Positions 1-64,000 of a stretch of 64,000 nt of DNA are shown here, one piece after another (the first letter of the stretch is position 1; each line of letters begins with the position of its first letter). The notes beneath the pieces are model-generated. The model saw nothing but the letters and a program-made list of their open reading frames with translations. It was not told the origin of the DNA and did not search any database. Both the position numbers and the translations under genes were made by a program. Origin of the DNA: Candidatus Avispirillum faecium (lineage in GTDB: Bacteria > Bacillota > Clostridia > Oscillospirales > CAG-272); NCBI GenBank assembly GCA_904396155.1, contig CAJFOI010000005.1:1-64000 (forward strand), given 5' to 3'.

Positions 1-9
1 CGGATAAAC

Positions 10-43
10 GAGAAAAGGAGCAGCCCTTTCGGACTACTCCTTT
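10..43 (-). terminator. Intrinsic terminator downstream of tRNA-Leu
   Basis: Read on the minus strand, the arms at 37-43 and 14-20 form a 7-bp stem (AAAGGAG with CTCCTTT). The intervening loop can extend the pairing imperfectly. The stem is followed by a T-rich tail. It lies just beyond the 3' end of the tRNA-Leu gene, so it probably ends that transcript. Confidence 0.6.
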
Positions 44-80
44 ACATAGGAATGTTCAGTTGCGTTATGAACATTCAAAC

Positions 81-163
<83 letters not shown>

Positions 164-234
164 AAACAAACATACAATTTTAGTTTATCATTTTTTCTTG
201 TAAATGTCAATACGCGATATTTTGTATTTGGGGA

Positions 235-263
235 TTGACAAAATACGCTGATTTCGATATACT
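235..263 (+). promoter_or_regulatory. Sigma-A type promoter of folT-folC
   Basis: The -35 box TTGACA (235-240) and -10 box TATACT (258-263) are separated by exactly 17 bp. Transcription would start near 270, about 35 nt before the THF aptamer. Confidence 0.85.
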
Positions 264-306
264 ATACCTGCAGCGTTTTTGAAAAGCTGCAATTAAAAAC
301 GATTTT

Positions 307-402
307 GAAGAGTAAGAAACAACGCGTGAAGTGCCGTGGGTACGGGGAGTTGACACACGGACGAAAAGCTATGCTTGCGGTGTTGTTTCTGCATCCCGCT
401 TC
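307..402 (+). promoter_or_regulatory. Tetrahydrofolate (THF) riboswitch aptamer
   Basis: The leader matches the THF riboswitch (folT element) layout. P1 is GAAG 307-310 with CTTC 399-402. P2 is an 8-bp helix, GAAACAAC 316-323 with GTTGTTTC 382-389. P3 is CCGTG 334-338 with CACGG 356-360. Conserved blocks are visible around GCGTGAAGTG, GGGGAGTTG, ACGAAA and the 3' GCATCCCGCTT. It lies upstream of a folate-type ECF S component and folC, the expected regulon. The family binds reduced folates and usually represses transport genes at high folate. Identification is from remembered consensus plus the visible helices; no covariance search was run. Confidence 0.92.
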
Positions 403-440
403 GAACGGCTCAGTCAGAATGGACAATGGCAGCATTGCGC

Positions 441-477
441 CTTCTTTCCCTGCCGCGTGAACGCCGGGGTAAAGGAG
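441..477 (+). promoter_or_regulatory. Putative RBS-sequestering hairpin of folT
   Basis: CTTCTTTCCC at 441-450 can pair with 467-477. That 3' arm contains AAAGGAG, the core of the folT Shine-Dalgarno sequence at 471-479. The stem is about 10 bp with one bulged T (470) and one G-T wobble. No T-run terminator was seen between the aptamer and the gene, so this hairpin is the likely expression platform. The mechanism is inferred. Confidence 0.6.
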
Positions 478-485
478 GTATTTTT

Positions 486-1043
486 ATGTCTGATTTTTCA
501 AAAAGCAAGCCGTCTTTGTTTGTGAATATTCGTGTACTGTGCGCGGTGGCGCTGCTTACAGCATGTGCTACGGTTGTCGCGTATCTATGCAAATCCTTCA
601 CCATTACGCCGTACCTTCGGGTGACTTTTGAAAATCTTCCGCTGATATTGACCGGATATTTGTTTGGTCCCTGGGCCGGACTGGTTGCCGGTCTTGCCTC
701 TGATTTTCTCAATACATTGGTGACGTACGGCCTGGGTCAGCTCAACCTTATTATTACGCTGGGCGCCGGTCTGGTGGGATTTACAGCCGGTGTCGTATCC
801 CGGTGGATTTTGCCGGGTAAGGGAGCAGTACCGCTTGCCGTCAGCGTAGCGGCGGCGCATATTGTGGGAAACATGCTTGTAAAGTCTGTAGGCCTGATGG
901 TCTATTTTGGATATCCTCTTCTTTTGGTGTTGCCCCGCATTCCCCTGTATATCTGTATCGGTGCTGTTGAATTTTTTCTTCTTTATGTGCTGCTGCGCAA
1001 TAGAGGAGTCAATAAAATGCTTGGAGTGATTTGTAAATCATGA
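486..1043 (+). CDS. folT: Folate-type ECF transporter S component (FolT-like)
   Basis: This 185-residue, very hydrophobic protein has about six membrane segments. The start ATG at 486 is preceded by AAAGGAGGT at 471-479, and an upstream in-frame start at 375 lies inside the riboswitch. It resembles the substrate-binding S component of energy-coupling factor transporters, with the region around residues 40-70 (TPYLRVTFENLPLILTGYL-like) typical of the family. Such proteins bind the vitamin and use a shared EcfA1-EcfA2-EcfT module; one such module is encoded at 12160-14703. A THF riboswitch upstream and folC immediately downstream (4-nt overlap) point to folate as the substrate. The specificity is inferred from context. 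Confidence 0.88.
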   Translation: MSDFSKSKPSLFVNIRVLCAVALLTACATVVAYLCKSFTITPYLRVTFENLPLILTGYLFGPWAGLVAGLASDFLNTLVTYGLGQLNLIITLGAGLVGFTAGVVSRWILPGKGAVPLAVSVAAAHIVGNMLVKSVGLMVYFGYPLLLVLPRIPLYICIGAVEFFLLYVLLRNRGVNKMLGVICKS

Positions 1044-2317
1044 CATACAACGAGGCAATTGCATATATTCATTCGATTTCCTGGCGGGGAAGCCGGCCCG
1101 GACTGGAACGGATCCGCGCGCTGTGCGATTTGCTGGGGAATCCCCAGGACGCTCTTTCCTTTGTTCATGTGGCGGGAACCAATGGAAAGGGTTCTGTCTG
1201 CGCCATGTTATCGGAAATATTTCAGTGTGCCGGATACCGTACGGGGTTGTTTACCTCTCCCTATGTGTACCGATTCAATGAACGGATCGCTGTGGATGGT
1301 GTACCGATTTCCAATGACTGCCTTACGGAAGTGATTGCGGAGATTCGACCTTTGGCGGACCGCATGGAGGATCCCCCTACAGAATTTGAACTGATCACTG
1401 CCGCAGCTTTTTTGTATTTTTCAAAGGTAAAATGTCAGGTGGTGATTTTGGAGACCGGCATGGGCGGGCGTCTGGATTCTACCAATATCATCAAAAATCC
1501 CCTTGCGGCTGTAATTACGGGGATCGGATTGGACCATACGGCACAGCTTGGTTCTACAATTGTGGAAATTTCGAGAGAAAAGGCTGGGATTATCAAACCC
1601 GGTTGTCCGGTGATTCTTGGGGACAGCGGGGATGCGGTACGGCAGGTGGTAGAGGAAAAGGCGGCCGCAGAAGGGGCTGTCGTATATCCTGTGGATTTTT
1701 CGGCACTGCGCATAGAGCAGCTGTCCCTGGAGGGAACGCAGTTTTCCATAGCCGGGAACGGTGCGCCGTATCATTTGCAGCTGCTGGGGAAGTATCAGCC
1801 GCAAAATGCTGCAATTGCCATAAAAACGGCGCAAGTTTTGGGCCTGTCGGATGAGAGCATACGAAGGGGATTGGAAAATGCCCGCTGGCCCGCCCGGTTT
1901 GAGATCCTTCGCCGAAACCCTTTCATTATTTTTGACGGCGGGCATAATTCCCAGGGTATCGATGCGGTAGTGGATACGGTAAAAGCGCTTTTCCCGGATA
2001 GAGTGCATATTCTCACCGGTGTGATGGCGGATAAGAATTATGTCGCCATGGCGCAAAAGCTGGGAGAGGTCGGGGTAAACATTTACTGTGTGACGCCGGC
2101 AAATGCCCGTGCGCTGCCTGCCGGAGACTATGCATTTGTTTTTGCAAAGGCGGGGTGGTCCGCCAGGGCGGTGGAAGACATGGAAAAGGCGCTGGAATTG
2201 GCTGTAGAAGGATCCCGCAGGGACGGCAGGCCGCTGCTGATTGTGGGAAGTTTATATATGTATAAAGAAGTGGTAGACCTGTTGGAATATTTGGAACAAA
2301 AGAGAAAAATGCAGTAA
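1040..2317 (+). CDS. folC: Bifunctional folylpolyglutamate synthase / dihydrofolate synthase
   Basis: This 425-residue Mur-ligase-family enzyme adds glutamates to folates in the cytoplasm, trapping them in the cell. The P-loop GTNGKGS lies at residues 46-52. Further family blocks are a DSTN segment near 145 and FDGGHN near 300, and the length is normal. The start ATG overlaps the folT stop as ATGA, so translation is probably coupled. Sharing the folT promoter and THF riboswitch, it would be made together with the transporter, so imported folate is polyglutamylated at once. Whether it also has dihydrofolate synthase activity cannot be told from sequence alone. Confidence 0.95.
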   Translation: MTYNEAIAYIHSISWRGSRPGLERIRALCDLLGNPQDALSFVHVAGTNGKGSVCAMLSEIFQCAGYRTGLFTSPYVYRFNERIAVDGVPISNDCLTEVIAEIRPLADRMEDPPTEFELITAAAFLYFSKVKCQVVILETGMGGRLDSTNIIKNPLAAVITGIGLDHTAQLGSTIVEISREKAGIIKPGCPVILGDSGDAVRQVVEEKAAAEGAVVYPVDFSALRIEQLSLEGTQFSIAGNGAPYHLQLLGKYQPQNAAIAIKTAQVLGLSDESIRRGLENARWPARFEILRRNPFIIFDGGHNSQGIDAVVDTVKALFPDRVHILTGVMADKNYVAMAQKLGEVGVNIYCVTPANARALPAGDYAFVFAKAGWSARAVEDMEKALELAVEGSRRDGRPLLIVGSLYMYKEVVDLLEYLEQKRKMQ

Positions 2318-2350
2318 GAAGAAGCTTTCCAAAGGAAAGCTTCTTCTTGT
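2316..2350 (+). terminator. Intrinsic terminator after folC
   Basis: A perfect 15-bp stem (2316-2330 with 2334-2348) with a 3-nt AAA loop overlaps the folC stop codon. The 3' arm ends in TTCTTCTT. The A-rich 5' arm could also act for minus-strand transcripts. Confidence 0.85.
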
Positions 2351-2364
2351 ATGTGTTGTATGTG

Positions 2365-2515
2365 ACAACCCCTCCGTCTCGCCTATGGCGAGCCACCACC
2401 CCAGTATCTCCTGCGGAGCTGCACCATAGGGGAGGCTCAATTTGAAAGGCCCCATGTGGGGAGATGCGCAGCATCTCCGGGGGCATCCCGCGTTAGCGGG
2501 TGGGGGATTGTTTTT
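2365..2515. repeat. Dispersed GC-rich hairpin repeat (single composite copy)
   Basis: The element runs from ACAACCCCTCCG at 2365 to GGGGGATTGTTTTT at 2515. It contains several self-complementary blocks, for example CTCGCCtatGGCGAG, GGAGATGCgcaGCATCTCC and CCCGCgttaGCGGG. The same start and end blocks and the CCACCACCCCAG and CCCGCGTTAGCGGGTGGGGGATTGT-like blocks recur at 54998-55545. No coding signal is seen. It fills most of the gap between folC and the convergent sugar kinase gene. Confidence 0.75.
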
Positions 2516-2566
2516 GGGAAGGGTACTTTGTTTAACAAGCTCCATTTTGACAACTTTGATGATTTC

Positions 2567-4012
2567 TTACAGCAGCTTTTGTATCAGCGTGCGATAACGC
2601 CTTCCTTTTTCCCGGTAGAAATCGTACATACTCTGATCCGATAGTTCCAGGCGCCTGCTTTTTACCATGGCGCTGCGGCAGGCATTGAAGTTGTCATATA
2701 CTCCAAGTCCCACAAAGGCGATCATTGCAGCACCCAGACAGCAGGTTTCCGGCTCCTGGGGCCGGTAGATCTCACAGCCGGTAACGTATCCAACGATTTC
2801 GCTCCATAAGTCGCTGCGTGCAGCACCTCCGGTCATCATCAGCTTATCGATGCGCATTCCTTGGGCGGCAAACTGCTCTAAAACAATGGACGCTTCAAAG
2901 GCAACGCCCTCCATGATCGCGCGGGCGATGTGATATCGATCGTGTCCCGCGTCCAGCCCGAACATGGCTCCCCGCAGCTCCGGACGGTTGTGAGGGAATC
3001 CGGCGCCCAGCACATAGGGCAGGACGAAGAGATTTTTGGTACTTTCCGCTCGTGTAGCGGCTTCCCGGTCCATTGTCCGGAAATCGGAATCTACGATCTC
3101 CTTATACCAGTTCAGCGCACTGCCCGCGCTCACCAGAGAGGCCATCGCACCGAATTTTCCCTTTACAGGATGGATCCCGGGGCAGATATGATTGTCTGTA
3201 TACAGCAGACGATCGGTCACGCCCAACACTACCCATGTAGTGCCTGTAGCCAGCAGCATGTCGCCGGTGTCTACCGCCCCGGACCCGATGGAAGCACAGT
3301 ATTGATCGTGGGCTCCGTTGAAGACAGCTACTTCCGGGGAAAGTCCAAGTTCCGCCGCTGCTTCCGGGGTCAGCGTACCGACAAGTCCCCCCACAGGCAG
3401 CACTTCAGGCAGGCGAGATTTTGAAATTTCAAGGAAATTTAGAATTTCATCGTCCCAGGTTCCGGTCTCCATATCAAAGAGTTGACGGATCGCGGCATTT
3501 GTTGGATCGATGATATTTTTGCCGGTGAGTTTGCGGTTGATAAATTCCAGAGTGGAAATAAAGGTATCCGCCATGGAAAAAATCTCTGGTGTGTTTCGGC
3601 GCATCCACAAAATTTTCGCTGCGTCCAAAGAAGGGTTGGGAAGCCAGCCGCATTTGCGGTAGATTTTCTCTTTCCCGATGGCGTTTGAAAGGGCATCGGC
3701 TTCCTTTGTGGCACGGGTATCCATCCAGGTGATCACTTCGCAGAGAGGATTTCCGTTCTTGTCAGCTGCCAGCATGCTGGCCCCCTGGGTGGAGATTCCG
3801 ATGGCGCGCACCTGCCGGGGATCGACAGACTGGAGCGCTGTGTGGATGGCACGCACGGTGGCGTCCCACCAGTCCCAGGCGGCCTGGGTGACGTTGCCGT
3901 TCCGGCTCTCCAGCGGATATTCCCGATACCCGCTGGAGAGGACGTTGCCTTTTTCATCTGTTACGATGGCTTTGGTTCCTGTAGTACCTACGTCAAGACC
4001 AATTACAAGCAT
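2567..4012 (-). CDS. FGGY-family carbohydrate kinase (xylulokinase-like)
   Basis: This 481-residue cytosolic kinase would phosphorylate a sugar or polyol with ATP. The N-terminal phosphate-1 motif GLDVGTTGTKA lies at residues 5-15, AHDQYCASIGSGA contains the usual catalytic aspartate region near residue 240, and TGGAARSDLW near 395 belongs to the C-terminal ATP-binding half. The family covers xylulose, gluconate, glycerol, fuculose and other kinases; the fold resembles xylulokinase but the substrate cannot be assigned. It starts 20 nt after the class III aminotransferase and is probably co-transcribed with it. No clear terminator was seen before the repeat at 2365-2515. Confidence 0.85.
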   Translation of the reverse strand: MLVIGLDVGTTGTKAIVTDEKGNVLSSGYREYPLESRNGNVTQAAWDWWDATVRAIHTALQSVDPRQVRAIGISTQGASMLAADKNGNPLCEVITWMDTRATKEADALSNAIGKEKIYRKCGWLPNPSLDAAKILWMRRNTPEIFSMADTFISTLEFINRKLTGKNIIDPTNAAIRQLFDMETGTWDDEILNFLEISKSRLPEVLPVGGLVGTLTPEAAAELGLSPEVAVFNGAHDQYCASIGSGAVDTGDMLLATGTTWVVLGVTDRLLYTDNHICPGIHPVKGKFGAMASLVSAGSALNWYKEIVDSDFRTMDREAATRAESTKNLFVLPYVLGAGFPHNRPELRGAMFGLDAGHDRYHIARAIMEGVAFEASIVLEQFAAQGMRIDKLMMTGGAARSDLWSEIVGYVTGCEIYRPQEPETCCLGAAMIAFVGLGVYDNFNACRSAMVKSRRLELSDQSMYDFYREKGRRYRTLIQKLL

Positions 4013-4032
4013 AATAACGATATCCTAATGGT

Positions 4033-5571
4033 TTATTTTGAGAGGAGTGTATCGATGGTGTCTACAATATAATCTACAGTCGCTTCGCTGGCGATGATCG
4101 GCGGCTTCATCAGCACTGCCGGCAGGCAGTTTGCCTTGTAGATCTGGGCGGAAGCATCGATGCAGGCTCCCTTCATTTTATCGGCAAATGCAGCGGCATC
4201 GTCCACCGTATGGAAGTGCAGGGCGGCGAGATGTGCCTCGCCTTCTACATCCAGGATGACGTCGCTGTGCTTTTCCATGATCCGGTGCAGGCCCGCTTCG
4301 AACCGGCTGCCGATGCGCTGGATTTCCTCTCCATTGGCCTGCATGAAGGTCATGGTGATCAGATACGCCAGAGAAGCCAGTTCCTCCTGTCCATTGGTCA
4401 CCAGTGCGCCGAACTGGACCAGTGTGTCCATGGGAGCGGTGGTGATAATTTTAGATGCGGGATATTCGCCGCCGGGGAAGCCCTTTCCTACAGTGACAAA
4501 GTCCGGCTGCAGTCCATACAGGCGGAACAGGAATGCGCCCTTATACCACATGCAGGACTGGATTTCGTCACACATGGTGGGGGTGTCGTATTCTCGGCAA
4601 AGGGCGTAGGCACCCTGGAGGAATTCCTTTGTCAGGCGAATCCCGCCATAGTTCATCAGAATAATTTCGTGGCAGAATCCTGCGGTTTTGTAATTGCCGG
4701 TATTGTATTTTTTGATTTTTGCTTCAAAATCCGCAAGGTCGTTGATCATAACCGGCACGACTTTGTACAGGCCGGACGTATCAGCCAGTTCCCGGTATTC
4801 GGGCCACATGCCCCGTAGCGTTTGCGCGAGGATGGAGGTACCGTGGTAATTTCCCTCGATTCCGCCGTTTTTGTCTCCGATCACAAAGAAGACAGGAATT
4901 TTACCTGTATATTTCGGCTCTGCAAAAGTGCCGTCCAGCTTGTAAAAGCGGGCGAGCATCATTTTGAAGCCTGCTTCGCAGGAAATGGTTCCGGTTTCCA
5001 GATTGATAATCCGATTGAGGACATGTTCTTCTTTGGAAGCAAGCACTTTTTCGGTGGCCGACGCATCGTCCCAGGAAATGCCGTTTGCCATTTGAATCAG
5101 TCTTTTTTCCATCAGGCGGGTGATGTACCCCCGGGTATTGTTGTGGGTGGGATTCAGAATCCCCATTTTGCGGGCGTTGTCGATCAGCTTATATCCGTCG
5201 AACCGATGTCCCAGGGAAGCCTGGTAATGTTCACTTTTGCCCAGCAGATACAGCTTTCCGTCTTCTCCTACCCGGTAGTTGCAAAAGCCGGTGACGGGGG
5301 ACATTTTTGTATTGGTGGCTTTCATAAAGGAATTGGTACCAGCGCCTGGCTCGCCGCTGTCGCATGCAGGCATGATCTGCGTGCCGACTTTTTCCAGCAG
5401 CTGGTCGTTTTTCTTTTGCTTTTCTTCAGGATAAAAGTCGATTTTTTCATTTGCCAGAGCCATGGCGTCGTCATAGGACATAATGCCCAGTGCATCGTTG
5501 GCATGGGCAACTGCTGTGGTGTAGTCTGTTCCGAGTATATCGGAAAGAGACAATTTGGGTGAATGAAACAT
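4033..5571 (-). CDS. Class III PLP-dependent aminotransferase
   Basis: This 512-residue protein has fold-type I aminotransferase class III features. They include an acidic PLP-pocket motif PTMCDEIQSCMW near residue 355, the probable Schiff-base lysine in TVGKGFPGGEYP near 385, and a GNYHGTS segment near 260. The start at 5571 is chosen because AGGAGGT lies 9 nt upstream; an in-frame GTG at 5598 would overlap that SD. About 100 residues precede the usual catalytic domain, longer than GABA or ornithine aminotransferases. It follows ruvB by 33 nt and precedes the FGGY kinase by 20 nt. The amino donor and acceptor are unknown; pairing with a sugar kinase hints at amino-sugar or polyol metabolism, which is only inference. 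Confidence 0.8.
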   Translation of the reverse strand: MFHSPKLSLSDILGTDYTTAVAHANDALGIMSYDDAMALANEKIDFYPEEKQKKNDQLLEKVGTQIMPACDSGEPGAGTNSFMKATNTKMSPVTGFCNYRVGEDGKLYLLGKSEHYQASLGHRFDGYKLIDNARKMGILNPTHNNTRGYITRLMEKRLIQMANGISWDDASATEKVLASKEEHVLNRIINLETGTISCEAGFKMMLARFYKLDGTFAEPKYTGKIPVFFVIGDKNGGIEGNYHGTSILAQTLRGMWPEYRELADTSGLYKVVPVMINDLADFEAKIKKYNTGNYKTAGFCHEIILMNYGGIRLTKEFLQGAYALCREYDTPTMCDEIQSCMWYKGAFLFRLYGLQPDFVTVGKGFPGGEYPASKIITTAPMDTLVQFGALVTNGQEELASLAYLITMTFMQANGEEIQRIGSRFEAGLHRIMEKHSDVILDVEGEAHLAALHFHTVDDAAAFADKMKGACIDASAQIYKANCLPAVLMKPPIIASEATVDYIVDTIDTLLSK

Positions 5572-5604
5572 GATATGTATACCTCCTGGTGGATTCACAT
5601 TGCA

Positions 5605-6669
5605 TTATTCTTCTATGGATATTTGATCTGACGGCGGGTCAGTGGCAGGCCGGTAGGGAATGCCCAGATGTTCGTATGCCAGCTTTGTGGCACATCGCCC
5701 CCGGGGGGTCCTGGAAATAAAGCCGATTTGCATTAAATAGGGCTCGTAAACATCCTCTATCGTGACTGCTTCTTCTCCCACGGTGGCGGACAGGGTCTCC
5801 AGTCCTACGGGCCCGCCGTTGTAAAAGTGGATGATGGTTTCCAGCATTTTACGGTCCGTATTGTCCAGACCCAGCTCGTCGATTTCCAGCATTTGCAAGG
5901 CGGCGGATGCTGTTTCCAGCGTGATCTGTCCGTTTCCCTTGACCTGGGCATAGTCCCGCACTCGTTTGAGCAGCCGGTTGGCGATCCGGGGCGTTCCCCG
6001 GGAGCGGGAAGCGATTTCCAGCGCCCCGTCCTCTGTGATGGGAATGTCCAGAATACCTGCACTGCGCGTTACGATCCGGGCGAGTTCTTCCGGTGTATAA
6101 AGCTCCAGCCGCAGCAGTACGCCAAACCGGTCCCGCAGGGGAGAGGTCATCTGCCCCGCCCGGGTGGTGGCACCGATCAGGGTGAACCGCTGGAGGGGAA
6201 GCCGGATGCTTCTGGCGGCAGGGCCTTTCCCAATGATGATATCCAGGGCGAAATCTTCCATGGCCGGGTAGAGGATTTCCTCTACGTTTCGGTTGAGTCT
6301 GTGGATTTCATCGATAAACAGTACGTCTCCCTGTCCGAGATTTGTGAGCAGGGCGGCCAGATCCCCCTGCTTTTCGATGGCGGGGCCGCTGGTGACTCGA
6401 AAGTTTACGCCCAGCTCCGCCGCAATGATGCCGGACAAGGTTGTTTTCCCCAGCCCCGGAGGACCATACAGCAAAACGTGGTCGAGGGTATCTCCCCGCA
6501 GTTTGACTGCATCGATATAAATCTTCAAAATTTCCTTGACCTTTTCCTGCCCGATGTATTCGTCCAGCGTCCGGGGACGCAGACTGAATTCCGTCTCTGC
6601 ATCTTCCGCAGTGTAGGCAGTTTCCAGAATGCGGTCGTCAAACTCCATATCGTTTTCGTAATCGTTCAT
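5605..6669 (-). CDS. ruvB: Holliday junction branch-migration helicase RuvB
   Basis: This 354-residue AAA+ ATPase drives branch migration on RuvA-bound Holliday junctions. Walker A GPPGLGKT is at residues 69-76, Walker B with DEIH at 120-123, sensor-1 GATTRAG near 170 and the arginine-finger region SPLRDRFG just after. The C-terminal winged helix ends in the conserved [13 protein letters not shown] block. It starts 10 nt after ruvA, so the two are co-transcribed. The length is normal. Confidence 0.98.
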
Positions 6670-6679
6670 GTGTGCCTCA

Positions 6680-7291
6680 TCACTTCATCAATTTGGTCAG
6701 TGCCAGACGGATGAGCTCTTCCGTGTCCTTTGCCGGATCCAGATTCTGCAGCGCTGCGGTGATTTCGCTTCTGGAATATCCCAGGACCAGCAGGGCATCT
6801 CTGGCATCCGACAGGTGTCCGCCGCCAGACACTGTGGCTGCAGCAGTGGGTGCAGGGCTGTGTGCGAACAGCTTTGCCGCAAATTTATCTTTCAGCTCCA
6901 GTACAATGCGCGCAGCAGTTTTGCTGCCTACACCCTGGGCCAGGGAAAGCGCTTTGGCGTCCTCTGCCTGTACTGCTGCAGACAGAGAGGCGGGGGTCAT
7001 GATCGACAAAATGGCGACGGCCGCTTTTGGACCCACCCCTGACACGCCGATGAGCATACGAAAAGTGTCCAGTTCTTCCGTGGTATAAAATCCATAGAGT
7101 TCTACAGCATCTTCCCGCACAGCCATATAGGTGAACAGCCGCACCTTTTCCTTTGCGGTTGTGGGTGCGTTGAGCTTTGTCAGAGTATTTCCCGTGATGA
7201 AAACCTTGTATCCCACACCGCAGCAGTCGATGACCGCCGTCATAGACAGAGCGTCCAAATAGATCAGTTCTCCGGTGAGACAGTAGATCAT
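6680..7291 (-). CDS. ruvA: Holliday junction DNA helicase subunit RuvA
   Basis: This 203-residue protein binds the four-way junction as a tetramer and loads RuvB. The OB-fold N-terminus begins MIYCLTGEL, tandem helix-hairpin-helix motifs follow ([12 protein letters not shown] and [14 protein letters not shown]), and a small C-terminal RuvB-binding domain ends the protein. The start at 7291 has a GAGGA-type SD and overlaps the stop of the YfhO-type gene as ATGA. A longer in-frame ORF upstream lacks family similarity. Confidence 0.97.
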
Positions 7292-10206
7292 TGGGAATCC
7301 TCCTCTGTATCGCGGGGGCTGTCTGCTTTGGGCGCCGCCTGCATTTCCAGTTGGATTTGTGTAAAGGCTTCCGCTTGGGGCGCTTCTTTTGTGCAGAGCT
7401 CCTCCCCGTTCAAATCGACGGGCACATAAACCGGACAACCGTCAGCCAGACGGCGCTTTCTGTACCGCTCGCTGAGGTACCATGCGGCTGCGAAAGCGCA
7501 CAGTCCGGCGGCGGATCCGATCAAACCTATGGTAAGACAGGAGGGCCAGTATTTCAGCTCCAGGGTGTATTCGCCCGGCTCCAGGTAAAATCCGATCAGG
7601 CCGTCCAGCAGCTTTACGGGTGTGATCTTTTCCCCGTTTGCATAGATATTCCAGCCTTCGTCATAGGGGATGGAAGTGAAAACCAAATTTCTGTCCTCTG
7701 TCACCGTAATCGTTCCGGTAAAGGAATCCTCCCGGAAGTTTTCAATATTGTACTGGTTTTCAGAGAGCAGGGGCATCAGTTCCTCAAACGCATCTGTGTC
7801 CAGATAGTAGAAGTATTCTGCATCCTGTTTGATATACATTTCTTCATCCAAGAGGGTGAGGGATACAATGACCGTATCTCCCGGCTGGAAGGATCCCAGT
7901 TCCACAATACGGAAGGTTTCATTTCCAAAGAAAGTGCCTTTCTTTACGCCGTTTACATACAAATCTGCCTCTCTGGCATAGTCGCTGGGGAAGTAGCAGT
8001 ACAATGTATCCGAGGTGGCGGCAGTCAGTGTAAAAGTAACGGTGCCCTCGCCGCTTTTGCCGTTTTTGCTGTATTTGGTATGTCCGGCTACGGAAGAGGA
8101 GGTAAGTACGGGAGAGGTTTCCTCTGTAAACTCCAGGGGCACAAACATATCTTTGGCACCATCTTCTCCCAGCATACTGCTTACAATGGCGTTCAGACGC
8201 TGGAAGGGAGAGACGTAGGACGCGTCGTTGATCTGTAAAGTCTCCAGATCCTTATTGACTGCAAAGGCCAGGGAAAGCGCATAGGGGTTTTTATAGGCAG
8301 TGAGGTCATCTATGCCGGTTTCTGCATTTTTGCTTGTATATACCGGCTTATAAAATTCCGGCACAGTACTGTCGCCCGTCTGTGCAATGAGATATTTGAT
8401 TCCCAAAAGGGAATCTACGACAGGAGTGGAGCCCAGATATTTGCTCCAGTGGGATTTGGAAGACAGCCCCAGATTGTTCAGCAGCTTAATGGTTTCCTGA
8501 TTCAGGGTGGAAGTGGAGTTGGAAAGCCCGTACATGCGCAGCGCATAGGGGTCGTTGGTCTTTCTGTGCAGGTTCTTCTCCATGCGGTAAAAACCGTCGT
8601 CCATTTTATGGATCTCCTCAGTCACGGGCAGAATTCGGTCTACAAAGGAGCGGTATGAGGTACGGCTGGAGTAGGTCACGTCCGTGTCCAGATCGATCAG
8701 ATTGGCAAGACCTGCTCCGAAAAGCTCCACGCTTACCAGCATCGCCAGCACCATGGAAGCGGTGTTGCGCAAATAGGCCTGAGGATGGGTGGAAGCCCGC
8801 AGAATCAAAAGGTATATGCCGATGATTACAAGGGAGAGCCAGATGGTTGCCAGATCGTCGATATAATCGTACTCCAGTTTTTGCAAAATGATCAAAAGCA
8901 GCGCCAGTACGCCGCATACGGAGATGACCTTTCGGTAGCCGATCTCCCGGATTCTCTCAAAGGCCTTGTATGCCAGGAGCACCATGATAAAGCACAGCAT
9001 GAAGCTGTAGCGGTAGTTCAGCCAGTTGGGCCGCTGCATGCCGTGCCAGAACAGGTCCAGTGTAGTGATGTTGAAGCTGAGGAGGAAAAAGGCGATCAGC
9101 AAGCCGGAGGCGATTTTTTCCCGGGTTTTGATATGGGGTGCGAAAAAGTACAGCGGCAAAAGGATCAGCGTGAGTGTGCCGCAGTATACAAAGGGAAGTC
9201 CATCCGGGCGCACGGTGTCGTAAGAGCCGATAAACAGCTTGGACACCAGATCCATCCAGTCAAATTTTTGGTTGAAGGTGTAATCGGGATTGGAAAACTC
9301 CGTTTTTCCGAACTTCAGAGAGTAGTAGGTGCATAGAAGCAGCGCTGCGCAGATGGCGGCGGCAATCAGGGAAAAAAGGGCAAACCGGCCGGCACTTTTT
9401 GCAAAGTGGTGCCGTCTGCCCAGAGGATTGCGTTCTTCCGGCTCTCTGGAGAAATATGCGTAGAAGAAATATGCCACAGAAAAAATACACATCATGTAGC
9501 CGATGTAGAAATTGCTGAAAATGGCCATGGCAAGGCTGATGACATACAGCTTGAATTTGCCGTATTTGATCAGATTTTCAATGCCCAGCATAACCAGGGG
9601 CAGCAGGATCAAGTTGTCGATCCACATGGTGTTGTGCTGCATGACCACGGCGTATGCGCACAGCGCGTACATGCAGGAGAACATCACCGTTGCCGTTTTG
9701 CTTCTCTTTCGTGTGGCCTCGATATAGATGCCAAACGTAAGCCCGCAGCTGCCTACTTTCAGCAGAAACATAAGCAGCAGGGCTTCCGTGATCATGGATT
9801 TGGGAAAGAGAAGGACGAGGAAAGAAAAGGGACTGGAGAGGTAATAGGCAAAAATCCCAAAAAACTCTCCCCCCAGCGCCCGGCTGAAGGAATAAATGGG
9901 ACTGCTTTTCCCCAGGAGAATGTCCCGCAGCCCTTCAAAGAAATATACATACTGCCCGTTGAGGTCCAGCACCAGAACAGATTCCTCGCCGAAAGGGAAA
10001 GTTTGCAGGCAGATATAGATCAGCCACATGATCAGCGCAGGGATCAAAAAGCACAGTCCCAGGTAGCGCCACTCCCCGCGCACGGAGCGCCAGAAAGACC
10101 GTGTGCCCAGCCGGGGTGCCAGCAGCACCGGCTGTCTGTCCCTCTCTTTGTTTGCGGGTTTTGCAGGGGCTGTCATAAGGTCCATGGTACTCGGAGAATC
10201 GTTCAT
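7288..10206 (-). CDS. YfhO-family multi-pass membrane protein
   Basis: This 972-residue protein has a short cytoplasmic N-terminus and about 12-13 membrane helices between residues 45 and 560. A large mostly extracytoplasmic C-terminal region and a final membrane helix near 920 follow. The N-terminal helical part with the LDLNGQYVYFFEGLRD segment is characteristic of the YfhO family, GT-C-like membrane proteins of Firmicutes. YfhO of Bacillus is linked to glycosylation of lipoteichoic acid, but the activity here is not known. The start at 10206 overlaps the DUF951 stop as ATGA; its own stop overlaps ruvA the same way. Confidence 0.85.
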   Translation of the reverse strand: MNDSPSTMDLMTAPAKPANKERDRQPVLLAPRLGTRSFWRSVRGEWRYLGLCFLIPALIMWLIYICLQTFPFGEESVLVLDLNGQYVYFFEGLRDILLGKSSPIYSFSRALGGEFFGIFAYYLSSPFSFLVLLFPKSMITEALLLMFLLKVGSCGLTFGIYIEATRKRSKTATVMFSCMYALCAYAVVMQHNTMWIDNLILLPLVMLGIENLIKYGKFKLYVISLAMAIFSNFYIGYMMCIFSVAYFFYAYFSREPEERNPLGRRHHFAKSAGRFALFSLIAAAICAALLLCTYYSLKFGKTEFSNPDYTFNQKFDWMDLVSKLFIGSYDTVRPDGLPFVYCGTLTLILLPLYFFAPHIKTREKIASGLLIAFFLLSFNITTLDLFWHGMQRPNWLNYRYSFMLCFIMVLLAYKAFERIREIGYRKVISVCGVLALLLIILQKLEYDYIDDLATIWLSLVIIGIYLLILRASTHPQAYLRNTASMVLAMLVSVELFGAGLANLIDLDTDVTYSSRTSYRSFVDRILPVTEEIHKMDDGFYRMEKNLHRKTNDPYALRMYGLSNSTSTLNQETIKLLNNLGLSSKSHWSKYLGSTPVVDSLLGIKYLIAQTGDSTVPEFYKPVYTSKNAETGIDDLTAYKNPYALSLAFAVNKDLETLQINDASYVSPFQRLNAIVSSMLGEDGAKDMFVPLEFTEETSPVLTSSSVAGHTKYSKNGKSGEGTVTFTLTAATSDTLYCYFPSDYAREADLYVNGVKKGTFFGNETFRIVELGSFQPGDTVIVSLTLLDEEMYIKQDAEYFYYLDTDAFEELMPLLSENQYNIENFREDSFTGTITVTEDRNLVFTSIPYDEGWNIYANGEKITPVKLLDGLIGFYLEPGEYTLELKYWPSCLTIGLIGSAAGLCAFAAAWYLSERYRKRRLADGCPVYVPVDLNGEELCTKEAPQAEAFTQIQLEMQAAPKADSPRDTEEDSQ

Positions 10207-10439
10207 TTTTCGGTATCCTTTCCGGAAAGTTTTTCTTGCGCATCTTCCCCGGAGGGGTAGATTCTTTTCACTGCCTTTTCCAGCTTTACTCTGGGGAGTG
10301 TCAAATCTCTTTTGCAGCCTTTGCACACGATGCGCACGTCGCTGCCCACGCGCAGAACGTCAAACAGCTTTTCCCCGCAGGGATGGGGCTTTTTCAGCTC
10401 CAGCACATCTCCTGTGCGGATTTTCAAAATTTTGGGCAT
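10203..10439 (-). CDS. DUF951 family protein
   Basis: This 78-residue protein is the first gene of the minus-strand operon. It shows the DUF951 pattern: a conserved lysine/glycine-rich N-terminus (KIRTGDVLELKKPHPCG) and the pairs HPCG and CKGC, which may bind a metal. The last 15 residues are a charged tail. The start at 10439 is chosen because the domain begins there; an upstream extension would run through the promoter. The function of the family is not known to me. In Firmicutes it is common near housekeeping genes. Confidence 0.8.
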   Translation of the reverse strand: MPKILKIRTGDVLELKKPHPCGEKLFDVLRVGSDVRIVCKGCKRDLTLPRVKLEKAVKRIYPSGEDAQEKLSGKDTEK

Positions 10440-10509
10440 ATATTGCACAGCCTGTCCTTTTTCAGCACTTGTTGTGTTGCGAAGAGACCCTCGCGATTCA
10501 TACTTATTT

Positions 10510-10538
10510 AGTATAGCACAACCCTTTTTCGATGTAAA
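10510..10538 (-). promoter_or_regulatory. Promoter of DUF951-yfhO-ruvA-ruvB operon
   Basis: On the minus strand, -35 TTTACA (10538-10533) and -10 TATACT (10515-10510) have a 17-bp spacer. It is back to back with the ruvC promoter at 10637-10665, with about 100 bp between them. Confidence 0.8.
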
Positions 10539-10636
10539 GAAGAAAAAGGAAATTTTGCGGATGCAGGCGCCTGTATGGCGGATCCGGCACAAATTGTGAT
10601 GATTTTGTAAAATCCCACTTTTTTCTGCCGCTTCCT

Positions 10637-10665
10637 TTGACTGGAAGAGAAAAATATGGTATAAT
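10637..10665 (+). promoter_or_regulatory. Promoter of ruvC and downstream genes
   Basis: TTGACT (10637-10642), a 17-bp spacer and a perfect TATAAT (10660-10665). The leader to the ruvC start is about 70 nt. Confidence 0.85.
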
Positions 10666-10744
10666 GATACAATCGGTAAAATGCCGTAAAATGGTATTGT
10701 GCGACCGGTAGCGCAAGTGCTGTGGCGAGAGGGGGATGGCTCGT

Positions 10745-11242
10745 ATGGTCATACTTGGGATTGATCCTGGTATCGCGATCGTGGGTTGGGGTGTGCTGCG
10801 GTACGACGGCAGGCAGTTTACCCCGCTGGCTTACGGGTCGATTCAGACAAAGGCGAAGGAAAAGACAGAAGAGAGGCTTTTGCAGATTCATGAGGCCCTG
10901 GGACAGATCCTGGACAAGTACCATCCCGACGCCATGTGTGTGGAAGAGCTTTTCTGGAACACCAATCAGAAGACGGGAATCATTGTGGCGGAGGCCAGAG
11001 GAGTCATTTTGATGACGGCCCGCCAGCGTGGGATTCCCATATCGGAGTATACGCCTCTGCAAGTAAAGCAGTCGATCGTTGGTTACGGACGTGCAGACAA
11101 AAGGCAGGTGATCACCATGGTGACCTCTTTTCTGGGATTGCAGCAGCCGCCGAAGCCCGATGATACAGCGGATGCACTGGCGATCGCCATATGCCATGGA
11201 CACAGCGCTTATTCCAGGATCGGGCAGTTTTATAACCATTGA
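10745..11242 (+). CDS. ruvC: Crossover junction endodeoxyribonuclease RuvC
   Basis: This RNase H-fold resolvase of about 165 residues cleaves Holliday junctions after RuvAB migration. The catalytic acidic residues are visible in GIDPG near the N-terminus, CVEELFW near 68, and PDDTADALA near 140. The start at 10745 is preferred because the GAGAGGGGG track then has normal spacing; an ATG three codons earlier (10736) directly abuts it. It is transcribed away from ruvAB, unlike the common ruvCAB operon. Confidence 0.95.
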   Translation: MVILGIDPGIAIVGWGVLRYDGRQFTPLAYGSIQTKAKEKTEERLLQIHEALGQILDKYHPDAMCVEELFWNTNQKTGIIVAEARGVILMTARQRGIPISEYTPLQVKQSIVGYGRADKRQVITMVTSFLGLQQPPKPDDTADALAIAICHGHSAYSRIGQFYNH

Positions 11243-11266
11243 CATGAGAATTTGGTGAGGCAGACG

Positions 11267-12163
11267 ATGTGGACAAATGATGCATGGGAGGATTACACGC
11301 TGCTGGACGCCTCGTCCGGCGAGCGTCTGGAGCGATGGGGAAAGTATATCCTCATCCGTCCGGATCCCCAGGTGATCTGGCATACGGAGCGGAAGAATCC
11401 CCTCTGGAGAAAGGCGGATGCCGTATATAAGCGGAGCCGGTCCGGAGGGGGTGCCTGGACTGTGTGCAATGTTCCGGAAAGCTGGAACATATCTTATGGT
11501 TCGCTGACGTTTCAGCTGCGTCCCATGGGATTCAAGCACACGGGACTGTTTCCGGAACAGGCGGCAAACTGGGACTGGTTTTCTGATATTATCAGGAAAG
11601 CCGCGGCGGCGGGCCGCAGCCCGGCGGTCCTCAATCTGTTCGCCTATACCGGCGGCGCTACGGCTGCCGCTGCTGCTGCGGGGGCATCTGTGTGCCACGT
11701 GGATGCGGCCCGGGGCATGGTGCAGGCGGCCAAGGAGAATCTGTATCTGTCCGGCCTGGGCGAAGCCCCCGTGCGGTATATTGTGGACGACTGTAAAAAG
11801 TTTGTGGAGCGGGAGATTCGCCGGGGCAGAAAGTACGACGGTGTGATTATGGATCCGCCCTCCTATGGACGGGGACCCGGCGGAGAAATATGGAAGATAG
11901 AGGACTGTGTCTGTGAGCTGATTGCGCTGGCGGCATCTCTTTTGTCGGACCGCCCCCTGTTTTTTCTGGTAAATTCCTATACGACCGGTTTGTCTCCTGC
12001 TGCAATGGGGTATATGGTAATGCTGGCGATGAAGAATACAGGACGAATAGAGACGGGAGAACTGGGTCTGCGGGTGGAAGAAACAGGACTTTTGCTTCCG
12101 GCAGGTGCCAGTGCCCGCTGGACACCGGATGGTCATACAGGACAAGATCGGAGAAGAAGATGA
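11267..12163 (+). CDS. Class I SAM-dependent methyltransferase (RlmI/RlmK-like)
   Basis: This 298-residue protein has a Rossmann SAM-binding domain. Motif I is LNLFAYTGGATAAAAAAGA near residue 118, an acidic VDAARG follows, and the catalytic-type motif is MDPPSYGRG near 198. The D-P-P-S-Y motif and overall layout resemble the C-terminal catalytic domain of 23S rRNA m5C/m2G methyltransferases (RlmI-type), but the usual N-terminal PUA domain is not evident. The start ATG at 11267 has GTGAGG upstream; an earlier TTG start is less likely. The stop overlaps ecfA1 as ATGA. An rRNA substrate is inferred. Confidence 0.8.
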   Translation: MWTNDAWEDYTLLDASSGERLERWGKYILIRPDPQVIWHTERKNPLWRKADAVYKRSRSGGGAWTVCNVPESWNISYGSLTFQLRPMGFKHTGLFPEQAANWDWFSDIIRKAAAAGRSPAVLNLFAYTGGATAAAAAAGASVCHVDAARGMVQAAKENLYLSGLGEAPVRYIVDDCKKFVEREIRRGRKYDGVIMDPPSYGRGPGGEIWKIEDCVCELIALAASLLSDRPLFFLVNSYTTGLSPAAMGYMVMLAMKNTGRIETGELGLRVEETGLLLPAGASARWTPDGHTGQDRRRR

Positions 12164-13044
12164 GCGATATAATAAGAGCGGAGCACCTGTCTTATTCCTA
12201 TCCCGGAGAGGAAGAAGGACAGTCTGTGCAGGCCCTGCGGGACGTGAGTTTTTCCGTCAAAGAGGGGGAATTTGTGGCTGTATTGGGCCACAATGGCTGC
12301 GGGAAATCTACCCTGGCGAAAATTCTCTGCATGATTCTTCTGCCGGGAGAGGGAAAGTTGTACATTGACGGCAAAGATATGACCGGAGAAGATGTGACGG
12401 AGGAGGACATTTACGAGGGCCGCCGCAAGGTGGGCATGGTGTTTCAGAACCCGGACAACCAGCTTGTAGCCACGATTGTGGAGGAGGACGTCGCTTTCGG
12501 GCCGGAAAATCTGGGGCTTCCCCCGGAGAAAATCCGCCGGCGGGTGGATTGGGCACTGGAGACAGTGGGAATGACCAAATATGCCAGGCACGCGACCCAT
12601 CGGCTGTCCGGCGGGCAAAAGCAGCGCATTGCCATCGCAGGAGCCATCGCGATGGACCGCAAGTGCATTATTTTTGATGAGAGCACGGCGATGTTGGACC
12701 CCCATGGCAGAAAAGAAGTGATGGACACCATCTCCCGCCTCAATCGGGAGGAGGGGATCACCGTCATCCATATCACCCATTACATGAATGAGGCAACGAT
12801 GGCAGACCGCGTCCTGGTGATGCAGGACGGCGGCATCCTCATGGAAGGAACGCCCGAAAAGGTGTTCAGCCAGCCGGAAAAGCTTTGGAAAGCGGGGCTG
12901 GACGTACCCCAGACGACAGAGTTGCTGTGGTATGTTCAGCAGGCGGGCTACGACGTGGCTCTGGATATTTTTGATCCGGCAGCGTGTGCGTGCGAAATTG
13001 CAAAAGTCTTGAAAGGGACACCACATGGCAGAGATAACGCTTGA
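12160..13044 (+). CDS. ecfA1: Energy-coupling factor transporter ATPase EcfA1
   Basis: This 294-residue ABC ATPase is one of the two ATPases of the shared ECF module that powers vitamin S components. Walker A GHNGCGKST lies near residue 47, the signature LSGGQKQR near 150, and Walker B IIFDESTAMLD near 170. The acidic DES following Walker B is typical of EcfA1 rather than the DEP of most ABC proteins. It overlaps ecfA2 by 20 nt and begins inside the methyltransferase stop. Confidence 0.94.
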   Translation: MSDIIRAEHLSYSYPGEEEGQSVQALRDVSFSVKEGEFVAVLGHNGCGKSTLAKILCMILLPGEGKLYIDGKDMTGEDVTEEDIYEGRRKVGMVFQNPDNQLVATIVEEDVAFGPENLGLPPEKIRRRVDWALETVGMTKYARHATHRLSGGQKQRIAIAGAIAMDRKCIIFDESTAMLDPHGRKEVMDTISRLNREEGITVIHITHYMNEATMADRVLVMQDGGILMEGTPEKVFSQPEKLWKAGLDVPQTTELLWYVQQAGYDVALDIFDPAACACEIAKVLKGTPHGRDNA

Positions 13045-13879
13045 AAATATCACCTATGTATACGGAAAAGGGGCGCCTTATGAAATGCGCGCCCTGGACG
13101 ATATCAGTCTCATTTTTCCCGCCGGGGAAGTCACCGGTCTCATCGGGCACACCGGCAGTGGGAAATCTACGCTGGTGCAAATGCTCAACGGACTTTTGAA
13201 GCCGGACAGCGGCAGGGTACTTCTGGATGGAAAGGATATTTGGGAAGAGCCGAAAAACATTCAGCAGATCCGTTTCCGGGTGGGGCTGGTGATGCAGTAC
13301 CCCGAGTATCAGTTGTTTGACGAGACGGTAGAGGCGGATATCGGATTCGGCCCCAAGAACATGGGGATGGATGAAGAAAAAATCAAAGAGGCGGTGGCCC
13401 GGGCGGCAGAGTTTGCGGGGCTTTCGCCGGAGCTTTTGAAAAAATCTCCCTTTGATCTGTCCGGTGGCCAGAAGCGCCGGGCGGCCCTCGCCGGAGTGAT
13501 GGCGATGGAACCGGAGGTTTTGGTGCTGGATGAGCCTGCCGCAGGGCTGGATCCCGGGGGACGCCGGGAGATTTTGGGGCGAATCCGGGAGTATCAGCAG
13601 AAGAGCGGGGCCAGTGTGATCATTGTTTCCCACAGCATGGAAGATATGGCCCTGTACTGTGACCGGGTGCTGGTGATGGCAAACGGAAAGCTGGTGATGC
13701 ATGGTACGCCTGCCCAGGTATTCAGTCGTGCGGAGGAACTGATCGCAGTGGGCCTGGATGTGCCGCAGATCACGCGGGTAGCCCGGGCGTTGCGGGATGC
13801 GGGCGTAGATATTGGGCTGGATATATACACGGTAAAATTCGCGGCGCATCGGCTGCTGTCCGGGAGGGAATTCAAGTGA
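13025..13879 (+). CDS. ecfA2: Energy-coupling factor transporter ATPase EcfA2
   Basis: This 284-residue ABC ATPase pairs with EcfA1. Walker A GHTGSGKST lies near residue 40, the signature LSGGQKRR near 145, and Walker B LVLDEPAAGLDP near 165. The C-terminal QITRVA region is usual for EcfA2. SD AAAGGGA precedes the ATG at 13025 inside the end of ecfA1. The stop overlaps the GTG start of ecfT. Confidence 0.94.
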   Translation: MAEITLENITYVYGKGAPYEMRALDDISLIFPAGEVTGLIGHTGSGKSTLVQMLNGLLKPDSGRVLLDGKDIWEEPKNIQQIRFRVGLVMQYPEYQLFDETVEADIGFGPKNMGMDEEKIKEAVARAAEFAGLSPELLKKSPFDLSGGQKRRAALAGVMAMEPEVLVLDEPAAGLDPGGRREILGRIREYQQKSGASVIIVSHSMEDMALYCDRVLVMANGKLVMHGTPAQVFSRAEELIAVGLDVPQITRVARALRDAGVDIGLDIYTVKFAAHRLLSGREFK

Positions 13880-14703
13880 GGGCTGACATTGCATTCGGAC
13901 AGTACTATGAGGGGGATTCTTTTCTGCACAGGCTGGATCCCCGCTGGAAAATCCTCTTTGCAATTCTGTACATTGTGGTGATCTTTCTGGCGAAAAACGT
14001 ATTCTCCTTTGTTTTATTGATTTTATCTGCGATCTTTTTGATTTTGTTGAGCAAAATCCGGCTGCGCATCATCTTTCGGGGACTGCGTCCGCTGATTTTT
14101 ATTATTGTTTTTACGGCTATTATCAATATTTTCTGGTTGAAGGGAAAGACGGTCCTGGTGGACTGGTGGATCATCCACATTTACCTGGAGGGACTGGTCA
14201 ACGCGTTGCTGATTGTGATACGCGTGGTGATATTGGTGGCTGGTACCAGCATTTTGCTCACGTATACCACCACCCCGATTGCACTCACAGATGGTCTGGA
14301 GCGGCTGCTTTCTCCTCTTGCAAAGATCCGGCTGCCGGTCCATGAGTTTTCCATGATGATGACCATAGCCCTGCGTTTTATCCCCACCCTGGTGGAGGAA
14401 ACGGAAAAGATCATGAATGCGCAAAAGGCCCGGGGCGCTGACTTTTCCACCGGCTCACTGGTACGGCGGGCGAAAGCGCTGATCCCTATCTTGATTCCGC
14501 TGTTTATATCTGCGTTCCGGCGGGCGGAGGAACTTGCCACAGCCATGGAATGCCGTTGTTATACCGGCGGCCGGGGGCGGACCCGGATGAATGTGCTGCA
14601 TTCCACCTGGCGCGACCTTGTCATGCTCCTGCTTTTGTGTGCGCTTGGGGCGGCTGTGGTGCTGATCAATATTTATGCTCCCGGATACACTCTGGCGATG
14701 TGA
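13876..14703 (+). CDS. ecfT: Energy-coupling factor transporter transmembrane protein EcfT
   Basis: This 275-residue membrane protein couples the ATPases to S components. About five membrane helices and a cytoplasmic helical region are visible. The first coupling motif NAQKARG lies near residue 180. The second Ala-Arg-Gly motif reads MECRCY near 218, so the alanine and glycine are both cysteine; this may be a lineage variant. It starts at a GTG (13876) overlapping the ecfA2 stop, with GGAGG upstream. With ecfA1 and ecfA2 it forms a complete general ECF module that could serve the FolT-like protein. Confidence 0.92.
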   Translation: MRADIAFGQYYEGDSFLHRLDPRWKILFAILYIVVIFLAKNVFSFVLLILSAIFLILLSKIRLRIIFRGLRPLIFIIVFTAIINIFWLKGKTVLVDWWIIHIYLEGLVNALLIVIRVVILVAGTSILLTYTTTPIALTDGLERLLSPLAKIRLPVHEFSMMMTIALRFIPTLVEETEKIMNAQKARGADFSTGSLVRRAKALIPILIPLFISAFRRAEELATAMECRCYTGGRGRTRMNVLHSTWRDLVMLLLLCALGAAVVLINIYAPGYTLAM

Positions 14704-14712
14704 TAGGAAACA

Positions 14713-15504
14713 ATGAAAGTATTATTAAAAGTACAATATATGGGCACGGCGTACTGCGGATTTCAATGCCAGAAAAACGGTGCCAGCATCCAGGAGGTCC
14801 TCACAAGGGCCGCGGGTCGGGTGTTCGGTATGCCCTGCAGCGTCACCGGCTGCAGCCGGACGGATGCCGGCGTACACGCACTGGGATATGTGTGCGCAGT
14901 CGCCCCTGCGGACGGCGCGCGCGGTGCGGATTGGTGCACAGTCCCGCCGGGAAAGATCCATCGGGCGTTTGCACCGCATCTTCCGCCGGATATTTCCGTC
15001 TGCGCCGCCGCTTTTGCACCGGACTTTTTTCATCCCCGGTATGACGCGGTGGAAAAGGAATACATCTATCAAATTTGGGATGCGCCTTGGGAAACCCCGT
15101 TTTTTCGGGACAGAAGCTATCACAGTGTACGCAGGATTTCACCGGAGGGACTATCCCAAATGCAGGCGGCTGCGGCAGCCTATATCGGAAGACACGATTT
15201 TCGCGCTTTTATGGCAGGGAGTGCTGAAAGAGATACGGTGCGTACCGTTACGCGGGCACAGGTGCGGCGGGAAGACGAACATATGCTTGCTTTTTCGGTG
15301 TCTGCCGACGGGTTTCTCTACAATATGGTCCGCATTATGGCCGGCACACTGCTGGAAGTCGCGGCGGGCAGGATGATGGCAGAGGATATCCCGATGATTT
15401 TAGAAATGCGGGATCGAAGCCGTGCAGGGTTCACTGCGCCGCCCCACGGGCTATATCTGCGGGAAGTGCGGTATCCTGAGGAGATTTTGTGGCAGTGTGA
15501 GTGA
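14713..15504 (+). CDS. truA: tRNA pseudouridine(38-40) synthase TruA
   Basis: This 263-residue enzyme makes pseudouridine in the tRNA anticodon arm. The catalytic aspartate is D51 in CSRTDAGVHA. Other family blocks are YMGTAYCGFQ at the start, YDAVEKEYIY in the middle and FLYNMVRIMAGTLLEVA near the C-terminus. It follows ecfT by 9 nt, and the ecfA1-ecfA2-ecfT-truA order is common in Firmicutes. Confidence 0.97.
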   Translation: MKVLLKVQYMGTAYCGFQCQKNGASIQEVLTRAAGRVFGMPCSVTGCSRTDAGVHALGYVCAVAPADGARGADWCTVPPGKIHRAFAPHLPPDISVCAAAFAPDFFHPRYDAVEKEYIYQIWDAPWETPFFRDRSYHSVRRISPEGLSQMQAAAAAYIGRHDFRAFMAGSAERDTVRTVTRAQVRREDEHMLAFSVSADGFLYNMVRIMAGTLLEVAAGRMMAEDIPMILEMRDRSRAGFTAPPHGLYLREVRYPEEILWQCE

Positions 15505-15542
15505 ATGCCGTTTTTGTGATTTTTTGGAAAGGGGGCGTGCAA

Positions 15543-16856
15543 ATGGCGGGCGAAGATACAGACCGGGAAGAGTTGATCCGTACAGGCAGTCGGAGAAAGA
15601 AAAAGACCTCCGGCAGGCGTGTGGGCAGGAAAAATGCCGTGGGCGATCCGGCGGCAGGGCAAAGGCGGCGTCCGCCCCGTGTGTCTGTTGCACTGGATGA
15701 GGCGCAGCCTGCGGTGAACCGCTATTACATCGCCATTGCGGACCGATACAGATGGGCGCGGCTGCTGTCTGTGATCGCTCTGGTTTTGTTTTTGCTGATC
15801 ATGCTCCTTTTCTACCGGGAAAACATCACCTATGGAAATCTCATGTACCTGATCCGGGACTTGGACGTCGGTACGGTGTCTGCGGTGGGGAGGTATGCAG
15901 ATTTAAGCTTTGAGCGGCAGTATGCTCCTTCCTTTGCGCTGTTTCGGGATCGAATTGCCGTCGGGGGGGCGTCCGGGTTTCGGCTGTACAATGCATCGGG
16001 TGCTAAGGAGCTGGATTATGAAAGCGCCTATGGAGACCCGCGCCTTGTGACAGGAGACAAGTATGCGCTTTTTTACGATGCGGCGGGAAAGTCCTATTCC
16101 ATATATACTGCGATCGCCCGTGTACTAAGCGGGGAAGAGGAGGAAATCATCCAGGACGCGGCAATTTCCGACGAAGGCACCTACGCTTTGCTCACCGAGT
16201 CGGATACGGCGCGGTACGAGATTACCGTATACAGCTCGGATTTCAAGCCTGTTGCAAAATACTACAAAGACAGGTATGTGGTGGATATGGCCTTGGATTC
16301 TGACGGAGAACAAATGACGGTGGTTTCTGCGGGCGTTTCCGGCGCAGGAGCGCTTTGCGAGGTCATGTTCTGCAAGATCGGCAGCGAGGAGACCTCTGTC
16401 GTGGAATTGGAAGACACCATGCCGCTGGCAGTCCGGTACGGAGACAACGGCAAATGGGTGGTCGTGTGTGACAACAAGGTTGTGTTTTATGACGGGGGGG
16501 AAGAATGCGGGCGTTATGATATAGAAGGGGGGACCCCTGCCGCCTTTGATCTGAGCGGCACATATTTTGCTCTGGCAACTGCGAAGAATGCGGCAGCTTC
16601 CGAAAATGAAATAATTCTATTTGACACCGAGGGGAATATCATATATAATAATAGAATCAGTGAAAAAGTAGAGGAGATTGCAGCGGACAAAGACAGAGCG
16701 GTGTATGTGCTTTGTACGGACAAGGCGGTTCAATATCCCTTATCCGGAGAAGCGCCCAAAGAGGAGGCACTGCAAGGTGAGGCTTTGGATATTCTTCCGG
16801 CGGCGGGCGGCGTCATTGTCTGTGAGGCCGACGGGACATATTCTCTTTTTGGGTGA
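15543..16856 (+). CDS. DUF5711-type membrane-anchored beta-propeller-like protein
   Basis: This 437-residue protein has a basic cytoplasmic N-terminus rich in Arg and Lys. One membrane helix near residues 75-97 (LLSVIALVLFLLIMLLF) is followed by a long extracytoplasmic region of repeating beta-strand segments, like a WD/PQQ-type propeller. I associate this layout with DUF5711 proteins of Oscillospirales; the assignment is from memory. The start ATG at 15543 has GAAAGGGGG upstream, and an earlier in-frame ATG at 15501 overlaps truA without an SD. No catalytic motif was seen. It lies between truA and cvpA in a co-directional run. Confidence 0.65.
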   Translation: MAGEDTDREELIRTGSRRKKKTSGRRVGRKNAVGDPAAGQRRRPPRVSVALDEAQPAVNRYYIAIADRYRWARLLSVIALVLFLLIMLLFYRENITYGNLMYLIRDLDVGTVSAVGRYADLSFERQYAPSFALFRDRIAVGGASGFRLYNASGAKELDYESAYGDPRLVTGDKYALFYDAAGKSYSIYTAIARVLSGEEEEIIQDAAISDEGTYALLTESDTARYEITVYSSDFKPVAKYYKDRYVVDMALDSDGEQMTVVSAGVSGAGALCEVMFCKIGSEETSVVELEDTMPLAVRYGDNGKWVVVCDNKVVFYDGGEECGRYDIEGGTPAAFDLSGTYFALATAKNAAASENEIILFDTEGNIIYNNRISEKVEEIAADKDRAVYVLCTDKAVQYPLSGEAPKEEALQGEALDILPAAGGVIVCEADGTYSLFG

Positions 16857-16934
16857 ATGAGCGGGAAGGATCTGCAATACAATATATAGAAATGTGAAGA
16901 TGCGCTTGCGAAATCGGAAAGGCATGGTCAAAAG

Positions 16935-17675
16935 ATGCATTTTGTACTGGATATTATCATTGTGGCGCTGTGCGTCCTGACGATCTTAGTGAGTTACAAG
17001 CGGGGCTTTTTCAAATCTGTGATGAGTCTGTGCTCCGGCATCGCTGCGCTGCTCGTGGCATATACCTTTACACCGCGTCTGGCGCTGATTGTGAAAGAGA
17101 AGTTTTTACTGGACAAGATCGCCGGCGGCGTGGTGGAGACCCTTGCTTCTATGGCAAGAACTGGAGCCGAGGGCGCACAGAATGTAGTGTATGATCTTTC
17201 CAAACTGTTGGAAAACTCTCAATTTGTCTCAATTTTGGATCAATACGGTGCGAACTCCGATGCGATAAGAGATTTGATTCAGAGCACCAACGACGGCAGT
17301 CATGCTGCAGTAGAGCAGGTTGCCTATGCGGTGGCAGATCCCATTGCCGGCACCCTTGCAAGTATTATGGTGTTTATCGGTTTGTTTCTGGCGGCGATCC
17401 TCGTGCTGCGACTCGTCACCTGGGCCATCGGCATCATTTTTACCCTGCCGGTGCTTCGAGGGGTGGACAAAATCCTGGGGCTGGTGTTTGGCATTGTCAG
17501 TGCGCTGCTGTTTGTGTGGATCTTCGCCATGGTCGCGGCTGCGGCACTGGATGCGATTGCTTCTGTGGCACCGGGGACGATCGATCCGGATATATTGGAA
17601 GATTCTGTACTGCTCAAATTTTTTGCCCGCTATAATCCTGTAGAGGCGATCACAAACGCAATAGCGGGTCAGTAA
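16935..17675 (+). CDS. cvpA: CvpA family membrane protein
   Basis: This 246-residue protein starts with a membrane helix and the LVSYKRGFFKSVMSL segment typical of the CvpA family. A helical extracytoplasmic insert follows, then two or three more membrane helices. CvpA proteins are linked to colicin V production in E. coli and to envelope homeostasis elsewhere; the role in Clostridia is not established. SD AAAGG lies about 10 nt before the ATG at 16935. Confidence 0.8.
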   Translation: MHFVLDIIIVALCVLTILVSYKRGFFKSVMSLCSGIAALLVAYTFTPRLALIVKEKFLLDKIAGGVVETLASMARTGAEGAQNVVYDLSKLLENSQFVSILDQYGANSDAIRDLIQSTNDGSHAAVEQVAYAVADPIAGTLASIMVFIGLFLAAILVLRLVTWAIGIIFTLPVLRGVDKILGLVFGIVSALLFVWIFAMVAAAALDAIASVAPGTIDPDILEDSVLLKFFARYNPVEAITNAIAGQ

Positions 17676-17711
17676 GTGGTTTCAAACATTTTCAGAAAGG
17701 TTTTCTGTTTT

Positions 17712-18302
17712 ATGAAGGCAAAATATATTCCGAACATTTTGTCCATTCTCCGGCTTTTTATGTCTTTTGCCTTTGCGGCCGTTTTTATCTGGGGATATCC
17801 GGATTATGTGATGCTGGCCGCAGGTATCTTCATCCTGTCCGGTGTGACGGACGTGGTGGACGGAATTCTTGCCAGGAGATTCGGTTGGGTGACAGAGGCG
17901 GGAAAAATTTTGGACCCTCTGGCCGACAAACTCATGCAGTGTACGGCGCTGCTTTGTCTCGTTTTCTGGAAGATCGTGCCCTGGTGGATCCTTCTTTTGA
18001 TTGTACTCAAGGAGCTGCTTATGGGCTGCGGTGCAATTGTTCTTTTCCGGAAAAGCCGGGAGATCGGCGTGTCCAAGTATTTCGGCAAGGCGTATACAGT
18101 GCTCTTCTATGCAGTGGTCATGCTGTTTTTGCTGTTCCCGAACTGGTTGGGAGATCATGCGTGGGCTACATACGCCCTGTGTATATTCATGGCAGTGATG
18201 GCGTTTTGTGTGCTCGTCCTGTACTATATCAGTTATTTGAAAAACAAAACCAAGAAGCGAAGAAAGGCGACAACGGATGGTAATGTGTGCAAGATGCCAT
18301 AA
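17712..18302 (+). CDS. CDP-alcohol phosphatidyltransferase (PgsA-like)
   Basis: This 196-residue membrane enzyme carries the full CDP-alcohol signature DVVDGILAR-x8-G-x3-D-x3-D near residues 48-75, which binds CDP-diacylglycerol and metal ions. Five or six membrane helices are predicted by eye. It would make phosphatidylglycerol-phosphate or a related phospholipid. The ATG at 17712 is preferred over a GTG at 17676 that abuts the cvpA stop, because AAAGG lies 11 nt upstream. Its end overlaps the Clp gene by 26 nt. Confidence 0.85.
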   Translation: MKAKYIPNILSILRLFMSFAFAAVFIWGYPDYVMLAAGIFILSGVTDVVDGILARRFGWVTEAGKILDPLADKLMQCTALLCLVFWKIVPWWILLLIVLKELLMGCGAIVLFRKSREIGVSKYFGKAYTVLFYAVVMLFLLFPNWLGDHAWATYALCIFMAVMAFCVLVLYYISYLKNKTKKRRKATTDGNVCKMP

Positions 18303-20622
18303 ACGAATGGCAGTGGTATTTATCACACGCGTGGAGGAGGGCGAGGCCAAGCAGGAAGGCATTTGTATAAAATGCGCCAGAGAGCTCGGCATCAAGCCTG
18401 TGAACGATATTATTGCCAAGATGGGTCTCAGCGATGAAGATGTGGATCGTATGTCCGAGGAGATGCAGGACATTATGGACGGCATTGAAAATGGTGAGGA
18501 TCCCTTGGGCATGGGCGGCAGAGAAGGTCTTGTCCCCAGCGGAGAAGACGAGTCCCGTGCGCCGGCGGTGGACTTTGGGCGGCTTATGCGCGAAGGAATG
18601 GCGGCAGCGGGTCTTCCCCAGGAACAGAAGCCTGCAAAGGAAAAAGGGCGCGGTGCCGACAAGGGAGAAGCGCGCAAGAAGAAAGAACGCAAATTTCTCA
18701 CTACCTACTGTCAGAATATTACGGAACAGGCCGCTATGGGCAAATTGGACCGGGTTGTAGGACGGGAGCGGGAACTGGACCGTGTGATCCAGATTTTGTG
18801 CAGACGGCAGAAAAACAATCCCTGCCTTATTGGAGAGCCCGGTGTAGGAAAAACGGCAATTGCCGAGGCGCTGGCCCAGAAAATCGTAGCGGGGGATGTT
18901 CCTTACAAACTCCGGGGGAAAGAACTGTTTTTGATGGATCTTACGGCTCTGGTGGCCGGCACTCAGTTTCGGGGGCAATTTGAATCCAGAGTGTTGGGAC
19001 TGCTCAATGAGGTAAAGGCTGCCGGGAACATCATTCTTGTGATCGATGAGGTTCACAATATTGTAGGTGCCGGCGATGCGGAAGGATCCATGAATGCAGC
19101 CAATATCATGAAGCCCGCACTGTCCAGAGGAGAGATCCAGGTGGTGGGTGCCACCACAATGACAGAATACCGCAAATATATTGAAAAGGATTCCGCGCTG
19201 GAGCGGCGGTTCCAGCCGGTGACAGTGGAGGAGCCGAGTCTTGCAGACACGGAAGCGGTATTGCGGGGGATCAAGCATTACTACGAGGCATATCACGGCA
19301 TTCATATCCCGGACAGTGTGCTTCGGGCTGCGGTGGTTATGAGCGAACGGTATATAACGGATCGTTATCTTCCGGATAAGGCTATTGATTTAATTGATGA
19401 AGCGGCTGCACACATCTCTTTGTCCAGCCCGGCCATCAATGAGCGGTACGAGTTGGGAGACCGTTTGGCGGCAATCGAAAAGGAACAGGCGGCGTTGGAA
19501 GCCGCTGCGGAATCGGGCGAGGATGCCGCGTCGGAGGAGACTTACCGCAGACTGGCGGACATCAAAGTAGAACAGCTTCGCATCCAAAACCGGATAGAAG
19601 AATTAAAAGCGGTCTGTGATCAGGTGGAGATGAAGGAATCGGATCTTGCAGATGTGATCGAGATCTGGACGGGAATTCCTGCGTCTTCTATCACGGAAGA
19701 TGAGTACACGCGGTTGGAGGGGCTGGGAGATCGGATCCGGGAGAGGATCGTAGGGCAGGATGAAGCGGTGGACGCAGTCGTGCGTGCGGTGCGCCGGTCC
19801 AGAACCGGGGTGTCCCCGAAGCGCAAGCCGGTTTCCTTCATTTTTGCAGGTCCCACCGGTGTAGGTAAAACGGAACTTGTGAAGGTGCTGGCAGCCGATT
19901 TGTTTTCATCTCCGGAGACGTTGATCCGACTGGACATGAGCGAATTTATGGACAAATTTTCCGTGTCCAGAATTGTAGGCGCACCTCCTGGATATGTAGG
20001 CTATGACGATGGAGGGCAGCTTACGGAAAAGATCCGCCGCCGGCCCTATTCTGTCGTACTGTTTGACGAGATCGAAAAAGCCCATCCGGATGTGATGAAT
20101 ATCCTTTTGCAGATCTTGGACGATGGGCGGATCACGGATGCCCACGGGAAGACGGTGAGCTTTGAAAACACAGTGATCGTGATGACTACCAATGCCGGCA
20201 GCACCGGCGGTATGGCCATGGCGGGCTTCACCGATCAGGGCGAGATGCGCACGAAGGAAAAAACGCAAAAGGCCCTTGCCGATTTTCTGCGGCCAGAATT
20301 TCTCAATCGGGTGGATGAGATCATCACTTTCCGTTCCCTCGATCTGAAAGATTTCGAACGGATTGCTTCCATTATGCTGGAGGATTTGAAGAAAGCGCTG
20401 GCGGAAAAATATATTCGTTTCCATTATACGGATGCTGCGGCTGCCTATATTGCAAAGCAGTCCTTTTCGGTGAAATACGGGGCTCGAAATATGCGCCGGT
20501 ATATTCAAACTGCGGTAGAGGACAAGGTGGCGGAGAAGATTGTGTCTCTCCGGGGACAGCTTTCCGGGATCAGTGTGGATGTGGGTGTAGACCGGGACAG
20601 CTTGTCTGTTACGGCGATATAA
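18277..20622 (+). CDS. ClpE-like AAA+ unfoldase (Clp ATP-binding subunit)
   Basis: This 781-residue protein has an N-terminal four-cysteine zinc site (C4, C7, C30, C33) in place of the Clp-N repeats, as in ClpE. The first AAA+ domain has Walker A GEPGVGKT at 186-193 and Walker B VIDEVH at 255-260. A short UVR-like coiled-coil middle domain lies near 420-455, and the second AAA+ domain has Walker A GPTGVGKT at 525-532. A hydrophobic-Gly-Phe tripeptide (AGF) after the second Walker B region may dock ClpP. The start at 18277 overlaps the upstream gene; ATG at 18283 is also possible. It probably unfolds proteins for ClpP. It is followed after 26 nt by the degenerate P-type ATPase. Confidence 0.88.
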
Positions 20623-20648
20623 GGACAAAAAGGCAAATTGGAGCACAT

Positions 20649-23399
20649 ATGAAACAGGATAGAAATTGGCATCACCTGACAGTTGATGAGCTTTCTTCCA
20701 TTTTCAAGACGGACAGTGTGACGGGACTGTCCCAGCGGGAGGCTGCCAGGCGTCTGCGCAGGGGAACCAATAAAATATGGACTGTGCGCAGTATCTCGCT
20801 GCGGCGGTATGCCGGCCGTTCCCTGGCGGATTTTTCCACGGTGCTTCTTGTGATCACGGCGCTTCTTGCGGCGGTTTTCGGTAATGCGGCCGAAACCGCC
20901 GCTGTTTGCGTTATGCTGGCGGCAGCGCGCTGTGCCCGCATCATTGTCTATGTGTTGGCCCAGCGTGTATTTGAAAAGAACGCCGCCGCCTCGCTTCCCC
21001 GGGCACGGGTCGTGCGTGCCGGCACGGTGAAGACGATTCCGGCAGACGGCGTAGTGCCGGGAGATATGGTGGTGCTGGACGCAGGAGATACTGTTCCCTG
21101 TGACGTGCGGCTCACGGCTGCGGACAACGTACTGGTATCCGAGGGGCAGCTTACGGAAAACGAAGGGATCGTGGCCAAAAGTGCTGTGGATATACCAAAG
21201 GAAGAGGATGTGCCCATCCCTCTGCGGACGAACATGCTGTATGCATCTTCGGCTGTGATCGGCGGCTTTTGCATGGGTATGGCGGTGGCTACCGGAGAAC
21301 ATACGCTGGTGTATGCCAGGGAGGGGCAGATAGAACTGTCCAACGGAGAGGAACTTCCCTCTCTTGGAAGGCTTTCAGATTTGGGTCGGCAGTGCAGTCT
21401 TGGATTGATTTTGATTGCCCTGGCAATCTGTCTTGTAGGGACTGCAGTGGGAGGACAGGATCTTTTTGCCGTTTTTTTGCCGTCCATTGCCATGGCCGCG
21501 GCCTGTCTCAACGAATACATAGGCGCAGCGGGTGCTCTGGCATGGGCTGCTGCTCTGCGCCATCGAAAAAAAGGGGATATTGTTTTCCGGGATGCGGCGG
21601 CGGGAGAACGGGCGGCGGAAATACAGTTGTTGCTTTTGCGCTCTACTGCCGCGCTAAAAAGCAAAAAAACTTCTTTTCATGCTTACTATACCCAAGAGAC
21701 ATACCATACAGTTTCAAAAAAAGTGGATCCATTGCCCGGTCGCCTTTTGTATCTGGCATACTGTACTACGGGAATAACACCCGGTATGCCATCGGCCGGC
21801 AGTGCAGTGGAGCAAAGCGGTTCGGACGGGGTACTTCCGTATCCTGTGGTCCGTTCTCTCTGGGAGGAACAAAAAGCAGCGGACTTGTCGGCGACAGAGC
21901 GCTTTGCGGTCGTCCAGCATATGTCTGCCGGGCAGGCAGAAGCGAGGGGGATGGACTGCTCTCTTCTGGCAAGGGACGGGGTGTACTATTTCGTCTGTCT
22001 GGGACGAACAGAGGAGGTCCTCGCCCAGTGTACCACCCAGCGTGGGGGAGAGGAAACCATTCCTCTTCTTCAGGAGGATCGGGACAAGATTTTATCTCTG
22101 GCGTCCTCTCTGACGATGCAGGGGGTGTCTGTAGCGGCGGTGGGCTTTCGGCCGTCTCATTATAACAGTTTGCGCCGCGTATCGGTACTGCAATCCAATT
22201 TGTGCTTTGAAGGGTTTATTGCCGTATCCCAGAAGCCTGCAGCGGATACGCTGGCGGCACTGCGATCCTTTCGGGAAGAAGGAGGCCGGGTCATTCTGTT
22301 CTCGCGGGGATCCGAAGAAGACCGATGCTTTGCCCAGGCAGAAGGGATCCTGGGACAGAGAGATATTTACATGACCTGCCAGGAGAGTGCCGCCGCACGT
22401 ACCCTCTCTTTGGAACCGGGACAGCTTGCAATGATCGGTGTTCCCGGTGGGATCGACGGGATCCGGGAGAGAGTGCGGTTTTTGCGCATGTGCCGGGAGG
22501 GCGGTCTGTGCTGTGGATATTTTGGCTGGGGTGTAGAGGATCTATGGGCGATGCAGCAGGCAGACGTAGCCTTTGCCGCCCCTGTGCCCGGCAAGTTCGG
22601 TGCAGACATCCCGCAAACACTTCGGGTGACTGCACAAGGTATGGCTGACATGGGAGAAGGCGGCCTGGGATCGGTGCTGCGCACGATCATGCGCTGCCGC
22701 GGCGCTATGCGCAATCTTTCCAATGTTCTTTCCTATTTGATTGTATCACATATGACCCGGATCGTTTTGCTCCTTCTTTGTGCCGCTATCGGCTTGCCCC
22801 TTCTCTCGGCGGCGCAGATTGTGTTTTGGGGTATCCTGATGGACTTTTCCGTATCTGCTGCCGGCGTGTTGATTCCAGCGGGGAATTATGTGCCGTTCCC
22901 TGTACAGGAGGAAGAAAAATCAACAGATGCCGTTCGGCAGAAGGGATTTGTGCTGGAGGGCACAAAGACATTGCTGCTTGCTTTATATGGCACACTTCTT
23001 GCGGTCCTGGCTGCGGCAGCTCCTTATCTTGGGAGGGCACTGATCGATCTTTTGGGCCCTTCCTGCAGTTTGCACGCCGGAATACAGCAGAGCTGCATGT
23101 TTTTGACTTGTACTTGCATTATGCCCTTTATTGCAGCAGAGTTTTGCACAGGCGGGCTTTTTCGCAAACATGCGGCATACGGTCACTTTTTTTGGATGCC
23201 TTTTGCAGCTGCTTTTGTGGGAATCTTCTGGACGGTCATTACCGGCGGGCTTGCAGACGGGAGCGGGGCGGGCCTGGATACGCAGGCGCCGGGATGGCTG
23301 CTGCTTTTGTTTGCGCTGCTGCCGATGCTTTTGTCGGTTGCGGTGCTCTCCGGTGTGCGTGCGGTGCTGTATCGAAAAAATGCTGCAAAATGTAAATAA
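20649..23399 (+). CDS. P-type ATPase homologue with all catalytic motifs lost (pseudoenzyme)
   Basis: This 916-residue protein keeps the full P-type ATPase layout: an N-terminal cytoplasmic segment, TM1-2, an actuator-like domain (115-220; GDMVVLDAGDTVPCDVRL), TM3-4, P- and N-domains (305-690) and a C-terminal membrane block. The hallmark residues are gone. The TGES site reads TENE (169-172). PEGL in TM4 reads NEYI (288-291). The phosphorylation motif DKTGT reads RSTAA, with Arg at 331. The N-domain KGAP site reads LGRT (451-454), the TGD site reads SRG (552-554), and TGDGxND reads FGWGVED (625-631). The spacing is kept and the frame is open throughout, so this is not simple decay. GGAG lies 5 nt before the ATG. 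Transport activity is unlikely; a regulatory or scaffold role is inferred. Confidence 0.85.
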   Translation: MKQDRNWHHLTVDELSSIFKTDSVTGLSQREAARRLRRGTNKIWTVRSISLRRYAGRSLADFSTVLLVITALLAAVFGNAAETAAVCVMLAAARCARIIVYVLAQRVFEKNAAASLPRARVVRAGTVKTIPADGVVPGDMVVLDAGDTVPCDVRLTAADNVLVSEGQLTENEGIVAKSAVDIPKEEDVPIPLRTNMLYASSAVIGGFCMGMAVATGEHTLVYAREGQIELSNGEELPSLGRLSDLGRQCSLGLILIALAICLVGTAVGGQDLFAVFLPSIAMAAACLNEYIGAAGALAWAAALRHRKKGDIVFRDAAAGERAAEIQLLLLRSTAALKSKKTSFHAYYTQETYHTVSKKVDPLPGRLLYLAYCTTGITPGMPSAGSAVEQSGSDGVLPYPVVRSLWEEQKAADLSATERFAVVQHMSAGQAEARGMDCSLLARDGVYYFVCLGRTEEVLAQCTTQRGGEETIPLLQEDRDKILSLASSLTMQGVSVAAVGFRPSHYNSLRRVSVLQSNLCFEGFIAVSQKPAADTLAALRSFREEGGRVILFSRGSEEDRCFAQAEGILGQRDIYMTCQESAAARTLSLEPGQLAMIGVPGGIDGIRERVRFLRMCREGGLCCGYFGWGVEDLWAMQQADVAFAAPVPGKFGADIPQTLRVTAQGMADMGEGGLGSVLRTIMRCRGAMRNLSNVLSYLIVSHMTRIVLLLLCAAIGLPLLSAAQIVFWGILMDFSVSAAGVLIPAGNYVPFPVQEEEKSTDAVRQKGFVLEGTKTLLLALYGTLLAVLAAAAPYLGRALIDLLGPSCSLHAGIQQSCMFLTCTCIMPFIAAEFCTGGLFRKHAAYGHFFWMPFAAAFVGIFWTVITGGLADGSGAGLDTQAPGWLLLLFALLPMLLSVAVLSGVRAVLYRKNAAKCK

Positions 23400-23421
23400 T
23401 TTTCTATCCTTCTGAAAGGTG

Positions 23422-23450
23422 TTGTATTCTCTTATATTTTGTAATAAAAT
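23422..23450 (+). promoter_or_regulatory. Promoter of mrp
   Basis: TTGTAT (23422-23427), a 17-bp spacer and TAAAAT (23445-23450). It lies in the short AT-rich gap after the P-type ATPase homologue. Confidence 0.6.
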
Positions 23451-23499
23451 AAAAAAGCGGGTCTGACCGCGAAACAATAGATCGGAGATGGAAAAAGTT

Positions 23500-24333
23500 A
23501 TGGATGATCAAAATACATGCACCCACGACTGCTCCAGCTGCAGTGCGGACTGTGCTTCTCGGGACAGCGCGGAGATTCAAAAAGAACCGCTGAATCCTGC
23601 ATCTTCTGTTCGCCACGTCATTGGCATCGTGTCGGGAAAAGGCGGAGTTGGGAAATCCATGGTAACTTCTATGTTGGCCACGGAAATGCGCCGGCGTTCC
23701 TGGGGGGTCGCTGTGTTGGATGCAGACATTACCGGTCCGTCTGTACCGAAATCTTTTGGTATTTGCGGCGGAGTAGAGGTGCGTGGAGAAAACATGCTTC
23801 CCGCCTATACAAAGACGGGCATTCAACTGATGAGCGTCAATTTGCTCTTGGAGGATGCCAGCAGTCCTGTGGTGTGGCGAGGGCCTGTGATTGCCGGCGC
23901 CGTGAAGCAGTTTTGGACGGATGTGATCTGGACAGATGTAGATTATATGTTTGTAGATATGCCTCCCGGAACGGGGGATGTTCCGCTTACCGTGTTCCAG
24001 TCTTTGCCGCTGGACGGGATCATCATTGTGACCACGCCCCAGGAGCTGGTTTCCATGATCGTAGAAAAAGCGGTGAACATGGCAAAGTTGATGCATATTC
24101 CAATTCTTGGAATGATAGAAAACATGTCCTATGCGGTCTGCCCAGATTGTGGAAAGAAGATTTCTTTATTTGGGGAAAGCCGGGGACAGGAGGTAGCAAA
24201 GGAGTACGGTGTCCCTCTTCTGGCGGAGATTCCAATAGATGGAAAACTTGCTGCGTTGATGGACAAAGGCGTAATTGAACTGATGGAGAACGATTATATT
24301 TCTCCTGCGGCGGATGCTATAGAAGGGCTATAA
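23500..24333 (+). CDS. Mrp/NBP35-family Fe-S cluster carrier ATPase
   Basis: This 277-residue P-loop ATPase belongs to the ApbC/Nbp35 group, which delivers Fe-S clusters. The deviant Walker A GKGGVGKS lies near residue 44, DADITGPS near 73 is family-typical, MPPGTGD near 150 is the Walker B region, and CPDC near 210 is the cluster-binding CxxC. A cysteine-rich N-terminus (C-x3-C-x2-C-x3-C within the first 20 residues) resembles the N-terminal cluster site of Nbp35. ATG 23488 abuts GGAG, so 23500 is the better start. The hydrogenase operon downstream needs many Fe-S clusters, but no direct link is shown. Confidence 0.88.
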   Translation: MDDQNTCTHDCSSCSADCASRDSAEIQKEPLNPASSVRHVIGIVSGKGGVGKSMVTSMLATEMRRRSWGVAVLDADITGPSVPKSFGICGGVEVRGENMLPAYTKTGIQLMSVNLLLEDASSPVVWRGPVIAGAVKQFWTDVIWTDVDYMFVDMPPGTGDVPLTVFQSLPLDGIIIVTTPQELVSMIVEKAVNMAKLMHIPILGMIENMSYAVCPDCGKKISLFGESRGQEVAKEYGVPLLAEIPIDGKLAALMDKGVIELMENDYISPAADAIEGL

Positions 24334-24359
24334 GCGATCCGGCGCATTGTAAGGTATAA

Positions 24360-25595
24360 ATGAAAAACAAGCGCATGATGAAAGAATACAGCCGGCAGGA
24401 AAGCGTTTCTCTTGCTTTTCTGCCGAAATCCAAAAAGCGGCCTGCGGGGCAGGACAGGCAACTGGACTTGACCGGGCTGCACAAAAAAAAGAACATCTCG
24501 GCAGAACGCAAGAAGCGCAGACGGTTCTATATTGGCATCGGTATTCCTGTGGGGCTTATTCTGGTGCTCACGGTGTGTTATGTGGTATTTGTCTATTCTT
24601 CCAATCCCTTTATTGCGCACTGGCGGGCAATCTGGATCGAAACGGCAATGACGACCGGCCGGCATCACTGGCTGGCGGAGAACTTTTTCCCCCAGGAGAT
24701 CATCGACGAGGTCATGGCAAATCTTGCTACAGATGAGAATGTACTGGGAGGCGGGGACAGCCTGTCTACAGGAGAGGTGGAAAAGGAACCTGCAAAGCCG
24801 CCCGTGGAAACAGACATTTTAGATCAGAAGAATCTTGTGGTGGGCGGCAAGGATTATGCAGGCAATACTGTACTGATCAACGATATCGAGCAGGGTCTGG
24901 TAGTGTCGGAAATCGTCGGCTCGGGATATCGGGGCAAGATCATGCTGGTGGACGACCCCTCCCGGGTGTTTCTCGGGTCTACCGCATATAAGAATCAAAC
25001 GGGTATGCGGATTTTGGATATGATGGAGCAGTATGGCGCCATTGCAGGGATCAATGCAAGCGGATTTCAGGACCCCGGCGGAGAAGGCAACGGCGGGGTG
25101 GTGACGGGCATGAGCTGCTCTCAGGGGGAATACTGGGGCGAGTTTGTGACCTACTACGGCAGCATTGTTTTAACCACCGATAACAAGTTGGTTGTGGGGA
25201 ATATTTCCGTATGGGATACATATACCAATATCCGGGATGGAATTCAGTTTAGCCCCGTGCTGATTGCAAACGGCGAAAAGCAGGTGTCCGGCTCTGCCGG
25301 ATACGGCCTGCAGCCGCGCACTGCCATCGGACAGCGTGCGGACGGCGTCATTGCGCTGCTGATTGTGGACGGGCGGGATGTTTCCCACTCGATTGGTTGC
25401 ACGGTAGGGGATATGGCGGACATCCTCTTGTCCTATGATATCATCAACGCGTCCAGCTGTGACGGAGGGGCTTCCAGCGTGCTTGCCTATAAGGGGGAAG
25501 TAATTACAAAGAATTGTTCTGCAAATCCTTCTTTGGGGCGTATTCTGCCCAACGCGTTCCTGGTTGCTCCAAAGGAAAGTACAAATGAAAAATGA
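24360..25595 (+). CDS. Membrane-anchored phosphodiester glycosidase family protein
   Basis: This 411-residue protein has a basic cytoplasmic tail (1-55), one membrane helix near 57-80 and an extracytoplasmic domain of the phosphodiester glycosidase (NAGPA/DUF2233) type. Family blocks include GINASGFQDPGGEG near 230, PRTAIGQRADG near 320, and the C-terminal NASSCDGGASSVLAYKG with NPSLGR. The family removes N-acetylglucosamine from phosphodiesters or acts on cell-wall polymers. The bacterial substrate is unknown here. It starts 26 nt after mrp, and its end overlaps a strong terminator. Confidence 0.82.
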   Translation: MKNKRMMKEYSRQESVSLAFLPKSKKRPAGQDRQLDLTGLHKKKNISAERKKRRRFYIGIGIPVGLILVLTVCYVVFVYSSNPFIAHWRAIWIETAMTTGRHHWLAENFFPQEIIDEVMANLATDENVLGGGDSLSTGEVEKEPAKPPVETDILDQKNLVVGGKDYAGNTVLINDIEQGLVVSEIVGSGYRGKIMLVDDPSRVFLGSTAYKNQTGMRILDMMEQYGAIAGINASGFQDPGGEGNGGVVTGMSCSQGEYWGEFVTYYGSIVLTTDNKLVVGNISVWDTYTNIRDGIQFSPVLIANGEKQVSGSAGYGLQPRTAIGQRADGVIALLIVDGRDVSHSIGCTVGDMADILLSYDIINASSCDGGASSVLAYKGEVITKNCSANPSLGRILPNAFLVAPKESTNEK

Positions 25596-25618
25596 GATGC
25601 CAGAGGCATCTCATTTTT
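25588..25618 (+). terminator. Intrinsic terminator after phosphodiester glycosidase gene
   Basis: A 14-bp perfect stem (25588-25601 with 25605-25618) with loop AGA. The 3' arm ends in TTTTT. It overlaps the stop codon of the preceding gene. Confidence 0.88.
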
Positions 25619-25731
25619 GTATATTGGGAAAATATGTCTCATATAAGACAGAATGGATGCGCTGTAAAAAACCACCGCGAAAAAAATCAACAAAATTGCT
25701 GGAAACTATGGAAATTCATCATATTTTATTA

Positions 25732-25737
25732 TATAAT
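25732..25737 (+). promoter_or_regulatory. Possible -10 box for the hydrogenase operon
   Basis: A perfect TATAAT sits in an AT-rich stretch 41 bp before the first gene of the hydrogenase cluster, after a terminator. No good -35 box is found 16-18 bp upstream (the position reads TGGAAA). The promoter may need an activator. The assignment is tentative. Confidence 0.4.
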
Positions 25738-25777
25738 ACTATGGATAATAAACTTGTTCAGGAGGACAGGAATATCT

Positions 25778-26275
25778 ATGAAAAAGAAACTCACGTCAGT
25801 AGAATTTACTGACAATCCGCAGCTGCGTGCCCGCCTTGATGCAGTGATAGAGGAGCACAGGGGCGAAGGCGGCGCGTTGATGCCCGTTATGCAAAAGGCG
25901 CAGGAGATCTACGGGTATCTCCCTCCCGAGGTGCAGAAGCACATCGCGATAAAAATGGGGATTCCTGTTTCCGAGGTATATGGTGTTGCCACCTTTTATT
26001 CTCAGTTCCTGCTCAATCCCAAGGGACAGCATCCGGTAAGCGTCTGTCTGGGCACCGCCTGTTATGTAAAGGGCAGCGGCCTTTTGATGGAAAAGCTGGA
26101 GGAAGAGCTGGGGATCAGCGGCGAAGGAGTGACGGACGACGGAAAGTTCAGCCTGGAGGCGACCCGCTGCATCGGTGCGTGCGGTCTGGCTCCTGTACTT
26201 ACTGTGGGGGAAGATGTATATGGAAGACTTACCCCGGACGACATCCATGGGATCATTGCGAAATACCGAGACTGA
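25778..26275 (+). CDS. hydC: NuoE-like [2Fe-2S] subunit of bifurcating hydrogenase (HydC/HndA)
   Basis: This 165-residue thioredoxin-fold ferredoxin has the four cluster cysteines in the usual spacing: CLGTAC near residue 92 and CIGAC near 133. The preceding helix-rich part includes VYGVATFYSQF. In HydABC enzymes this subunit passes electrons between the flavin subunit and the H-cluster subunit. GGAGGA lies 11 nt before the ATG at 25778; longer ORF extensions run through the terminator and promoter. Its partners hydB and hydA lie at 30525 and 32345 in the same operon. Confidence 0.93.
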   Translation: MKKKLTSVEFTDNPQLRARLDAVIEEHRGEGGALMPVMQKAQEIYGYLPPEVQKHIAIKMGIPVSEVYGVATFYSQFLLNPKGQHPVSVCLGTACYVKGSGLLMEKLEEELGISGEGVTDDGKFSLEATRCIGACGLAPVLTVGEDVYGRLTPDDIHGIIAKYRD

Positions 26276-26326
26276 TAGGGGACCCTTCCTGTAAAATATA
26301 TCCAGCAGATATAAAATCAGAAAGGC

Positions 26327-26695
26327 ATGGTCAGAATTTTGAAAATCAGAAAAATCAGAGAGCTTTTGGATGCGGAGCTTTTGTGCGGGGAGGACCAGCT
26401 GGACAGAGAAGTGTACTCGGCCTGCAGCAGCGACATGATGAGCGATGTGCTTGCCTTTGTAAAGGATCAGGCGGTGTTGCTTACCGGGCTTGTGAATCCG
26501 CAGGTGATCCGTACGGCGGAAATGATGGATATGCACTGCGTCGTTTTTGTGCGGGGGAAAAATCCCACGCCTGAGATGGTGGAGCTCGCCCGCAGCAGCG
26601 GGATCGTGGTGATGCACTCTGCGCTGCGGATGTTTGAAGCGTGCGGTACCCTGTACAGTGCCGGTCTCAACGGAACGAAAGTGGCAGAAGCATGA
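26327..26695 (+). CDS. DRTGG-domain protein (first copy)
   Basis: This small protein of up to 122 residues has a DRTGG-type alpha/beta domain. Recognisable parts are LDAELLCGED at the start, VLLTGLVNPQVIRTAEMMD and VVFVRGKNPTPEMVELARSSGI. DRTGG domains occur next to CBS and phosphotransacetylase domains and in hydrogenase operons; the ligand is unknown to me. AAAGG lies only 1 nt before the ATG at 26327, so a TTG at 26339 (giving MKIRKIREL) may be the real start. A related protein is encoded at 28487-28819. The stop overlaps the next gene as ATGA. Confidence 0.75.
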   Translation: MVRILKIRKIRELLDAELLCGEDQLDREVYSACSSDMMSDVLAFVKDQAVLLTGLVNPQVIRTAEMMDMHCVVFVRGKNPTPEMVELARSSGIVVMHSALRMFEACGTLYSAGLNGTKVAEA

Positions 26696-27117
26696 CGGAC
26701 GCAGGCGTGAATTTCCATTTTGATGTGGACGGGGATGATTTTTCCTCGGCGGGCGCTGCGTCGGTGGAGGTAAAAAAACATCTTCGTCAGCTTGGATTCC
26801 CGCCGGAGGTGATCCGCAGGGTGGCCATCGCCATGTACGAGGGTGAGATCAACATGGTGATCCACGCCAATGGAGGAACGGCAGATGTGCTTGTACTTCC
26901 CGATGAGATCACCATGGTACTGCGGGATCAGGGCCCGGGCATTGCCGATGTTTCCCTTGCGATGCAGGAGGGCTTTTCCACGGCCCGGGACAGCATTCGT
27001 TCTCTCGGGTTCGGCGCTGGCATGGGACTTCCGAATATGAAGAAGTATACGGACACCATGGAAATTGAGACGGAACTTGGCAAGGGCACGAAAATTGTGA
27101 TGAAAGTGAAGGTATAA
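26692..27117 (+). CDS. RsbW-like HATPase (anti-sigma-factor type kinase domain)
   Basis: This 141-residue protein is a lone GHKL ATP-binding domain. The N-box is YEGEINMVIHAN near residue 50, the G1 box is LRDQGPGI near 78, and the G2-like glycine segment is GFGAGMGLPNMK near 106. There is no histidine phosphoacceptor domain, so it resembles anti-sigma serine kinases (RsbW/SpoIIAB) more than sensor kinases. The ATGA overlap with the DRTGG gene and position before the sensory hydrogenase suggest it relays a redox or hydrogen signal. That role is inferred. Confidence 0.82.
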   Translation: MTDAGVNFHFDVDGDDFSSAGAASVEVKKHLRQLGFPPEVIRRVAIAMYEGEINMVIHANGGTADVLVLPDEITMVLRDQGPGIADVSLAMQEGFSTARDSIRSLGFGAGMGLPNMKKYTDTMEIETELGKGTKIVMKVKV

Positions 27118-27149
27118 CCTGTACTTTTATCGGTTGTGGAGTGGATAGG

Positions 27150-28490
27150 ATGGAATATAAGCATTCAGTGTCCCTTGACGTGGAAAAATGCAAGGGATGT
27201 ACACACTGCTTGAAGCGCTGTCCCACGGAGGCGATCCGCATCCGGGAGGGAAAAGCCAGGATCAATTCCCAGCGGTGTATCGACTGCGGTGAGTGCATTC
27301 GTGTTTGTCCCTACAAAGCAAAAAAAGCGACCCATGATTCTCTGGAAGCGATGGAGCAGTATCGATATAAAATTGCGCTTCCTGCTCCTTCCCTTTACGG
27401 ACAGTTTGATCATCTATCTGATATAGACTTTGTATTGCAGGGCCTGCTCGATATGGGCTTTAACGAGGTGTATGAAGTTTCCAAGGCGGCGGAGCTGGTA
27501 TCCGGATATACGAGACAGTATCTGCGCCGTCCGGGAATAAAAAAGCCTGTTATCAGTTCTGCATGCCCGGTGATCGTTCGACTGATCAGTATGCGGTTCC
27601 CCTATTTGTGTGAGAATATATTGCCGATCCTGCCGCCGGTGGAGATCGCCGGAAAGCTTGCCAGGAAAAAAGCGCTGGCGGAGCATCCGGAGCTTTGTGC
27701 GGAGGATATTGGGGTCTGCTTTATTTCTCCGTGTCCGGCCAAAGTCAGCTACGTAAAGAATTCCTTTGCGGGAGAAAAGAGCAACATCGATTTGGTCCTT
27801 TCCATTTCGGATGTGTACTTTTCTTTGGTATCCCGCATGAACAAAATCATTGTGCCGGAAGTTTCCACGGATTCCGGCATGGTGGGAGTCAGCTGGGCGG
27901 TAGCCGGCGGAGAGTCTACGGCACTGCTCAACGATCGGTATCTGGCGGCGGATGGAATAGAAAATGTCATCCATGTGTTGGATCAAATCGAAAACGCCGA
28001 TTTCCCGGAGCTGGAATTTGTAGAACTCAACGCCTGTGACGGCGGATGTGTGGGCGGTGTGATGACCATGGCGAATCCATACATAGCGAAGGCGCGGATC
28101 CAGTCGCTCAAACGCTACCTGCCGGTGTCGCCCAATCTTCATCCCGGAGAGGGGGATGTTCCCGGAGAGGCTGCTATGCCGCCGGTGGAATATGCACCGG
28201 CATCTCCTCTGTCGGAGGACAGAAAAGAGGCCATGCGCATGATGGCGGATATCCAGGATATCCGCCGGGAGCTTCCCGATCTGGACTGCGGTTCCTGCGG
28301 CGCACCCACCTGTGCGGCTTTTGCGGAGGACATTGTCCGGGGAGAGGCGTGTGCCGATGAGTGTGTGGTGTTTATGCGGATGATCTTCCATGATTATATT
28401 GAAAAGCGAAAGGATGCCGCCCAGGTGAAGGAAGCGATGCGGAAAGCGGCCCGCGGCGATACGAATGCAGAGAGGGAGGAGCCCAAATGA
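27150..28490 (+). CDS. Sensory-type [FeFe] hydrogenase homologue (HydS-like)
   Basis: This 446-residue protein has two N-terminal 4Fe-4S motifs (CKGCTHCLKRCP and CIDCGECIRVCP). An [FeFe] hydrogenase H-cluster domain follows, and then a C-terminal four-cysteine Fe-S segment (CGSCGAPTC with ECV). The H-cluster loops are L1 SSACP, L2 SPCPAK and L3 ELNACDGGCVGG, so all four ligand cysteines are kept. The proton-relay cysteine that precedes the L1 ligand is alanine, as described for sensory-type HydS proteins, which turn over poorly. No PAS domain is seen. The GGAG spacing favours ATG 27150 over GTG 27141. It probably senses hydrogen or redox state together with the neighbouring HATPases; this is inference from family knowledge. 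Confidence 0.85.
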   Translation: MEYKHSVSLDVEKCKGCTHCLKRCPTEAIRIREGKARINSQRCIDCGECIRVCPYKAKKATHDSLEAMEQYRYKIALPAPSLYGQFDHLSDIDFVLQGLLDMGFNEVYEVSKAAELVSGYTRQYLRRPGIKKPVISSACPVIVRLISMRFPYLCENILPILPPVEIAGKLARKKALAEHPELCAEDIGVCFISPCPAKVSYVKNSFAGEKSNIDLVLSISDVYFSLVSRMNKIIVPEVSTDSGMVGVSWAVAGGESTALLNDRYLAADGIENVIHVLDQIENADFPELEFVELNACDGGCVGGVMTMANPYIAKARIQSLKRYLPVSPNLHPGEGDVPGEAAMPPVEYAPASPLSEDRKEAMRMMADIQDIRRELPDLDCGSCGAPTCAAFAEDIVRGEACADECVVFMRMIFHDYIEKRKDAAQVKEAMRKAARGDTNAEREEPK

Positions 28491-28819
28491 AGCTGCATGT
28501 TTTATCTGACAGGCTGTCCCTTACGCATATTTGCGGCAGTTTGGACAAAGAGGCGAAAGGCGTATATGTAGGGGATCTGCTCAGCTGGGTGATGAGCCAT
28601 GCGGTGGAAGGGGATGTGTGGATTACCATCATGTCCAATGTGAACGTGGCGGCGGTAGCCAGTCTTACGGAAGCGGCGTGCGTGATTCTGGCCGAAGGCG
28701 TGGAACCGGATCCGGAGACGATCCGGGCGGCAAGGGAGAAGGACGTGACGATCTTTTCCGACAAACGCTCCGCCTACCAGCTGTGCCGCAGCCTCGGGGC
28801 GCTTTTCTCCGATGGGTAA
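28487..28819 (+). CDS. DRTGG-domain protein (second copy)
   Basis: This 110-residue protein is related to the DRTGG protein at 26327. Shared features are a short strand-rich N-terminus, GVYVGDLLSWVMSHA, VWITIMSNVNVAAVASLTEAACVILAEG and a closing TIFSDKRSAYQLC segment. It overlaps the HydS-like gene as ATGA and the PHP gene by 8 nt, so the genes are tightly coupled. The ligand and role are unknown. Two such proteins flanking the sensory hydrogenase are typical of clostridial hydrogenase operons as I remember them. Confidence 0.75.
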   Translation: MKLHVLSDRLSLTHICGSLDKEAKGVYVGDLLSWVMSHAVEGDVWITIMSNVNVAAVASLTEAACVILAEGVEPDPETIRAAREKDVTIFSDKRSAYQLCRSLGALFSDG

Positions 28820-29546
28820 GTATTATTACGATTTGCACATCCATTCCTGCCTGTCTCCCTGCGGGGATGCGGATATGACGCCGGCGAATATTGCCGGCAT
28901 GGCGGCGGTGGCCGGGTTGCAGATCGCCGCGCTTACCGATCACAATACCACAGACAACTGCCCTGCATTCTGGGAGGCCTGCAAAACGCACGGGATCATT
29001 CCTGTACCGGGCGTGGAGTTAACCACTGCGGAGGAAATCCACCTGTTGTGCCTGTTCCGGGATCTGGAGACTGCAATGGAGTTTGGAACACACATTGCTG
29101 CGGCGAGGCTGCCTGCGCGAAACCGTCCGGATATTTTCGGCCGTCAGCTTGTAATGGATCACACAGATCAGGTGCTGCGGGAAGAAGATGCCTTTCTTTT
29201 GGGTGCCACGACTTTGTCTTTGGAGGAGGGCACGGCACTGTGCCGATCTCTGGGAGGTGTGTGCATGCCTGCACACATTGACCGGGAAGCCAACGGTGTG
29301 ATTTCCGTGCTGGGAACATTTCCGGCGGATCTGGGCTACACCAGTTATGAGGTCAGCCCTGCTGCAGACCGGCAAGAGCTGGAGAGGCAGCATCCACAGC
29401 TGGGGGGGCTGTTCTGCGTGACCAACTCCGACGCCCATTACTTGTGGGATATTTCCGGGGCGGAAAATAGTGTGGAGCTCCAGGACGAGCCTTACAGCAG
29501 TGCACGGGTGCGGGAAAATCTTCTTGTGGCTTTGGAGGGAAAATGA
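28812..29546 (+). CDS. PHP-domain phosphoesterase
   Basis: This 244-residue protein has the PHP metal-binding motifs: DLHIHS at residues 7-12, the ALTDHNTTDN block near 40, PGVELTT near 65, PAHIDR near 157 and NSDAH near 198. PHP proteins are metal-dependent phosphoesterases acting on small phosphates or nucleotides; the substrate here is unknown. It sits between a DRTGG protein and a HATPase, so it may hydrolyse a signalling molecule of the sensory module. That suggestion is inference. Confidence 0.85.
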   Translation: MGKYYYDLHIHSCLSPCGDADMTPANIAGMAAVAGLQIAALTDHNTTDNCPAFWEACKTHGIIPVPGVELTTAEEIHLLCLFRDLETAMEFGTHIAAARLPARNRPDIFGRQLVMDHTDQVLREEDAFLLGATTLSLEEGTALCRSLGGVCMPAHIDREANGVISVLGTFPADLGYTSYEVSPAADRQELERQHPQLGGLFCVTNSDAHYLWDISGAENSVELQDEPYSSARVRENLLVALEGK

Positions 29547-30097
29547 AAGATCTGTCTCTCTATGTATTGGATATTGCTATGAATTCTGTCCGCGCCGGTG
29601 CGAAGCATATCGCGATCACTTTGGAAGAGGACTCCCATGCAGTGCTTACGCTCACCATCCGGGATGATGGCTGCGGCATGAGTCAGGAGCAGGTGCAGCG
29701 GCTGTTTGATCCCTTTTATACTACCCGAAAGACCCGGAGCGTGGGGCTGGGCGTTCCTTTTTTGCAGATGCTGGCGCGGCAGACGGGCGGGGACGTCACC
29801 GTCGTTTCCAAAAGCGCGGCGGAATTTGCAGATCACGGCACGGTGGTAACTGCCGTATTCCATACAGACCACATTGATTTTATCCCCCTGGGGGATCTTA
29901 CGGAAAGCATTTTGACCTTGATCCAGGGAAGTCCGGATGTGGATTTTGTATACCGGCACAGCACGCCTTCCGGCAGCGTCAAAATGGACACGGCAGAGAT
30001 GCGCAGTGTGCTGGGAGAAGACATTTCCCTGGGCAGCTACGAGGTGCTTGCTTTTATCAGAGAATTCTTACATGAACAGCATCAGCAAATTCAATAA
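29543..30097 (+). CDS. Histidine-kinase-like HATPase protein
   Basis: This 184-residue protein has a GHKL ATPase domain: N-box DIAMNSVRAGA near residue 10, G1 IRDDGCGM near 38, an F-box-like DPFYTTRK near 55 and G2 SVGLGVPFLQ near 66. No dimerisation/phosphoacceptor region or membrane segment precedes it. The C-terminal 70 residues form a separate unassigned region. The start overlaps the PHP stop as ATGA. It may be the kinase partner of the sensory hydrogenase; its phosphoacceptor is not visible in the window. Confidence 0.82.
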   Translation: MKDLSLYVLDIAMNSVRAGAKHIAITLEEDSHAVLTLTIRDDGCGMSQEQVQRLFDPFYTTRKTRSVGLGVPFLQMLARQTGGDVTVVSKSAAEFADHGTVVTAVFHTDHIDFIPLGDLTESILTLIQGSPDVDFVYRHSTPSGSVKMDTAEMRSVLGEDISLGSYEVLAFIREFLHEQHQQIQ

Positions 30098-30133
30098 AAT
30101 ATATTTAATTTAATACCGGAAAGGAAATATTGT

Positions 30134-30505
30134 ATGAAATCGTTATCTGAACTTGCAGCAATCCGGGAGCAGATGAAGGACAAAGTCGCCATCCGCACGG
30201 GATCCGGAAATATTCGCGTTGTGGTGGGTATGGCCACCTGCGGCATTTCCGCTGGTGCCAGACCGGTGCTGAATACCTTTGTAGAAGAGGTCGCTGCAGC
30301 GAATCTCACCGACAAGGTGATGGTGACACAGACCGGATGCATCGGTATCTGCCAGTATGAACCGGTTGTTGAGGTTTTTGAAGACGGAAAAGAGAAAGTC
30401 ACCTATGTCAAAATGACGCCGGAAAAGGCAAAACGGGTAGTGGAAGAACACCTGAAAGGCGGGAAGCCTGTTTCTGAATACTTGATAGGTAATACAAAGC
30501 TTTGA
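30134..30505 (+). CDS. Thioredoxin-like [2Fe-2S] ferredoxin (HydD/HndB-like)
   Basis: This 123-residue protein has a thioredoxin-like ferredoxin fold. The cysteines of MATCG near residue 36 and TGCIGIC near 66 lie in the arrangement used for 2Fe-2S binding, although the first pair appears reduced to one cysteine. It corresponds to the HndB-type subunit found beside NADP- or NAD-linked hydrogenases. GGAAAGGA lies just upstream of the ATG, and it precedes hydB by 19 nt. Whether it is a stable subunit of HydABC is not known. Confidence 0.8.
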   Translation: MKSLSELAAIREQMKDKVAIRTGSGNIRVVVGMATCGISAGARPVLNTFVEEVAAANLTDKVMVTQTGCIGICQYEPVVEVFEDGKEKVTYVKMTPEKAKRVVEEHLKGGKPVSEYLIGNTKL

Positions 30506-30524
30506 TCTGGAGGGACAAAAAAGA

Positions 30525-32324
30525 ATGATACGTTCACATGTTTTGATTTGCGGAGGCACAGGCTGTACATCCTCCGGCAGCGCGGCGCTGGAGAAAGCAC
30601 TTGCAGCTGAGCTTGCGGCAAACAATCTCAGCGAGGAGATTAAGATCGTCCAGACCGGATGCTTTGGCTTGTGTGCGCTGGGCCCGATTATGATTGTATA
30701 TCCGGAAGGAACCTTTTACTCCAGGGTAACGACGGAGGATATTCCGGAAATCGTGTCGGAGCATCTGCTCAAGGGCCGCATTGTAGATCGTTTGGTGTAC
30801 AATAAAAACGACGATGCAGAGGGAGAGGCACATGCTGTACATACTTCTCTTTCTGATACAGATTTTTATAAAAAGCAAAAACGTGTGGCTCTGCGCAACT
30901 GCGGCGTCATCAATCCGGAGAACATCGACGAGTACATCGCGAGAGATGGTTATTTTGCTCTGGCGAAGGTGCTCACTGAGATGAGCAGAGAAGATGTAGT
31001 ACAGACGCTGCTGGATTCCGGCCTGCGGGGCCGGGGCGGCGCGGGATTCCCCACAGGGCAGAAGTGGAAGTTTGCCATGAACGGCGAAGGGCAGAAGTAT
31101 GTTTGCTGCAATGCAGACGAGGGGGACCCGGGTGCATTCATGGATCGTTCCGTTTTGGAGGGCGATCCCCATGCTGTTTTGGAGGCAATGGCCATTGCAG
31201 GATATGCCATCGGCGCAGACCAGGGATATATTTACGTACGTGCCGAGTATCCCATCGCGGTGCACCGTTTGGAAATTGCGTTGCAGCAGGCGCGAGAATA
31301 CGGACTGCTGGGAGACAACATTCTGGATACCGGCTTTCAGTTTGACATTCAGCTGCGCCTTGGCGCCGGCGCTTTTGTGTGCGGCGAAGAGACGGCGTTG
31401 ATGACTTCTATTGAAGGTAAACGCGGTGAGCCGCGTCCCCGTCCGCCGTTTCCGGCAGTAAAAGGTCTTTTCCAGCGTCCGACGATTTTGAACAATGTAG
31501 AGACTTATGCAAACATTCCCCAGATTATTTTGAATGGTCCGGAGTGGTTTGCTTCCATGGGTACGGAAAAGTCCAAGGGAACAAAGGTGTTTGCGCTGGG
31601 CGGCAAAATCACCAATACCGGCCTTGTGGAAGTGCCGATGGGCACTACGCTGCGGGAGATCATCGAGGAGATCGGCGGCGGGATCCCGAACGGGAAAAAA
31701 TTCAAGGCAGCGCAGACCGGCGGGCCTTCCGGCGGATGTATTCCTGCTTCTCTGATCGACACGCCCATCGACTATGACAATCTGCTGGAGATCGGTTCCA
31801 TGATGGGCTCCGGCGGACTTATTGTCATGGACGAGGACACCTGTATGGTGGACCTGGCGAAGTTCTTCCTGGAATTTACCGTGGATGAGTCCTGTGGAAA
31901 ATGTGCGCCCTGCCGTATTGGTACTGTTCGCATGCTGGAGATCCTCAACAAGATCACGGAAGGCAACGGCGAGATGGAGGATTTGGATAAGCTGGAGGAG
32001 TTGGCAAATTATATCAAGTCTGCTTCCCTGTGCGGTCTGGGACAGACGGCGCCCAACCCGGTGCTTTCCACCTTGCGGTATTTCCGCGACGAATATGAAG
32101 CCCATATCAAAGAAAAACGATGTCCTGCCGGCGTGTGCAAAAAACTTCTTTCTTACAATATCGATCCCGATAAGTGTAAGGGCTGTACACTCTGCGCCCG
32201 CGTATGTCCTGTTGGCGCGATCTCCGGCGCGGTGAAGACGCCCCATGCAATCGATCCGGAAAAATGTATCAAGTGCGGCGCTTGCATGGAAAAGTGTAAA
32301 TTCGGCGCGATTTACAAGAAGTAA
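30525..32324 (+). CDS. hydB: NuoF-like flavin subunit of bifurcating hydrogenase (HydB/HndC)
   Basis: This 599-residue protein is the NAD(H)- and FMN-binding subunit. It has an N-terminal 2Fe-2S thioredoxin-like domain (CGGTGCTSSGS, QTGCFGLC), then the FMN/NAD region (RGRGGAGFPTGQKW near 163, CNADEGDPGAF near 190), the 4Fe-4S site ESCGKCAPCRIGT near 455, and a C-terminal pair of ferredoxin clusters (CKGCTLCARVCP, CIKCGACMEKC). The extra N- and C-terminal clusters distinguish HydB from complex I NuoF. With HydA and HydC it couples NADH and reduced ferredoxin oxidation to hydrogen production, or the reverse. Confidence 0.95.
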   Translation: MIRSHVLICGGTGCTSSGSAALEKALAAELAANNLSEEIKIVQTGCFGLCALGPIMIVYPEGTFYSRVTTEDIPEIVSEHLLKGRIVDRLVYNKNDDAEGEAHAVHTSLSDTDFYKKQKRVALRNCGVINPENIDEYIARDGYFALAKVLTEMSREDVVQTLLDSGLRGRGGAGFPTGQKWKFAMNGEGQKYVCCNADEGDPGAFMDRSVLEGDPHAVLEAMAIAGYAIGADQGYIYVRAEYPIAVHRLEIALQQAREYGLLGDNILDTGFQFDIQLRLGAGAFVCGEETALMTSIEGKRGEPRPRPPFPAVKGLFQRPTILNNVETYANIPQIILNGPEWFASMGTEKSKGTKVFALGGKITNTGLVEVPMGTTLREIIEEIGGGIPNGKKFKAAQTGGPSGGCIPASLIDTPIDYDNLLEIGSMMGSGGLIVMDEDTCMVDLAKFFLEFTVDESCGKCAPCRIGTVRMLEILNKITEGNGEMEDLDKLEELANYIKSASLCGLGQTAPNPVLSTLRYFRDEYEAHIKEKRCPAGVCKKLLSYNIDPDKCKGCTLCARVCPVGAISGAVKTPHAIDPEKCIKCGACMEKCKFGAIYKK

Positions 32325-32344
32325 GGAAGGAGTACATACAATAC

Positions 32345-34093
32345 ATGGAAACCAAAATGGTCAATATAAAAATCAATGGTGCGGCATACGCTGTACCCTA
32401 CGGGACAACCGTTCTGGAGGCGTGCAGACAGGCCGGCATTGAGATTCCCACCCTTTGCTATTTGAAGGATGTAAATGAAATCGGCGCATGCCGCCTGTGT
32501 CTTGTGGAGGTGGTAGGCGCCAGAGGCCTTGTGACTTCCTGTGTATACCCCATTGAGCGGGAGGGCACGGAGATTCTTACCAACACGGCAAAGGTGCAGA
32601 ATGCCCGCAAGATGAATATTCAATTGGTACTGTCCGCCCATGAGAAGAAGTGCCTTTCCTGCATCCGTTCCAAAACCTGTGAGCTGCAAAAGTACGCTCT
32701 GGACTACGGGGTGGAAGAGGACTACTTCAAGCCGGCAAAAACGGAACATAAACCTCTGGAAACCACGGGGCCTTCCATTGTACGGGATCCCAACAAGTGC
32801 ATTTTGTGCCGTCGCTGTGTGGGCGCCTGCAACCAGGTGCAGGAAATCGGGGCCATCGGCATGCAGAACCGCGGATATGACACGATGGTAGGATGCGCTT
32901 TTGAGGGAAATTTGACAGATACCACCTGTATTAATTGTGGACAGTGTGTAGTGGCATGTCCCGTAGGCGCCCTGTACGAAAAGGACGATACGGATATAGT
33001 TCGGGAGGCGCTGAACGATCCTACCAAGCATGTGGCGATCTGCTGTGCTCCTTCTGTGCGTGCACAGATCGGCGAGTGCTTTGGTTATGCCCCTGGCACC
33101 GACTGTGAGGGCAAAATGGTTGCTGCGCTCAAGCGTCTTGGGTTTGACGGCGTGTACGATATGAACTTCACCGCCGATTTGACAATCATGGAAGAGGCTA
33201 CGGAACTTCTGCACCGGATTCAGAACGGCGGCACACTGCCGATGATTACCTCCTGTTCTCCGGGGTGGGTCAAGTACTGCGAGCACTACTTCCCGGAGAT
33301 GATCGACAATCTGTCTACCTGCAAGTCTCCCCAGCAGATGTTCGGTGCGATCTATAAAGCCTTCTTCTGCAAGAAGATGGGCGTAGATCCGGAGGATGTG
33401 GTCTTTGTTTCCGCAATTCCCTGTACTGCAAAGAAATTTGAAGTAGGCAGGGACGGACAGTCCAACGACGACCTGCAAAATGTGGACATTGCTGTCACTA
33501 CCCGGGAACTGGGCCGCATGATCGAGGCGGCGGGCATCAATTTCCAGGCGCTGCCCGATGAAAAATTCGATACGCCCATCGACATCGGATCCGGCGCAGG
33601 CGCAATTTTTGGTGCGACCGGCGGTGTGATGGAGGCCGCACTTCGTACGGCTGCGGAAACAATTCTCGGCACAACTTTGGAAAAAGTGGATTTTGAAGAT
33701 GTGCGCGGGACGGAAGGAATCAAGTTTGCGGCGTACAAGCTGGGCGATATGACTGTCCGTGTGGCGGTAGCCAGCGGGACAGGAAATGCGGGGAAGCTCT
33801 TGCGGGGTATCCAAAGCGGCGAGTATCAGGCAGACTTTATCGAGATTATGGCATGTCCCGGTGGTTGTGTCAACGGCGGCGGGCAGCCGATCCAGCCTGC
33901 GAGTGTGCGCAATACGGCAGATCTGCGTGCAGTGCGTGCGAAGGTGCTCTATGATGCAGATAAAAATCTGCCCTATCGCAAGTCTCATGAAAATCCCATC
34001 ATCAAGCTTGTTTACAAGGAGTTTTTGGGAGAGCCCAACAGCCACAAGGCACATGAGTTGCTGCACACCCATTATGTAAAGCGTTCGCTGTGA
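32345..34093 (+). CDS. hydA: [FeFe] hydrogenase catalytic subunit HydA (trimeric NADH-linked type)
   Basis: This 582-residue protein has an N-terminal 2Fe-2S plant-type ferredoxin domain (CRLCLVEV), a His/Cys 4Fe-4S site (HEKKCLSC), two 4Fe-4S motifs (CILCRRCVGAC, CINCGQCVVACP) and the H-cluster domain. L1 reads TSCSPGW with C304, L2 IPCTAKKFE with C360, and L3 ACPGGC with C504 and C508. The residue after C304 is serine, where monomeric clostridial enzymes read TSCCP. A short C-terminal extension ends HTHYVKRSL. It would evolve hydrogen to reoxidise NADH and ferredoxin from fermentation. A terminator follows. Confidence 0.95.
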   Translation: METKMVNIKINGAAYAVPYGTTVLEACRQAGIEIPTLCYLKDVNEIGACRLCLVEVVGARGLVTSCVYPIEREGTEILTNTAKVQNARKMNIQLVLSAHEKKCLSCIRSKTCELQKYALDYGVEEDYFKPAKTEHKPLETTGPSIVRDPNKCILCRRCVGACNQVQEIGAIGMQNRGYDTMVGCAFEGNLTDTTCINCGQCVVACPVGALYEKDDTDIVREALNDPTKHVAICCAPSVRAQIGECFGYAPGTDCEGKMVAALKRLGFDGVYDMNFTADLTIMEEATELLHRIQNGGTLPMITSCSPGWVKYCEHYFPEMIDNLSTCKSPQQMFGAIYKAFFCKKMGVDPEDVVFVSAIPCTAKKFEVGRDGQSNDDLQNVDIAVTTRELGRMIEAAGINFQALPDEKFDTPIDIGSGAGAIFGATGGVMEAALRTAAETILGTTLEKVDFEDVRGTEGIKFAAYKLGDMTVRVAVASGTGNAGKLLRGIQSGEYQADFIEIMACPGGCVNGGGQPIQPASVRNTADLRAVRAKVLYDADKNLPYRKSHENPIIKLVYKEFLGEPNSHKAHELLHTHYVKRSL

Positions 34094-34110
34094 GAACGTA
34101 AAATCTTAAA

Positions 34111-34148
34111 GAGCGCCGTCGGATCTTTGCCGGCGGCGTTCTTTCTTT
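34111..34148 (+). terminator. Intrinsic terminator of the hydrogenase operon
   Basis: An 11-bp GC-rich stem (34112-34122 with 34130-34140), containing two G-T wobbles, is followed by TCTTTCTTT. It lies about 20 nt after the hydA stop. Confidence 0.8.
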
Positions 34149-34158
34149 GGATGATCGG

Positions 34159-34187
34159 TTGCAATTTTGCGTGTTTTATGATACAAT
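34159..34187 (+). promoter_or_regulatory. Promoter of the foldase-like lipoprotein gene
   Basis: TTGCAA (34159-34164), a 17-bp spacer and TACAAT (34182-34187), directly after the hydrogenase terminator. Confidence 0.7.
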
Positions 34188-34222
34188 ACCGTCAGATTTA
34201 AGGGAAGGGCACGGTATTTTCC

Positions 34223-35638
34223 ATGCAGAAAAGGTTACTGGCTTTGTTGCTTGCAGTTGCGTTTGTTTTGAGTCTTGTCTCCTGTGGGAAGGAAGCAAAA
34301 GAGGATGATTCCCAAAAAGAGGACACGGAAGAGACGCACAATTATACGGCGCAGGATATTGTTGTGGAAAGTGAAAACTTTCAGTTTACCAGAGCGGAAT
34401 TCAGCTATCAGTTTTACAGGAATTACAACGATTTTGTTTTGCTTAATGAAGAATACATGCAGTATTTCGGATTTGATACTACAGCTTCCTTAAAGGAACA
34501 GGCATATTCAGAGGAAATGACCTGGTTCGACTATTTTGCACAGCCTTCTCTGGAATATCTGCGACAGATGCTTCTTTTGTGCGAAGGTGCTACAGCTGCC
34601 GGTATAACACTGGACGAGGAGGACACATCACAGATTGACGCGGAGATCACGAGCATTGAAACATACGTGCGAGACTACGAATATGACCTGGAGGAGTTTA
34701 TTACCACGCTGTTTGGTACGGATGTGACTTTGGGGACAATACGGAGCTTTTTGGAAAAGGACCGGCTGGCGTATAAATACCGGGATGTCATTGTGGAAGA
34801 TTATCATTTTTCAAAGGAAGATCTGGATGCATATTTGAACGAGCATACAGATGATTTTTACTTTATTGATTATTTATCCTACACCTTTGATGAGGATACC
34901 GACGCAAATGCTGCGGACAATGCGGAAAAATTAGCTGCGGTGACAGATGCAGCATCCTTTGAGTCGTTTGTGCGTACCTATGAGACGTCTACTTTGGAAG
35001 TCGAAGAAAATGCGGTGGACCTCTCTGCACTTTCCAGTGAATATATGCGAAAGGATGCGGACAGCGCATTCAGCACATGGGCCTTTGATGGGGCGCAGGC
35101 AGGGACCACATATGTGGACAAAAACGATGTGGATGGCATTTATACGGTGTACCTGCTTACCAAGGCACCGTATCTGCAGGATTATGTGACGAAAAACTTC
35201 CGGTATGTGTATATGACGCTGGATACCTATGGCACATATGACAAAGCAGAAGAACGTGCAAACGAGCTGTTGGATACCTGGCGTGCCGGGGATGCAGATG
35301 CCGATAGTTTCGGCGAGCTTGCCTACAATTACAGCGAGGATGCGACGACGGCACAGTCGGGAGGGCTTACGGAGAATTTGGGAATGGCCCCCAGCAAATT
35401 TTCCGATTCCGTGATTGACTGGCTGTACGATCCCGCCAGACAGACAGGCGATGTAGATGTTGTGCGGGGAGAGGATGCCTGCTTCATTTTGTATTTTGAA
35501 GGGGACGGACAGATTGAGTGGGAAAGCGAGGCCAGCGCAGCATTGACAGAAGAAGCCTTTACCGAAGATATAGAGGCACTGGATGAAATCTACGAAACGA
35601 CGGTGTATGATGCAGTTGCCGACTCTCTCAGTGCCTGA
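34223..35638 (+). CDS. Foldase-type lipoprotein (parvulin/PrsA-like)
   Basis: This 471-residue protein has a lipoprotein signal peptide ending in the lipobox LVSC (Cys at about residue 21), followed by an acidic linker. The middle is helical, like SurA/PrsA chaperone arms. The C-terminal region around residues 350-430 resembles a degenerate PpiC/rotamase domain (DADSFGELAYNYSED, SGGLTENLGM, VVRGEDACFILYF). It would sit on the outer face of the membrane and assist folding of exported proteins. Peptidyl-prolyl isomerase activity is not certain. It is monocistronic between its own promoter and terminator. Confidence 0.75.
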   Translation: MQKRLLALLLAVAFVLSLVSCGKEAKEDDSQKEDTEETHNYTAQDIVVESENFQFTRAEFSYQFYRNYNDFVLLNEEYMQYFGFDTTASLKEQAYSEEMTWFDYFAQPSLEYLRQMLLLCEGATAAGITLDEEDTSQIDAEITSIETYVRDYEYDLEEFITTLFGTDVTLGTIRSFLEKDRLAYKYRDVIVEDYHFSKEDLDAYLNEHTDDFYFIDYLSYTFDEDTDANAADNAEKLAAVTDAASFESFVRTYETSTLEVEENAVDLSALSSEYMRKDADSAFSTWAFDGAQAGTTYVDKNDVDGIYTVYLLTKAPYLQDYVTKNFRYVYMTLDTYGTYDKAEERANELLDTWRAGDADADSFGELAYNYSEDATTAQSGGLTENLGMAPSKFSDSVIDWLYDPARQTGDVDVVRGEDACFILYFEGDGQIEWESEASAALTEEAFTEDIEALDEIYETTVYDAVADSLSA

Positions 35639-35645
35639 GTACACG

Positions 35646-35678
35646 CGGCAGGCCCTTTGAAAAGGGCCTGCCGTTTAT
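35646..35678 (+). terminator. Intrinsic terminator after the lipoprotein gene
   Basis: CGGCAGGCCCTTT at 35646-35658 and its complement at 35661-35673 form a 12-13 bp stem followed by TTTAT. Confidence 0.85.
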
Positions 35679-35689
35679 ACGGAAATTAC

Positions 35690-35718
35690 TTGATTTGTAT
35701 TTTATTTTGTGGTATACT
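35690..35718 (+). promoter_or_regulatory. Promoter of tRNA-Arg
   Basis: TTGATT (35690-35695), a 17-bp spacer and TATACT (35713-35718). The tRNA starts 10 bp after the -10 box, so transcription would begin almost at its 5' end. Confidence 0.75.
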
Positions 35719-35727
35719 TAATTATAA

Positions 35728-35804
35728 GTCCTTGTACCTCAGCAGGATAGAGGGTTCGCCTCCTAAGCGAAACGCCCCCGGTTCGAATCCGGGTAAGGAC
35801 GCCA
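35728..35804 (+). tRNA. tRNA-Arg (anticodon CCU)
   Basis: The acceptor stem GTCCTTG pairs with TAAGGAC (the first base pair of the closing end uses G-T/A-type pairs as usual), and the 3' CCA is encoded (35802-35804). The anticodon stem TTCGC/GCGAA encloses the loop CTCCTAA, giving CCU at 35762-35764 for AGG codons. The T-arm GGTTCGAATCC is canonical. Confidence 0.96.
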
Positions 35805-35807
35805 ATG

Positions 35808-35838
35808 CCGCTGAAGTATTTTCCTTCAGCGGTTTTGT
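35808..35838 (+). terminator. Intrinsic terminator after tRNA-Arg
   Basis: The 9-bp stem CCGCTGAAG (35808-35816) with CTTCAGCGG (35824-35832) is followed by TTTTGT. It ends the tRNA transcript; about 120 bp with no further recognised signal precede the surface protein gene. Confidence 0.85.
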
Positions 35839-35958
35839 ATTGAAACGTCGTGCCGCTTTTTCGATTTTACACAAGTCTTACAATCTTTTGGTGGTCTTTT
35901 TACCTGGAATGGGGTACAATGACTTCGTCAGAACAGAATAAAGAAAAAGGAGTTATTT

Positions 35959-38900
35959 ATGAAGCTTGCGTGGAAGCAGAAGTTTTTGTCCGGCGCCCTG
36001 GCGGCAGCAATGGCATTTTCCGCTGTTCCTGCGGCGGCCGCAGCGGAAGATGTGCCGGCCGGGACACCTTACACGGCAGACGGTGTATACGATGTGCAGA
36101 CAGTGCATGTGCTTATCAATCAGGTATATGGAGGCAGCGATAATGGGGTGGCCAGCCACAGCTTTATTGAACTGTACAACCCCTGCGATGCTCCGGTCAA
36201 CCTGGAGGGCTGGCAGCTTCAATACTGTTCCAGCGCAGACGGAGATCATACGCAATGGGAAAAGCTGGACCTTACGGGGACCATCCCTGCAGGCGGATAT
36301 TACCTTGTCCGCTGCGGAAAAGTCGAAAAGCCGGAAGGGGATTATGTTGTGCCCGAAGGAGATCAGGAATGGGACATCCTTCTTCACAATAAAGGTATAT
36401 CCGTGGCTTTGTTCAGCGAGGATGTAACGCTGACAGAGGACTTTACCGGCGCTGTGACCGATGTCAACCGGCCCGCAGGTTACGTGGATTTGGTGGCGGT
36501 GCAGGGAAATGATGCAGAAGAGGAGCAGAAGCCGCCGGTATATGAGAGGGCCTTCTCTCCGGAGCAGTCCAAGAAGAAGGCGATGCGCCGGATTTCCTTT
36601 ACGGATACCGACGACAACAGCACAGATTTGGAAGTGATCGATTACAGTGAATCGGTAGATGCAACTATGGGTCCCCACAATGCCCAGGGGGCGGGCGGCA
36701 GTACGGCTCCGGAAGAACCTGTGGAAGGTGCATTTCGTGAGGACAGTTTTGAGACGGACGCGCCTTTGACGCTTCACCGGCTCAGCAGCAACAGTATCGG
36801 CGCGGCCAATTCCGACGGAGCAGTGGCGGAGATTGCTGCCTACAATCCGGATCGACAGGAAGCCTATGTGATCAACGGGCAGGACGGCCTGCTCTACTGC
36901 TTCGACGTTGCCTCCGCCGGACTGACGGAAAAGGGAAGCCGCAATGTGCAAAATTTGATCCCGGACTTTGTATATGGAGATATGACCAGCGTGGCGGTGG
37001 ACCCCGTCAACGACCGCATTGCCGTAGCCTTGCAGGCTGCCGGATATGCAGACAACGGACGGATTGCACTGCTGGATTATGATTTTAACCTGGTCGCTTA
37101 TTATGAAGTGGGTGTGCAGCCGGATATGGTGACCTTTACCCACAACGGACGAATGATTCTCTCTGCCGATGAGGGGGAACCCAGAGAAGGCTACGGGGAA
37201 GGCACGACAGATCCAGCGGGTTCTGTTTCCATCATAGATTTGATGGAAGAGACAGTGACCGTTGCAGGGTTTGCGTCCTTTGATTCTGCGGTACTTGCCG
37301 AAGAAGGCGTGCTGATCGGCAAGGTGGATGGTGCGCTGAATACAGCGGCGGTGGATTTGGAGCCGGAATATATCGCGGTGTCTGCCGATGACAGCAAGGC
37401 GTATGTCTCTCTCCAGGAGGCAAACGCAATCGCTGCGGTTGATCTGCAGGCAAAAGAGATCGCTGCGGTGCGCGGCATGGGCTTCAAGGATTTGGGCGAT
37501 GCGGCAAATGCCATAGATCTGGTAGAGGACGGCAAATACGAGGCAAAGACCTATGCGGACGCGGTGGGCGTATACATGCCCGACGCCATCAGCATTTATA
37601 CGGTCGGCGGTATAGATTATCTGCTGACTGCCAATGAGGGAGATGCCAGAGAGTGGGGCGACTATGTAAACGAAGCAAAGGCCACGCTCACAGCGGCAGA
37701 CGGGACCGAGGCGGAAAAGGTGCGCGTGCTGGACAAGAACTGCACCACAGTCCCCGATGAGAGCAAGGAATACCTTTATGGGGGGCGTTCTTTCTCCATA
37801 TACAATGCCGAAACCATGGAATTGGTATACGAAAGCGGCAACGATTTCGAGGAAAAAACGGCGGCATATCTGCCCCAATGGTTCAATTGTTCCAATGACA
37901 ACACTGCAGTGGATGATCGAAGTGCAAAGAAAGGACCTGAGGCGGAAAGCGTTACAGCAGGACAGATCGGGGAGCACACTTATGCATTTGTTGCCTTGGA
38001 GCGCATCGGCGGTGTGATGGTCTATGATGTGACAGCCCCGGAAAATGTCACCTATGTGAACTATATTAACACCAGAGATTTCAGTGACGATATTCGGGAG
38101 GATGTCTCCCCCGAGGGGCTGTGTTTTCTTTCTATAGACGGACAGCCCATGCTGCTGGCTGCCTGTGAGGTGTCCGGCACTGTGGCAGCGTATGGGTTTG
38201 ACGGTCCTGCTTTGGGTGAAGTTCCGCAGGAGCCTGCATATACGCCCATCCAGGATGCGGCGGTGATTTTGTATACCAACGATGTACATTGCGCGATCGA
38301 GGACTATGCTGCGCTGGCCTCCTACCGGCAGCAGATGCTGGATAGCGGATACCGCACTGTTACTGTGGACGCAGGCGATGCGGTCCAGGGGGAGGTGATC
38401 GGTACGCTGACAAACGGATCGGCCATTGTGGAGATCATGAACACAGTGGGATACGACTATGCAGTTCCCGGGAACCACGAGTTTGACTATGGTATGGAGG
38501 TCTTCCAGGAGCTCTCCGGTCAGATCCCGGGCGAGTTTGTGCCTGAATATACGTACATCAGTGCCAATTTTGTGGATCTGCGGACAGATGAAACCGTGTT
38601 CCAGCCCTATGTGATCCGGAGAATTGCCGGAATGGATGTGGCCTTCCTTGGAATCTCCACGCCAGAGACATACACCAAGTCCACGCCAGCCTATTTCCAG
38701 GACGAGAACGGCAATTATATATACAGCTTTTGCGAGGATACCTTCTATGAAACCATCCAGGGTGCAATAGACGCGGCGAGAGCAGAAGGCGCAGAATTGG
38801 TTGTTGCTGTAGGACATTTGGGAACGGACGCTGCGTCAAAGCCTTGGCGGTCCACCGATGTGATAGCCGCTACCACCGGTATTGATGCATTCATTGACGC

Positions 38901-40182
38901 GCATTCTCATGATACCATCGATTCCCGCATAGTACTCGACAAGGCCGGAGAAGAAGTGCTCCTTACTTCTACCGGGACGAAGTTTGCCAATTTCGGCAAG
39001 ATGACCATTGATGCGGATGGGACGATCACATCGGAGCTTCTCCAGCCGGAGGAGGTAGATGTGGATGCTACTGCTTCTGCAGCAGCCGCATACGATGCGA
39101 CACAGCAGGTGATCGACAAGTATGAGGAAATGCAGGCGTTTACATATGAGGAAATCGGTACCTCTCAGGTGGATTTGAAAACAGTAGATCCGGAAAGCGG
39201 CGAGCGGATCATCCGCAGCCGGGAGAGCAACATGGGCAACTTTGTGGCGGACGCCTACCGCGCGGCGACCGGTGCGGATATCGCTTTTGCCAACGGCGGC
39301 GGGATCCGCGCAGATGTGGCAGCTGGGACTGTCACCCGCAAGAACCTGATGGATGTGAACGCCTTTGGAAACACCATGTGTGTGCTGGAGGTGACCGGTC
39401 AGCAGATTTTGGATGCACTGGAGTGGAGCGCTCATGCTCCGCTTACGGAGGACGGAACAGGGTTGACGGAAAACGGCGGGTTCATGCACACTGCCGGCCT
39501 TACCTACGAGATCAACCTTCATGTGAAGGAAAGCCCGGTGCTTACGGACAGCCAGGGTGTATTTACCGGGATCGATGCGGCAAAGCCCCGCCGGGTACAG
39601 AATGTGCGGGTAAACGGTGCGGCGATCGATCCGAACGCGACATATACGCTGGCGGGCAGCGCCTACACCCTGCAGAGCGGCGGCGACGGATACACCATGT
39701 TTGCCGGTGCGAAGGTCGTGCAGGCGGACTGCGGAAAGGATCAGGATCTTTTGATTCAGTATCTCCAGGAGGATCTGGGCGGAATCATCCCAGCGGATCT
39801 GTATGAAAATCCTTATGGAGAGGGACGTATCGCGATCCTTAGCAGTGATTCCCACCGCTTTGCAGAAACAGATCGCGTAGAAGCTACAGAGGATGCAGAC
39901 GGCTATATCCGGTATACCTGCAGTATCTGCGGTGCGGAAAAGACAGAAGTGCTGCCCAAGCTTTCGGACGAAAAGCAGGATCCTCCTGTATCGGATACGC
40001 AGAAACCGGGCACAGATGCTGATGCTGACAAGGAGCCTGTCGATACGAAAGAGCCTGCCGGAGGGGAAAGCCCTCAGACCGGTATGGATGAGCGGACGCT
40101 GTGGATCGTGTGTCTGATCGGTGCGTGCGTTGGACTTATCGGACTGATTTTGCAATACAGATTTACAAAAAAGCGCGATTGA
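35959..40182 (+). CDS. Surface protein: lamin-tail domain, choice-of-anchor I domain and 5'-nucleotidase, with SPQTG-type anchor
   Basis: This 1407-residue exported protein has an AXA-type signal peptide (about 1-29) and a lamin-tail-like domain near 45-160 (INQVYGG, FIELYNP, GWQLQY). A choice-of-anchor I beta-propeller-like domain lies near 275-750 (VAVDPVNDRIAVALQ, DEGEPREGYG). A UshA-type 5'-nucleotidase follows near 770-1290, with metallophosphatase motifs TNDVH, VDAGDAVQG, PGNHEFDYG and C-terminal NGGGIRAD. A charged linker, the motif SPQTG, a membrane helix and the tail FTKKRD close the protein, resembling a sortase signal. It would release phosphate and nucleosides from extracellular nucleotides. 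AAAGGAG precedes the ATG by 6 nt. Sortase attachment is inferred. Confidence 0.88.
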   Translation: MKLAWKQKFLSGALAAAMAFSAVPAAAAAEDVPAGTPYTADGVYDVQTVHVLINQVYGGSDNGVASHSFIELYNPCDAPVNLEGWQLQYCSSADGDHTQWEKLDLTGTIPAGGYYLVRCGKVEKPEGDYVVPEGDQEWDILLHNKGISVALFSEDVTLTEDFTGAVTDVNRPAGYVDLVAVQGNDAEEEQKPPVYERAFSPEQSKKKAMRRISFTDTDDNSTDLEVIDYSESVDATMGPHNAQGAGGSTAPEEPVEGAFREDSFETDAPLTLHRLSSNSIGAANSDGAVAEIAAYNPDRQEAYVINGQDGLLYCFDVASAGLTEKGSRNVQNLIPDFVYGDMTSVAVDPVNDRIAVALQAAGYADNGRIALLDYDFNLVAYYEVGVQPDMVTFTHNGRMILSADEGEPREGYGEGTTDPAGSVSIIDLMEETVTVAGFASFDSAVLAEEGVLIGKVDGALNTAAVDLEPEYIAVSADDSKAYVSLQEANAIAAVDLQAKEIAAVRGMGFKDLGDAANAIDLVEDGKYEAKTYADAVGVYMPDAISIYTVGGIDYLLTANEGDAREWGDYVNEAKATLTAADGTEAEKVRVLDKNCTTVPDESKEYLYGGRSFSIYNAETMELVYESGNDFEEKTAAYLPQWFNCSNDNTAVDDRSAKKGPEAESVTAGQIGEHTYAFVALERIGGVMVYDVTAPENVTYVNYINTRDFSDDIREDVSPEGLCFLSIDGQPMLLAACEVSGTVAAYGFDGPALGEVPQEPAYTPIQDAAVILYTNDVHCAIEDYAALASYRQQMLDSGYRTVTVDAGDAVQGEVIGTLTNGSAIVEIMNTVGYDYAVPGNHEFDYGMEVFQELSGQIPGEFVPEYTYISANFVDLRTDETVFQPYVIRRIAGMDVAFLGISTPETYTKSTPAYFQDENGNYIYSFCEDTFYETIQGAIDAARAEGAELVVAVGHLGTDAASKPWRSTDVIAATTGIDAFIDAHSHDTIDSRIVLDKAGEEVLLTSTGTKFANFGKMTIDADGTITSELLQPEEVDVDATASAAAAYDATQQVIDKYEEMQAFTYEEIGTSQVDLKTVDPESGERIIRSRESNMGNFVADAYRAATGADIAFANGGGIRADVAAGTVTRKNLMDVNAFGNTMCVLEVTGQQILDALEWSAHAPLTEDGTGLTENGGFMHTAGLTYEINLHVKESPVLTDSQGVFTGIDAAKPRRVQNVRVNGAAIDPNATYTLAGSAYTLQSGGDGYTMFAGAKVVQADCGKDQDLLIQYLQEDLGGIIPADLYENPYGEGRIAILSSDSHRFAETDRVEATEDADGYIRYTCSICGAEKTEVLPKLSDEKQDPPVSDTQKPGTDADADKEPVDTKEPAGGESPQTGMDERTLWIVCLIGACVGLIGLILQYRFTKKRD

Positions 40183-40183
40183 A

Positions 40184-40213
40184 AAAAAGGACAGCTGCAA
40201 AGCTGTCCTTTTT
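40184..40213 (+). terminator. Intrinsic terminator after the surface nucleotidase gene
   Basis: A 13-bp perfect stem (40184-40196 with 40201-40213) with a GCAA tetraloop and A-tract/T-tract ends, immediately after the stop codon. Confidence 0.9.
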
Positions 40214-40214
40214 C

Positions 40215-40243
40215 TTGCATTTTTCTTTGAAAGCTGCTATACT
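40215..40243 (+). promoter_or_regulatory. Promoter of the APH-like kinase unit
   Basis: TTGCAT (40215-40220), a 17-bp spacer and TATACT (40238-40243), directly after the terminator. Confidence 0.7.
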
Positions 40244-40276
40244 GAAAAAACCACCTGGTGAACAAGGAGACGGAAC

Positions 40277-41062
40277 ATGTATTTGCGGCCAGTTTCTTTA
40301 CAGGCAGAGGAATATCCTTCGGAATTTCTTCCTGTGTTATCTGGGGCAAAGCTGTACGACAGCAGCAGCTCTCCACAGGCACGTGTGCTTTACATTCAAA
40401 AAGATGGGGGATATTTCTTAAAATCTGCTCCCAGGGGTACTCTGCGAAGGGAAGCGCAGCTTACCGCCTGGTTTCATACAAAAGGGCTTTGTGCGTCTGT
40501 TCTGGGGTATCTTTCCGGCGATATGGACTGGTTGCTTACGGAAAGAGTGCCGGGAGAGGACTGTACGGCGGAGCAATATTTGACGCATCCGGAGCGGCTG
40601 TGTGACGTCCTTGCTGAACAACTCTGGCTTTTGCATCACATGGATTTTACCGGGTGTCCTGTAAAAAATCACACATTTTTGTACTTGGAACGCGTTCGTT
40701 CCAATTACCGGAGGGGAATATTTGATAAGACCTTATTTCCGGACAACTGGGGATATACGTCGGCAAAAGAAGCATATCGCGTGCTGGACCGTAACGGCCA
40801 CCTGCTTGCTGCCGATACGCTTTTACACGGAGACTATTGTCTGCCCAACATTATTTTGCAGAATTGGAAGCTGCGCGGCTTTGTGGATGTGGGCTGCGGG
40901 GGTGTAGGGGATCGCCATGTAGATCTTTTCTGGGCATTGTGGACGCTGGAGTACAATTTGAAAACAGATAAATTTCGGCAGCGGTTTATCGACGGGTATG
41001 GGCGGCAGCTGGTGGAAGAAAGCCTGCTGCGCGTAGTGGCCGCCGCCGAAGTTTTTGGGTAA
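40277..41062 (+). CDS. Aminoglycoside-phosphotransferase-like kinase (APH(3')-type fold)
   Basis: This 261-residue protein has the APH/choline-kinase fold. The catalytic loop LLHGDYCLPNIIL lies near residue 178 (His-Gly-Asp...Asn) and the metal-binding VDVGCGGVGDRHVDL near 200, both closest in layout to APH(3') kanamycin kinases. The N-terminal lobe has a short ATP-binding region with FLKSA lysine. AAGGAG precedes the ATG. Whether it acts on aminoglycosides or on a small housekeeping substrate cannot be told; many gut Firmicutes carry such chromosomal homologues without known resistance. It is followed by a nitroreductase. Confidence 0.75.
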   Translation: MYLRPVSLQAEEYPSEFLPVLSGAKLYDSSSSPQARVLYIQKDGGYFLKSAPRGTLRREAQLTAWFHTKGLCASVLGYLSGDMDWLLTERVPGEDCTAEQYLTHPERLCDVLAEQLWLLHHMDFTGCPVKNHTFLYLERVRSNYRRGIFDKTLFPDNWGYTSAKEAYRVLDRNGHLLAADTLLHGDYCLPNIILQNWKLRGFVDVGCGGVGDRHVDLFWALWTLEYNLKTDKFRQRFIDGYGRQLVEESLLRVVAAAEVFG

Positions 41063-41087
41063 CATAGGAAAAATGGAGGATACTATT

Positions 41088-41642
41088 ATGGCACTTGACA
41101 CACTGCAGACCATTTCTGCCCGGTATTCCTGCCGGGCGTTTACCGATCGGATGCCCGGCGATGCAGATCTGCGGGCCATCGCCCATGCGGGAATATCTGC
41201 TCCCAGCGCCATGAATCAGCAGCCGTGGCATGTAATTGTCTTGAAAAACCGGCAGCTGATGGAGGAGCTGGAAGAGGAAGGAATGAAAAATCTGGCGTCT
41301 CAGCCGGACAAGAGCATCTATGCGCGCATTCAGTCCAGAGGGGGAAAACTGTACTACAACGCTCCCTGCATGATGCTGGTTCTGATGCGGGAGGAAGCGT
41401 TGCTGGACTGCGGCATTTTGACGGAAAACATTGCGCTGGCTGCCACGTCATTGGGGATCGACAATCTGATCTGCGGACTGGCAAAGTTTTCCTTTTCCGG
41501 CGAGAAGGGTGCGGATTTTAAGCGACGCTTGCATTTCCCGAAGGGGTATGATTTGTCAATTGCCGTTTTATTGGGTTATGCCGCAAAGCCCGGTGGAAAA
41601 CCCCACGAATCGGAACCTCAGAAGATCACTTGGATTGCGTAA
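41088..41642 (+). CDS. Nitroreductase family protein
   Basis: This 184-residue FMN-dependent oxidoreductase shows the family blocks RYSCRAFTDRMP near residue 12, APSAMNQQPWHVIVL near 38, and a C-terminal LGYAAKPGGKP. It likely uses NAD(P)H to reduce nitro, quinone or ene substrates in the cytoplasm. The start at 41088 is supported by GGAGGA 7 nt upstream; an earlier in-frame start at 41055 overlaps the kinase gene. The substrate is unknown. Confidence 0.88.
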   Translation: MALDTLQTISARYSCRAFTDRMPGDADLRAIAHAGISAPSAMNQQPWHVIVLKNRQLMEELEEEGMKNLASQPDKSIYARIQSRGGKLYYNAPCMMLVLMREEALLDCGILTENIALAATSLGIDNLICGLAKFSFSGEKGADFKRRLHFPKGYDLSIAVLLGYAAKPGGKPHESEPQKITWIA

Positions 41643-41676
41643 AATTAAATTCAAATAGAAAAGGAGAGAGTACATT

Positions 41677-41913
41677 ATGCCACATATTGTAATCAAGACG
41701 ATCAGCGGACCGTCGCAGGAGCAACTGCAAAAGGCTGCAGAGGAGATTGCCGCCGTAGTCCAGCGGACGATGGGAAAACCGGAAAAATATATTTCAGTTT
41801 CCGTAGAAGAGTACGATTATTCTCAGTGGGAAGAGGTGTACAACACGTATGTAAAGGATAAGGACAATGTCCTGGTGCAGCCGGGCTACACAGATCCGAA
41901 AACTTTTACATGA
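41677..41913 (+). CDS. 4-oxalocrotonate tautomerase family protein
   Basis: This 78-residue protein has the catalytic amino-terminal proline directly after Met (MPHIVIK). It has the family helix AAEEIAAVVQRTMGKPEKYISVSVEEYD. The C-terminus is about 15 residues longer than the classic 62-residue 4-OT, as in the PptA-like subgroup. AAAGGAGA precedes the ATG. A strong terminator ends the three-gene unit. The physiological substrate is unknown. Confidence 0.85.
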   Translation: MPHIVIKTISGPSQEQLQKAAEEIAAVVQRTMGKPEKYISVSVEEYDYSQWEEVYNTYVKDKDNVLVQPGYTDPKTFT

Positions 41914-41934
41914 GGAAAACAAAAACGACTATGG

Positions 41935-41966
41935 AGCCGCCCTTGCATGTGCAAGGGCGGCTTTTT
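41935..41966 (+). terminator. Intrinsic terminator after the tautomerase gene
   Basis: A 12-bp GC-rich stem (41935-41946 with 41951-41962) with loop ATGT and a TTTTT tail. Confidence 0.92.
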
Positions 41967-42164
41967 GCATATGCAGAGGATAAAAGATTTTGGTCTTATA
42001 AAAAATGTATTTTGGCGCAAGCAAAAAACAGATGTTTCAATCAAGAAATGGAAAAAAATAAATATTTTGGTAGAAAATGTAAAAATAAACGGAATGATAC
42101 GAGTAAAAACGGGAGAAATAGTGCGAAATAATGAAAAAAACCTTGTAAAACTTACAAAAATGTA
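41967..42164 (+). other. Strongly AT-rich spacer upstream of the dcw promoter
   Basis: About 200 bp rich in A-tracts and T-tracts, clearly more AT-rich than the flanking genes, end at the mraZ promoter. The short open frames in it are low-complexity (Lys, Asn, Ile) and lack an SD with homology. It may serve as an UP element or curved DNA; no gene is seen. Confidence 0.5.
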
Positions 42165-42193
42165 TTGCAAAATTGCAACGCCCATATTATAAT
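42165..42193 (+). promoter_or_regulatory. Promoter of the dcw cluster (mraZ)
   Basis: TTGCAA (42165-42170), a 17-bp spacer and a perfect TATAAT (42188-42193). The ten bases from 42165 (TTGCAAAATT) are identical to those of the ftsZ promoter at 53607. Confidence 0.82.
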
Positions 42194-42261
42194 ATTTACA
42201 TGCTTGTGGTGTAATAAACCATGATTATTTTATAAAAATGGTGGAAAAGGGGGGACCAATA

Positions 42262-42690
42262 GTGGATTTGCTGGGGAAGTACACACATACGCTGGATGCA
42301 AAAAACCGCGTGTTTTTTCCGGCGAAGTTCCGCGAGGATTTGGGATCTCCTATTGTAATTACAGTGAATGTCGACGGTTGTCTGTCGGCATATTCTCTGG
42401 CGGAATGGTCTAATTACACGGAAAAGCTTAAGGAATTGCCGAAGACGCAGGTGCGGGATATTACCCGATTTATTTGCGGAAACGCACAGAAATCGGTACC
42501 CGACGGACAGGGACGGGTGATGTTATCCAAGGATTTGGTAGAGTATGCAGGTCTTACTGGAGAAGTCACCTTTATCGGTTGCGGCGACAGAGTGGAGCTT
42601 TGGGCGGCAGAGAGCACACAGATTCCGGATATGTATGACAAGGAAAAAGTAGCAAACATTCGGGATCTGATGCTGGAATACGGCTTGTAA
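42262..42690 (+). CDS. mraZ: Transcriptional regulator / division protein MraZ
   Basis: This 142-residue protein has two AbrB-like MraZ domains with the family motifs (D-A-K-N-R-V near residue 11 and D-G-Q-G-R-V near 80). MraZ binds repeats in its own promoter and tunes dcw transcription. The GTG at 42262 is chosen because the G-rich SD (GGGGGGA) lies 7-8 nt upstream and the protein then begins like other MraZ proteins (MDLLGKYTHTLDAKNR); an ATG at 42238 precedes the SD. It is the first gene of the division and cell-wall cluster. Confidence 0.93.
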   Translation: MDLLGKYTHTLDAKNRVFFPAKFREDLGSPIVITVNVDGCLSAYSLAEWSNYTEKLKELPKTQVRDITRFICGNAQKSVPDGQGRVMLSKDLVEYAGLTGEVTFIGCGDRVELWAAESTQIPDMYDKEKVANIRDLMLEYGL

Positions 42691-42711
42691 GAGAAGAAAG
42701 GCAGAGCGAAT

Positions 42712-43650
42712 GTGAATTACACACATGTTTCTGTTCTTCTGAAGGAAGCTGTCGATGCTCTTGCACCCCAGCGCGGCGGAATCTTTGTAGATTGCACCGC
42801 CGGGGGAGGCGGTCATTCTGAGGAAATTTTGCAAAGACTCCCTCATGGCGCGAGACTTATCAGCTTGGATCAGGATGAACGTGCGGTATTGCACTGCAGG
42901 GAGCGGTTTGGGAAATATGGAACTGCTTCCACTGTAATCAAGGCAAATTTCGTGGCTGTAGGCGAAGTGCTGGACGGCTTGGGGATAAAAGAGATCGACG
43001 GAGCACTATGGGACCTCGGTGTATCCTCTGTGCAATTGGATGAGGGGGACAGAGGTTTTTCCTACATGATCGATGCTCCGTTGGATATGCGCATGGACAG
43101 GTCGACAGGTATCACGGCTGCGGATGTGGTCAACACCTATAGCGAAGAAGCGCTGGGCAGAATTTTTCGTGATTTCGGGGAGGAACGATTCTATCGGAGA
43201 ATCGCCGAGGCGATTCTATTAAAGCGGGCGTCGGAGACCATTCAGACGACCCGGCAACTTGCAAATATTGTTGTCGAGGCCATTCCGGCTGCGGCGCGGC
43301 ATAAAGAGAACCAGCATCCTGCAAGGAGAACTTTTCAGGCGCTGCGGATCGAGGTAAATGGAGAGCTATCGGTGATCGAGCCGTCTTTGCAGGAGGCAGT
43401 GCGGCGGCTGCGGACAGGCGGGCGGGCAGCGGTGATCACATTTCATTCTCTGGAGGATCGAATCGTAAAACAGGTGTTTGGAAAGATGGAATCTCCCTGT
43501 GAATGTCCCCCGGACTTTCCAGTGTGTACTTGTGGGAAGCGACCGGTAGTGAAGCGAATCACAAAAAAGCCCATTGTTCCCGCACAAGAGGAGATAGCAG
43601 AGAATCCGCGGGCGAGAAGTGCAAAGCTTCGAGTTGTCGAAAAACTATAA
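42712..43650 (+). CDS. rsmH: 16S rRNA (cytosine1402-N4) methyltransferase RsmH
   Basis: This 312-residue SAM enzyme has the N-terminal VDCTAGGGGHSEEIL motif near residue 22, ALWDLGVSSVQLDEGDRGFSY near 100, the inserted helical domain, and the C-terminal TFHSLEDRIVK block. The start is GTG at 42712; the overlapping ATG at 42709 is immediately stopped. It is in the normal position after mraZ. Confidence 0.97.
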   Translation: MNYTHVSVLLKEAVDALAPQRGGIFVDCTAGGGGHSEEILQRLPHGARLISLDQDERAVLHCRERFGKYGTASTVIKANFVAVGEVLDGLGIKEIDGALWDLGVSSVQLDEGDRGFSYMIDAPLDMRMDRSTGITAADVVNTYSEEALGRIFRDFGEERFYRRIAEAILLKRASETIQTTRQLANIVVEAIPAAARHKENQHPARRTFQALRIEVNGELSVIEPSLQEAVRRLRTGGRAAVITFHSLEDRIVKQVFGKMESPCECPPDFPVCTCGKRPVVKRITKKPIVPAQEEIAENPRARSAKLRVVEKL

Positions 43651-43687
43651 CAACAGGAAAAATAAACGAGAAAGGAAAGAAAGAGCA

Positions 43688-44575
43688 ATGGCAGGTGCGC
43701 AGGTACACGTGACGCAGTCGACACAAAATCCGCTATGCAGGAGACTGCAGCAAAAATTCAGCGGCAGAGGCGCGGCCGCCGTTGCCGCACAATACCGGGC
43801 ACGGGGCGCCTCTCAGACGGTGTCTGGCCCCGGCGGAAAGGTCGCCAGGACAGTCGATCCCTTTGAAGAAACGGCCGAATTTGTGCCTGCTGGACGGACA
43901 CATGTATCCAAGGCTGCCCCGCAGCAAAACTTTGCCGCACGACGGCAAGTGTATGAAAAACAGCGGCATCAGCAGACGCAAACCTTTGCAAAGAGTACAC
44001 CGTTTGCTTCCGGTGCGTATGCTGCGGCCTATGCGCGAGCTGCTTCCATACGTGCCCAGGCAGCTGCGGTGCAGCAGGGTAGGCCGCAGGAAGTACATAT
44101 GTCTGCAAAGTCAGCCGCGCGCTCTAAGCAAGGACTGCGGCAGCTGATCCGCGGTGGGCGTGCAGATGAGGTGCGGGTAAAAAGTGTACCGGTGCCCAAG
44201 GGCGTGCTGATTGCGATTGTGCTTTTTACGGTCATTGTAATGATGATTGTTTTCAGCTTCGCACAAATTAACGAATTTAAGCGGGAAATTTCCGATTTGG
44301 AGGCACAGCGCACGGAGTTGACCGGTGAGATCGATCAGCTGGCCGTCAAGCTGGATTTGAAAAATGACGTGCGTGTGATTGAGCAGACAGCTCGGGAAGA
44401 CATCGGTATGGTGCGACGCAATCAGGTGGAATCCAAGTACATCAATGTTGCGCAAGAAGACCGGGTAGAAGTTATTGACGATGCGGAGGAGACCACACAG
44501 GATTTGGGAATTTTTACCACGTTGTTGTCTTCGGTTGGAAGCGGTTGGAACAAGCTTTTGGAATATATTGACTGA
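43688..44575 (+). CDS. FtsL/septum-formation-initiator-like division protein with long N-terminus
   Basis: This 295-residue protein has an N-terminal cytoplasmic region of about 175 residues rich in Ala, Gln and Arg and probably disordered. A single membrane helix follows near 178-198 (GVLIAIVLFTVIVMMIVFSF), then an extracytoplasmic coiled coil (EFKREISDLEAQRTELTGEIDQL). The position between rsmH and the PBP gene is that of ftsL, and the topology fits. The cytoplasmic part is much longer than in usual FtsL (about 120 residues in total). It would form the divisome core with FtsQ/DivIB and a DivIC-like protein. The ATG at 43688 has GAAAGGAAAG upstream. Confidence 0.8.
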   Translation: MAGAQVHVTQSTQNPLCRRLQQKFSGRGAAAVAAQYRARGASQTVSGPGGKVARTVDPFEETAEFVPAGRTHVSKAAPQQNFAARRQVYEKQRHQQTQTFAKSTPFASGAYAAAYARAASIRAQAAAVQQGRPQEVHMSAKSAARSKQGLRQLIRGGRADEVRVKSVPVPKGVLIAIVLFTVIVMMIVFSFAQINEFKREISDLEAQRTELTGEIDQLAVKLDLKNDVRVIEQTAREDIGMVRRNQVESKYINVAQEDRVEVIDDAEETTQDLGIFTTLLSSVGSGWNKLLEYID

Positions 44576-44585
44576 TGGATCGTTT

Positions 44586-44616
44586 CCAAAAAGGTGTGCG
44601 CAGCACACCTTTTTGG
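44586..44616 (+). terminator. Perfect hairpin between ftsL-like and PBP genes (possible attenuator)
   Basis: A 14-bp perfect stem (44586-44599 with 44603-44616) with loop GCA lies 10 nt after the ftsL-like stop. The T-run TTTTT is inside the 3' arm rather than after it, so termination may be partial. It could reduce transcription into the PBP and murE genes or protect the upstream mRNA. Confidence 0.55.
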
Positions 44617-44699
44617 ATTGATGGAGCACATAAATCGCTATACCGGTACATAGAATCAAACAGGCAAGTTTGCAGTGCCGGAGAAAGGAAGCATGCTGT

Positions 44700-47150
44700 A
44701 TGGCGGAAAACAGAAAAAGAATCACCAGGCGCACTACATCCCGCGCAACGGCTCTGACCATTTTCTTCAGTGCTCTTGCGATCCTGGTAGGCATCCGCCT
44801 GGCATATCTTCAGGTTTACAGCTATGATTATTACAAAGAACAGGTGATGAATGAAATCACCATGGAGACAGAGGTCAACCCGGAGCGGGGTACCATCTAT
44901 GACACCAACGGAAATATTCTGGCGACCAATTCTACGGTATATCTGTGCTTTATTTCTCCTCAGGACATCATCGATGCCATGGCAGAGGGAGACGAGGACG
45001 GCGAGGAGGTGCTCTATACCTGGAGCGCAGCCGGTGACGAATACACAGACATCAAAATGGACGAATTGATCTCACGCTTTTTTGCCGATACCCTGGGCTG
45101 TGATTACAACACAGTATTGGAAAAGACTGCAAAGAAAAACCGCCGCTATGAAGTGATTGCCAACGAACTCAGTGAAGAAGATGCGCAGAAAGTGCGGGAG
45201 TTTATTGAGGAGTATGATCTGACCAATCAAATTTACCTGCGTGCGGGTGCGATCCGCTATTATCCGTATGGGGATCTCGCTTCCCATACTTTGGGGTTCA
45301 CGAACAGCGATGGCATTGGTATATATGGGCTGGAGGCATACTATAACAACCTGTTGGAAGGGACCAGCGGCAGATATGTGACGGCACAGGATGCCCTCAA
45401 CAACGACATGGGATTTGCCTATGAAACCTATGTAGCCGCAGAGAATGGCTACGATCTTGTAACCAACATCGATACGTATATCCAATATGAACTGGAAAAT
45501 CAGTTAGAGGCCACTGTAAACGAAAATCAGGCTGCAAACCGTGCCACCGGCATTGTCATGAATGTCAATACGGGTGCAGTCCTGGCGATGGCTACCTATC
45601 CTTCTTTTGATTGCAATGATCCATATACATTGGATGCATGGTCGCAGGCCAAGCTGACGGAATATGAAACCAGTGACGAGCGCAACGATGATGCATATCA
45701 GCTTGCTGTAAAGAAGGTAAAAGACGAAAACAAAAAGTTAGAAGATGGCAGTGAGGAGCTTACGGCTGCGGCGGACGCATATTACAAGGAAAATTTTGCA
45801 GACCTGTATGAGGAAGCGAGAAGCAATAAGTATTTTGATTTGCTGTATTCCATGTGGAAAAACAAAGCCATTACGGAGTTGTATGAGCCGGGTTCTACTT
45901 CCAAAATCATGACTACTGCCATGGCATTTGAAGAGGGAGTCACCAACCCAACCGAGCCGTTTACCTGTACGGGCAGTTTGAAAATTGAAGGATACTCCCG
46001 TCCGATCAGCTGTCATAAGAAAACGGGACATGGCACCCTTCCTTATGCCAAAAGCTTGCAGCAATCCTGCAACCCCGCCTTGATGACGGTAGCTCTGCGG
46101 CTGGGCAGGGAAACCTTCTACAAATACTTTTTGGATTTCGGTTACGGCGACGTGACCGGCATCGATCTGCCCAATGAGGTGGCCACCTATTATCACAGCT
46201 TTGAAGACTTTACCACAGTATCCCTGGCGGTATATTCTTTCGGGCAGACCTACAAAACGACAGCACTACAGCAGCTCACAGCGATCTCGTCCGTGGCGAA
46301 CGGCGGTTATCTGGTGACGCCCCATCTGCTCAAGGAAGTGGTAGACAGCGATGGAAAAGTGATCGACACCTACGAGACGGATATAAAGCGTCAGGTGGTG
46401 AGCACGGAAGTGTGTGAGACCATCGCCGGCATTCTGGAGGAAGGGGTTTCTACAGACGGCGGTGCGAAAAACGCCTATGTAAAGGGATACAAAGTCGCTG
46501 CAAAGACCGGTACATCAGAAAAGATTGACGAGAAAAACGAAAGTGGCGAGAGCTTTCTGCGGGTGGGCTCCTGTGTGGCATTTGCACCGGCCTATGATCC
46601 GGAAATATCTGTGATTATTGTGGTAGATGAACCCATGGGCGGCAGTGTGTATGGAAGTGTAGTGGCTGCGCCGTATGTTTCCAATTTTCTTTCTACGATT
46701 TTGCCCTATATGGGATATGAGCCGCAGTATACGGAAGAAGAACTGAAATCCATAGAACTGAGTGTGAAAAACTATGTGGGAACCACAACTGCCGAAGCCA
46801 GCAGTGACATAACAGCCAAAGGGCTAAAATGTGAGGTTGTGGGGACGGGTACGGTGGTCACGGAGCAGGTGCCTGCGGCTGGCAGCACCCTGTCCAAGGA
46901 CAGCGGTCGTGTCATCCTGTATACAGAGGACGCAGAGGTGAAAAATACGGTAGAAGTGCCCAATGTGGTGGGCAAATCTGCGGAGGCCGCCAATCGGATG
47001 CTGATCAATGCAGGGCTGAATGTGAGCGTCAAAGGAGCGTCCAACAGCAGTGAGTCCACGGTCGCCGTACAGTCGGTAGAGGCTGGGGCTATGGTGCCTA
47101 CGGGAACGGTGGTGGAAATCTCTCTGCGAGATATGAGTGTGACGGACTGA
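44700..47150 (+). CDS. Penicillin-binding protein 2 type transpeptidase with PASTA domains (FtsI/SpoVD)
   Basis: This 816-residue class B PBP has a short cytoplasmic tail, one membrane helix near residues 18-38 and a dimerisation domain starting PERGTIYD near 61. The transpeptidase domain follows, with S399-T-S-K402, SCN near 460 and K602-T-G604. Two C-terminal PASTA domains run from about 690 to 810. It cross-links septal or sporulation peptidoglycan outside the membrane. A Glu/Lys-rich insert near 320-385 lies between the dimerisation and catalytic parts. ATG 44700 has AAAGGAAG upstream. FtsI and SpoVD cannot be distinguished by sequence inspection. Confidence 0.93.
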   Translation: MAENRKRITRRTTSRATALTIFFSALAILVGIRLAYLQVYSYDYYKEQVMNEITMETEVNPERGTIYDTNGNILATNSTVYLCFISPQDIIDAMAEGDEDGEEVLYTWSAAGDEYTDIKMDELISRFFADTLGCDYNTVLEKTAKKNRRYEVIANELSEEDAQKVREFIEEYDLTNQIYLRAGAIRYYPYGDLASHTLGFTNSDGIGIYGLEAYYNNLLEGTSGRYVTAQDALNNDMGFAYETYVAAENGYDLVTNIDTYIQYELENQLEATVNENQAANRATGIVMNVNTGAVLAMATYPSFDCNDPYTLDAWSQAKLTEYETSDERNDDAYQLAVKKVKDENKKLEDGSEELTAAADAYYKENFADLYEEARSNKYFDLLYSMWKNKAITELYEPGSTSKIMTTAMAFEEGVTNPTEPFTCTGSLKIEGYSRPISCHKKTGHGTLPYAKSLQQSCNPALMTVALRLGRETFYKYFLDFGYGDVTGIDLPNEVATYYHSFEDFTTVSLAVYSFGQTYKTTALQQLTAISSVANGGYLVTPHLLKEVVDSDGKVIDTYETDIKRQVVSTEVCETIAGILEEGVSTDGGAKNAYVKGYKVAAKTGTSEKIDEKNESGESFLRVGSCVAFAPAYDPEISVIIVVDEPMGGSVYGSVVAAPYVSNFLSTILPYMGYEPQYTEEELKSIELSVKNYVGTTTAEASSDITAKGLKCEVVGTGTVVTEQVPAAGSTLSKDSGRVILYTEDAEVKNTVEVPNVVGKSAEAANRMLINAGLNVSVKGASNSSESTVAVQSVEAGAMVPTGTVVEISLRDMSVTD

Positions 47151-47172
47151 GACAAATAACAGAGCAGGAAAT

Positions 47173-47210
47173 CTCCGGAAGTTGAAAGAATACATCTTCC
47201 GGAGGTTTTT
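47173..47210 (+). promoter_or_regulatory. Terminator-like hairpin containing the murE ribosome binding site
   Basis: CTCCGGAAG (47173-47181) pairs perfectly with CTTCCGGAG (47196-47204), with a 14-nt loop, followed by GTTTTT and the murE ATG at 47211. The 3' arm includes GGAG, the core of the GGAGG Shine-Dalgarno sequence of murE. The structure could block translation or end transcription before murE. Confidence 0.65.
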
Positions 47211-48662
47211 ATGCAACTGACGAAATTATTAGAGGGTCTGGAGTTTACAGCGTGCGGGGCACCATTGGATCGGGATATTTCCTATCCCGCCACCGATTCC
47301 AGAAGTGTGGGTCCAGACGGACTTTTCATATGCTTGCGGGGTACAAAACGGGACGGACACCGTTATGCTGTGGAGGCAGTGCTCCGGGGGGCAGCCGCTT
47401 GTGTGTGCGACACGTATTTGTCGGGAATTCCTTGTATTCTGGTAAAAGATACGCGTCATGCTGCCGCGGTAATTTGGAACAACTATTACGGAAATCCCGG
47501 CCATGCTTTGCGCCTTGTGGGAATTACGGGGACGAATGGAAAAACTTCCACGTTGTCTTTTCTTGCGTCTATTTTGTCTACTGCGGGCGTAAGAACCGGA
47601 ACCATCGGTACATTGGGATATCATCTCAATGGAAAACAACTTTCCTGGGAAGGAGCGGAAAATCCGGATATCCCTGCGGCGATGACGACGCCGGACCCCC
47701 GGTACCTGTACGGGATGCTCGCCTATATGAGGGAGCATGGGGCGCAGACAGTGGTAATGGAGACCTCCAGCCATTCTCTTGCGCAGCACAAAACAGATCC
47801 TCTGTGTTTTGATGTGGGGATCTTTACAAATCTTTCCCCAGAGCATTTGGACTATCACAAGGATATGGAGGCGTATTTTCAGGCGAAAGCCTCTTTGTTT
47901 GACAAGTGCAAAATATCTGTGATCAACGGAGACGACCCATACGGCCGGCGTATCCGGGGGATTCATGTGGGGCTGTATATGGCAAAGAACAGACGGGTGC
48001 GGCCGGAAGGCGTTGCGTATCAGCTGTGCTACCGAGGGAGGACGTTTCCGATACGTTCCCGGATTGCCGGGACATTTACCATATATAACACAATGTTTTC
48101 TGCAGTTGCCGCAATAGAAATGGGGGCCGCACCTGGGGACATTATACGGGGAATTGCAAATGTTGCAGGAATCTGCGGAAGGATGGAGCGTGTTGTCCGT
48201 GCCGCGGATGTCGGGTTTGACGTATACATCGATTATGCTCACACGCCGGGCGCACTGCGTGCCGCGCTGGAAGGACTGCGTCAGGCGGTGCCAAGAGGAG
48301 GGCGTCTTACCGTCGTATTCGGGTGCGGAGGAGACAGGGATCCGGGTAAGCGTCCGGTGATGGGGGCCATTGCGTCAGAATTGTGCGATCGGGTGATCGT
48401 CACTTCCGACAATGCCCGTACAGAAAATAAAAACGCGATTATTCAGGATATCCTTTCCGGAATGGAACTGCGTCCTTCGGATACGGTGATTCCCGATCGA
48501 AAGGAAGCCATTGTCTATGCATTGGAGACGGCCATGCCGGGGGAAATTGTTCTTCTTGCAGGGAAGGGACATGAAGATTATGAAACGGGACCAACGGGGA
48601 AACAGCCTTTTTCTGAACGAGAGATTGTGTCGAAGACAGTCGCAGAACTGAAAAAGGGATGA
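47211..48662 (+). CDS. murE: UDP-N-acetylmuramyl-tripeptide synthetase MurE
   Basis: This 483-residue Mur ligase adds the third amino acid to the peptidoglycan precursor. The ATP-binding loop GTNGKT is at residues 107-112, the carbamylated-lysine region AYFQAKASLF is near 226, and YAHTPGAL is near 342. The amino-acid specificity motif reads DNAR (400-403) where diaminopimelate enzymes have DNPR; the arginine is kept, which favours meso-diaminopimelate, but this is inference. GGAGG lies 6 nt before the ATG, inside a hairpin. Confidence 0.95.
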   Translation: MQLTKLLEGLEFTACGAPLDRDISYPATDSRSVGPDGLFICLRGTKRDGHRYAVEAVLRGAAACVCDTYLSGIPCILVKDTRHAAAVIWNNYYGNPGHALRLVGITGTNGKTSTLSFLASILSTAGVRTGTIGTLGYHLNGKQLSWEGAENPDIPAAMTTPDPRYLYGMLAYMREHGAQTVVMETSSHSLAQHKTDPLCFDVGIFTNLSPEHLDYHKDMEAYFQAKASLFDKCKISVINGDDPYGRRIRGIHVGLYMAKNRRVRPEGVAYQLCYRGRTFPIRSRIAGTFTIYNTMFSAVAAIEMGAAPGDIIRGIANVAGICGRMERVVRAADVGFDVYIDYAHTPGALRAALEGLRQAVPRGGRLTVVFGCGGDRDPGKRPVMGAIASELCDRVIVTSDNARTENKNAIIQDILSGMELRPSDTVIPDRKEAIVYALETAMPGEIVLLAGKGHEDYETGPTGKQPFSEREIVSKTVAELKKG

Positions 48663-48690
48663 TCAAAAGCGGGAAATATCCTGTGGGCGG

Positions 48691-48719
48691 TTGACCGCGC
48701 CGGGCAAATATGGTATAAT
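48691..48719 (+). promoter_or_regulatory. Internal promoter upstream of mraY
   Basis: TTGACC (48691-48696), a 17-bp spacer and TATAAT (48714-48719), in the 124-bp gap between murE and mraY. It would let mraY-ftsW-murG-ftsQ be transcribed independently of the upstream genes. Confidence 0.82.
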
Positions 48720-48786
48720 TGTCACAATGAGTGGCTGATGTTTTACAATTGACTAATATAGCACGCACAGACGATGGGGAGGGTGT

Positions 48787-49785
48787 ATGTTTTATCCCGT
48801 GTTTTTTATCGGCATATTCGCCGTGACCTTTTTGCTTACGGTGGGAATCTCCCATTTTCTGATCCCGGTCCTTGCCAGTCATAAAATGGGGCAGAGGATT
48901 TTAGAGATCGGTCCCCGGTGGCATAAAAACAAGGAGGGAACACCCACGATGGGCGGCCTTGCTTTTATTGCCGCGGCGCTGGTGACAGGAATTGTCGCCT
49001 GTGTGGTCATTTTTCTGCGGGAAGGGGCGGAAGATCTGCCCTCTCTCGTGCTGACCCTTGCGCTGGCTACGGCCAGCGGGCTCATTGGTGTGATCGACGA
49101 CCGGGCCAAGCTGCGCAAAAAACAAAACGAGGGGCTTACTGCTCCACAAAAGTTTTTGCTGCAGCTTGTCTGTGCCGGTGTGTATCTGTTCGGCATGCGC
49201 CGATTTGGGCAAATTACGACCGATTTATATATCCCTTATTTGGACTGCACCATCGATTTTGGAATTGCCTACTATATCATTGCGCTGCTTCTTTTGTGCG
49301 GGATGATGAACAGCGTCAATCTCACAGACGGGATCGATGGGCTTGCCAGCTCGGTCACTTTGCTCGTGGGACTGTTTTACGGAGCGGCTGCGTTGTTTCA
49401 TGAGGCGCTTCCCGCGCCGGGGCTCACTGCGGTGAGTGGGATTATGGCCGGTGCGGCGGCGGGATTTCTCGTTTATAATTTTTATCCCGCAAGGGTTTTC
49501 ATGGGAGATACGGGTTCTCTGTTTTTCGGCGGCCTTGTAGTGGGGGCAGCTTTTATGATGGGCAATCCGCTTATTGTTATTGTGTGCGGACTTGTGTATA
49601 TTTTGGAAACTGCATCCACGATGCTTCAGGTGATGTATTTCAAACTCACAGGAGGAAAGCGGCTGTTCAAAATGGCGCCCTTCCACCATCATCTGGAGAA
49701 GTGCGGTTGGAGTGAAATAAAAATCGTTGCGGTATTCAGTCTTGTGACAGCGTGCCTTTGTGTTTGTGCCTGGTTTGGACTGTGA
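48787..49785 (+). CDS. mraY: Phospho-N-acetylmuramoyl-pentapeptide transferase MraY
   Basis: This 332-residue enzyme with about ten membrane helices makes lipid I. Conserved cytoplasmic motifs are GTPTMGGL near residue 46, IGVIDDRAK near 102 (the catalytic Asp pair region), NLTDGIDGLA near 178, FMGDTGSL near 240, and APFHHHLEKCG near 298. GGGGAGGG precedes the ATG. murF, which often lies between murE and mraY, is absent here. Confidence 0.97.
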   Translation: MFYPVFFIGIFAVTFLLTVGISHFLIPVLASHKMGQRILEIGPRWHKNKEGTPTMGGLAFIAAALVTGIVACVVIFLREGAEDLPSLVLTLALATASGLIGVIDDRAKLRKKQNEGLTAPQKFLLQLVCAGVYLFGMRRFGQITTDLYIPYLDCTIDFGIAYYIIALLLLCGMMNSVNLTDGIDGLASSVTLLVGLFYGAAALFHEALPAPGLTAVSGIMAGAAAGFLVYNFYPARVFMGDTGSLFFGGLVVGAAFMMGNPLIVIVCGLVYILETASTMLQVMYFKLTGGKRLFKMAPFHHHLEKCGWSEIKIVAVFSLVTACLCVCAWFGL

Positions 49786-49811
49786 TATGCACAGGAAGGA
49801 TCCAAGATCAC

Positions 49812-51170
49812 ATGAACAATGAAAAACGATCTGATCAATATGGACAATATGGGCGCGGCCGCACACCGGGGGCACTGCGTCACCCCGGAGGCGGAGTTTC
49901 TGGTGGAAAATCTGCACCGCCCGCGGCGCGTTCCTATGGGAGTGTCCGCAGAAAAGCGGCACCCCAGGCGGATACGGCAGTCGTTCCATCCCGGCAGCGT
50001 TCCCTGATCCGGCGGATCAAGAAAGAAAAGGCGTGGGAGGAGGGCGTACAGCGGGTGCGCCACGGTGTAGACCGTCCCATGCTCATTATCATTTTGGTAT
50101 TGCTATGTCTTGGGACCATCATGGTGTTCAGCGCAAGTTACCCCAATGCATTGGCTTCTAAGAATGACAGTTTGTATTACATACGCCATCAGATTCTCTG
50201 GCTGGCTATCGGCGGCGTTTTGATGACGGTCCTGGTGTTTGTTCCTTACCATGTGTACAAAAAACTCACCCCTGCATTTTTCCTTGTTTCCATCGGGCTT
50301 TTGGCGCTGGTATTGGTGATAGGAACAGCCGAGGGTGTCGCCCAGCGCTGGATTTTGATCGGCGGATTTTCCATCCAGCCCTCCGAGGTGGCGAAAATTG
50401 CGCTGACCATGATGCTGGCTTGGTATATCGATCGGCATTTTGAAGAGACCTCCAATCGATTGAACAAGCGGGCCTCCCTTGTAAAGGGAATCATCGTGCC
50501 AGGGCTGATTCTGGCGCTGGTGTGCGGCCTTGTGCTGTTGGAGAAGCATCTTTCCGGTACCATTATTCTGGGGATGATCGGTATATGTGTGATTTTTCTC
50601 AGCGGGGCGAATGTGGGGAAGATGGCCCTTTGTTACGGAATTCCCGCGGTAGCGGCCGGCGTGGGGTATCTGCTTACCAACGAATATGCACTGCAGCGGA
50701 TCCTCACGCACAGTGACGAAGGGGCGGATGTGCTCAACGAGGCGTGGCAGACGACGCAGGGACTCTTTGCGGTGGGCAGCGGCGGACTTCTCGGCGTAGG
50801 ACTGGGGGAAAGCCGGCTCAAATATAATTATGTATCGGAAGCCCAGAATGATTTTATTTTTACGATTTGGTGCGAGGAAATGGGCTATGTAGGTGCCATT
50901 TTGCTCATCGCTCTGTATGTCGCTTTTATATGGAGGGGTATCACCATTGCAAAAAAAGCGCCGGATACCTATTCCTCTCTGGTGGCTTTTGGAATCACCT
51001 GTCAGGTGGGGATACAGGCATTTTTGAATATTATGGTAGTTACGGCGTTGATCCCCAATACAGGTATTTCCCTTCCGTTCTTCTCCTACGGAGGGTCGGC
51101 TCTGATTATGCTTATGGGAGAGATGGGGATGCTGCTGTCGATCTCCAGGCATTCCTATCAAAAGAAGTAA
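49812..51170 (+). CDS. ftsW: Lipid II polymerase FtsW (SEDS family)
   Basis: This 452-residue SEDS glycosyltransferase has an unusual cytoplasmic N-terminus of about 85 residues rich in Gly, Arg and Pro, followed by ten membrane helices. Family blocks include MVFSASYPNA in TM1, GGFSIQPSEVAKIAL near 195, GLGESRLKYNYVSEAQNDFIF near 335 and the C-terminal LPFFSYGGSAL. It works with the class B PBP to build septal peptidoglycan. The start at 49812 has GGAAGGA upstream; an earlier start at 49752 lies within mraY. murD, often beside ftsW, is absent. Confidence 0.93.
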   Translation: MNNEKRSDQYGQYGRGRTPGALRHPGGGVSGGKSAPPAARSYGSVRRKAAPQADTAVVPSRQRSLIRRIKKEKAWEEGVQRVRHGVDRPMLIIILVLLCLGTIMVFSASYPNALASKNDSLYYIRHQILWLAIGGVLMTVLVFVPYHVYKKLTPAFFLVSIGLLALVLVIGTAEGVAQRWILIGGFSIQPSEVAKIALTMMLAWYIDRHFEETSNRLNKRASLVKGIIVPGLILALVCGLVLLEKHLSGTIILGMIGICVIFLSGANVGKMALCYGIPAVAAGVGYLLTNEYALQRILTHSDEGADVLNEAWQTTQGLFAVGSGGLLGVGLGESRLKYNYVSEAQNDFIFTIWCEEMGYVGAILLIALYVAFIWRGITIAKKAPDTYSSLVAFGITCQVGIQAFLNIMVVTALIPNTGISLPFFSYGGSALIMLMGEMGMLLSISRHSYQKK

Positions 51171-51191
51171 AACACAGGAGGGCGGAAAGTC

Positions 51192-52307
51192 ATGCGGGTG
51201 CTTATGACCGGCGGCGGGACCGGGGGACATGTAAATCCGGCGATCGCCATTGCAGATACGATTCGGGAAAATATTCCGGGGGCTGCGATTGCCTTTGTCG
51301 GAACGAACAAAGGCATTGAAAACAAGCTGGTGCCGGAAGCGGGGTATCCGCTGCTTCATGTGAATGTGATGGGGCTGCGCCGGAGTTTGTCCCTAAAGAA
51401 CATCAAAGCGGCGTATCTGGCACTGACTTCTCCCGCAAAAGCCAAGCGGATCATACGCCAGTGGAATCCGGACATTGTGATTGGTACCGGGGGATATGTA
51501 AGCTGGCCGGTGGTCAAAGCCGCTGCCGGGATGGGAATTCCGACAGCGCTTCACGAGTCCAATGCGGTGCCCGGGATGGCGGTAAAGATGCTTGCGGGGG
51601 TAGTGGATCGAATCTACTTGAATTTTATGGAAGCTGGGGCGGAGCTTCACTGCCCGGAAAAGCTTCTTCATGTGGGTTGTCCCCTGCGGAAGGGCTTTGC
51701 GGGAATCTCCCGGGAGCGTGCGCGCAAGGAGCTGGATATTCCGGAGGATACCGTATATGTTCTTTCTTACGGAGGCAGTCTTGGAGCGGAAAAGGTCAAC
51801 GCCGCCGTGCTGGATTTGATGGAGCATTATACCGGGGGAAGGGAAGGCGTTTTCCATTATCACGCCACCGGATCCATTGAAAAGGAGATTGCAGCGGGGT
51901 GGTTTCGGGAGCGAAAGCTGGACCGCTTTCAGAATCTCCAGCTCACAGAGTATATTTACGATATGCCCCGCCGTATGGCGGCGGCGGATGTTGTGATTTG
52001 CCGCGCCGGTGCTATGACTATATCGGAGCTGGCGGCGGCAGGAAAATGCGCAGTTTTGATTCCGTCTCCCAATGTGACAAACAATCAGCAGTACAAAAAT
52101 GCAAGGGTGCTGGCGGACAAAGACGCCGCGGCACTGCTTTCGGAGGATGCACAGCTGGGTACCGCGCTGCGTGACACTGTGGCGCAGCTTGTAGAGAACG
52201 GCAACCTGCGCCGGCAGCGGGAGGAAAAAATCCGGGGCTTCGCTGTGCCGGACGCCAACAAGCGGATTTTTTTGGATATACAAAGACTGATCAGGGAGAA
52301 AAAGTAA
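51192..52307 (+). CDS. murG: Lipid I N-acetylglucosaminyltransferase MurG
   Basis: This 371-residue GT-B enzyme converts lipid I to lipid II on the inner face of the membrane. The glycine-rich loop GGTGGH lies at residues 8-13, GTGGYVSWPV near 97, ESNAVPG near 120, SYGGSLGA near 190, and the UDP-GlcNAc site RAGAMTISELAAAGKCAVLIPSP-type region near 275. AGGAGG precedes the ATG. It is in the normal place after ftsW. Confidence 0.97.
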   Translation: MRVLMTGGGTGGHVNPAIAIADTIRENIPGAAIAFVGTNKGIENKLVPEAGYPLLHVNVMGLRRSLSLKNIKAAYLALTSPAKAKRIIRQWNPDIVIGTGGYVSWPVVKAAAGMGIPTALHESNAVPGMAVKMLAGVVDRIYLNFMEAGAELHCPEKLLHVGCPLRKGFAGISRERARKELDIPEDTVYVLSYGGSLGAEKVNAAVLDLMEHYTGGREGVFHYHATGSIEKEIAAGWFRERKLDRFQNLQLTEYIYDMPRRMAAADVVICRAGAMTISELAAAGKCAVLIPSPNVTNNQQYKNARVLADKDAAALLSEDAQLGTALRDTVAQLVENGNLRRQREEKIRGFAVPDANKRIFLDIQRLIREKK

Positions 52308-52334
52308 GAACGTGCGTGGAAAGGGGGCAGGAAA

Positions 52335-53468
52335 ATGGGCAGATCTGCAGATGCATATTATGCGGAAAAGTTAGAACGGCTTTTACAGCTGCAGGCGGCC
52401 CAACGGGAAAAGAAGACCCAGTTGCCCCCACCTGGTCCGTCGTCGCGTATACCGGGCAAGGACAAGCCTGCCGGGAGCGCGGACCGGGCATATTATGAAG
52501 CTTTTCGCTCTCGTATGCGTCAAACACCGACCTCTCCTCCGCACACGAAAACACGGTCTGCTTCTGCGGTCGGGCAATCGAAAGAGACGCCGCGACCTCG
52601 GGACAGCCGTCCGGATTCGTTGAAGCGTCCGGCTGTCCAGCGGCGTCGCAAGGATGTCCTTTTGGAGGAAAAAAAGCGCGTAGAGGCGTACAAACGGGCA
52701 GCGCAGGGGAGAAGAAAGCGAAAGGCACGGGAAATCCTCTTGTCGGCAGTCTTGGTCTTTGGGGTATTTATTGTTTTGTGTGTTGTCACCTATCAGCTGT
52801 TATTTGTCATACGAAAGCTGGATGTCACCGGGAGCACGCGGTATACCGCGGAGGAAGTCCTTGCCGCCTCCGGTGTGGATTTGGGAGATCACCTGTATTC
52901 CTTCAGCTCTCGCGTCGCGCAGGAAGTGATCATGCTCCACTGTCCCTATGTGGCGTCGGTAGATGTGCAGCGTACGCCTCCGGGGACGATCGCTTTTTCC
53001 GTAGAGGAAGAGGCGGCGGTATATTACGCGGATTTTTATGGAGAACTGTGGGAGCTTTCCCCTTCGCTGCGGGTGTTGGATCCCATATCGGAGACAGATG
53101 CAAAAGAGCGGGGGCTCATGAAGCTGAAATTGCCGGGCATTCAGGAAGCGATTTCCGGCAAAAAGCTTGTTTTTTTCGATGGAAACAGTGAGGAATACGT
53201 CGAAACCGTATTAGACGCGCTTGGAGACTCGGAGCTTGCGGGACGTGTTGCAATGGTGGATTTGCGCAGCCCATATAATATTTCCATGTCCTGTGACGGG
53301 AAGTACAAGCTCCTCTTTGGAAACACGGACGCGGTGGAGACGAAACTTCGTCTTGCTGCCGCCGTTTTGGAGGATACTTTATTTGAAAGTGACAACAAGG
53401 CGAGCGTGGATCTGACGGATCTGAGCGCGACCAGTGTGATCATCGACAATCAACTGGATTTGGAATAA
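52335..53468 (+). CDS. Cell-division protein FtsQ/DivIB
   Basis: This 377-residue protein has a long basic cytoplasmic N-terminus (about 135 residues, rich in Arg, Lys and Pro) and one membrane helix near 136-158. An extracytoplasmic POTRA domain follows (VIRKLDVTGSTRYTAEEVLAASGV), then the FtsQ beta domain (VDVQRTPPGTIAFSVEEEAAVYY). It links early and late divisome proteins. GAAAGGGGG lies upstream of the ATG. The long tail is about twice that of B. subtilis DivIB's. Confidence 0.88.
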   Translation: MGRSADAYYAEKLERLLQLQAAQREKKTQLPPPGPSSRIPGKDKPAGSADRAYYEAFRSRMRQTPTSPPHTKTRSASAVGQSKETPRPRDSRPDSLKRPAVQRRRKDVLLEEKKRVEAYKRAAQGRRKRKAREILLSAVLVFGVFIVLCVVTYQLLFVIRKLDVTGSTRYTAEEVLAASGVDLGDHLYSFSSRVAQEVIMLHCPYVASVDVQRTPPGTIAFSVEEEAAVYYADFYGELWELSPSLRVLDPISETDAKERGLMKLKLPGIQEAISGKKLVFFDGNSEEYVETVLDALGDSELAGRVAMVDLRSPYNISMSCDGKYKLLFGNTDAVETKLRLAAAVLEDTLFESDNKASVDLTDLSATSVIIDNQLDLE

Positions 53469-53606
53469 AGATTTTTCGTATATACAAATGCAGAAAATGC
53501 TTTATTCTACATTTGCATAAAATGGGGAAAATATGGGATATTTCCTTATGAATCTTAATTTTTTGCAAAAAAATAACGTAAATTTGAAAAAATATCGCAA
53601 AACATC

Positions 53607-53635
53607 TTGCAAAATTCGCCAAGGCAGTATATTAT
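53607..53635 (+). promoter_or_regulatory. Promoter of ftsZ
   Basis: TTGCAA (53607-53612), a 17-bp spacer and TATTAT (53630-53635), in an AT-rich 254-bp gap between ftsQ and ftsZ. An imperfect inverted repeat (CAAATGCAGAA 53485-53495 with TTCTACATTTG 53505-53515, one mismatch) lies just after ftsQ but has no T-run. Confidence 0.75.
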
Positions 53636-53722
53636 AGTGATATATGTAGGTTCGTCTGTGCGAATTTGTACATAATTCATGGGCGAGAAGTGTTCCAATT
53701 TATTATGGAGGATAGAAAAGAG

Positions 53723-54895
53723 ATGCCTTTTGAACTGGACGAAGAATTTGAAAGCGGCGTAAATATAAAGGTTGTAGGCGTAGGCGGCGGCGGAAATAAC
53801 GCTGTCAACAGAATGATCACCACCAATGTACGGGGGGTAGATTTTATCGCCATCAATACGGACAAGCAGGCGTTGCAGCAGTCTACCGCGACACACAAAA
53901 TCCCCATTGGGGAGAAAATCACGAAAGGCCACGGTGCCGGCTCCAATCCGGAAGTGGGCGCAAAGGCTGCGGAGGAAAGTATCGAGGAGATTAAGACTGC
54001 CATCAGCGGTGCCGATATGGTGTTTATCACCACAGGTATGGGCGGCGGGACCGGAACAGGCGCTGCTCCCATTGTCGCACGAATTGCAAAGGAAATGGGC
54101 ATGCTCACCATTGGAATCGTAACAAAGCCCTTTGCCTTTGAGGGCAAGAAGAGAAAGACCCAAGCGGATGCGGGAATTGCGGAGCTGAGCAAATATGTGG
54201 ATTCTCTGGTGATTATTCCCAATGAGCGGCTCAAGCAGGTGTCGGACAAGCCGATCACCATGATCAATGCATTTGAAATTGCCGATGATGTGCTCAGCCA
54301 TGGCGTGCAGAGTATTTCCGAACTGATCAACGTGCCCGGGTACATCAACCTGGATTTCGCAGATGTGACATCTGTCATGCAGGATGCCGGCTTTGCCCAT
54401 ATGGGTGTAGGTACAGCTTCCGGTAAGGAAAAAGCGGAGCTGGCCGCGAAGGCGGCGATTTCCAGTCCTCTGCTGGAGACGTCCATCAGCGGAGCCCGAG
54501 GGATTTTGGGCAATATCACTGCTTCTCCCGACATCAGTATGGAGGAGATCGACACTGCCTGCACCATGATCGCAGACGAAGCGCATGAGGATGCGACGGT
54601 CATCTGGGGTGTTGCCTTTGATCCGAACATGGAAGACTCTATGAAGATCACCATCATTGCAACGGGCTTTGAAAATGAAAACGAAGCGGAATCTGCAAAA
54701 AACCTCAATGAAAAAGCAAAAGCAGATGCGCCTGCTTCTTCTCGTGTGGAAAAGAAAGAGGCGGTGGAAGAGACAAAGCCTTCTTCGGATGACGATGAAG
54801 ATATTTCCGACGACGAGCTGGACGAGCTTCTTGGAATGCTGAAAAATAAAGAGCGCAAATCGGAAGCGCCCACCGGACTGAAGCGGTATTTCTAA
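53723..54895 (+). CDS. ftsZ: Cell-division GTPase FtsZ
   Basis: This 390-residue tubulin homologue forms the Z-ring. The nucleotide-binding start is [14 protein letters not shown] near residue 17, the tubulin signature is [12 protein letters not shown] near 110, and the T7 catalytic loop is [11 protein letters not shown] near 210. The ATG at 53723 is preferred because GGAGGA lies 10 nt upstream; an ATG at 53705 overlaps that SD. After an acidic linker the C-terminus ends [13 protein letters not shown] and PTGLKRYF, which does not match the usual conserved tail (D-I-P-x-F-L). Confidence 0.96.
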
Positions 54896-54907
54896 GTAAT
54901 ATAATTG

Positions 54908-54940
54908 AAAAGCCTCCCTTTTTATAAGGGAGGCTTTTAG
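54908..54940 (+). terminator. Intrinsic terminator after ftsZ
   Basis: A 13-bp stem (54908-54920 with 54926-54938) with loop TTTAT. The 3' arm ends in TTTT. It ends the dcw cluster. Confidence 0.9.
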
Positions 54941-54997
54941 GTTTTGTAGCCCCCTGGTGAGGACTTGTAAAGCACCTCCGGGAGGAGGACAACGCAT

Positions 54998-55545
54998 TAA
55001 ATAAAAAAGTCCCCCATGTGAGCGTCTCCTACGGAGCCGCAAGGGGGCTCCCGCGTTAGCGGGTGGGGGATTGTGCCTATAACAACCTCTGTCGCAACAA
55101 GTTGCGCCACCACCCCGGGACTTGCTACGCAAGTCCTCCACAGGGGAGGCTTTAAGCGAAAGAGGGCCCCTTATACAGGGGCTTTAGGTAAAGGGGGCAC
55201 TTACGCGGGGTGGCATAGGAGGTTTAGTCCCCCTTGTGTAAAGGGGGCATGTCGGCGGAGCCGACTGGGGGATTGTTTTCCAACAACTCCTCCGTCGCAA
55301 CAAGTTACGCCACCACCCCAGGGTCTGCTGCGCAGCCCACGCACAGGAGAGGCTTTAGGTAAAGGGGGCACTTACGCGGGGTGGCATAGTAGGTTTAGGC
55401 CCCCTTGTGTAAAGGGGGCATGTCGGCGGAGCCGACTGGGGGATTGTTTTCTAACAACCCCTCCGTTGCAACAAGTTGCGCCACCACCCCAGGGTCTGCT
55501 GCGCAACCCCCGCACAGGGGAGGCTTTAGGTAAAAGAGGATCCGT
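54998..55545. repeat. Array of GC-rich hairpin repeats with two 171-bp tandem units
   Basis: Units start at 55181 and 55352, and a third partial unit starts at 55523. The two full 171-bp units differ at nine positions by my count. Each unit joins an A part (hairpins CCCCCTTgtgtAAAGGGGG and GTCGGCggaGCCGAC, ending TGGGGGATTGT) and a B part (ACAACyCCTCCGT ... CCACCACCCCAGGG ... CACAGGrGAGG). A further A/B pair at 54998-55152 is more diverged. The same A and B blocks form the repeat at 2365-2515. An open frame across the array encodes only repeats and has no ribosome binding site. Confidence 0.82.
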
Positions 55546-55679
55546 TATACAGGGGAATTTAGTCAAAAAGGAAGTCTCTCTATACAGATGGCCTTCATTG
55601 GTTCGTTTCATTTTCCCGTGGTGTTTCATTTGTATTTATTAAGTATTGAAAGAAAAATCCTATGTATTTGGTGGAGAGT

Positions 55680-56324
55680 TTACCTATTCCCCTGTAATTG
55701 TGAAAACCATGTCCAGGGCTCTGTCTGCGGGGGCGGGCAAGTACCGGCAATTTGTTTCCCGGTCATAGGATGCAAAAAGGAGAGGTGATAGCACCATAAG
55801 GCGATGGGACACCGCTGGGTGGAACCGTATTTCCGATCTCCCAAGAGCGGCATGCCTCTGGAAGAAAACTGCACCCGAATCTGGTGGGTGCGCCCGGTGC
55901 CCAGACGGATATCTACGAGGGACAGGTCGTTTTGTTCCTGTATGATTTTGTATTCCAATACCGCTTCCTTTACGCCTTTTCGCTGTGTTTTTACCACAAA
56001 GGATTTGTTGATGTTTCTGTCATGGTATAGCAGATCCTGCATGATACCGCCACTGCCTGTCCCGTGGACGACGGCGTAATATTTTTTTGTCACTTCTCCC
56101 TTTTGAAAGCATGCTGACAGAGCGCCTGCGGCGGCCTTTGTCTTCGCATAGACCATTACGCCGCCGACTGCCGCGTCCAGCCGATGTACGCACAGCACAG
56201 GTGTACAGCGAGATGCAGAAAGCAGCTGTACCATGCTGGGCTGCCCGCCGGGATCCTCCTGGGAAGGAATGCCCGGCTCTTTCACGACAAGGATCAGGTA
56301 TTCGTCTTCAAAAAGGATTTGCAT
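55680..56324 (-). CDS. RluA-family rRNA/tRNA pseudouridine synthase
   Basis: This 214-residue protein is the catalytic domain of the RluA family. Catalytic aspartate motif VHRLDAAVGGVMVYAKT lies near residue 46, KKYYAVVHG near 80, and RLGTGRTHQIRVQFSSRGMPLLGDRKYG near 140. It lacks an N-terminal S4 RNA-binding domain, like the short RluA/TruC type. The ATG at 56324 has GGAG 6 nt upstream. It is transcribed toward the repeat array; the target uridine is unknown. Confidence 0.88.
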   Translation of the reverse strand: MQILFEDEYLILVVKEPGIPSQEDPGGQPSMVQLLSASRCTPVLCVHRLDAAVGGVMVYAKTKAAAGALSACFQKGEVTKKYYAVVHGTGSGGIMQDLLYHDRNINKSFVVKTQRKGVKEAVLEYKIIQEQNDLSLVDIRLGTGRTHQIRVQFSSRGMPLLGDRKYGSTQRCPIALWCYHLSFLHPMTGKQIAGTCPPPQTEPWTWFSQLQGNR

Positions 56325-56355
56325 ATTAACTCCATTTCTTTTCACGTATAATAAA

Positions 56356-56381
56356 ACAGGATGCGCCGGAACGCATCCTGT
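56356..56381 (-). terminator. Second terminator downstream of serA
   Basis: A 10-bp stem (ACAGGATGCG 56356-56365 with its complement 56372-56381) and CCGGAA loop. On the minus strand it is followed by TTTTATT. It lies between serA and the pseudouridine synthase gene. Confidence 0.7.
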
Positions 56382-56397
56382 GGGTGCAAGGAGAACA

Positions 56398-56425
56398 AAG
56401 AAGGGGAATGCATTCCCCTTCTTTT
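56398..56425 (-). terminator. First terminator downstream of serA
   Basis: A 26-bp palindrome (56398-56423) forms a long hairpin two bases after the serA stop on the minus strand. Its T-run (CTTCTTT) is in the distal arm. Confidence 0.7.
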
Positions 56426-56426
56426 C

Positions 56427-57581
56427 TCATTTTATCAGCACCCGAATAACGCCATCAATTGCGGCGATATCTGCTGCATGTTCCGGGGTGACTTTCCCCA
56501 CGCAGTCCAGCAGAGCGCAGGCGTAATCGCCCTTGGAGCGGCTGGTCATATTGTCGATATTGACACCGTCGGACGCCAGCACAGCAGTGATGCTGGTGAG
56601 CATTTCCGGCTGATTTTTATGAAGCACTACCAAACGGTCCAGACCGGACCGGGGCATAGAAATCGCGGGATAGTTCACACTGTTTGTAATGTTTCCGTTT
56701 TCCAGATAATCGATCAGCTCGTGGGCGGCCATCACAGCGCAGTTATCCTCCGACTCTTCGGTGGAAGCGCCCAGGTGGGGAATGGTGATAATGCCGGGCT
56801 GATGGATCAGATCTTCCGTAGGAAAATCTGTCACATATTTTGCTACCTTGCCGGATGCGATGGCGGCTTTGATGTCATCTGCATTGACCAGATCCGCCCG
56901 GGACAGGTTGATGATTTTTACACCGTCCTTCATCATCGCGAGAGTCTCGGCGCAGATCATGTTTTTGGTCTGCGGCGTTGCAGGTACATGAAGGGTGATA
57001 TAGTCGGCAGCTTTATAGATATCCTCGTATGTAGTAGCGTTTTTTACGCCCCTGCTCAGCTTCCAGGCGGCTTTTACCGTCATAAACGGATCGCAGCCCA
57101 GCACATTCATCCCCAGCTCTCTGGCAGCATTTGCTACAAGGCCGCCGATGGCACCCAGGCCGATGACGCCCAGGGTCTTTCCTTTGATCTCACAGCCTGC
57201 AAACTTGCTCTTGCCCTTTTCTACGGATTTTGTCACATCTGTTTCCAGGGTGCCGGTCCAGTTGATACCGTCCACAATATTTCTGGACGCCAGCAGCAGT
57301 GCTGCAATGGCAAGTTCCTTTACCCCATTTGCATTGGCGCCCGGTGTGTTGAATACTACAATGCCTTTGTCGGCACAGGCATCTACCGGGATATTGTTTA
57401 CCCCTGCGCCTGCCCGGGCGATGGCTTCCAGTTCGCTGCCGAACTCCATGTCGTGCATAGCGGCGCTGCGGACCATGATCGCGTTGGGCGCGGCCACATC
57501 CTCTCCCACGGTATATGCGGCGGGATCAAATTCCTCTGTGCCGCAGGCGGCGATTTTATTCAGTAGTTTGATATTTTTCAT
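56427..57581 (-). CDS. serA: D-3-phosphoglycerate dehydrogenase
   Basis: This 384-residue NAD-dependent enzyme catalyses the first step of serine synthesis. The NAD-binding motif GVIGLGAIGG lies near residue 140, the substrate-binding arginine in NLSRADLV near 225, the catalytic His in PHLGASTEE near 275, and a C-terminal ACT domain near 315-384 (LVVLHKNQPEML), likely for serine feedback. The ATG at 57581 has AAAGG upstream. It follows serC by 42 nt and shares its promoter. The length matches the short clostridial type without the extra ASB domain. Confidence 0.94.
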   Translation of the reverse strand: MKNIKLLNKIAACGTEEFDPAAYTVGEDVAAPNAIMVRSAAMHDMEFGSELEAIARAGAGVNNIPVDACADKGIVVFNTPGANANGVKELAIAALLLASRNIVDGINWTGTLETDVTKSVEKGKSKFAGCEIKGKTLGVIGLGAIGGLVANAARELGMNVLGCDPFMTVKAAWKLSRGVKNATTYEDIYKAADYITLHVPATPQTKNMICAETLAMMKDGVKIINLSRADLVNADDIKAAIASGKVAKYVTDFPTEDLIHQPGIITIPHLGASTEESEDNCAVMAAHELIDYLENGNITNSVNYPAISMPRSGLDRLVVLHKNQPEMLTSITAVLASDGVNIDNMTSRSKGDYACALLDCVGKVTPEHAADIAAIDGVIRVLIK

Positions 57582-57623
57582 TTTTTCAAAATGCCTTTCT
57601 TTTCTGTAAGTATGAAACAAAGC

Positions 57624-58709
57624 TCACTGTTTGGGATTCTCTGCGGCGAATTTTTTCATAAAGGCGATCAGTGCTTCCACACCTTCCAAAGGCATCGCGT
57701 TGTAGATGGATGCGCGCATGCCGCCTACGGAGCGGTGGCCTTTCAAATTTTTCAGCCCTGCGGTACCTGCCTCTGCAGCAAATTTTTTATCCAGGTCTGC
57801 GTTTCCGGTGACGAAAGTGACGTTCATCATGGAGCGGTGTGCCGGATCTACCGGAGCAATATAGTAGTTCTGGCTGTCCAGATAATCATACAGCAGAGCA
57901 GCTTTCTTTTCATTGCGCTTTTTCATTTCTGTAAGGCCGCCGATAGACTGCACCCACTCGCAGACCAGCTTCAGCATATAGATAGAGTAGCAGGGAGGAG
58001 TATTGTACATGGAATCGTTGTCCGCCATCAGCTTCCAGTCCAGCATGGCAGGGGTGTCCGGCCGTGCATTGCCCAGGAGATCCTCACGCACGATCACCAC
58101 AGTGACACCGGCAGGGGCCATGTTCTTTTGGGCGCCTGCATAGATCACGCCAAATTTGGATACATCATAGGGCTCCGACAGAATGCAGGAGGACATGTCT
58201 GCTACCAACGGAATGTTTCCCGTATCGGGAATGGTGTGGTATTTGGTTCCGTAAATGGTATTGTTGAAGCAGATATGGACGTAGTCGGCATCCGGGCGGA
58301 AAGTGTCCCGGGACAGTGCCGGAATTTTGGAGAAGTTATCATCTTTGGAGGATGCAACTGCCTGTGCGTCTCCATACTTTAGTGCCTCCTTATATGCTTT
58401 TGTGGAAAACTGGCCGGAAAGGACATAGTCCGCCTTGCCGGATTTCATCAGATTCAGAGGCACGCAGGCGAACTGGGTAGAAGCACCGCCCTGCATAAAG
58501 AGCACCTTGTAGTTGTCAGGGATCTGCATCAGGGAACGCAGGCTGGCCTGTGCGCCGGCGATGATTTCTTCAAAGGCGGGGGAACGGTGGCTCATTTCCA
58601 TCACCGACATGCCGCTGTCCTTGTAGCACACAAGCTCTGCCGCGGCAGTTTCAAGAACGGGCAGGGGAAGCATGGAGGGACCGGCCGAGAAGTTAAACAC
58701 TCTGTTCAT
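57624..58709 (-). CDS. serC: Phosphoserine aminotransferase
   Basis: This 361-residue class V-fold PLP enzyme transaminates 3-phosphohydroxypyruvate, the step after SerA. The N-terminus is FNFSAGPSMLP, the PLP lysine lies in YAGAQKNMAPAG near residue 198, and the C-terminus has the conserved GHRSVGGMRASIYNAMP. AAAGGA precedes the ATG on the minus strand. A consensus promoter lies just upstream. serB is not visible here. Confidence 0.97.
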   Translation of the reverse strand: MNRVFNFSAGPSMLPLPVLETAAAELVCYKDSGMSVMEMSHRSPAFEEIIAGAQASLRSLMQIPDNYKVLFMQGGASTQFACVPLNLMKSGKADYVLSGQFSTKAYKEALKYGDAQAVASSKDDNFSKIPALSRDTFRPDADYVHICFNNTIYGTKYHTIPDTGNIPLVADMSSCILSEPYDVSKFGVIYAGAQKNMAPAGVTVVIVREDLLGNARPDTPAMLDWKLMADNDSMYNTPPCYSIYMLKLVCEWVQSIGGLTEMKKRNEKKAALLYDYLDSQNYYIAPVDPAHRSMMNVTFVTGNADLDKKFAAEAGTAGLKNLKGHRSVGGMRASIYNAMPLEGVEALIAFMKKFAAENPKQ

Positions 58710-58761
58710 AATTCAAGTCCTTTCCTGGTTAAGCCAGTTGGCAAATATATTGTTACTGAAT

Positions 58762-58790
58762 ATTATAAACCAAACCCAAAATTTAGTCAA
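58762..58790 (-). promoter_or_regulatory. Promoter of serC-serA
   Basis: On the minus strand, TTGACT (58790-58785), a 17-bp spacer and TATAAT (58767-58762). It is divergent from the promoter at 58858-58886, with about 67 bp between the two -35 boxes. Confidence 0.88.
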
Positions 58791-58857
58791 TAGAGATCTT
58801 GCATCTTTGCAAATTGTGTGAAAATGGGTTGCAGGCTTGTATTTTTTGGCAAAAACC

Positions 58858-58886
58858 TTGACAGGTACATTGCAGAAAGGTATAAT
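58858..58886 (+). promoter_or_regulatory. Consensus promoter of the amino-sugar kinase operon
   Basis: A perfect TTGACA (58858-58863), 17-bp spacer and perfect TATAAT (58881-58886). The transcript would have a leader of about 120 nt with small hairpins (CCGGaaatCCGG and CGGCCgctGGCCG) that match no riboswitch I know. Confidence 0.9.
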
Positions 58887-59012
58887 GTAAAAACTGCTAA
58901 TAAGAAAAGAAGTCAGATTGTTCCGGCAGGTTTTTTCTTTTGCGTGCCCTTGAACCGCCGGAAATCCGGTGCAAATGATATCGGCCGCTGGCCGTGGAAT
59001 AGAGGAGGACTT

Positions 59013-60107
59013 ATGTCGATCAAGTATTTGGAAGAGGCAGGAAATGCCTTTCAGTTTGCCGCAAGGCCGGTGCAATATGAGCGCTGTGACACAGGGCACA
59101 TCAACAACACCTTTTTTGTAGACTGCGGCAAAGGTAATCCCAAATATATTCTGCAGCGCGTCAATACAGAGGTTTTCAAAAAACCTCTGGAGCTTATGTC
59201 CAATATCAAGGGCGTGACGCGCCATGTAGCAAAAAAAGTGCGGGAGGCAGGGGGAAATCCCGACAGAGAAGTGCGCAAGATCATCGAGACGAAGGACGGA
59301 AGCGATTATTACATTGATCCGGACGGACGTTACTGGCGGGCTTATCTGGAAATTGAAGATGTGATTTCCTACGATTTTCCCGATTCCCCGGAGCTCTTCT
59401 TCAAGAGTGCCGTGGCGTTTGGGCGGTTTTTCAAGCAGCTTTCCGATTACCCGGCGGAAACGCTGTATGAGACAATCCCCAATTTCCACAATTCCGTGAG
59501 CAGAATGAACGATTTTAAGCAAGCGGTGGCGGAGGATAAGTTGGGACGTGCCGCGGAAATGCGCAGTGAAATTGCATTTGCGCTGTCCAAGGCGGACAAG
59601 TGCTCCTATATAATTGATCGGATCGCCGACGGAAGAATCAAGTTGTGTGTGACCCACAACGACACAAAGCTGAACAATGTGCTTATGGATGCAAAGACGG
59701 GCGAGGGTGTGTGTATCATCGATCTGGATACGGTGATGCCCGGCTCCCTTCTGTATGATTTCGGCGACGCAATTCGTTTTGGTGCTTCAACCGCGAAGGA
59801 GGACGAGACGGATCTGGAAAAGGTAGAACTGGATCTTGGAATGTTTGAGACCTTTGTGCGGGGCTTTTTGGGCGAGCTGCGAAGCGTTATGACGGAGGAA
59901 GAAGTATTGGGTCTGCCCATGGGCGCATATCTCATGACGCTGGAAGTGGGGATTCGCTTCCTGGGAGACTATTTGAACGGAGACGTTTATTTTCAGATCC
60001 ATTATCCGGAGCACAACCGGGACCGTGCCCGCAATCAGCTGAAGCTGGTGGCGGATATGGAAAAGAAGATGGATCAAATGGATGCGATTGTGAGAAAATA
60101 TCTGTAA
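59013..60107 (+). CDS. N-acetylhexosamine 1-kinase-like phosphotransferase (first copy)
   Basis: This 364-residue APH-fold kinase has the catalytic loop THNDTKLNNVLMD near residue 212 and IDLDTVMPGSLLYDFGDAIR near 237. The N-lobe block GHINNTFFVDCG lies near 27, and NPKYILQRVNTEVF follows. This layout matches NahK/LnpB-type kinases that phosphorylate GlcNAc/GalNAc at C1, and related proteins annotated as mucin-desulfatase-like. The start at 59013 has GAGGAGGA upstream; an earlier start at 58818 lies before the promoter. A close paralogue follows after 30 nt. The substrate is inferred from the family. Confidence 0.85.
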   Translation: MSIKYLEEAGNAFQFAARPVQYERCDTGHINNTFFVDCGKGNPKYILQRVNTEVFKKPLELMSNIKGVTRHVAKKVREAGGNPDREVRKIIETKDGSDYYIDPDGRYWRAYLEIEDVISYDFPDSPELFFKSAVAFGRFFKQLSDYPAETLYETIPNFHNSVSRMNDFKQAVAEDKLGRAAEMRSEIAFALSKADKCSYIIDRIADGRIKLCVTHNDTKLNNVLMDAKTGEGVCIIDLDTVMPGSLLYDFGDAIRFGASTAKEDETDLEKVELDLGMFETFVRGFLGELRSVMTEEEVLGLPMGAYLMTLEVGIRFLGDYLNGDVYFQIHYPEHNRDRARNQLKLVADMEKKMDQMDAIVRKYL

Positions 60108-60137
60108 AGAAATTTAGTGCGCTGCGGGGGAATGTGT

Positions 60138-61259
60138 ATGTCTACCGAATATCTTGCACGTGCGGCACAGGCTTTTTGTTTTGCCGGGCCGCCGGTACAC
60201 TTTACGCCGCTGTCCGCAGGGCATATCAACAACACCTTTTTGGTGGACTGCGGCGAAGGCAGTCCCAAGTATATCCTGCAGCGCGTCAATACAGAGGTTT
60301 TTCCGGATCCCCGGCGGCTGATGTCCAATGTAAAGGGCGTCAGCCTTCATATTGCAGGAAAGGTTATACAGGCTGGAGGAAATCCCCGCAGGATGGCCCG
60401 CACGGTTGTCGAAACAAAGGACAAAGACGATTGCTACATCGATCCGGACGGAGGCTTTTGGCGCGCTTTTCTGGAGATTGAAAACGTATTTTCCAGCGAT
60501 TACTCCAACGATCCGAAGCTGCTTTATGCAAGCGCTGTGGCCTTTGGCCGCTTTCTCGGGCAGCTTTCCGATTACCCGGCGCACCTCTTGTATGAAACCA
60601 TTCCGGATTTCCACAACACTGTGCGCAGGTTTGGGGATTTGCAAAAGGTTCTGGCGAAAGATGCAATGGGCCGGGCTGCGGAAATGCAGGATGCGATTCG
60701 GTTTGTACTGGAAAGAGAACAGGATTGCTCTTATATTATCGACCGGATTGCAGACGGCAGACTCCCGCTCCATGTGACCCACAATGACGCAAAACTCAGC
60801 AATGTCCTTTTGGACAGGGATACAGGGGAGGGCGTATGTGTCATCGATCTGGATACGGTGATGTCCGGCTCCGTTTTGTATGATTTTGGGGAGGCAGTCC
60901 GTTTTGGGGCGTCTTCCGCCCGGGAGGACGAAGCGAATCTGGACAGGGTGGAATTTCGCCTGGACTTGTTCCAGGTCATAGCCCGCGGGTTTATCGGAGA
61001 ACTGAGAGATGCCGTGACGGAGGAGGAGCTGCGCGGGCTGCCCATGGGTGCGTATTTGATGGCGCTGGAGACGGGAATTCGTTTTTTGACCGATTATCTG
61101 GCGGGGGATGTATATTTTCAGATTCGTTACCCGAAGCACAACCGGGACCGTGCCCGCAATCAACTGAAGCTGGCAGGGGAGATGGAGCAAAACCTGAAAT
61201 GTATGCAAGAGATCGTGCAGCGTATATATACAGAATGTAAGAGGGAAAAGTCCCTTTAA
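60138..61259 (+). CDS. N-acetylhexosamine 1-kinase-like phosphotransferase (second copy)
   Basis: This 373-residue paralogue of the preceding gene is collinear over its whole length. It has GHINNTFLVDCG near residue 28, THNDAKLSNVLLD near 217 and IDLDTVMSGSVLYDFGEAVR near 240. The catalytic residues are intact in both copies. A G-rich SD lies 7 nt before the ATG at 60138. The Pro-to-Ser change in TVMSGS and several N-lobe differences suggest that the two copies may act on different sugars, but this cannot be shown here. A sialidase-like gene follows after 22 nt. Confidence 0.85.
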   Translation: MSTEYLARAAQAFCFAGPPVHFTPLSAGHINNTFLVDCGEGSPKYILQRVNTEVFPDPRRLMSNVKGVSLHIAGKVIQAGGNPRRMARTVVETKDKDDCYIDPDGGFWRAFLEIENVFSSDYSNDPKLLYASAVAFGRFLGQLSDYPAHLLYETIPDFHNTVRRFGDLQKVLAKDAMGRAAEMQDAIRFVLEREQDCSYIIDRIADGRLPLHVTHNDAKLSNVLLDRDTGEGVCVIDLDTVMSGSVLYDFGEAVRFGASSAREDEANLDRVEFRLDLFQVIARGFIGELRDAVTEEELRGLPMGAYLMALETGIRFLTDYLAGDVYFQIRYPKHNRDRARNQLKLAGEMEQNLKCMQEIVQRIYTECKREKSL

Positions 61260-61281
61260 TATGTGGCAAGGAGTTTTTTCT

Positions 61282-62424
61282 ATGAAAGCTTTTAGACCAG
61301 AGGTGGAGCACGGCATCGTATTCCGGCAGACGCCCACCACCTGCTTTAAGTATAACGGTTGGCCTACTGTTTGCAGGGATGAAAACGGTGTTTTGTATGC
61401 GGCGGCCTCTTCCATGCGCATGTCTCATGTGGATCCTACGGGCAAGGACTGCATGTGGATCAGTCAAAACGAGGGAAAGACTTGGAGCCCGCCTCTTGTG
61501 ATCCACGATTCTTATTTTGACGATCGCGATGCGGGGATCGTTTATATGGGAAAGGGGAGAATGCTGCTCAGCTATTTTTCCCTTTGTTATGAAGATTTTT
61601 GCGACGGCATCCAGTCCTATGACTGGTTTCCAAAGCCTGACAAGGCTATATCCAAAGGATTTGGAGAGAGTTGGAAGTGTCTTTCTAAAGAAGAACGCGT
61701 GAAAGGGACCGGCGCATTTGTGAAAGTTTCCGAGGACTACGGCATGACCTGGAGTGCCCCCGTCCGCGTGCCCCTTACTGCCCCCCACGGCCCGACTGTA
61801 TGCAAAGACGGCACGCTGGTCTATATGGGCAAGGAGATGGATCCGGAGTATGAAGCACCCAATCCCATCGTACTGTATACAAGCAAAGACGGCGGCTATA
61901 CCTGGACCCACACGGGCACTGTCCCGCCTGGGGAGGATATCACTGTAGACAACATGCACGAACCCCATGTGGTGGAATTGCCCGGCGGACGCCTTTTGGG
62001 GGCGATCCGCGTCCACGAGAGGAAGGCGCAGCCGGATTTCACAGTATACACTACATATTCTGATGACAGGGGAAAAACCTGGTCTGTACCGGTTTGTATC
62101 GGTGTAGATGGATCTCCTCCGCATTTGTTGGTGCATTCCAGCGGCGCCGTTATCTGCTCCTATGGACGCCGCCGGGGTGATGGCGGAAAAAAGGATCGCA
62201 GGCCGGAGGACAGGAGCGAACGCGCCTGCGTCAGCTACGACGGAGGAGAGACCTGGACAGAGGATTACTGTCTCAACGACGAGATAGACACGCAGCTGGA
62301 CATGGGATATCCTGCTTCCGTGGAGCTGTCTGACGGATCGATTATGACGGTGTATTATCAGTGTTGGCCTGGGGACTGGTACACCAGCGTACTGTATACA
62401 AAATGGAGATTGAACGGGAAATAA
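61282..62424 (+). CDS. Sialidase-like BNR-repeat protein
   Basis: This 380-residue protein has a six-bladed sialidase-type propeller with five Asp-box motifs (S-x-D/N-x-G-x-T-W): SQNEGKTW, SEDYGMTW, SKDGGYTW, SDDRGKTW and SYDGGETW. Candidate active-site residues include the Arg-rich RVHER and the HEPHVVE block near 220. No signal peptide or membrane helix was seen, so it would be cytoplasmic unless exported another way. The start at 61282 has AAGGAG upstream. It may cleave sialic acid or another acidic sugar from imported oligosaccharides; the substrate is not certain. Confidence 0.78.
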   Translation: MKAFRPEVEHGIVFRQTPTTCFKYNGWPTVCRDENGVLYAAASSMRMSHVDPTGKDCMWISQNEGKTWSPPLVIHDSYFDDRDAGIVYMGKGRMLLSYFSLCYEDFCDGIQSYDWFPKPDKAISKGFGESWKCLSKEERVKGTGAFVKVSEDYGMTWSAPVRVPLTAPHGPTVCKDGTLVYMGKEMDPEYEAPNPIVLYTSKDGGYTWTHTGTVPPGEDITVDNMHEPHVVELPGGRLLGAIRVHERKAQPDFTVYTTYSDDRGKTWSVPVCIGVDGSPPHLLVHSSGAVICSYGRRRGDGGKKDRRPEDRSERACVSYDGGETWTEDYCLNDEIDTQLDMGYPASVELSDGSIMTVYYQCWPGDWYTSVLYTKWRLNGK

Positions 62425-62462
62425 AAAACAAACGCGCCGTACCAGGCGCGTTTGTTTTTTTG
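62423..62462 (+). terminator. Intrinsic terminator after the sialidase-like gene
   Basis: A 16-bp stem (62423-62438 with 62445-62460) with loop GTACCA and a T-tract that begins within the 3' arm. It overlaps the stop codon. Confidence 0.92.
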
Positions 62463-62550
62463 CTTATTGGAAAACATGCACAAATTCGGGAGCTCAATTT
62501 ATGCAAAAAGACGATATTCCAAATTGCCGCAATTATTTGTCTGATTGCCC

Positions 62551-62579
62551 TTGCAATCCCAAAATGAATTCATTAAAAT
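62551..62579 (+). promoter_or_regulatory. Promoter of the Gfo/Idh oxidoreductase gene
   Basis: TTGCAA (62551-62556), a 17-bp spacer and TAAAAT (62574-62579). The start codon lies 43 nt downstream. Confidence 0.7.
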
Positions 62580-62622
62580 GAAACAAAGTACAAAAACTTT
62601 CAGCAGTTCGGAGGAAGAACGA

Positions 62623-63723
62623 ATGGCGACAATGGCAAACAATAAGGTAAGAGTAGGAATCATCGGCTGCGGCGGGATTGCAAACGGAAAGCACATGCCC
62701 GGCCTTAAGTCTGTTCCCGAAGCGGAAATGGTGGCATTCTGCGATTTGGTGCTGTCCCGTGCAGAGGCGGCAAAGGAAAAATTCGGCAGCAAGGATGCAA
62801 AGGTCTACACCGATTATAAAAAGCTTTTGGAGGATGCCTCCATCGATGTGGTGCATGTGTGTACGCCCAACCGCTCTCACAGCTTCATTACGGTAGATGC
62901 GCTGGAAGCGGGCAAGCATGTTATGTGCGAAAAGCCCATGGCGATCAATTCTGCAGAGGCGCTGAAAATGATCGAAGCAGCAAAGCGTACCGGCAAAAAG
63001 CTCACTATCGGATACCAGAATCGGCAGAGAAACGATTCTCAGTACTTAAAAGAAGCGGCCGCCAGAGGAGAATTCGGCGACATCTATTATGCAAAGGCGT
63101 TTGCCGTTCGCCGCAGATTTGTGCCTACATGGGGCGTTTTCCTGAATGAATACGAGCAGGGCGGCGGTCCGCTGATCGATATCGGGACCCATTCCCTGGA
63201 TTTGACGCTGTGGACGATGAACAACTATAAGCCCAAGTACTGCGTGGGTACTACATATCACAAATTCCGTTATCAGACCCAGACGGGCAATGCGTGCGGC
63301 GACTGGGATCCCAACGAGTTTACGGTAGAGGATTCTGCATTCGGATTCATTGTAATGGAGAACGGCGCCACCATCAGCCTGGAGTCTTCCTGGGCGCTGA
63401 ATACGCTGGAAGTGCGTGAGGCACAGACGCTGATCTGCGGGACCAAAGGCGGTGCCGACATGCTGGACGGCCTGCGGTTCAACGCGGTGGAAGGGAACCG
63501 GCAAGTGGTAAAGAACATCGATCTCAGCACGGGATCTGTTGCCTATTACAGCGGCATCGGCGGCGGTTCCGACGGAGAGCGGGAAGCATATCAGTGGATT
63601 CATTCTATTCTGGACGATAAGGATCCCTGCGTTCTGCCCGAGCAGGCATATTGCGTCACCCAGATTCTGGAAGGTATTTACGAGTCTGCGAAGACCGGCG
63701 ACATCGTATTCTTGAATAAATAA
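62623..63723 (+). CDS. Gfo/Idh/MocA-family oxidoreductase
   Basis: This 366-residue NAD(P)-dependent sugar or polyol dehydrogenase has the Rossmann motif GIIGCGGIANGKH near residue 13, the EKP motif in CEKPMAIN near 102, and the active-site-type block GGPLIDIGTHSLDLTL near 180. GGAGGAA lies 7 nt before the ATG at 62623; an earlier ATG at 62545 precedes the promoter -10. A sugar-isomerase-like gene follows, a usual pairing for inositol- or uronate-like substrates. The specific substrate is unknown. Confidence 0.9.
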   Translation: MATMANNKVRVGIIGCGGIANGKHMPGLKSVPEAEMVAFCDLVLSRAEAAKEKFGSKDAKVYTDYKKLLEDASIDVVHVCTPNRSHSFITVDALEAGKHVMCEKPMAINSAEALKMIEAAKRTGKKLTIGYQNRQRNDSQYLKEAAARGEFGDIYYAKAFAVRRRFVPTWGVFLNEYEQGGGPLIDIGTHSLDLTLWTMNNYKPKYCVGTTYHKFRYQTQTGNACGDWDPNEFTVEDSAFGFIVMENGATISLESSWALNTLEVREAQTLICGTKGGADMLDGLRFNAVEGNRQVVKNIDLSTGSVAYYSGIGGGSDGEREAYQWIHSILDDKDPCVLPEQAYCVTQILEGIYESAKTGDIVFLNK

Positions 63724-63792
63724 CATAGATGTGTGTCTGCATATGCGGCGGACCGCATGACAGGTAAATATAGGAAAGAGAAGGTATATCCT

Positions 63793-64000
63793 ATGAAATT
63801 GTGTGTATTGGCAAATTTGTTCTGGGATCTCACCCTGGATGAAACCCTTGCAAAATTAAAACCTCTGGGAGTGCAGGCGGTGGAGATCGGCGCGGGCGGA
63901 TTCCCCGGAAAGGCGCAATGCAATCCGGCAGAACTGCTGGCGGATGAGAAAAAACTGCAGGCGTGGAAGGAAACATTTGAAAAATACGATATTGAGCTGG
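63793..64000 (+). CDS. Sugar phosphate isomerase/epimerase (xylose isomerase-like TIM barrel), 3' truncated by window end
   Basis: The first 69 codons are present and run off the window. They start MKLCVLANLFWDLTLDETL, followed by PLGVQAVEIGAGGFPG, the first strands and helices of an AP-endonuclease-2/xylose-isomerase-like barrel. GAGAAGG lies 8 nt upstream. It follows the Gfo/Idh gene by 69 nt and is likely in the same transcript. The function cannot be refined from the fragment. Confidence 0.75.
   Translation, partial: MKLCVLANLFWDLTLDETLAKLKPLGVQAVEIGAGGFPGKAQCNPAELLADEKKLQAWKETFEKYDIEL

Follow-up and report, generated by a model that had tools for sequence, protein, structure and literature searches.

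The fold of the P-type ATPases is treated as that of a strictly ATP-coupled motor. The locus considered here raises the question of what such a protein might do once its motor residues are gone, and why its gene should follow that of a Clp unfoldase. The window, that is the whole stretch of 64,000 nucleotides that was analysed, carries on its forward strand an open frame of 916 codons that starts with ATG, has no internal stop and lies 26 nt beyond the TAA of the Clp gene. An earlier note on this DNA had described the frame as intact and preceded by a good ribosome-binding site, and both points hold. The gene and its main parts are:

20649..23399, + strand: ClpE-linked P2-type pseudo-ATPase (hereafter the pseudo-pump), 916 aa, with ten predicted TM helices and a complete set of A, P and N domains
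20640..20643, + strand: ribosome-binding site GGAG, 5 nt upstream of the pseudo-pump ATG
20988..21356, + strand: actuator (A) domain, residues 114-236, the most highly conserved part in the pseudo clade
21684..22178, + strand: nucleotide-binding (N) domain, residues about 346-510, missing altogether in three other genera

The profile search and structure prediction proposed in the earlier note agree on P2-type homology and a complete P-type fold. A Pfam search of the pseudo-pump returns its actuator domain (PF00122, 4e-21) and its N-terminus (PF00690, 6e-8) and gives no match to the nucleotide-binding or HAD catalytic domain families, while its best relatives in NCBIfam and the PDB are P2A calcium pumps. 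The AlphaFold2 model, for which an alignment of 74 homologues served as input, is a complete P-type fold (pLDDT 88.6, pTM 0.87) that retains the unwinding (helix break) of TM4. Its top Foldseek match is human SPCA1, a Ca2+-ATPase (E 6e-37, TMq 0.75), and VIA-align places several P2 pumps at Z scores of about 31 on alignments longer than 800 residues (8iwp: Z 31.0, rmsd 4.9 over 831 residues). The model superposes better on E1-state than on E2-state structures, which may reflect a bias of the predictor. By fold and homology, with A, P, N and M domains in the P-type order, the protein belongs to the P-type superfamily. The P2A Ca2+-ATPases (SPCA1/PMR1, LMCA1 lmo0841, SERCA) are its best matches in both sequence and structure and share with it the domain order, the ten TM helices, the TM4 break with its Glu and the TM6 Asp. 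Unlike these pumps, it is without the phosphorylation Asp, TGES, KGA, TGD and GDGVND, has Arg for the TM5 Glu and is linked to clpE.

The positions concerned are listed below. Counts refer to family f1, the protein's own, which contributed 74 full-length sequences from 39 genera to the homologue set; families f17 and f20 added 19 more.

21153..21164, + strand: TGES replaced by TENE, residues 169-172
21507..21524, + strand: TM4 site LNEYIG, residues 287-292; the Pro is lost, Glu289 is kept (70/74 in f1)
21639..21653, + strand: phosphorylation motif, DKTGT replaced by RSTAA (Arg331)
21999..22010, + strand: KGAP replaced by LGRT, residues 451-454
22299..22310, + strand: ITGD replaced by FSRG, residues 551-554
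22521..22541, + strand: TGDGVND replaced by FGWGVED, residues 625-631
22758..22760, + strand: TM5 Arg704; R in 70 and K in 4 of 74 in f1, Glu in most intact pumps
22842..22844, + strand: TM6 Asp732, invariant (74/74 in f1)

All six motif replacements lie where the earlier note had placed them. One refinement concerns the TM4 site, where the Glu of PEGL is kept (E289). The P-type domain order and spacing on which it had relied are also found: 43 residues separate the TM4 Pro position from the phosphorylation position (N288 to R331), exactly as in the intact Ca2+-ATPase of the same genome (P289 to D332; locus L045 on contig C41). Intact motifs at another place in the protein, which the earlier note had named as counting against its reading, are not present; since the motif positions also line up in register with those of intact paralogues, a frameshift or relocation of the motifs can be rejected. 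The P2A ion ligands (TM4 PEGL, TM5 N/E, TM6 N..D) are not preserved as a set. Besides the lost Pro, the TM5 Asn/Glu has become His(Gln)/Arg and the TM6 Asn has become Gly, with Glu and Asp kept. The three features that define the enzyme in this superfamily, namely the DKTGT Asp, the GDGxND hinge/Mg site and the TGES phosphatase loop, are all absent. Judged by the chemistry of the superfamily, the pseudo-pump very probably does not pump.

The same losses recur in its relatives, both in the 39 genera of f1 and in the two further families. Most genomes of the genus have an orthologue (36-82% identity), and identity between genera is about 20-25%. None of the 74+19 homologues has a working phosphorylation motif (DKTGT/GDGVND). 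The phosphorylation Asp is lost in 73/74 of f1; the one sequence with Asp at the aligned position (LVDREGA, in G029) lacks the remainder of DKTGT as well as GDGVND and has shed most other catalytic residues. The first Asp of GDGxND is kept in 5/74 only, a Glu stands at the aligned TGES position in 9/74, the Lys of KGA is Arg in 44/74, and at most 4/6 key catalytic positions survive in any one sequence. In f17, Asp occupies the phosphorylation position in 4/9, without the K, T, G or T of the motif, and GDGVND is gone as well. By comparison, ordinary P-type ATPases of the same order and class, aligned identically, keep DKTGT, TGD and GDGVND in 28/28 cases.

Purifying selection on this pseudoenzyme, which the earlier note had supposed, is borne out by dN/dS values that are not near 1. 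The least saturated pair, G001-G016 (dS 0.32), gives 0.115, and the usable close pairs range from 0.045 to 0.135; values up to 0.24 come from more distant, partly saturated pairs. Isolated decay is ruled out by the homologues across genera together with these ratios. The idea that the whole clade is a decaying relic on its way out could draw on repeated losses in f1, high divergence and the domain deletions described below, and is nevertheless scarcely credible: every usable pair has a dN/dS far below 1, which strongly disfavours it, and all 74 sequences have full-length open frames with their invariant residues retained, persisting in 39 genera. That the protein is a selected pseudo-pump is, on these tool results, practically certain.

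What selection maintains differs from what it maintains in an ordinary pump. Mean identity among f1 pseudo-pumps is 32% in the A domain, 29% in TM5-6, 25% in TM1-4, 24% in P2, 21% in P1 and 20% in the N domain; in ordinary pumps P1, the segment with the phosphorylation site, is highest at 73% and A stands at 52%. The order of conservation is thus inverted. dN/dS by domain shows A and TM1-4 as the most constrained and, in most pairs, N and TM7-10 as the least. Invariant or nearly so in f1 are G138-D139, G146, D152, R154 and K177 in the A domain and, in the membrane part, E289 (TM4), R704 (TM5), and G728 and D732 (TM6).

The poorly conserved N domain is absent altogether in G031 (698 aa), G089 (757 aa) and G095 (684 aa), whose genes all lie behind clpE. 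The shortened G031 protein is still predicted with a P-type fold (pLDDT 88.3, pTM 0.89) that matches SPCA1, SERCA and MgtA. It follows that ATP cannot be bound in the customary manner by the pseudo-pumps of these three genera, which are retained all the same. This bears on the proposal that the old scaffold has been put to a new use in catalysis or nucleotide binding, whether by repurposing the HAD site, for instance, or by binding ATP with no phosphorylation to follow. In its favour, the P domain retains its fold, the KGA Lys is often Arg, and matches to the N and HAD domain families persist in some members; set against this, in addition to the deletions, the f1 sequences share no conserved set of residues where the active site used to be, and we consider such an activity improbable. 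At the other end of the polypeptide, L064, L066, L039 and L055 carry C-terminal extensions of 130-350 residues, low in complexity and often acidic. Pfam finds no recognised domain in the C-terminal extensions seen in some genera.

The conserved membrane residues suggest a different possibility, that of a passive ion- or voltage-sensing membrane protein in which the buried charges of TM4 Glu, TM5 Arg and TM6 Asp bind or sense protons or cations and pass a signal on by way of the A domain, whether or not ClpE takes part. In f1 the cluster is nearly complete (E289 70/74, R/K704 74/74, D732 74/74), and the TM4 break persists in the model. A TM5 Arg with a TM6 Asp is also found in the intact P3A plasma-membrane H+-ATPases, proton pumps that use this pair (AHA2 R655/D684; PMC10654040). 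Unlike them, the pseudo-pump is catalytically dead and nearer to P2A in sequence, and its Arg/Asp pair occurs in a single family. Indeed, f17 and f20 have Leu/Ile/Val in TM5 and Asn or an apolar residue in TM6 and so lack the triad despite the same clpE linkage; the triad was therefore rejected as the general function of the clade. Moreover, a built-in Arg would tend to take the place of a bound cation. Ion sensing is, on this evidence, unlikely.

The genes around the pseudo-pump are:

15501..16856, + strand: DUF5711 protein, a conserved upstream neighbour
16935..17675, + strand: CvpA family membrane protein, a conserved upstream neighbour
17676..18302, + strand: CDP-alcohol phosphatidyltransferase (pgsA-like), a neighbour almost only in the protein's own genus
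18277..20622, + strand: ClpE/ClpC-type AAA+ unfoldase, 781 aa, with a zinc finger of four Cys at its N-terminus, two intact Walker sets and an AGF loop at the ClpP-docking position
23488..24333, + strand: Mrp/NUBPL-type Fe-S P-loop protein, a neighbour in 20/73 loci

The unfoldase has every mark of its type: C4/C7/C30/C33 are nearly invariant, the Walker motifs are invariant, and so are G650/F651 of the AGF loop. ClpP is encoded in the same genome. The distance from the stop codon of the Clp gene to the start of the pump gene has a median of 22.5 nt (n=74) and falls within -220 to +60 nt in 63/74 cases; the clpE adjacency, which the earlier note had proposed to check, is conserved. Many gaps measure -4 to +30 nt and several are 4-nt overlaps, consistent with co-translation. 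The coupling to phospholipid synthesis that the same note had suggested is not sustained: pgsA lies next to clpE in 13/73 loci and is essentially genus-specific, and the widely conserved upstream block is truA - DUF5711 - cvpA, with ecfT farther out.

The linkage extends beyond f1. A motif-less pump homologue lies behind clpE in 10/11 inspected loci of f20 and 9/10 of f17, so that three families share the arrangement, the genetic linkage expected of a Clp adaptor or membrane receptor. No such homologue follows clpE at 33 loci of other families with downstream DNA, or in G205 and G279. Large ORFs downstream of clpE in f24, f18 and f7 were considered as pseudo-pumps and are YfhO, a GTPase and a peptidase; in G313 (f16) an intact pump adjoins clpE outside the operon, a convergent case. 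That the conserved neighbour in the sampled loci is clpE and not the gene of an intact pump also argues against the pseudo-pump being a regulatory subunit, dominant-negative or heteromeric, of a co-resident intact P-type pump. The genome does encode an intact relative (on C41), and solved P-type structures include MgtA dimers and plasma-membrane H+-ATPase hexamers; even so, we regard such a subunit as distinctly improbable.

In the ATPase tree, in which long branches are a caveat, all pseudo-pumps split from ordinary pumps (support 100) and each family is grouped (99-100). The Clp tree places f1, f17, f20 and f6 together against the remaining families (split support 99). Among 20 f1 loci picked as doubtful, 8 have clpE without a pseudo-pump. 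These data are compatible with a single gain in the common ancestor of at least three families, before they split, and fit subsequent losses in f6, in single members of f17 and f20 and repeatedly in f1; one gain followed by repeated loss explains both trees. The f1 members with clpE alone (L106, L108, L109, L112, L113, L121, L124 and L125) are scattered over the Clp tree; they point to repeated losses and are possible natural knock-outs. Because several f1 members have clpE alone, ClpE does not strictly depend on the pseudo-pump. Genome G026 has two clpE and pseudo-pump pairs (L040 on C75, L085 on C123), apparently a duplication of the whole pair.

We propose that a P2-type, Ca2+-pump-like ATPase came to sit behind clpE in the ancestor of at least three families, that it may then have lost phosphorylation and pumping, and that the dead pump would have been retained to serve the ClpE unfoldase as a membrane partner without catalysis of its own. 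Most likely, its TM bundle and actuator domain would dock ClpE(-ClpP) or offer membrane clients to ClpE. Such a role would need no ATP-driven E1/E2 cycle, and the nucleotide-binding domain would be dispensable. The three-family linkage, the tight spacing and the parts retained all point to a membrane anchor or substrate adaptor for Clp, to which we give slightly less than an even chance. More tentative is the fuller proposal, possible on balance rather than probable, that a former ion pump now serves a Clp unfoldase as its dedicated receptor or adaptor at the membrane, forming a putative Clp-based system of membrane protein quality control that works through a pseudo-P-type ATPase. Several observations weigh against a partner role. 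Gene order alone could reflect co-expression; the pseudo-pump of G138 lies elsewhere and some clpE loci are without one; a search for a ClpE residue signature tracking pseudo-pump presence found none; and sequence divergence between genera is high.

The pseudo-pump resembles members of the ClpE/ClpC unfoldase systems in that its neighbour is an intact ClpE-type unfoldase. Adaptors of ClpE/ClpC include MecA and McsB; to our knowledge those described are soluble, and we know of none derived from an ion pump. The bacterial P-type pseudo-ATPase itself, clpE-linked or otherwise, was not found in the open-access literature, subscription journals lying largely outside the search. What is new is a pseudoenzyme clade inside the known P-type superfamily. 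A further parallel comes from the rhomboid pseudoproteases and from YqgP of B. subtilis, a membrane-protein adaptor of the AAA+ protease FtsH independently of its own catalysis (PMC7231995). As in the present case, a multi-pass membrane (pseudo)enzyme is paired with an AAA+ machine, and we count YqgP-FtsH in favour of the partner reading as a precedent for a multi-pass membrane protein acting as adaptor of an AAA+ protease. It differs in fold and in the AAA+ protein concerned, and its interaction has been shown, whereas that of the pseudo-pump with ClpE is inferred.

A whole clade has thus kept the full P-type fold under selection and discarded the motor, some genera having dropped the nucleotide domain as well. 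Its members are naturally occurring proteins in which to study what an actuator domain and a membrane core can do unaided. Should the clpE link prove functional, a Clp unfoldase would have a new route to the membrane. There is also a warning for annotation: although the chemistry is gone, the resemblance of these genes to calcium-pump models is close enough for them to be named transporters. In a class-wide profile search the score does not distinguish pseudo from intact pumps.

Some further features of these loci may be recorded. The G138 gene mentioned above (L072:1984-4734) directly follows the ORF of a HAD-type phosphatase. At 16621-16649 (+) of the window, within the 3' portion of the DUF5711 gene, lies a perfect sigma-70 type promoter match, TTGACA-17-TATAAT (12/12); it is about 285 nt upstream of cvpA and could drive cvpA-pgsA-clpE-pseudo-pump. 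At 25588-25618 of the window, after a NAGPA-family gene, a strong 14-bp hairpin with a T-tract is the likely operon terminator.
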